Origin: a virus
Length of the DNA: 24,208 bases
IMG/VR virus record: IMGVR_UViG_3300022927_000116
Location: 1 to 24,208 of that record
Direction: 5' to 3' (one strand)
The position numbers and the translations under genes were made by a program. This document shows, piece after piece, positions 1-24,208 of the stretch; positions within the stretch are counted from its first letter, which is position 1; each line of letters opens with the position of its first letter. The notes beneath the pieces are model-generated. The model was not told the DNA's origin. It ran no database searches and worked only from the letters and a program-made list of their open reading frames with translations.

Positions 1-234
1 GTGTTCTTCGTACGAGCCTACAACAACTGCCTGTATCCAACCGAGTACGTCTGCTTCAGTTAAGTCTTCAAACGGAATGTAGTCTTCCGCTGACTCATCG
101 ACATCGAAAGGCGTAGCACCAGAGAAAGTGCCAGTGTTGCCATCCGCATCAGTACCAGTCTTTTTCCAGTACGTCTGCACAACCCCACCACCGTTAGTGG
201 TTTTAAGTCCTGTGACTTCCCATGTGTATTCCAT
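1..234 (-). CDS. Small conserved phage protein, C-terminus cut by window edge
   Basis: Read on the minus strand from ATG at 234, this frame stays open for 78 codons to the window edge, so the 3' end is missing. The start has a strong AAGGAG Shine-Dalgarno about 7 bases upstream (242-247) that overlaps the end of the tail-fibre gene; only one base separates the fibre stop (236-238) from this ATG. The visible part begins MEYTWEVTGLKTT and contains GTDADGNTGTFSGATPF and then VLGWIQAVVVGSYEE. From memory this resembles a small conserved protein often found next to tail fibres in marine phages; its function is not known to me. Position after the fibre gene would suit a fibre chaperone or accessory protein, but nothing in the sequence proves it. 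Confidence 0.8.
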   Translation of the reverse strand, partial: MEYTWEVTGLKTTNGGGVVQTYWKKTGTDADGNTGTFSGATPFDVDESAEDYIPFEDLTEADVLGWIQAVVVGSYEEH

Positions 235-235
235 A

Positions 236-3200
236 CTATTTCTCCTTCAGAGATTTGATTTCAGTTTGCAACGCCTCGATCTGAGACTGTTGTTCTTTAA
301 TGGCCTCGATAAGATAGCCTACTATATTACCATAAGCCACAGACTTGAATTCACCTTCGTTGTTTACGAGTTCTGGGGCCACTTTCTCAAGCTCTTGTGC
401 AATTACGCCTGACCCTTCTTTGCCGTCCTTAGTGAACGAAACCCCACGCATTTGCAGGACTTTTGAGCCATCAAGAGTTTTGATGTTTTCTTTGAGCCGC
501 TCATCAGAATAAGCAGTTATGTCGCCAGTAGCTTCTACAGTACCGTTAGATCTTATCCATACACCGTTCGCGTTTAATGAATTTTTAACATGAAGACCGT
601 TACCAAGTACAGATCGAATAACCATATAGTTGGTCGAGGTATCGCCGTATATATAGTTTTCATAAGCGTAGTTGGTGCCAGAGTACACATTTATAGTAGC
701 ACCGTCATATACTTCTAATTCCGCTGTCGCGCTGGCAAGTTGGACTACATTAAGCTTTGAAGTGCCGTTTGGATTTAAGTAGTAGTTTGTATCGTTAGAA
801 TCGTAGAAGATGGGAGAGTATAAATAGCGGTTTGAGTCTATGACCTGAGAGCCAGACATATACAACCCAGTGCCCAGATAAAGATTCGCAAACTGTTGTG
901 TTGAAGTTCCTAGAGAGATGATGTCGTTTGAAATTGCTCCATTCCTGACTGGCCCGATAACGCCTGCGGTTGGGTGGAATCGTAAGCCGCTACCTGACGT
1001 CGTGCCAGATTGGATGTACAGGCTGTCCCCACCCTCAGAGCCAAGGCTTCCAACCGCAACGCCATCCTTGTTTAGCTCAAGGATATTCCCGTTATCGGTA
1101 GTACGGTTAAGGCGCATGACTCTTGCTGAATCTGTTGTAACTTCAACCGCCTTGCCGTTTTCGTAAAGAAATCCTTCTGTGGCAAATGTTGTTACACTTT
1201 TCCCAACAAGCAAGTTGCCAGAGCTATCCACCCTATACCGTTCGCTTCCATTTACCTTAAACGACATGTGGTCAGAGGTATGGTCGTAGACTATTGTGCC
1301 TCTGTTATTGTCATCCGTATCGCCAAGCCAAATTTGAGAAGTTCCTGTGTTTGAACCAATAATCTTAGCCGCGCCTGATAGGTATAGGTCTTTGAAGGCT
1401 GCGTTGGTATTACCAAGGTCAACATAGCCATTTCTGGCATTGCCTGACGCATCTGCAGGATAAATTTTGTCTGAACCGTCTACAAAGCGGAGCGTTGTGT
1501 CATCTGTACCAATATAAAGGTCGCCGCCTTCAGTACCAATCGACCCCACGGGTGTGCTTTGCTTTCTAAAAGTGATTATTGCCCCGTCATTTGCATTGTT
1601 TTTACCTATCTCTAATGCAGAACGGTTTGATGTTGTGGCAATTTCAAAATGATTATCAGAGTCAACCCAACCACAACCACCCTGTGCAGAATAGTTTGAT
1701 GCAACATTTGCTACCGTATTTGATACCATCCAGTCGCCAGCGCTATTGATGCGCATACGTTCTGTGCCGCCAGTGGCAAAAGCTAGTTGACCTGAGCCTG
1801 ACGTAGCATCAATAGTGTGTATAGCGCCTAAGAAAATTCCTGAATCACTGCTTGTAAATTGTAAACCTCTAGCGCCACCATCAGATGAAGCGCCAAAATA
1901 TGCGTAAGCGCCTGAAGCATCTGTTCTTGCTACATGAAGTTTAGATGTTGGACTAGCTCCAATACCAACATTGCCGCTGTCATCAATCACTAGCCTTTGG
2001 TTGCTACCCAATGTACTGCTTTCTGCAATAACAAAAGACGTAGCTGATCTGTCAAGACCTATCGTGAATTCTCTGGAGCCTTGAGTTTCAAATGAAATAA
2101 CAGCATCGTCACCTGTCGCAGTGCCTTCATTGTGAATATCAATCCCCAACTGTGATCCACCACCGTCTGCTTTAACAGATAGCTTTTTTGCTGGACTCGC
2201 AGTTCCCAGACCTAGCGACTCAGCAGAAGCGTCCCAGAAGAACTTTGCGGTGTTTGAGTCATCGTAAAATCTAACATCTCCAAGGCCGCTAACTGTTAAA
2301 CTGTTTCCATAATATCCTTTAACGCCAAAAGCACCTGCCGCATCAATATTAGATACATGCGCTGAGTTATCTACTTGCAAAGCATAAGTATTATTCCCTC
2401 TTGATGTCTCTCTGCCTGTTAATAACAACCTAGTTGTGGCTGCTTGCCACTCAAAAGACGCAGTAGTGCCCGTGTCTTCAAACAGCGACACATCGCCGTT
2501 ATTGGCAAAATTAGCGGCTAGTTTGTGGGACGTTGCGCCATCAACATAAATTCTTACGTCATCGCCAGCACGTAAATCTAGCTTATCTCCTGTTCCTGCA
2601 CCTGCAGAAACCTGCATATTTTGCCCAGTATCACCTTGTATATTTCCATCAAGGTTCAACCCATCAGCCGTGACTGTGCCTGTTACGTCTATGCCTGTGG
2701 CTGTGGTGGCTAGTTTGATTGCATCTGCATATAAAAGTTTAGTTGCACCGCCTTCAACAGCAGTTAAATAGTCTTGGGTGTTATCCGAGTTGCGAAGGTA
2801 AAGGTTCGTTGCGTTTACAACAAGCTGCCCAGTGCCGTTCTCCTTGATATAACTATTAGAACCATCATGATAAATCTGTAGGTCAGAGCCAGTACCAAAG
2901 ACTGCCTTAGCACTATCACGAAATAACAAGGAATCAATAGACGAAACCCACTCCATATAGCGACCAGATGTATCGCCATAAAATCTAAAGTCATCTCCAG
3001 CACCATCTGCACCAATACTGATAAACCCACCTACAGAAGTAAGCCCGTCCGTGGTAATGCTTCCTGTAACATCTATGCCTGTGGATGTGGTGGCTAGTTT
3101 GGCGGCGTTGTTAAAATATAGTGTTGTGGCACCACCACTTGTTGCAAACAGGTTTTTTACGCCAGATGCGTTTCCTATTTCTATGTTTGCACCGTATATT

Positions 3201-5020
3201 TTTAAGTCGCCAGTTCCGTTATCAATAATGTAACTGTGGCTACCTGAGTGATATAGTTGTAGGTCATCAGATGCGCCAAAGGTAGCCTTGTCATTATCAC
3301 CTAAAGCAATGCCACCGTTTGCTGTAATCTCGCCAGAGGCTGTGATTGCTCCAGATGAGATGGTTCCAATATTCGTTAGATTACGGCTTGAGTCTATGAT
3401 GGTGGTGCCACCCACTTGTATAGGGTTTGTGGCATCAACGAAGTTCGCCGCCCCTTGAAAGCGAGCTAACCCATATACTTTCAGGTCGTAGTTGCTATCT
3501 GCCGCGCCCCCAATCGCAACGTCTCCAAACGACGATGCACCTGTGCTAGTAATAGCCCCAGAGGAGATGGTGCCGACGGAAACAATATTATTGCTAGTCA
3601 TATCAAGAGTGCCGTTGTTTATAGACACTCCGTTGCTGTTGACTACCAATTTTTGAGACCCGCCGACGACTATCCTTGCCGTATTCGCCGCATTGAATTG
3701 GAAGTAGGTATCCAAATCTCCTGCGTGCGCTAGAACGCTGGCGATATTTAAATCGCCTGCAACATTAACCGAGCCACTGCTAGTAATCGCGCCTGACGAA
3801 ATTGTCCCTACCGATATATTAGATCCGCTTGAGTAATAACCAGCAGATGCGTGATTACCCCACCCATAAGCTGTGTTCCATTCCGAAGAATTACCTCCAG
3901 TAGCGTATACCGTAGCAGCTTGGATGTTGGCGTAAGTAAAGGACGCGTGTGATGTATCTATGTAAATACTGGCGTCGGGTTCTGGCGTATAACTATCATA
4001 AAACTTCCAACGACCATCGTCAGCGTCACGGAAAATACCAGTGTGTGCGTAGGTACCGTCATTGTAGTTTCCGGCGAAGCCAAGGTCAGGATTGGTGTTA
4101 GTGCTACCGTCATTCAGATAAATCATGTTATCTGCGATAGCCAGATCTTCAGCATTGATGGTTGTAACGGTACCAGATACAGTTAAGTCCCCAGTAACAG
4201 TTACGTCCTGAAAACTTACGTCGGTACCTAACTCAGCTATATTCGCCTCTGCTAGAGTACGGTTTTCCCACACACTTGCAGTTTCGTTCCACTGGAGGAT
4301 CTCGTTATCAGCTACGCTGGTAATCAGTACATTGTGAAGCTCTTCAAGTTCCCAGCCATTGTTGACGTGGACAAGAATGGAGCCTTCAGTAGCATGTGAC
4401 CGTATAACCCAACCGATGTGCACTAGATGACTAGGTGATGTAGGCTGCGTAGCTGTGAACGTGCCGTTGGTTCCAAGATAGATGGGTACGCCTTCCGTAA
4501 ATCCAGAAGTATCAAGCCCACGAACAAAACCAGCCGTTGTTACACGCCCAGTGCTATTGTCGTTAATTGTCTCGGTTACAACACCCACAGTTGGTGCTGA
4601 GCCTAGTTCTGTAGTGGCGTCAGCTATATCAACCGTTAACTTGTTGCCAGACGCGCCCGTGGTACGTACTACTCTACCATTAGCGAGCGCGGCACCGCTC
4701 TCGTTCTTAGCCACAAAACCAAGTTCTTGGCCAAGTTGGTACGTTACATCGGGGCTAACTACGAGATCGATGGTCTCGTCTTCAGTGTTCCAAGTAAGCG
4801 TGCCTTGATCACCAGTTCCACCCGTTATCTGGATAGACGCTGCTGATATGTCTGCTGCACTAGAGCCGCCCGTTATATTGATCGAGTCGGCAGTAATGTC
4901 GCCAAAAGTGGGGGAGTCACCAGACTGATACTTGTCAGCGTTAAGATTGGCAAAGTTATCATCCACTTCTTCATTGGTTAGTGGTGTTCCTTTGACATTG
5001 CGCAAAGTAATATCAGACAT
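236..5020 (-). CDS. Giant tail fibre/tailspike with C-terminal S74 intramolecular chaperone
   Basis: A 1594-residue receptor-binding fibre is the most likely product. The N-terminus (MSDITLRNVKGTPLTNEEVD) is of the type that attaches fibres to the tail. The body is Gly/Ser/Thr/Asp-rich and repetitive, with recurring GTISSGAIT, DLQ(L/I)YH-x-GS-x-SYI and TGIDVTG-x-(I/V)T units typical of long beta-structured phage fibres. The last 90 residues carry the Peptidase_S74 signature: SDERLKENI with the candidate nucleophile Ser1505, then GVIAQELE and VAYGNIVGYLIEAIKEQQ, and a final coiled coil. In characterised homologues (endosialidases, L-shaped fibres) this domain trimerises the fibre and then cleaves itself off near that serine. 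The start has an AGGAG Shine-Dalgarno just upstream. Host-binding function is inferred; no depolymerase motif was recognised. Confidence 0.92.
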   Translation of the reverse strand: MSDITLRNVKGTPLTNEEVDDNFANLNADKYQSGDSPTFGDITADSINITGGSSAADISAASIQITGGTGDQGTLTWNTEDETIDLVVSPDVTYQLGQELGFVAKNESGAALANGRVVRTTGASGNKLTVDIADATTELGSAPTVGVVTETINDNSTGRVTTAGFVRGLDTSGFTEGVPIYLGTNGTFTATQPTSPSHLVHIGWVIRSHATEGSILVHVNNGWELEELHNVLITSVADNEILQWNETASVWENRTLAEANIAELGTDVSFQDVTVTGDLTVSGTVTTINAEDLAIADNMIYLNDGSTNTNPDLGFAGNYNDGTYAHTGIFRDADDGRWKFYDSYTPEPDASIYIDTSHASFTYANIQAATVYATGGNSSEWNTAYGWGNHASAGYYSSGSNISVGTISSGAITSSGSVNVAGDLNIASVLAHAGDLDTYFQFNAANTARIVVGGSQKLVVNSNGVSINNGTLDMTSNNIVSVGTISSGAITSTGASSFGDVAIGGAADSNYDLKVYGLARFQGAANFVDATNPIQVGGTTIIDSSRNLTNIGTISSGAITASGEITANGGIALGDNDKATFGASDDLQLYHSGSHSYIIDNGTGDLKIYGANIEIGNASGVKNLFATSGGATTLYFNNAAKLATTSTGIDVTGSITTDGLTSVGGFISIGADGAGDDFRFYGDTSGRYMEWVSSIDSLLFRDSAKAVFGTGSDLQIYHDGSNSYIKENGTGQLVVNATNLYLRNSDNTQDYLTAVEGGATKLLYADAIKLATTATGIDVTGTVTADGLNLDGNIQGDTGQNMQVSAGAGTGDKLDLRAGDDVRIYVDGATSHKLAANFANNGDVSLFEDTGTTASFEWQAATTRLLLTGRETSRGNNTYALQVDNSAHVSNIDAAGAFGVKGYYGNSLTVSGLGDVRFYDDSNTAKFFWDASAESLGLGTASPAKKLSVKADGGGSQLGIDIHNEGTATGDDAVISFETQGSREFTIGLDRSATSFVIAESSTLGSNQRLVIDDSGNVGIGASPTSKLHVARTDASGAYAYFGASSDGGARGLQFTSSDSGIFLGAIHTIDATSGSGQLAFATGGTERMRINSAGDWMVSNTVANVASNYSAQGGCGWVDSDNHFEIATTSNRSALEIGKNNANDGAIITFRKQSTPVGSIGTEGGDLYIGTDDTTLRFVDGSDKIYPADASGNARNGYVDLGNTNAAFKDLYLSGAAKIIGSNTGTSQIWLGDTDDNNRGTIVYDHTSDHMSFKVNGSERYRVDSSGNLLVGKSVTTFATEGFLYENGKAVEVTTDSARVMRLNRTTDNGNILELNKDGVAVGSLGSEGGDSLYIQSGTTSGSGLRFHPTAGVIGPVRNGAISNDIISLGTSTQQFANLYLGTGLYMSGSQVIDSNRYLYSPIFYDSNDTNYYLNPNGTSKLNVVQLASATAELEVYDGATINVYSGTNYAYENYIYGDTSTNYMVIRSVLGNGLHVKNSLNANGVWIRSNGTVEATGDITAYSDERLKENIKTLDGSKVLQMRGVSFTKDGKEGSGVIAQELEKVAPELVNNEGEFKSVAYGNIVGYLIEAIKEQQSQIEALQTEIKSLKEK
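2678..3270 (-). repeat. Diverged internal duplication in the tail-fibre gene
   Basis: Two blocks of about 220 bp, roughly 380 bp apart (about 2678-2890 and 3062-3270), encode the same succession of motifs: DLQ(L/I)YH-x-GS-x-SYI, then GGAT-x-L, then KLATT-x-TGIDVTG, then (I/V)T-x-DGL. The DNA is also similar: the segment ending in TGTGGTGGCTAGTTT occurs at 2678-2716 and at 3062-3100 with few differences. A looser triplication of GTISSGAIT lies at about 3330-3830. This fits growth of the fibre by internal duplication. Confidence 0.75.
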
Positions 5021-5063
5021 GGTGACTCCTAAGTTTCAAATGTTTTACGGGGGCAGAAAGCCG

Positions 5064-5513
5064 TTAAGAAGCGCTTAAAGTAATAGTCCACGTAATTGAC
5101 ATTGTGTCGTTTGCACCTTTATTAACCACAGGAAAAACAGTGCGGCATAACATAGTTCCATCAGTGGCAGCATTAAAAATGCCAGCTTCTGTAATAGCAC
5201 CGGTACCGTCGCCAGCTTCAAAAGAGGACACGTACGTTACTGTGTTATCCGATGAAGTAGAGCTATCCAAAGTCTCACGAGACCCCAGAATAGATACAAG
5301 ATCAGTCTGTGACCCAGTTGCCGCCGTAGTACCAGAGCCTACAGCCATGTGCGTCATAGCAGTAGCGGATGTACTAACCATACGAGAGCAAATATAAGCT
5401 AAACCAGAGTTTACAACTAAGTTTTTTTCGTTGCGAGTGTCCTTGACTTTGCCATCTTTATCTTTGACGACGATAGTCAATTCGCCTTTCAGTTTCAAAG
5501 TATCTTTAATCAT
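5064..5513 (-). CDS. Phage structural (tail-associated) protein, 149 aa
   Basis: This is a 149-residue protein beginning MIKDTLKLKGELTIVVKD. A short charged beta-hairpin-like start is followed by NLVVNSGLAYICSRM, then MTHMAVGSGTTAA and a Ser/Thr-rich, mostly beta-type remainder with EAGIFNAA. The pattern NLVVxxGxxxxxxR followed by hxhGxGTTAA is one I associate with tail or baseplate-associated structural proteins of marine phages, though no named domain can be assigned. It lies between the repeat protein and the tail fibre, separated by only 8 bases from the gene before it and 43 from the fibre gene, so membership in the host-recognition cassette is likely. The start is supported by GAGG about 8 bases upstream. 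No enzymatic motif is seen. Confidence 0.8.
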   Translation of the reverse strand: MIKDTLKLKGELTIVVKDKDGKVKDTRNEKNLVVNSGLAYICSRMVSTSATAMTHMAVGSGTTAATGSQTDLVSILGSRETLDSSTSSDNTVTYVSSFEAGDGTGAITEAGIFNAATDGTMLCRTVFPVVNKGANDTMSITWTITLSAS

Positions 5514-5521
5514 TTTAGACC

Positions 5522-6730
5522 TCAGAATAATTGCCTATCACCGACATAATCTCCAGCAAAATACGTCATATCGACCGTGTAATCCTGCCAAAACAGCGAC
5601 CCAGTATCGGTGATTTCCACTAAGTCACTGTTAACTTTACCAATTGATTTTACATCAGAATCACTTGCAGCGCTATTATCCTGCCTAGCGGCGTCTAACG
5701 ATAAAGTAGCCGCGTCAGCCGTTAAACTAAAATCATAATAGTCCCTGCTATACGCTACTACTCTTGCCAACTCATCGCTAGTAATAGCATCGTCGATAAA
5801 GTATGTGCCAAACCCTAAGGAAGGTAAATCAGTAGCATTAGAGCTGTCATCTAAACTTCTGTAGAATTCTACCTGCCTGTCTAGGTTATCAGAAAGAGAC
5901 GCCGTGTCAGTAGTAAACTTGCTAAACTGCATGTTCTGATCGTCGTCTATATTTGCTTCGCCGAAAAAATCGTCAGTAGCAAATAGCGTATCGTACAGAT
6001 GGTGCCCTATATCTAGTGTTGGCCTACCAGCAAATATAGAAGCGGAGTCTGATAAATATTTGCCGGTCGCTGTGTAAGCAGTATCGGTAGCTGTATAAAA
6101 ATCAGATAGAGTCTTGCCCGTGTCTATTGACGGCGTATCTGTAGCACTATAGGAATCTGCTATAGGCTTATTTATCCCACGAATTAGTAACTCTGAAGCC
6201 CTGATTATGTCCGAGGCCCGTTTACCAATAACAAGATAATTGGCGTCGCTAAATGTAAGCGAATCCGTAACCCTTCTGCCAACCCCAAACCTAACTCTAT
6301 CTATAGTACGGGCTATATCGTCTCTGACTTTTCCTAACCCTACGCTAGGTGAGTCGGCTACATAAGCCGGGTCGTCCGCTACCTTTTTTATAGTAGCTCT
6401 AATAAGGTCTTCGACGGCAGCTACTTCGTCAAATAGCGATTTTCCAAAGGCAACTGAATCAATATAGTCAGAGAATAAACCAGCATCTTCCAATGTCTTT
6501 CGGAGAATAAACAGACCTAGCTGTATATCTGCCGCAAAGATAGAAGAGTAAGAAACTGTAAATACACTGCGTATATACGAAGTGGCGGCGTTTATATCTA
6601 CGTAAGTTACGCTGCCGGATGGCTCTATGTTTGATGTGGTAAACGATCCTTCAACGGCAGATACTTTGCCGCTGACTTCGGTGTTAGTTACCGATCCTTT
6701 GGGGTCGGATCGCGTTACCTTGAAGCTCAT
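5522..6730 (-). CDS. Repeat-built tail/fibre protein (K-x3-D-x5-D repeats)
   Basis: This 402-residue protein is dominated by an 18-19-residue tandem repeat from about residue 78 to 382. Repeat heads (usually K) fall at 78, 97, 115, 134, 152, 170, 188, 206, 224, 243, 271, 290, 309, 329 and 365. All fifteen have Asp four residues on, and most have Asp or Glu ten or eleven residues on (for example KTLSDFYTATD and KPIADSYSATD). The first 77 residues lack the repeat and are beta-like, which could form a virion anchor. No enzyme motif or signal peptide is seen. Its start overlaps the stop of the preceding gene as TAATG, so translation is probably coupled. A tail-fibre or spike role is inferred from position and repeat architecture; no known family was recognised with confidence. 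Confidence 0.85.
   Translation of the reverse strand: MSFKVTRSDPKGSVTNTEVSGKVSAVEGSFTTSNIEPSGSVTYVDINAATSYIRSVFTVSYSSIFAADIQLGLFILRKTLEDAGLFSDYIDSVAFGKSLFDEVAAVEDLIRATIKKVADDPAYVADSPSVGLGKVRDDIARTIDRVRFGVGRRVTDSLTFSDANYLVIGKRASDIIRASELLIRGINKPIADSYSATDTPSIDTGKTLSDFYTATDTAYTATGKYLSDSASIFAGRPTLDIGHHLYDTLFATDDFFGEANIDDDQNMQFSKFTTDTASLSDNLDRQVEFYRSLDDSSNATDLPSLGFGTYFIDDAITSDELARVVAYSRDYYDFSLTADAATLSLDAARQDNSAASDSDVKSIGKVNSDLVEITDTGSLFWQDYTVDMTYFAGDYVGDRQLF
5585..6499 (-). repeat. Coding tandem repeat, about 15 units of 54-57 bp
   Basis: This marks the span of the 18-19-residue protein repeat (residues about 78-382 of the 402-aa protein). The DNA units are strongly diverged: the protein pattern K-x3-D-x5-(D/E) persists while the nucleotides do not, so the array is old and held by selection on the protein rather than a recent expansion. 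One longer unit (28 residues, from 243) and one double-length gap (from 329 to 365) interrupt the periodicity. Confidence 0.85.
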
Positions 6731-7104
6731 TAATCAAAATCACTGCGCACTTTGAACTTAACTAGATCGTACATTGTCTGAATGCCGCCATCAACGTAGG
6801 TTATCTCGACCTCACCTTCAAACAAACCACTAGCCGTAAACGAATCTTGGGTAAACGGAAAAACGACAACGCCGTTTTCTGGTGAAGCCAGCACGCCGAC
6901 TATAGTAGATATTATATTCGCCCCACCAACTTCTCTGATTCGCAAACGAACGGTAGAATCCGTAAGATCTATGGGAGCCCACGTATTAGAATCGTTTTCG
7001 TCATACCGCGCGCCTTCGGCTGCTTGCGAAGCATCTTTCAGTTCAAAACGCAAGTCAGGCAAAGTATCGCCCGTAACGAGTTTAATTGTGTCGATGTATG
7101 CCAT
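6730..7104 (-). CDS. BppU-like baseplate/tail protein, 124 aa
   Basis: This 124-residue protein begins MAYIDTIKLVTGDTLPDLRF and contains PIDLTDSTVRLRIRE and a C-terminal FEGEVEITYVDGGIQTMYD stretch. That layout resembles the N-terminal domain of BppU/DUF2479 baseplate proteins: a ligand-like 'xGDtxP' start, a 'dltgxtvxxxxr' strand, then a 'GxxxaxvxVtyxdg' strand near the end. These domains form small beta-sandwiches that attach fibres to the tail. It is the first gene after the 56-nt spacer and has a strong AGGAG Shine-Dalgarno 6 bases before the ATG. Its TAA overlaps the next ATG. The domain assignment is from pattern recognition and moderately sure; involvement in the tail cassette is likely from context. 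Confidence 0.8.
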   Translation of the reverse strand: MAYIDTIKLVTGDTLPDLRFELKDASQAAEGARYDENDSNTWAPIDLTDSTVRLRIREVGGANIISTIVGVLASPENGVVVFPFTQDSFTASGLFEGEVEITYVDGGIQTMYDLVKFKVRSDFD

Positions 7105-7128
7105 CGCTCGCTCCTATAAATACTGTCA

Positions 7129-7146
7129 GTATATTAGCATAGCTAA
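7129..7146 (-). promoter_or_regulatory. Copy A of a shared intergenic motif, possible promoter
   Basis: On the minus strand this reads TTAG-N4-GCTAATATAC, followed by TGACAG. The same TTAG-N4-GCTAATATAC pattern occurs at 20050-20067 in the other sizeable intergenic gap. TATACT (overlapping the last bases) or the preceding TGCTAATAT could act as a -10 or extended -10 element, but no convincing -35 is present, so a host sigma-70 promoter is only weakly supported. The motif also forms a small hairpin (TTAGC, loop TAT, GCTAA). It lies 25 bases before the start of the fibre cassette. Promoter function is an inference. Confidence 0.4.
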
Positions 7147-7160
7147 TTTATGACCACTAA

Positions 7161-7508
7161 TTAATACACCCACATAACTGCCGTGGTTTTTCGTAGATCG
7201 ACGTGTACAAAGTCTTTACCCACGCCGATGCCAGTGAACCCCAATGCAATTGCATTACTTACAATAGCCATCCTCTGAACGCCGTTACTTACCGCTATAT
7301 CCGCAGCAATGCCCTGTGCGTGCTGGCCGGGCGTAGTCTTAGCAGCTTCAATGCTATGGCTAGGTGACCGGTAGCCGGACGTAATTACAAATGGAAATCC
7401 GCACTTTTCGCGGAGAATGTCCAGTGCTCGTATAAACTCGCTATCCATGCGATTCTCACCTGTCTCTTGGCAGTTGAACTCTTCTAGTGTGAAGTATTTG
7501 TAGGTCAT
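7161..7508 (-). CDS. Endolysin: M15-type zinc D-Ala peptidase
   Basis: A 115-residue peptidase of the M15 (Peptidase_M15_3-like) type, a common single-domain phage endolysin that cuts peptide cross-links in peptidoglycan. SGYRSPSHS lies at residues 44-52; the zinc-binding pattern H-x6-D is at His63/Asp70 in GQHAQGIAADIAV, and the second histidine is His102 in FVHVDLR. Length is near the minimum for the family. No signal peptide or membrane segment is present, so it would need a holin or another route to the wall; no holin gene was recognised in this window. It follows the giant internal virion protein by 6 bases, with only a weak AGAAG Shine-Dalgarno. It could instead be a virion-borne lysin, given its place inside the structural block. 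Confidence 0.9.
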   Translation of the reverse strand: MTYKYFTLEEFNCQETGENRMDSEFIRALDILREKCGFPFVITSGYRSPSHSIEAAKTTPGQHAQGIAADIAVSNGVQRMAIVSNAIALGFTGIGVGKDFVHVDLRKTTAVMWVY

Positions 7509-7514
7509 AGCTTC

Positions 7515-10500
7515 TTAGTCTGACGCAAACGTTAGAGGTAAGCGGGAGCCGATAGTCTTAGTAATATCAAACCCGTTATCAATCAACTTATCGACAGTTT
7601 CTGCAGTAGGGCCAGCTAACGGTAGCAGAGGATTCTTACCCCACTCAGAGTTCTGATGCATCATACCAGCTACAGCGAACGGGCCCATGAACCCAGACCG
7701 GTCAAATATCTCAACAAAGTACTGACCCCAGTCCATGTTATCCGACCTGAAGTATCTATCCGTGGCTACAGCTCCGGGTATTATAGAAGCCAACCCGTAC
7801 TTAGCGTATTCTCTAAGTTCAAGCGCAAGCATTGCTAGCGGCATAGTAGCTATCGCTGTCAGTGCTAACACAGCCGTAGTAGCTGTTAATTGTGGCATGC
7901 CTGTGCCTGCACCTTCGCTGGTTCGGTTCCGCATCTCACGAAGAACGCCGCCTACAATAACCTTCTGGTATGCATACATAAAGGATTTGAGCTGCCATAC
8001 CAACGCCCATCTCGGGTCAGAGGCCCAGATAGGGCGCTCTGCTGCATTTGGGCGGAGGATAGATGACTCTACAAACCGTTGAAGCGCCTTAGTAACCTTC
8101 TTACCTTCAGGAGTATCAAGGCGTCGGTTTGATCTATCCCACTTCTTAACATCTTCCGCTGTAAGGCCGAGTTCCTGTAGGTATCGCTCAGAACGCGGGT
8201 TGTTGAACTTATTTTCGGCGTGACGAATTATGAACTGTACGCCCATACCTGCTGCAAACTCTCGCGTAAACTTGGTGTACCAGTTGAGCCCGATAGCGTT
8301 GAAGTACCAGTCAGACATCTTGCGGACTTTCGGGTCCATAAAGTCTTGTTCGGCTTCAGTTATCCAAGTGTTCGCTACTACTTCGCTCGTTATAACGCCT
8401 ATATCACGGGCGAACTGCTGCGACTCTGCTCTGTTCTTTATCGATGCGCCTATCTCTTTGAAGGCCGTGACAAACGTATCAAAGTTAAGTTCTTTAGAGT
8501 TTATAACTGGGCCAGCAAGCTCCGGTAACGATGCAAGCGTAGCAAATGGTAGTATCGTAACGAACTGAAGAAACTGGCCGTAGCTATTAACTTTGCGCCA
8601 CACTGGGCCAATCGGATTTGACTGATAGCCTAAGTAAGTAGCTATAATGCCTTCTACTTCTGCCCTATCACGTTCGCTGAGCTTGGCAAGTTCTGGCTCA
8701 AGCATGTCTACGCCATTCGCGTCTTTGGTGTGAGCGTTCCACTCAACCCGCGTAGCAACGTGACGAACGTAGCTTACTAGAGCTTCTTTAGGATCTTGTA
8801 GAAAGCCCTGTTCCTGCAGCAGCTCTCGTGGGACGTTAGCTGTAAGCTGACGCGCTTGCTCGACGCTGCTAGCTGGGTTAGTTGCGTTAAAGTCTACCGG
8901 ACCGTCGTTCTGTATTGAGTGGTTAAACTCACGCAACCTTTGCACAGCTTCTCTGGCGCGGGCTGCAGTTATGCCGGGGTTATTAGCCACGATGATGGAT
9001 ATAAAATCATCTTCCCGCTCTACTGCTTCCATCAAATTAATGACCGTCGGGAAGAAGTCTTGCTGACGGCCTATGTTCGTATTCGACGGCTCGATGTAGT
9101 CTACATAGATATCGTCTAGAAACTTACGAACTGATTGCGCCATAGGTGATAGCGACGCTGTCGGCTCGCTAGTAGCAGCCTCTGCTATAGCTGCCTGTAC
9201 ATTCTCGTCGGCTAAACTACCGACGTCTTTTTCAAACTTGTTTTGCAAGTCGTCTACTTTACGAGCCTTTGCACCTAAGAACCCTAAATCACCGCCGCCA
9301 GCTTTGTCTTGTGAGCGGACGTAAAACATATTCGCCAGCTTATTACCAGCTATCCCACGTAATACGCCGTCAGCCGTGCGTACAAACTTCAACAAGGGGC
9401 GAACGTTTGGATTGTTCGCTACGTCTGCTATCTTCTTACGCCAGTGAGCAGCTAGCGCCTCGCCACCTTGTTCTACAACAGCTCGCTCCATCTCACGGGC
9501 CAGTTGTTTTTTAGCGAACGCTGTTTCTTTGAACGTCTTGCCGTCACGTCTTGCTTCAAGCACAGCGTCCATAAACTGGTCGAACTGCTGATCAACTTTA
9601 CCAGTAAGACGGCGCTTGAAAATACTATCCATCGACCTGTACAAAGACTTAATCTTATCTACTAGCTGTTTGAAGTGACGCTCTACAAGCGACTTAGCCT
9701 GCTTACGTACAAATCTGCGGCTCGCCCACTTGGCTACTTGGTCGGCATACCACTCATCAAACCCACGTTCTTCATTGTACTTAGTGACGTAACTTTGATA
9801 CTCCTTGTCTTTCTTATAAGTCTTAAGCAGAGCGGCACGTAACGCTCGCTGATCTAAAGCACCATTCATGTGCTCGGCGAACATAACGTGGCCTAGCTCA
9901 TGGCCAGCAGACAAAGCGGTTTGGAGTGGATTGGCCTGTTCACGAAGCATAATAACAGGTCTGCCATTCAGTCCAGTCACAGACCGCCCGAACAACTTAG
10001 GTCGCGTTCTAAAATCTTGAATAGCATTACGAATAGTACGATAGTCAGCTTCTGTTGTGAACGTAGCACGCAGCTGTTCGTCGGACGCTGCTAACAGTTG
10101 CTCTACGTTAAAAATCAACGGCTCAACACGTAGCTTGATAGTGCTAAGCACGTCAGCCACAAATGCCGCTACATCACTATCAGCGAACTGTATTTGTTGC
10201 ACTGGCGCAGCACCAGATGTGCTTGGTGCCCTGCCGACTCTTCTATCTATCCCAGCAGTGTCGTCTCTGGGATCGCCCATCATTCTTTCTATTTCTGTCT
10301 GCCCTATCTCTTCGACCGGCATGTCATTAGGGTCAAATTCGCCGCCTATACGAACTACGTCGTAGTTTTGTCTTTGGCCGTAAAAACGCTCGTAAAAACG
10401 CTCGAACGCATCTGCGGCTTCTGGCGTTACATTGCGCTGCATAGCAACAATGTTGTCCGTTCGTGTGCCATCTTCGGCCACTTCGTACGCTATAACAGTA

Positions 10501-12914
10501 AGCCCTTGAGAAGGGGCTACAGAAGAACGTGGCGCTAGCAGCTCTCGTAGGCGTACGTTAGTGCCTTCTGCTCGGCCAGCTACAACATTCATAGCGTCTG
10601 GCAAGCGCCCTTGCACGTCGTAAAGAGATGTACCGTTTACGAGAACGTCGTACCCTTCAAGGCGAAGGTCCGCTAGTATTTCTTGCAGTCCTTTCTGAGA
10701 CGATTCGAACTGGGTATCACCTTGGAAAGTACTATCACCACGTTCTTGTACTAAGCGTCTACCGGCGTTGGTTAAGTCAACCATGTTGACCTTGACGGCT
10801 TTACCGTCTGGGCGAACTACTACTACCGGGGAAGTCCTAGCAAACTTACTACGTCTTGCTTTGTTGACGGCCTCTGCAACAAACTGCGGGCTACTCTCGG
10901 TAGGGTCTACGGGTAGCCCTTCGCGTATCAGCCTATATTTGCGTACCAAATCGTATTTACCGCCGCCTTGATCTATTTTGACATCGGCCTGTTCTATCCT
11001 AACGTCTGCCGTAGGGTTGGCGATTTGTTCATCGACTGCTTTTTGTAGCAGCGCTTCTGTCATGCTGCCAAAGAACGGATCGTCCCAGTCCGTCTCGCCG
11101 AAAGTAGCCTCGTACTCTGCACGAGCGCTGTCAGTATTTGCAAACGTCTCGTTCGGATCGCGCCTAATATTAAACGTACCAACTTCAACTGTTTCTATAT
11201 CAGCCTCTTGTACGTCAGTTCGCTCTGACAGTTGTGCTTTAAGGCTGGACAGCTCTTCTGAGTCTATGTCACGTACTACTGGGCCTTGCTCACGCTCAAC
11301 GCGCTTGTTTCGTTCTTCTAGTGCTTTTTCGACTGTAGTCTGACGGATGCTGCCGCCTTCTGGCATAATGCGGGTTGCAGCGCCAAATGCGTCTGCTAAA
11401 CCAGCCGAGTCCGTTACTTCTTCAGATACAACGCCTCCATCGCGATCAACAACCTGCACTACTGTGTCGCCGGGCTGAGCTGCGTTCTTAGGTTTGCTGT
11501 AGCCTAAAGCATCTGACAGTGACTGATCGCTAGCGTTTGACGCAACTACTGACTCAACTACGTTTTTATTCGTAGATACAATAGTGCCCCTGCCGGGTAC
11601 AAAAGCTGCGTACGCAAGCTCTCCGTTGACCGTTATCTCTGTCGGTTTGCCTGTACGGGCTTGGTACTGCGGGGTATCTCCAGCGATCCACACCGCTTCT
11701 TTGGAGCTGGTCTCGTCAACCATAGCGCTAAGCTGAGCATTAATGTCAGCCTGTGGCTCTGGGGTCGTGTACCCAGACATTACATCACCGTACTGCTCGG
11801 CGTTAACCTGCTGGTCAAACTGCTGCGTCTGCCCAGAATCAATATAGCGTCTAGCTTTATCGATGACGTTTGCTACAGCGGTTATCGGGGCCGAGTCTGC
11901 TATAGCGTCTCTGTTAGATAGTACGCTACCGGCTGCACCGCCGAGTGCACCTACAGCGCCACCACTAAAGAATCCAGCGAACGCTGCCTCGCCGAGACGC
12001 ATCGCCGCATCCTGTGCAGTGAACGAGTCATCCATAGATGCTCTATTGGCAACAGAAATAGCCTCTTGTACCGTCTCTGTACCGGCCTCTATAGCAGCGG
12101 ACCTGCCAGCAGTAGTCGCTATATCTTGCGCCAGTTGTGCAAATAGCGATCGATCTTTTACTGATCTGTTCCTTGCCACCGTAGCTACAGCCTTTAGGAT
12201 AGCGGCTTCACCGCCAGCGCCGACTGCAGCAATTGGAGCGCCAACTAAAAACGCCCGAAACGCTTCGTCCGTGTTCAGATCCCGCCCAGAGGCAAGCGAC
12301 TCCCTAGCACCTCCTGCAGACGCAGATACATACTCGACGCCAAACGCGCCTGCAAACGCTCCTTTCTTTGCGTAGTCGTACGCTGCTTGAGCAATAAGCC
12401 GCTCGTCTGGAGTTGCTGCGCCAGCCGCTGTGCGCTCAAGAGAGTCTCTGACTATTCTATCAGCGGCTTTCCTAGCTGCTTTTTTGCCTACAGATTTTGC
12501 TATAACGCCGCCGATGCCGCCACCAGCAATGGTAGTTAAAGCGAACGGTACTGTCTGCCCTGAAAGTTTACCAATTTGAGTTATAAATCCTTCTACGGTA
12601 GGTTCGTTGTAGAACTCCTCAAACGACTGTGTGCCAGACGTAGCGCGTGCAGCAGCCTGCTCTGACTGCTCAGCTAAGCGGATGTTCTGAGCTGCAGCTT
12701 CTTCGTCGCCAGTAACTACGTTTAGCAGTCCTTTGAAATACTCGACGTCGGATGCCATGTTTTCAGCCCCAGCAGCGGCTCCTACTGCTACGGCTTCGCC
12801 TATAGTACTCGGGGCGGGGGCGGGGGCACTAGCTTGCCCCGTTACCAGATCAAGCGCGTTTGTATCCTCTGCACCGTCGTATTGAAGGAACTGCTTAATC
12901 GGGTCAAATGCCAT
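7515..12914 (-). CDS. Giant internal virion (ejection) protein with HELGH zinc-peptidase motif
   Basis: This 1799-residue protein sits where T7-type phages carry gp16, the largest ejected internal protein. The N-terminus (MAFDPIKQFLQYDG) leads into an Ala/Gly-rich part with hydrophobic stretches near residues 121-141, 218-238 and 308-331. A metallopeptidase motif, GHELGHVMF, places the zinc ligands at His1005 and His1009 with catalytic Glu1006; FDEWYADQV about 45 residues later offers Glu1054 as a possible third ligand. The C-terminal third has further hydrophobic stretches (about 1446-1468 and 1675-1697) and resembles the 'large polyvalent protein' class. No lysozyme or transglycosylase motif like that of T7 gp16 was recognised. 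Its ATG directly abuts the preceding TAA, with AGGTAGG upstream. Role in DNA ejection is inferred from size, order and context. Confidence 0.85.
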   Translation of the reverse strand: MAFDPIKQFLQYDGAEDTNALDLVTGQASAPAPAPSTIGEAVAVGAAAGAENMASDVEYFKGLLNVVTGDEEAAAQNIRLAEQSEQAAARATSGTQSFEEFYNEPTVEGFITQIGKLSGQTVPFALTTIAGGGIGGVIAKSVGKKAARKAADRIVRDSLERTAAGAATPDERLIAQAAYDYAKKGAFAGAFGVEYVSASAGGARESLASGRDLNTDEAFRAFLVGAPIAAVGAGGEAAILKAVATVARNRSVKDRSLFAQLAQDIATTAGRSAAIEAGTETVQEAISVANRASMDDSFTAQDAAMRLGEAAFAGFFSGGAVGALGGAAGSVLSNRDAIADSAPITAVANVIDKARRYIDSGQTQQFDQQVNAEQYGDVMSGYTTPEPQADINAQLSAMVDETSSKEAVWIAGDTPQYQARTGKPTEITVNGELAYAAFVPGRGTIVSTNKNVVESVVASNASDQSLSDALGYSKPKNAAQPGDTVVQVVDRDGGVVSEEVTDSAGLADAFGAATRIMPEGGSIRQTTVEKALEERNKRVEREQGPVVRDIDSEELSSLKAQLSERTDVQEADIETVEVGTFNIRRDPNETFANTDSARAEYEATFGETDWDDPFFGSMTEALLQKAVDEQIANPTADVRIEQADVKIDQGGGKYDLVRKYRLIREGLPVDPTESSPQFVAEAVNKARRSKFARTSPVVVVRPDGKAVKVNMVDLTNAGRRLVQERGDSTFQGDTQFESSQKGLQEILADLRLEGYDVLVNGTSLYDVQGRLPDAMNVVAGRAEGTNVRLRELLAPRSSVAPSQGLTVIAYEVAEDGTRTDNIVAMQRNVTPEAADAFERFYERFYGQRQNYDVVRIGGEFDPNDMPVEEIGQTEIERMMGDPRDDTAGIDRRVGRAPSTSGAAPVQQIQFADSDVAAFVADVLSTIKLRVEPLIFNVEQLLAASDEQLRATFTTEADYRTIRNAIQDFRTRPKLFGRSVTGLNGRPVIMLREQANPLQTALSAGHELGHVMFAEHMNGALDQRALRAALLKTYKKDKEYQSYVTKYNEERGFDEWYADQVAKWASRRFVRKQAKSLVERHFKQLVDKIKSLYRSMDSIFKRRLTGKVDQQFDQFMDAVLEARRDGKTFKETAFAKKQLAREMERAVVEQGGEALAAHWRKKIADVANNPNVRPLLKFVRTADGVLRGIAGNKLANMFYVRSQDKAGGGDLGFLGAKARKVDDLQNKFEKDVGSLADENVQAAIAEAATSEPTASLSPMAQSVRKFLDDIYVDYIEPSNTNIGRQQDFFPTVINLMEAVEREDDFISIIVANNPGITAARAREAVQRLREFNHSIQNDGPVDFNATNPASSVEQARQLTANVPRELLQEQGFLQDPKEALVSYVRHVATRVEWNAHTKDANGVDMLEPELAKLSERDRAEVEGIIATYLGYQSNPIGPVWRKVNSYGQFLQFVTILPFATLASLPELAGPVINSKELNFDTFVTAFKEIGASIKNRAESQQFARDIGVITSEVVANTWITEAEQDFMDPKVRKMSDWYFNAIGLNWYTKFTREFAAGMGVQFIIRHAENKFNNPRSERYLQELGLTAEDVKKWDRSNRRLDTPEGKKVTKALQRFVESSILRPNAAERPIWASDPRWALVWQLKSFMYAYQKVIVGGVLREMRNRTSEGAGTGMPQLTATTAVLALTAIATMPLAMLALELREYAKYGLASIIPGAVATDRYFRSDNMDWGQYFVEIFDRSGFMGPFAVAGMMHQNSEWGKNPLLPLAGPTAETVDKLIDNGFDITKTIGSRLPLTFASD

Positions 12915-15206
12915 TTACCTACCTGCATTTCGAGTGGCTGCATTAACGACTATATCATAGACTGATTTGTCGAGATTGAGTAGATCAGTTGCAGATATAG
13001 CTTCATCCGTTCTAGCGCCAGTCTCTGTCAGGTAGTAAAATCTAGTTGGTCTACCAGACGCGTCTGTCTCCATCTCTACACGGCTTAAGTCAAAGTCAGT
13101 AGCACCGGCGGTATCTACGGCGTCTGGACGGAAGAAGCTGTAGAACGTCTGTGCGAACCCCCCTTCTTCTTCGGCAGCATAACCGGCTAACACAAGACTA
13201 ACGCCAGAGTTGAGGGCGGACTGGTACTGTCGAGCTTCCGCTTCAGATGTAGAAGAAGACGCTTGTTGTAAAAGCGGCGCAAGGACCGTTCTAGAAAAGC
13301 GTTTAGCGGGCTGAGCGCCTATGTTGTTCTCTGTGCCGTCTTCGCCAAAGAACACCTTATTGCTTTCTTGGATAAATGTAGACGCTATCTTAGAAGCGGC
13401 ATCTACCCTTGCTTGTTCAGAAGCGTTCGCATCTGCTGCGTCCTTAGTAAGGTTTCTTCTAAGTTCAGCAATGCGTACGTTTAGAGTGTCTCTGTCTATC
13501 TGCTGCTTACCGGCTTCTTGCGCAGTGAGGCTCAGAGTGCCGGTCTCTTTCAGGTTGCTCATCTCTTGCCGAGCGGCATCTCGAGCCGTCTGATCAGGAG
13601 CAATGACGGACAGCAGGGCTCGCGTGGCCAACTGCTCGCGGGTAGGCAGCTTAGCTACGTCTCGGATGCTAGTAACGCCAAACTCTTGTAGACGCTGACG
13701 CATAGTACTTATTGCCTCAGCGGAGAATGGTAAGTTGCCGTTGTCTACAGCGGCATCCACTTCTTCTGGGGTCATACCTTCAACGCGGGCAATAACTTGA
13801 TTCTCTAGCTGCTTGTACGCGTCGGTGCTCATTACAGGTGTACGCATGCCGAGCGACTCTTCAAGCTTGGACTGTATGTTCATCTTCTCATCGATCTGAG
13901 ACTGCCAGTAATCTTTTCGGACAGCAGCAGCTTTGTCACGGCGAGCTGTTAGGTCTTTGATTTCTTTATTAACGGACTCTAAAGACGCCTTGTTTACCTG
14001 TTCGATATATCCGCGGCGATCATCGTCTTTCACGTTGATCCGCTCTTGTATACGTCGTTGAAACTCTGGCGACTTATTACCCTCCATTGTCGCTTGTAGT
14101 TCAGCAATATCGTTATCGTACTTCTCTATCCGTTTTTTAGCCCTGTTTAGATCTACTTCAGAAGCCGTCATAAAGCTTTCGCCGGGTACTCTTACACCTT
14201 CACTGGCTTTAGTAGTAGGGCTACTGTACTCTACCAACTCACCGCGAATATCTAACACAGGCGGGATTTCAATCCTCATACGGTTAGCCGCCTCTGTAAG
14301 AATAGACCGTCTTTCCTCGTCTGTCTCAGCAGTAGCTAATACTCGTCTGAACGCGCGCGATGCTGCGGGGTCTTTCTGAGCGTCAAGAGCTGCGACAACG
14401 CTGCCTTGCAGCTTCACGTCAGCAGTCTGCGCATCGATATCGGCTTGGTTAACGCCCATTTGCGCTTGATACGCAGCACCTCGGTTAGTTGCAGCGCCGT
14501 CCATAACTTGAAAGCTGACCCACTCACTGCTAAGGACGCTGGCTGCTTGGGCCGGTGTTAGCATCATTGTGTTTTCGTTGGGGTCACTACCACCTTCTTC
14601 AGTAAGAACGCCCATCTCGCCGTTATCATACTGCCCTACGATAGATAGTAGGCCTGTTCTTGGGTCTCTATTTATGGCTGTATAAGTGAACCCTTCTGGC
14701 CGAGGAAGGTTACTGTTATTCAAAACTTCAAGGGCCCACCGATCTGCAGCCGAATCACCTTCCGCTAAAGCCGCGGCTACAGCCGTTGTGTCCAGCCGTT
14801 GTGCATTCTTTGGGTCAATAAAACCTTGTTTACCGGCATTATTATATAGCTGACCAGTAAGTAAATTGCTCTGCTCCTGATCAAATTCAGTCTGCGTTCG
14901 TTTTTCTTGGGCTTGCATTATACCCAGTTCGCCTTCAGCCACTGCTACTTGACGCTGTGATACCCTAATACGTTCTGCGCCTTGAGCCAGCTCTTTTTCA
15001 GCTAGCTTAAAGTTCTCATCAAACTGACGTTTGTTCTCAGCTAGTCTGTCTTTGCCTAGCTTAAGCTCTTCATCGGCCAGCCCGAGTTGGAAGTCCCGCT
15101 GCTGAAGCTCGCGCTCTTTAAAAATGTTCTCTTGGCGTTGCTGCCCAAGCGCCATAGCACCTTGGAAACCAGCTAGTAACCCGCTACCGAAATCTTGTAC
15201 TGCCAT
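12915..15206 (-). CDS. Large coiled-coil internal virion protein (T7 gp15-like position)
   Basis: A 763-residue, highly charged, Gln/Glu/Arg/Ala-rich protein starting MAVQDFGSGLLAGFQGAMAL. Residues about 25-120 look like one long amphipathic helix or coiled coil (many KERELQQ-, LAEKELAQ-type segments), and about 345-450 form another. The rest is mixed with no catalytic motif seen. Its size and its place between a small internal protein with a hydrophobic tail and the giant ejection protein match T7 gene 15, whose product lines the portal and is ejected with the DNA. The similarity is in architecture and order; I cannot show sequence homology. The ATG is preceded by AGGAG, which overlaps the stop of the gene before it. 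A tape-measure protein is an alternative but would be out of place here. Confidence 0.8.
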   Translation of the reverse strand: MAVQDFGSGLLAGFQGAMALGQQRQENIFKERELQQRDFQLGLADEELKLGKDRLAENKRQFDENFKLAEKELAQGAERIRVSQRQVAVAEGELGIMQAQEKRTQTEFDQEQSNLLTGQLYNNAGKQGFIDPKNAQRLDTTAVAAALAEGDSAADRWALEVLNNSNLPRPEGFTYTAINRDPRTGLLSIVGQYDNGEMGVLTEEGGSDPNENTMMLTPAQAASVLSSEWVSFQVMDGAATNRGAAYQAQMGVNQADIDAQTADVKLQGSVVAALDAQKDPAASRAFRRVLATAETDEERRSILTEAANRMRIEIPPVLDIRGELVEYSSPTTKASEGVRVPGESFMTASEVDLNRAKKRIEKYDNDIAELQATMEGNKSPEFQRRIQERINVKDDDRRGYIEQVNKASLESVNKEIKDLTARRDKAAAVRKDYWQSQIDEKMNIQSKLEESLGMRTPVMSTDAYKQLENQVIARVEGMTPEEVDAAVDNGNLPFSAEAISTMRQRLQEFGVTSIRDVAKLPTREQLATRALLSVIAPDQTARDAARQEMSNLKETGTLSLTAQEAGKQQIDRDTLNVRIAELRRNLTKDAADANASEQARVDAASKIASTFIQESNKVFFGEDGTENNIGAQPAKRFSRTVLAPLLQQASSSTSEAEARQYQSALNSGVSLVLAGYAAEEEGGFAQTFYSFFRPDAVDTAGATDFDLSRVEMETDASGRPTRFYYLTETGARTDEAISATDLLNLDKSVYDIVVNAATRNAGR

Positions 15207-15215
15207 AAGTGTCTC

Positions 15216-15800
15216 CTAGAACGCGAACGCAAGTATGGCTGCAGCGCCGAGCGATCCAATAGTGCTGTAGGTCTGTGCCTTAGAAGCGGCTTTTGCTTGA
15301 GTGTAAGCGTTCTTACGCTGTGTGGCATCAGCTGCTGCCGAGCCTAACTGTTGCTGTGACGAACGGTTTACGCCTTGGCCTATGTTTATCAAATCAGACA
15401 GCAATGCAGTATTAGCTTCCCGCTGTGCAAGTCGGGCGTCATTTATCGACTGTATACCACCAAGTGTGTTCGCTCGCTGTAGCTGTAAAGACTGCTGCTG
15501 TCGTTGGGCCGGTGTCAGTGCAGCACCATAACGCTGTGCGTTACGCTCTGCTATACCAGCTGTTAGGCCTTGTGCTACGCCTACATCTTGGCGGGCCTGA
15601 TCTATAAGACTAGTGTCAGTCTGTGCTTTCTGTATCAGCTGCTCTTCAAACCCACGATAGTTCTGAATATAGTCAAGGTATTCCTGACGAGTCATATCAG
15701 CGTATGCTTGCTCAGGGTCAGACACTACAGGCAAAGCATTAGGGTTGCCGGTATAAGTGCTAAGATACTTATTAAGATTTGAAAGATCGCCTAAATCCAT
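15216..15800 (-). CDS. Small internal virion protein with C-terminal hydrophobic helix
   Basis: A 194-residue protein beginning MDLGDLSNLNKYLSTYTGNP. The middle is helical and Gln/Ala-rich (PAQRQQQSLQLQRANTLGG), and it ends in a hydrophobic stretch, GSLGAAAILAFAF. This plan (Ala/Gln-rich helix plus a short apolar segment) and its position just before the two large internal proteins resemble T7 gp14, which inserts in the outer membrane during ejection. Only one base separates its ATG from the stop of the preceding gene (TGATATG), so translational coupling is likely. Homology to gp14 is not demonstrated; the role is an inference from gene order and composition. Confidence 0.8.
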   Translation of the reverse strand: MDLGDLSNLNKYLSTYTGNPNALPVVSDPEQAYADMTRQEYLDYIQNYRGFEEQLIQKAQTDTSLIDQARQDVGVAQGLTAGIAERNAQRYGAALTPAQRQQQSLQLQRANTLGGIQSINDARLAQREANTALLSDLINIGQGVNRSSQQQLGSAAADATQRKNAYTQAKAASKAQTYSTIGSLGAAAILAFAF

Positions 15801-15801
15801 A

Positions 15802-16458
15802 TCAACCGCCTCCGAATAAGCCAGAAAACGCTAAGCGATTCTTAACCCCGGTAACACTTTGTCCGGCGCTATTAACCGGTGTAAAAAATGAACCGCTTAC
15901 TTGTTCCGGCGGGCCCATACCGGTAGGGTCCATACGCTGGCCAGTAGTCTTCATGTTCGAGACACCTTGGCCAATAAGCGTACCAGCTATCTGACCCGCA
16001 GCACTCAGCTTCGCTTGAGCAACTTCTTGATTAGCTTTAGCCCTAGTCAACGCTTCAGAAGTAGCTAGTCGTGATGCCGCTGCCATACCAGTCTGCGCAT
16101 CAGCCGCCTGACCGCGAGCAGTGCCGAGAACATTTGTTTGCATTTTGTTCTGGATATCTTTGGCAGCTACGTTGGCGATGCCTAGCTGGCCTTGGTATGC
16201 TTGCGCCATATCACCGGCGGCGGTTGTGCTCTGAGTCTGTTGGTACGACGGTTGTGCTGTAAGCGCCTGCATAGTATCAGCGTTAGCCCGACCTCTTAAA
16301 CCAGACTGCACATCCGCTGTGAGAGACTTGTCTCGCATCTGCTGTAGCAGCGGGTCGTACTTCTGCTTAAAGTACTCGTACTCGGCCATAGCCACAGAAG
16401 CAGATGCTTTCTCGGCTTCCGAAGCCTTATAATCTTGTGCTTTTGGTTTACTGCCCAT
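15802..16458 (-). CDS. Ala/Gln-rich internal virion protein candidate, 218 aa
   Basis: The chosen start, MGSKPKAQDYKASEAEKASA, has GAGG 8 bases upstream and overlaps the preceding stop as TAATG. An in-frame upstream start at 16497 adds 13 residues but lies deep in the previous gene, so it is less likely. The protein is Ala/Gln/Gly-rich and helical (SVAMAEYEYFKQKYDPLLQQ, then many QA/AA segments), with AAGQIAGTLIGQGVSNM near residue 165 and a Gly-ending C-terminus (FSGLFGGG). Composition is like that of ejection proteins such as P22 gp7 or T7 gp14. It is the first of four consecutive proteins of this character. No catalytic motif was seen; function is inferred. Confidence 0.8.
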   Translation of the reverse strand: MGSKPKAQDYKASEAEKASASVAMAEYEYFKQKYDPLLQQMRDKSLTADVQSGLRGRANADTMQALTAQPSYQQTQSTTAAGDMAQAYQGQLGIANVAAKDIQNKMQTNVLGTARGQAADAQTGMAAASRLATSEALTRAKANQEVAQAKLSAAGQIAGTLIGQGVSNMKTTGQRMDPTGMGPPEQVSGSFFTPVNSAGQSVTGVKNRLAFSGLFGGG

Positions 16459-16871
16459 TATAAATACCTCGTGAAAACGACCGTGTCGATTTCCCAACCA
16501 GTATTAATTAGATAGTCTCTAACCTCTGGTATAGCCGACCTAACTTCTATCTTTGAGTACCCAGCGCCTCTAGCGGCTTCTTCGAAGAATACCCTGTGCA
16601 CCACAGCTAAATTATGCCCGCGTTCTCTTGCCCACGCCAGCCATACTAAGAATGTTTTCTCACCATTAAACGTATCCGTCTCTGTAGTAGTAACTACAAA
16701 ACCTTGATCCGTAGTCCAGAGTATGGCCTGTTTAGCGAGTATCGCTGAATAAACATCTTCTGGTCTAAACGTAAGGTTTCGATCCTCCTTAAGGATCTCT
16801 TCTATACCGTACTTGACCCAGTCCCACTCTTGTCGTACGTCGCTTAATACAGGGCTAACCACCGAGTCCAT
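16458..16871 (-). CDS. GNAT-like acyltransferase-fold protein in the virion block
   Basis: About 137 residues from the preferred start MDSVVSPVLSDV; an upstream in-frame ATG at 16913 (MAGYIHVQRK) would give 151 residues with a 59-base overlap and a fair AGGA site. The shorter start is favoured because the conserved-looking sequence begins at SPVLSDV and the overlap with the previous gene falls to 17 bases. The fold looks GNAT-like: an N-terminal helix pair with FRPEDVY, beta strands (AILWTTDQGFVVTTTE, KTFLVWLAWARERG), a helix (VFFEEAARGAGYSKIEVRSA), then a final strand (GWEIDTVVFTRYL). The acetyl-CoA loop (Q/RxxGxG/A) is degenerate, so activity is doubtful. It sits between the connector genes and the ejection proteins, and its stop overlaps the next ATG. 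Confidence 0.75.
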   Translation of the reverse strand: MDSVVSPVLSDVRQEWDWVKYGIEEILKEDRNLTFRPEDVYSAILAKQAILWTTDQGFVVTTTETDTFNGEKTFLVWLAWARERGHNLAVVHRVFFEEAARGAGYSKIEVRSAIPEVRDYLINTGWEIDTVVFTRYL

Positions 16872-17541
16872 ATCTATTTCTCTTTTGCGCTGTACGTGAA
16901 TATATCCCGCCATATTTAGTTTTCCTAGCTACACCTGAATCAGCATGTCGAGCTCTACGCTCTGCAGCCACTAAACCTTCATTAAACAACGAGCCGTATA
17001 CTTGAGCCCCAGCGTAATCTGTCCACTCTTTACTCGGTAAACGCAATAATCGAAACAAAGCGCCATTAACAATAGTGTCGTGATAGTCGTTCATCACGTC
17101 GTTGTCGCAGGTGGTTGACCTGTGAGTAGGCTTCAACTGAACGCGCAAAACTGTGGACGACGGCTTAGTCGATTCTGGGACAGGTACCATCCAAAACAGG
17201 GATTGGGTCTGTTTTATAAAGTACTCTGGGGTACCAGCATTGTCAGAATCACGCCAGCTCGGTAGACGCTGCTCTAGCAAGTTAGTGCTAATCGGCTCCA
17301 AGTCTTTGCCGTCGTGTACGACCCACATTATCTTGTGCACCACTGTACCGGCGGGCGGTTCTAAGTCGTACTCAAAAGTGTTGGCTACTGTGGTTATTGG
17401 GTCTAGCTCTAGCTGATATACGCCTGTTTTCTCGCACAGTTCTATGACCGCTGATCGTATGTTGTTCTCAATCAGCGTATCTGGGCAGCCCGGTACCATT
17501 GGGATGATTTCTGGCAGTAGTGTCTCATAAGCTATCGCCAT
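16855..17541 (-). CDS. Probable head-tail connector or tail protein, 228 aa
   Basis: A 228-residue protein starting MAIAYETLLPEIIPMVPGCP. N-terminal helices (DTLIENNIRSAVIELCEKTG) precede strands such as TFEYDLEPPAGTVVHKIMWV, then SLFWMVPVPE, and a helical C-terminal half (MNDYHDTIVNGALFRLLRL, VYGSLFNEGLVAAERRAR) with a basic end. This 'helical start, beta middle, Y/D-rich helix with ALFRLL' layout resembles head-tail adaptors and T7 gp11/P22 gp4-type connectors. It directly follows the DUF6682-like adaptor gene, 6 bases away, and has only a weak Shine-Dalgarno. Start MAIAYE is the natural one after that stop. It may be the second ring protein below the portal; I cannot assign a named family. 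Confidence 0.78.
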   Translation of the reverse strand: MAIAYETLLPEIIPMVPGCPDTLIENNIRSAVIELCEKTGVYQLELDPITTVANTFEYDLEPPAGTVVHKIMWVVHDGKDLEPISTNLLEQRLPSWRDSDNAGTPEYFIKQTQSLFWMVPVPESTKPSSTVLRVQLKPTHRSTTCDNDVMNDYHDTIVNGALFRLLRLPSKEWTDYAGAQVYGSLFNEGLVAAERRARHADSGVARKTKYGGIYSRTAQKRNRYGLGG

Positions 17542-17547
17542 GATTTA

Positions 17548-18246
17548 TTACCCCATAGGAGTTATAGGAGCCGGTCTAGCGTTCTCCAGATTCGGCGTAG
17601 TAGCGGCGTCTAACTGGCCTTTGCCGGTAACTGAAGCAGTAAACAGCTGGAAGTGGTTAGCTGCTCGCTGCGAGTTCCCAGCATACTCTGCATCCTTCAT
17701 ATACGCCATGTACAATACATAGTTCATAACTGCGTTTGCGTATATGTCTGGTATATCCAAGTTGTCGGCTTGCTCGACAGTTGACGGATTAGCTGAGTAG
17801 ATTATCTCTAAGTAGGCGTTACCGTCCACGCCCGGATAGACGTAAAAATTACGTGGGTTTTGCTCATCGTAAACGTAGTGTTTAACGATATTTGTGTGAG
17901 CAGCATCTCCGGTAACCGTCGGATCGTGCCAGTCTGGCGTCTGAGCGTCGAGAACTTCGCGAGAAACGATGCGAACTGCTCGTAGTCCGTTGCCGCCAAC
18001 AGCTGCCGACATATTACGTACAACCCGCAACAGCCGGTTGCCATCGTTGGGTATATCCTGCTTAGTGCCAGTTGCCAACGTAATGGTCGTATTTTTAGCC
18101 GACGCGTCCGGCTTTAGCAGGGCTATTTCGCGCTGTGCGTCGTTGACCCACAATACAAGCTCGCTTACTACCGGCCAGCGTACTCCTGTGGTGTCTTGGA
18201 GGGTTGTTTGAACACGGTCGATAACGCTTTGTACTGTGACTGACAT
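17548..18246 (-). CDS. Head-tail adaptor, DUF6682-like, 232 aa
   Basis: This matches the pattern I know as the DUF6682 phage adaptor family: LQDTTGVRWPVVSELVLWVN near the N-terminus, DAQREIALLKPDAS, RLLRVVRNM, the VSREVLDAQTPDWHD segment, FYVYPGV, LEIIYSANP, and DIYANAVMNYVLYMAYMKDA followed by a helix. Adaptors of this kind bind the lower face of the portal and connect it to the tail. The start has GAGG about 9 bases upstream, just after the stop of the 125-aa gene. The C-terminus is Pro-rich (ARPAPITPMG). Family recognition is from memory of the motif order, and I am fairly confident; the exact place in the connector is inferred. Confidence 0.85.
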   Translation of the reverse strand: MSVTVQSVIDRVQTTLQDTTGVRWPVVSELVLWVNDAQREIALLKPDASAKNTTITLATGTKQDIPNDGNRLLRVVRNMSAAVGGNGLRAVRIVSREVLDAQTPDWHDPTVTGDAAHTNIVKHYVYDEQNPRNFYVYPGVDGNAYLEIIYSANPSTVEQADNLDIPDIYANAVMNYVLYMAYMKDAEYAGNSQRAANHFQLFTASVTGKGQLDAATTPNLENARPAPITPMG

Positions 18247-18257
18247 GGCCTACCTCG

Positions 18258-18635
18258 TTAAGAGTTGAGGGCTATCTCCCAAGCCCGCTCACGCTCTTCC
18301 GTACGGACTGTACGGCCTAGAGCCTTATTCACAACTGCGGCTTTCGGTGTGCCGTCAGCTTTAAAATCTTCTGGGTTGCCGATCTCAATCAGCTTCTGTA
18401 GAACGGCGATTAGAGCTTCGTCTTCGCCTTCGGCTTCTTCTATTACCTCAGCCGCCGGTTCTGCATCAATGATTGGTTCTGGCGCTTTCACTACGGAGCC
18501 GACCTGTCTAGCTCCCATCTGCATCGCTATAGCACCAATGGTGTGTGATACTTCGCGTGCCTCATTAGCTTTGAACACTACGACTGCGCCACTTGTGGTA
18601 GCGACTCGTAAATCCTTGTCCGAGATTATTTTCAT
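18258..18635 (-). CDS. Head-associated protein with HI1506-like C-terminal motif, 125 aa
   Basis: A 125-residue protein in three parts: an N-terminal segment (MKIISDKDLRVATTSGAVVV), an acidic Pro/Glu-rich linker at about residues 50-73, and a C-terminal helical domain. The latter reads IEIGNPEDFKADGTPKAAVV, then NKALGRTVRTEERERAWEIA. This 'FxxDGxPk...xxLGrxvtxxERxxAW' pattern recurs at the ends of small phage head proteins, including HI1506/Mu gp35-type proteins. Its place just after the major capsid gene suggests a decoration, head-completion or assembly role, but this is inference. An AGGAGT Shine-Dalgarno lies 5 bases before the ATG, at the end of the terminator's T-rich tail, so expression may depend on readthrough. 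Confidence 0.8.
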   Translation of the reverse strand: MKIISDKDLRVATTSGAVVVFKANEAREVSHTIGAIAMQMGARQVGSVVKAPEPIIDAEPAAEVIEEAEGEDEALIAVLQKLIEIGNPEDFKADGTPKAAVVNKALGRTVRTEERERAWEIALNS

Positions 18636-18645
18636 TAAGACTCCT

Positions 18646-18675
18646 AAAAGAAGAAACCCCCTCCGAAGAGGGGGT
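18646..18675 (-). terminator. Intrinsic terminator after the capsid gene, UUCG tetraloop
   Basis: On the minus strand an 8-bp stem (ACCCCCTC / GAGGGGGT) is closed by a TTCG tetraloop and followed by TTCTTCTTTT. GC-rich stem, exceptionally stable loop and T-rich tail make a textbook Rho-independent terminator. It starts 7 bases after the capsid stop and ends just before the Shine-Dalgarno of the next gene, so it probably lowers transcription of everything downstream of the capsid gene. Confidence 0.92.
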
Positions 18676-18682
18676 ACCGATC

Positions 18683-19828
18683 TTACTGAGCAGTATCAAG
18701 AGCGATAACACCGAAGTCCTGTACAGAACCGCTGTAGTCGCTGTTGTACTTAGGCTTACGCAAGCCGAAGATCTTGCCGATGCTGATACCAGCTTGGTTG
18801 CCGTAGTCGAAGGTATCTTCAACAACTTCTGGCATACCGATGTCAGCCATAGCAAGAGCCTGAGCGCCGCAGAACAGTGCGCGAGCACCAACTACGGTTG
18901 CGTCTGCACCCCACTTGTAACCGGGATCGCCTGCTTCTGAAGAAGTACCAGTGGTTGCGCCTTCAGTGCTGAACACGTGACGGAACTCGTGGACCATTAC
19001 GCCGTCAACCATCAGGCTTGAAGAACCAGCAAACAATTGGTTGCTAGCACCGCGAACGCCTGCGTTACGTACGTTGGCCAAGAAGTCACTGTCGAGCTTC
19101 AGGTCAGCCATCTGCTGAGGAGTCACGAACAAGTGGAACACTTCGTCGTTGCCTGCGCCACGGATGCCACGAATGTAGTTGTCTTTAGCGTATGCTTTAA
19201 GATCTACAATGTGACGATACTTGAACACGTCTGCAGTAGTGATAGCAGTAGTGTCGCCAGTAGCCAGATTGTTACCATCGATACGAAGGTGACGCGCTGA
19301 AGTAGGAGCAGAAACGTCTGAAGCGAACTCAAGGTCAACCAACTCGTGTCCAGCAGTAGCTGAAGTAGGTCGGAGAGCACCGTTCGTTTTGTGAGTGTAA
19401 GCAACGCCTGACAGAGTCAAGAACGCCAACTGGTCCATACGGTCAGCCATTGCATAAGCAAGTGCGTCGCGTGAGGTCTCACGGAAGTTAACTACTGATT
19501 TCTGGTCAGCCAATCGGCCAGCCAATCGGTTAGCAAAGCGCAACTGATCAAGCTGGATGGTGATGTCGTACGCACGAAGCGCTTCTTCATTACCTTCCAA
19601 AGTGTAGTCGCCAGTGATACCGTCACCAGTCATGTCGGCAAGCAGAGTGATTACTGCACGAGCGCCTTTGTCAGACTTAGTGAGTTCAGTAACACGCTGA
19701 ACCATTGCATTTGAACCAGTTCCTGCAAACTGATTGACGAAAGACATGTTGCGAGCAACACGCCAGAAGTCGCGACTCCACGCGGTAAGCTGTTCTGAAG
19801 TCAGCGACGCAAAGTTAGTATTAGCCAT
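18683..19828 (-). CDS. Major capsid protein, N4-gp56 family
   Basis: A 381-residue HK97-fold capsid protein of the N4-gp56 family. Evidence is the N-terminal MANTNFASLTSEQLTAWSRD, followed by the family signature around residues 67-115: TGDGITGDYTLEGNEEALRA, then DITIQLDQLRFANRLAGRLA. Later parts also fit: FHLFVTPQQMADLKLDSDFL, VMVHEFRHVF, RALFCGAQALAMA and the C-terminal FDYGNQAGISIGKIFGLRKP. Length is typical. The ATG has a near-perfect AGGAGG 5 bases upstream, the strongest ribosome site in the window, as expected for the most abundant virion protein. The gene is bounded upstream by a 255-nt hairpin-rich segment and downstream by a strong terminator, so it may form its own high-level transcript. 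Confidence 0.95.
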   Translation of the reverse strand: MANTNFASLTSEQLTAWSRDFWRVARNMSFVNQFAGTGSNAMVQRVTELTKSDKGARAVITLLADMTGDGITGDYTLEGNEEALRAYDITIQLDQLRFANRLAGRLADQKSVVNFRETSRDALAYAMADRMDQLAFLTLSGVAYTHKTNGALRPTSATAGHELVDLEFASDVSAPTSARHLRIDGNNLATGDTTAITTADVFKYRHIVDLKAYAKDNYIRGIRGAGNDEVFHLFVTPQQMADLKLDSDFLANVRNAGVRGASNQLFAGSSSLMVDGVMVHEFRHVFSTEGATTGTSSEAGDPGYKWGADATVVGARALFCGAQALAMADIGMPEVVEDTFDYGNQAGISIGKIFGLRKPKYNSDYSGSVQDFGVIALDTAQ

Positions 19829-20083
19829 TATGGCCTCCTAATGCGTTCGATATGTATAGTATTGGGCCTAAACCCATTCATAGCCGACTTGTGGAGCGGC
19901 TAACCCGTTTCCTCGTATCGTGAGGTCAACGACCTAGCGCTTATTTACGAGGTGCGACCTCGGCAGGTTTCACGCCTAGTGCAGGCGAAGTATACGTTAT
20001 TTACGTGTTCGACACGACCAGTTATCGTACTGATAAACGAATGTACTTCGTATATTAGCGTCCCTAATAAAAGGACGCAAGGA
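19829..20083 (-). promoter_or_regulatory. Hairpin-rich non-coding segment upstream of the capsid gene
   Basis: This is the longest non-coding stretch in the window. It contains a run of short perfect inverted repeats. Arms, in window coordinates: 19863-19866/19873-19876 (4 bp), 19881-19886/19897-19902 (6 bp), 19923-19927/19931-19935 (5 bp), 19948-19953/19957-19962 (6 bp), 19973-19977/19983-19987 (5 bp), 20004-20008/20012-20016 (5 bp), 20022-20026/20032-20036 (5 bp), 20037-20041/20047-20051 (5 bp) and 20058-20063/20073-20078 (6 bp). Arms of 5-6 bp with loops of 3-10 bases are more frequent than expected by chance. No tRNA cloverleaf or convincing sigma-70 promoter was found. A structured leader for capsid mRNA, a processing region or a small phage RNA are possible. 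Confidence 0.6.
20050..20067 (-). promoter_or_regulatory. Copy B of the shared intergenic motif, possible promoter
   Basis: On the minus strand this reads TTAG-N4-GCTAATATAC, matching copy A at 7129-7146 at the same 14 positions of 18. If TAATAT is the -10, a TTGCGT lies 17 bases upstream as a partial -35 match. A phage-encoded polymerase promoter or an operator is equally possible. Transcription from here would give a leader of about 200 bases carrying the hairpin array before the capsid gene. Function is inferred. Confidence 0.4.
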
Positions 20084-20188
20084 CTATCTGTACATCTTTG
20101 GCTTGGCTTTTGGCTTAGACCGCTTCATGCACTTACCTGCTGCTTTGCACTTTGCGGGGCTTGGGCATCCTTTGCATGGCTTAAACAT
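20084..20188 (-). CDS. 34-aa four-cysteine basic miniprotein
   Basis: A short gene of 34 codons plus TAG. It begins MFKPCKGCPSPAKCKAAGKC and continues with a Lys/Arg/Pro-rich tail ending KMYR. The cysteines form C-x2-C-x5-C-x5-C, a plausible tiny zinc knuckle. It is real rather than chance because an ideal AAGGAG lies 8 bases upstream (20197-20202), overlapping the stop of the 95-aa gene, and because the cysteine pattern with PSPAKC is one I recall from small proteins next to capsid genes in marine phages. The role is unknown; nucleic acid or capsid-interior binding would fit the charge. It lies directly before the hairpin-rich segment. Confidence 0.8.
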   Translation of the reverse strand: MFKPCKGCPSPAKCKAAGKCMKRSKPKAKPKMYR

Positions 20189-20200
20189 AGGTTTTTCTCC

Positions 20201-20488
20201 TTACCATTTAACTTTATCGGCCCAATAGGCCGCCGACATCTTACCTTTCGAGATGTTTTTTGCATGCCGAGCTTTAAAAGACTCCCGTCGCTTACGGTAA
20301 GACGACGATTCACCTTGTTTTTTAGGTGAACCTGACACGCCTTGCTGCCCAAAGCGGATTGTCTTTACCTTATCACCCTCTTTCGCCACTACAACATGCG
20401 ATTTTTTAGGGTGGCTAGGCGTGCGCTTCGGCTTATTGTAGCCTGAAACACCGGCCCTAGCGAGCCGGGGGTCTTTTTTGGACGGCAT
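20201..20488 (-). CDS. Conserved basic protein of unknown function, 95 aa
   Basis: A 95-residue, very basic protein starting MPSKKDPRLARAGVSGYNKP. Conserved-looking blocks are PKRTPSHPKKSHVVVAKEGD, KVKTIRFGQQGVSG, RKRRESFKARHAKNISKGKM and a final SAAYWADKVKW. I recognise this as a conserved phage domain of unknown function, common near portal and capsid genes of marine phages, but I cannot give a reliable domain number. The predicted pattern is a disordered basic start, a short beta hairpin (VVVAKEGDKVKTIRF) and a helix. An AGGAGAGG Shine-Dalgarno is close upstream. It lies between scaffold and capsid genes, so a DNA-binding or head-assembly role is possible but unproven. Confidence 0.85.
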   Translation of the reverse strand: MPSKKDPRLARAGVSGYNKPKRTPSHPKKSHVVVAKEGDKVKTIRFGQQGVSGSPKKQGESSSYRKRRESFKARHAKNISKGKMSAAYWADKVKW

Positions 20489-20500
20489 TTGTCACCTCTC

Positions 20501-21478
20501 CTACAAAATGTCTCCACGGAGACGCTTCAATGTGGCTTCCGGAAGGGCATTGAACTCGTCTTCCGTCATATTACTGATGTCCATCAGCCTTTCGCCACGG
20601 TTTGCAGAGCTTTCGCCGGGTAATTCGGGCGGTTGTGACTCTGCTGCTTTGATCTTGCGGCTTACTTCTGCTCGTTTTTTAGCCAATTCGTCCACCGGTC
20701 GCTTGTTAGTGTCTGATAAAGACGGTTTAGCTGGCTCTGGTGCTTCCAGCCCGTACTCACGGATAACGAATTTAGCTGCTTTCGATAGCGCCGCTACTGC
20801 ATTGTCGCCTTTTACGATGAACGCGTCACGTAAATCGATGACTTCCTGCGTGTACTCTGCGTTATATTCCGCTGAATTCACGTCGAACATGGGAAAGTTG
20901 GCCTCTAAGTCAGATGCTGCCTGCTGTAGAGCAGTCGCTTGCTGGCTCTGCGTGACCTGCTGGGTCATTTTCTGAGTCATTTCGTACTCAAGTTGGGCAC
21001 GCTCCGCCGCACGAATCTCTGCACGAAGGGCTGCCGCCTTCTGAGACTCGCCATCTAGCAGCAAATTCTGGTACTCGATCTCTTTCTCGGCGAAATCATA
21101 GTCAGAAGGTGCTTCGGCTTCAGCCTGTTTGGCCGCCATAAGGTCGTCTAGCTGCTTTTGCAGGGCTTTCTGCTTGGCTAACACCTCATCAAGGCGTGAT
21201 TTCGGCACCATAGGCTTCTTGGTATCGGGTTCTGGCTCTTCTTCTAGCTCTTCAAGCTCTTCAAGCTCCGCTTCGGGCTCTTCAAGCTCTGCCTCGGGTT
21301 CTTCCTGAACTTCGGCAACGGGCTCCTCCTCGTCAATCTCTGCGACTGGCTCCTCTTCTTCGATCTCTGCCACTGGCTCTTCACCAAGGCCGAAGTTCAT
21401 ATCAAGACCTTCGGCTTCTTCTAGACGGTCGGCACCGGGCATGGTGTCGAATTCGACTGATTTTTTGTCATCTGACAT
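20501..21478 (-). CDS. Scaffold-like head assembly protein, 325 aa
   Basis: A 325-residue, highly charged protein between portal and capsid genes, the usual place of the scaffold. Residues about 33-85 are a low-complexity acidic repeat (PVAEIE, PVAEID, PVAEVQ, PEAELE units). A long helix or coiled coil follows (about 94-175, including LDEVLAKQKALQKQLDDLMA and AALRAEIRAAERAQ), then a Gln-rich part and a helical C-terminal domain ending FNALPEATLKRLRGDIL. Scaffolds interact with the capsid protein through basic C-terminal helices; the basic KRLRG end fits. No protease motif was seen, so cleavage is not implied. An AGGAGT Shine-Dalgarno lies close upstream of the chosen start, MSDDKKSVEF. Confidence 0.85.
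   Translation of the reverse strand: MSDDKKSVEFDTMPGADRLEEAEGLDMNFGLGEEPVAEIEEEEPVAEIDEEEPVAEVQEEPEAELEEPEAELEELEELEEEPEPDTKKPMVPKSRLDEVLAKQKALQKQLDDLMAAKQAEAEAPSDYDFAEKEIEYQNLLLDGESQKAAALRAEIRAAERAQLEYEMTQKMTQQVTQSQQATALQQAASDLEANFPMFDVNSAEYNAEYTQEVIDLRDAFIVKGDNAVAALSKAAKFVIREYGLEAPEPAKPSLSDTNKRPVDELAKKRAEVSRKIKAAESQPPELPGESSANRGERLMDISNMTEDEFNALPEATLKRLRGDIL
21224..21382 (-). repeat. Acidic tandem repeat in the scaffold gene
   Basis: About 160 bp encode near-identical units EEEPVAEID, EEEPVAEVQ, EEPEAELE and LEELEELEEE. The DNA is also repetitive (alternating CTCTTC and GGCTC-type units on the plus strand), so unit number could change by slippage. The product is a very acidic, probably disordered segment. 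Confidence 0.8.
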
Positions 21479-21487
21479 ATCAAACTC

Positions 21488-23638
21488 CTATTGGTTTCCT
21501 ATAGGTCGCATATCCGGGATATTGACCTGCTGGGGCCGCTGTTGTTTGGCAGCGGTCTGCATTGCTGTAGCAGCAATCCTTGTAGCCGCTTGCGTCTCGG
21601 CTTGAGACGAGCGGGTTCTATTTGTCAGATCTGCAAGCTCTCTACGCAGCTGCAGCTCTTGTTCCTTCATTGACAGCTTGCTCTGAAGCTCTGCCATACG
21701 CATCTGTGGGTTGACCTCGGATACGTCTTGTACTTTCGCGATGTTGATAGCCGCTTCGGACTGTAGTTTACGTACCTCAGCTTCCAGCTTAGCGATTTCA
21801 AGCTGTACTTGCTGCATAGCAAACTGCTGCTGAATAGCCGCTGCTTCCATCTGCTCTGGCGACTGCTCTACGCCCGTCATCATACGTATGCGTTTGGCTA
21901 GCTCGCCCTTACGTGCCAAGTGCGAGTATTCGATGATAGCGTCATCAGGGATAGCCACGCCAACCTGACGAAGGTTAAGTGCCTCCGCAAACTGCACTTC
22001 GTCGAACGAATCGCGAGCTGGCGCGGTGCTGACTACTACATCGTATTCACCCAACGTTAAGTCGTTGATAATACGGCCTTCTGGCGTCGTTTGGTTGATC
22101 ACCATCTGCTCTCTTGGGCGCAGGGGGTCTTCCTCGTTCGTAACCTGAATGATGCGCTGCTCAGTGTAGAAAGTCTGAATTAGATTGAGGATCTTCTCGG
22201 CCAAGTACTGGCGGGTCTTTCTCAGGTTATCAAGCGGCACCTGAATCATGATAGCGCCACGATTCTGCTTGGCTTGGATAGCGATACCCGATACTTCAGC
22301 GCTGTCGGTGCCAAGCATCGAGTCGTTAATGCCACTGATCGCTTTGATGTTTAGCGCCGCTTTCTGACTGATGCGGTCGAGCCCTGTTGGGATCTGATTA
22401 GGCTGGATCTTAACCGGTGGATTAGAGCCACGGTTATACTCAAGTACCAGACCAGTCTCTGCACCGTGCTCTTCTAGGTCGTCGGCTGACATGCCAACCA
22501 GCGAGCCGCTCTCTACCATCCAGCCGCTGTTAGCGGTGGTGTTAACAATGTGCAGCTCTTGGCTTGCGATCTTGTTGAGCTGCTCTTGCGGAGACAACAA
22601 GTTGCGCACCATGCCGAATGGTCGGCCACGGCGGAAGTAAGCGAAGTACGGCACGATCGTAAAGTCGGCGTACGGAGACCAATCATCGTGCAACACGATC
22701 TTGTCGCATGTAACTGTCCATCGCACTTTGCGCTTGACCTTACTGATTATACTCAAGCCGTACTGCTTGGCGAACTTTTTAGCCTTGCCCTCTGACCATG
22801 ATTCTGGGATATCTCGCTGGTCGCCAGTGTCGGGGTCAACGAAGCAGTCTACGCGGTGCATGCGTTTGTGCTGACGCTCGATGACTCGCAGTGCTTTGAC
22901 GTTGCGGTACTCGTCGTCGCCGGGTATGCCAGCGCCTAAGTAATCGTCCGTAGACTCTAGGTCACCGAACCGGTTCTCTTCGTATTCGATTGAATCGCGC
23001 CCGAAGCTGTTACCGTTCTCTGCGATGAATCGTAGCTCTTCGGCCTTCTTCTTACCGTACAGCTCTTCGATCTCGTCCAGTGTCATCCACTTGGTTTCGA
23101 AGATCTCGTTCCAAGTCTTGGGGTCGCTCTCTTTTGCGTCTGGGTCAATAAGGATGTCTAGCGGGTCTTTGGATGTTATGCGAATCTCGCCTTCAACATG
23201 ATCGCTGAAGTCCATGCGTACATCGAAGTACCCACGACCGTCCATGATCAAGCCGTCGCTGAAGACCTGCTGCTCAACCCAGTCAAGTTTGTTGTTGTCT
23301 GCAATCTGCATATACAGCTTAGTGAGCGTCTGCGCCACTTCTGCGTCGCCACCACGGCGGGGCTTAAACTGTATGTCTGCACGGCGAGTGGACTGTTCGC
23401 CTAGGACAGTGTTCACTGTCGGAAGAATGGTGTTGATGGTCAGTGCTGGGCGACCTTCGGCCTCTAGCGCTGCTGCATCGGCCTCGTCCCACTGCTCGCC
23501 CCGGTAGTACGCGTCACACTTCTTGGCAAGCTCTATGTACTCTAAGTGGCCGTTGTCTCGGGCTCTTACATAGCGATCCCATTGACGCGATGCTACTTCT
23601 TGCTGTTCGGCGGGTGTGAGCCGGGATGTCTTCTTCAT
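21488..23638 (-). CDS. Portal protein, P22 gp1-like
   Basis: A 716-residue portal, close to the 725 residues of P22 gp1. The N-terminal part has the P22-type pattern: DAYYRGEQWDEADAAALEAE, GRPALTINTILPTVNTVLGE and QSTRRADIQFKPR (residues about 43-95). Then follow DGLIMDGRGYFDVRMDFSDH, KDPLDILIDPDAKESDPKTW and the stem/clip region with PYFAYFRRGRPFGMVRNLLS and QEQLNKIASQELH. The C-terminal about 130 residues are a Gln-rich coiled coil (the barrel of P22 portals). Twelve copies would form the DNA entry ring. Its ATG lies two bases after the terminase stop (TAGATATG) with no clear Shine-Dalgarno, so it is probably translated by coupling to the terminase gene. Confidence 0.95.
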   Translation of the reverse strand: MKKTSRLTPAEQQEVASRQWDRYVRARDNGHLEYIELAKKCDAYYRGEQWDEADAAALEAEGRPALTINTILPTVNTVLGEQSTRRADIQFKPRRGGDAEVAQTLTKLYMQIADNNKLDWVEQQVFSDGLIMDGRGYFDVRMDFSDHVEGEIRITSKDPLDILIDPDAKESDPKTWNEIFETKWMTLDEIEELYGKKKAEELRFIAENGNSFGRDSIEYEENRFGDLESTDDYLGAGIPGDDEYRNVKALRVIERQHKRMHRVDCFVDPDTGDQRDIPESWSEGKAKKFAKQYGLSIISKVKRKVRWTVTCDKIVLHDDWSPYADFTIVPYFAYFRRGRPFGMVRNLLSPQEQLNKIASQELHIVNTTANSGWMVESGSLVGMSADDLEEHGAETGLVLEYNRGSNPPVKIQPNQIPTGLDRISQKAALNIKAISGINDSMLGTDSAEVSGIAIQAKQNRGAIMIQVPLDNLRKTRQYLAEKILNLIQTFYTEQRIIQVTNEEDPLRPREQMVINQTTPEGRIINDLTLGEYDVVVSTAPARDSFDEVQFAEALNLRQVGVAIPDDAIIEYSHLARKGELAKRIRMMTGVEQSPEQMEAAAIQQQFAMQQVQLEIAKLEAEVRKLQSEAAINIAKVQDVSEVNPQMRMAELQSKLSMKEQELQLRRELADLTNRTRSSQAETQAATRIAATAMQTAAKQQRPQQVNIPDMRPIGNQ

Positions 23639-23640
23639 AT

Positions 23641-24207
23641 CTATGCACTCATTGGTGATTTAGTACGGGGCTCTTTTAACATATACTCAAGCCTGTCCCT
23701 CCAAGATGATTCGCGGACAACGGGCGCTTGGAATGTAGCGAACTCCGTCATCATAAGACCTAGCCACGCCAACGCATCAACTTGGTCATCGTGTACACCA
23801 TTGGGGAATCGTAACATTTCTGCCACTAGGGGGCCAGTAAACATCTCGTTCCTCGGGAAATACACCATGCCCTGCTGCATGCGCCCTTGGATAGCGCGTG
23901 CTCGAGCCTCTTTATCTCTACGTCCTGTCTTCAAGTCCTTGAAGTAGGCTTCGTATAGCCCCCGCTCCCTAACGCGTTTCTCTAGGAACGGACCAAGGGC
24001 CATCTCTATGTGCCCTTTCTCGATGCCAATTATCGACGGTCTCCATACCTCGTACAAGTCCAGAATCTGCTCTACCAGCTCAAAGCCGTCAAAGCGCCCT
24101 CTGATCACATCCATGACGAATATCCTATCGTACTCGTCCACGCCCACGACCATCCCAACGGAATAGTCATTCCTGTCCTTTTTACCGATGGCCAAGTCCC
24201 ACGCACA
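23641..24207 (-). CDS. Terminase large subunit, C-terminal nuclease part (5' end cut by window)
   Basis: The frame is open from the right window edge to TAG at 23641, so the ATPase half lies outside. The visible 188 residues start CAWDLAIGKKDRNDYSVGMV, the first strand of the RNase H-like nuclease with its catalytic Asp (WDLA). The second acidic residue is Glu in IIGIEKGHIE and the third site is HDDQVDALAWLG, as in TerL proteins that cut concatemeric DNA during packaging. A TTG at 24195 is an internal codon, not the start. The C-terminus (LEYMLKEPRTKSPMSA) is short. It is immediately followed by the portal gene. Confidence 0.95.
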   Translation of the reverse strand, partial: CAWDLAIGKKDRNDYSVGMVVGVDEYDRIFVMDVIRGRFDGFELVEQILDLYEVWRPSIIGIEKGHIEMALGPFLEKRVRERGLYEAYFKDLKTGRRDKEARARAIQGRMQQGMVYFPRNEMFTGPLVAEMLRFPNGVHDDQVDALAWLGLMMTEFATFQAPVVRESSWRDRLEYMLKEPRTKSPMSA

Positions 24208-24208
24208 G

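Follow-up and report, generated by a model that had tools for sequence, protein, structure and literature searches.

RNA phages adjust capsid production at the level of RNA, and in phages of the MS2 type the start codon of the coat gene is held in an initiator hairpin, with unstructured sequence adjoining it and ribosomes on standby. Riboswitches of the PreQ1-I type are small H-type pseudoknots in which a short stem is followed by a loop that pairs downstream across an A-rich linker. The tobamovirus upstream pseudoknot domain (UPD), found in the 3' untranslated region (UTR) of plant RNA viruses, consists of several consecutive H-type pseudoknots placed back to back. In phage T4, gp32 acts on the gene 32 leader, a translational operator that carries a 5' pseudoknot (PMC535899). 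The putL element of phage HK022 lies directly behind a promoter, and its first stem holds a minor-groove triplex (PMC9378689). Bacterial mRNAs can be stabilized by base pairing at the 5' terminus, and the RNA pyrophosphohydrolase RppH of Bacillus subtilis requires at least two unpaired 5' nucleotides (PMC3997798). The structured 5' leaders of phage structural genes have been little studied.

The window analyzed here, a 24,208-nucleotide stretch of DNA from a marine phage, carries all of its large genes on the minus strand, so that the transcript has minus-strand sense and the gap at positions 19829 to 20083 is the 5' leader of the major capsid gene. Genes for a P22-like portal protein and a terminase lie upstream of the capsid gene. 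Other large products include a 1,594-amino-acid protein (236-5020, minus strand) with a C-terminal Peptidase_S74 chaperone domain, probably a tail fiber or spike, and proteins of 1,799 (7515-12914) and 763 (12915-15206) amino acids that had no Pfam family match.

A preliminary description of the gap had reported eight nonoverlapping perfect inverted repeats and read them as an array of small hairpins. Exactly eight were recovered (arms of at least 5, loops of 3 to 10), and they are enriched, as had been estimated: 1,000 dinucleotide shuffles averaged 1.6 repeats and none reached 8, a number reached in only 1 of 282 sliding 255-nucleotide stretches of the window. The suggested folding comparison came out positive on both strands, though mildly (z = -2.1 on each, with 5 of 200 and 3 of 200 shuffles folding as well), because the conserved structure is pseudoknotted and nested folding captures it poorly. 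A plain hairpin array was rejected, since what the relatives conserve is an array of approximately six tandem H-type pseudoknots, covering about 160 nucleotides with gaps of 0 to 7 nucleotides between units and beginning directly behind a conserved promoter-like element (Table 1). Half of the repeats coincide with stems of this array. The two adjacent repeats sharing GTAC in their loops, which had been singled out, are not conserved, being confined to this genome and its closest relatives.

Table 1. Positions of features in and around the capsid gene leader of the window
Feature	Position	Strand	Sequence or content	Remark
Intrinsic terminator	18646-18675	-	ACCCCCTCTTCGGAGGGGGT + TTCTTCTTTT	Immediately 3' of capsid gene
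Major capsid gene	18683-19828	-	381 aa	PF13252 Phage_capsid_3; phrog_334 major head protein
Start-codon hairpin	19809-19844	-	Shine-Dalgarno (19834-19839) and AUG (19828-19826)	
Variable hairpin before start site	19864-19875	-		Folds better than shuffles; does not align
Pseudoknot 6	19882-19906	-	S1 GGG:UCC; S2 AGCCG:CGGCU	
Pseudoknot 5	19911-19932	-	S1 (U)CGU:ACG(A); S2 CCUC:GAGG	
Pseudoknot 4	19938-19962	-	S1 CGAGG:CCUCG; S2 CGC:GCG	
Pseudoknot 3	19963-19987	-	S1 CGCCU:AGGCG; S2 GCA:UGC	
Pseudoknot 2	19995-20016	-	S1 CGUG:CACG; loop UCGAA; A-rich linker; S2 CG:CG	
Pseudoknot 1	20017-20040	-	S1 (U)CGU:ACG(A); S2 AUCAG:CUGGU	
Promoter-like element	20052-20080	-	TTGCGT - 17 nt - TAATAT	Conservation among relatives
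Inverted repeats	19881-19902, 19948-19962, 19973-19987, 20004-20016			Conserved S1 or S2 stems of pseudoknots 6, 4, 3 and 2
Inverted repeat	19923-19935			Window specific
Inverted repeats	20022-20036, 20037-20051		GTAC in loops	
Inverted repeat	20053-20069			Inside promoter-like element

Eighty viral contigs carry capsids that are 81 to 97% identical to that of the window, and the sequences ahead of these capsid genes can be aligned between a promoter-like TTG-N17-TAATAT and the start codon. The covariation check on related phages called for earlier was run on a structure alignment of 78 leaders, and the structure passed. The 45 base pairs of the model show 97.4% standard pairing, versus 87.8% when shuffled, with 325 compensatory cells (both sides changed) compared with 94 in the shuffles, and sliding the model partners by 1 to 3 columns lowers pairing to 30 to 46%. 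RNAalifold, run without a given structure, recovered S2 in units 1, 5, and 6 and S1 in units 2 to 4. In an R-scape-like control, the null was built from 60 alignments simulated on the maximum-likelihood tree. Among approximately 29,600 column pairs, model pairs took 13 of the top 16 places (two of the remainder were cross-terms of pseudoknot 2 and one touched the variable hairpin), and four model pairs exceeded every simulated maximum.

In pseudoknot 1, both-side changes occur at all five S2 pairs (98.4% paired), two of which lie above every simulated null, and S1 (98.7% paired) changes from U-A to C-G in five sequences. S1 of pseudoknot 2 is 100% paired, with UA, GC, CG, and AU types and two pairs above every simulated null; its S2 is invariant and thus uninformative on covariation. 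In S2 of pseudoknot 3, 16 sequences have AU in place of GC, with both sides changed, and two pairs rank 13th and 16th of all column pairs, so that crossing helices are separately supported in pseudoknots 1 and 3. Pseudoknot 4 has a 100% paired S1 with both-side changes at three pairs and an S2 that is 95.7% paired, whereas in pseudoknot 5 it is S2 (95.7% paired) that has both-side changes, at four of four pairs, and S1 (93.2% paired) that varies little. The third S1 pair of pseudoknot 6 occurs as AU, GU, UA, or GC, and its S2 is 99% paired and nearly invariant; this unit is not preserved in relatives L012 and L022. Three helices thus rest on pairing and analogy: S2 of pseudoknot 2, which does not vary, and S1 of pseudoknot 5 and S2 of pseudoknot 6, which show little variation.

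Within the model pairs, G-U cells (99) outnumber A-C cells (25), an excess that places the RNA on the capsid-sense strand. Together with the covariation of crossing helices, this excess led us to reject cruciforms or protein-binding palindromes acting at the DNA level. An alternative outer helix offered by RNAalifold (columns 5 to 7 with columns 117 to 119) was also rejected, as it shows no both-side changes, whereas S1 of pseudoknot 1, which uses identical bases, shows five. Identity is 0.77 in the array, compared with 0.52 at third codon positions of the capsid gene. The segment between the array and the start codon is poorly conserved (0.48); its hairpin region nevertheless folds at a mean of -8.9 kcal/mol across relatives, versus -5.9 kcal/mol when shuffled, and lies below its own shuffle mean in 82% of them. 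The structure of the leader is well supported; its function we infer.

A scan of viral contigs with the leader motif alone, blind to the capsid, returned at least 120 stretches. Among the 119 examined, a capsid start lies 69 to 86 bp downstream of the motif in 113, which are all of the testable contigs listed; the other six have at most 100 bp of contig left downstream, and none of the 119 matches placed the motif away from a capsid gene. A covariance model of the leader found exactly one copy per contig in 10 of 10 contigs (37 to 61 kb). The motif had a single exact match in the GTDB genomes, at which the structure is absent, and there is thus no sign of a prophage form. This strict capsid linkage, the covariation, and the conserved promoter-like element strongly support the structured 5' UTR that the preliminary description had listed among its possibilities. 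The other three that it named, an RNase processing site, a packaging-linked element, and a small phage RNA, gained no support from these results and count as bare possibilities. No Rfam family reached its gathering score in the window or in 10 related loci; the best subthreshold match, the tobamovirus UPD pseudoknot, was at chance level (E = 2.2), so that homology between that plant virus element and the phage leader is unsupported. No earlier description of the pseudoknot array was found in the literature searched. We regard the leader as a new RNA family with no match in Rfam, carried by at least 113 contigs. Its general kind is a known one, the structured 5' leader: the conserved structure covaries, lies on the sense strand, and holds a fixed position before one gene. 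Its architecture is unusual. To our knowledge, few bacterial-type mRNAs contain as long a run of tandem H-type pseudoknots.

The same searches bear on two readings of the leader that we consider improbable to different degrees. As a stand-alone RNA, the leader would be cut or terminated off and act in trans or in the particle. It is compact, autonomous, and highly conserved and has its own promoter element, all of which would suit such an RNA, yet its motif was seen only before a capsid start among the matches listed, and no conserved processing signal was seen in the weakly conserved segment that follows the array. Nor does the leader contain a terminator: the minus-strand terminator-like sites all lie after the capsid gene, so that an intrinsic terminator between leader and gene, as in a transcription attenuator, is lacking. 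We regard a stand-alone RNA as very unlikely. Still less credible, to the point of being nearly dismissed, is a ligand-sensing riboswitch in which binding of a small molecule by one or more of the pseudoknots would open the start hairpin. Invariant loops are present, the ribosome binding site is sequestered as in translational riboswitches (Shine-Dalgarno and AUG inside a conserved hairpin), and H-type pseudoknots with A-rich linkers look like small riboswitch folds; the PreQ1-I type shares the short stem and the loop pairing across an A-rich linker. However, loop length and sequence differ from that type, the leader matches no riboswitch in Rfam, and among the matches listed it always precedes a capsid gene and never a metabolic gene.

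The promoter-like element was called in 108 distinct relatives. At the matching place, 94 of them have the form TTG-N17-TA(n)3T; the spacing is 17 in 94 leaders and 16 or 18 in the remaining ones, so that it stays within 16 to 18 in all 108. Some relatives have TTGACA as the -35 element. A mechanical consensus promoter scan did not call the element in the window because its -35 matches at only 3 of 6 positions, and the promoter assignment consequently rests on conservation. The distance from the -10 element to the first stem of pseudoknot 1 is 7 to 13 nucleotides. A transcription start about 7 nucleotides after the -10 element, the standard spacing, would leave the mRNA a 5' tail of approximately 0 to 6 nucleotides ahead of pseudoknot 1. 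Upstream, the element is adjoined by a Cys/Lys-rich small open reading frame (MFKPCKGCPSPAKC...KMYR) that ends at 20084 on the minus strand; a similar copy occurs in relative L027, and most other relatives have different small open reading frames in its place. A 95-amino-acid gene farther upstream (20201-20488, minus strand; phrog_7595) is approximately 70% identical at the DNA level in HMO-2011, SIO1, P12053L, and other podoviruses, an unusual degree of conservation given that those podoviruses otherwise barely match.

At the other end of the leader lies the start-codon hairpin; of 16 gene starts examined in the window, none is as strongly structured as this one (z = -3.0, with the others between -1.5 and +2.3). 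It is kept in relatives, most commonly as GAGGCCA:UGGCUUU, and phages of the KLEP type (below) form it from unrelated letters, for example GUUUUAG:CUAAAAC (mean score of 11.6 versus 8.7 when the upstream sequence is shuffled). It is conserved by structure despite unrelated sequence in L206, L211, and L213. A capsid or coat start codon held in a hairpin, next to unstructured sequence, is common to this leader and MS2-type phages, a resemblance that is functional only, since the latter are RNA phages and have no pseudoknot array.

As the best explanation, we tentatively propose, at somewhat less than an even chance, that the leader is a cis-acting element that shields the 5' end of the capsid mRNA and keeps its gated start site usable. 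Transcription probably begins at the conserved promoter element, a few nucleotides ahead of the first fold, and the leader would then fold into approximately six back-to-back H-type pseudoknots, followed by a short, AU-rich, poorly conserved stretch and the hairpin holding the Shine-Dalgarno sequence and start codon. Such an array would leave almost no free 5' end to RNA pyrophosphohydrolase and RNase E or to 5' exonucleases. It would also prevent the leader from pairing with the stretch ahead of the start site, so that ribosomes could wait there and capture the start hairpin upon its opening. The number of units varies: there are two in the KLEP18-1 group and six in the window, and L012 and L022 lack the last one. 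Such variation is easier to reconcile with a mechanical role than with a single precise binding site; taken with the terminator-free leader, it favors a mechanical role over a precise switch. Against protection, the near invariance in sequence of several loops and of pseudoknot 6 goes beyond the needs of simple armor, the strong start hairpin could signal regulation rather than high output, and the -35 element of the window genome is a weak match.

That near invariance, with a start site sequestered in a conserved hairpin, would also fit a translational operator, with the capsid protein or another phage protein bound to the pseudoknots and the start hairpin so as to repress or activate translation of the capsid gene, and the 5' pseudoknot operator of T4 provides a phage precedent (PMC535899). 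Both leaders have an H-type pseudoknot at the 5' end of a phage mRNA and then a less structured stretch with the ribosome binding site (PMC535899); here, pseudoknot 1, both stems of which covary, follows 7 to 13 nucleotides after the -10 element. The two share no sequence relation; T4 has one pseudoknot where this leader has about six. The T4 operator regulates a single-strand-binding protein and its ribosome binding site is not in a comparable start-codon hairpin, whereas here the site is enclosed and the downstream gene encodes a PF13252 capsid rather than a gp32-type protein with affinity for its own leader. Moreover, pseudoknot 6, the most sequence-constrained unit, is not preserved in two lineages and unit number varies, and we consider an operator unlikely.

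The terminator immediately after the capsid gene is a strong hairpin with a UUCG loop followed by a U-run. It passes a strict test in 68 of 92 distinct relatives, where about one would be expected upon shuffling, and in many of those that fail, the hairpin is present with a shorter U-run. As the capsid gene has its own terminator, its mRNA is probably monocistronic, and the layout is that of a self-contained unit that runs from the promoter through the pseudoknot array, a short variable stretch, and the start-codon hairpin to the capsid gene and its terminator. A terminator at this place, and a leader directly behind a promoter as in HK022 putL (PMC9378689), also raise the possibility of a put-like antiterminator, in which the nascent leader stays on host RNA polymerase and carries it past the capsid terminator into the next structural genes. 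A T7-type RNA polymerase was not found in seven relatives, the contigs of which may be incomplete, under a search that detected the phage T7 control. However, there would be no point in a terminator that is invariably read through, and at least one leader-bearing phage, L047, has none after its capsid gene. The shared feature with put is a structured RNA directly behind a host-type promoter (PMC9378689); put RNA is approximately 70 nucleotides long with two stem-loops and serves early operons, whereas the element described here is a pseudoknot array of about 160 nucleotides and variable extent before one late structural gene. Antitermination is distinctly unlikely.

Paracoccus phage KLEP18-1, whose capsid is 33% identical to that of the window, and ten related contigs have a shorter leader of two units with the common frame UUCG-stem-loop-GGCGUAAAAC. 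Their loop and partner pairs differ between phages and match within each (GCGU:ACGC, GGCAG:CUGUC, GACA:UGUC, GACCG:CGGUC, and GUAG:CUAC). A generic pseudoknot scan was only weakly informative in distant leaders (0.83 units, versus 0.32 in shuffled sequences and 0.56 in coding controls), and a partner-swap test was therefore used instead. With hand-picked loops, the native score was reached in 0 of 20,000 trials for the first KLEP-type unit and in 199 of 20,000 for the second. Partners that differ and yet remain complementary, together with this test, indicate that the pseudoknot has been kept by structure after sequence change.

Some relatives with Phage_capsid_3 capsids lack the leader structure. 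A covariance-model search of the leaders of KPP25, phiA008, and Bcep22-like phages gave no match, and no close capsid relatives of Aeromonas phage phiA008 were found in viral contigs. In L225, L266, L271, and L283, which are still more distant Phage_capsid_3 relatives, units of stem, loop, stem, A-rich linker, and loop complement were seen upstream of the capsid gene, which suggests spread beyond the two groups tested.

A broader and more doubtful proposal is that the leaders represent a new regulatory RNA class of phages, in which H-type pseudoknots strung together as modules gate the production of capsid, either by feedback from the capsid protein or by modifying the polymerase. Phage groups whose capsids are only about 33% identical would share this class, and it would be kept by structure rather than sequence. 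The leader suggests that a tailed DNA phage may control through RNA how much capsid it makes, by protecting the mRNA and gating the start site, as RNA phages do. The modular design, with two to six units and exchangeable stems, makes function directly testable in reporters, and the array may serve as a portable mRNA-stabilizing part. In Burkholderia phage BcepMigl, a gene annotated as a CsrA-like RNA-binding regulator (L086, 2163-2357) lies directly before the leader of the capsid gene, which suggests another RNA-level control of capsid expression.
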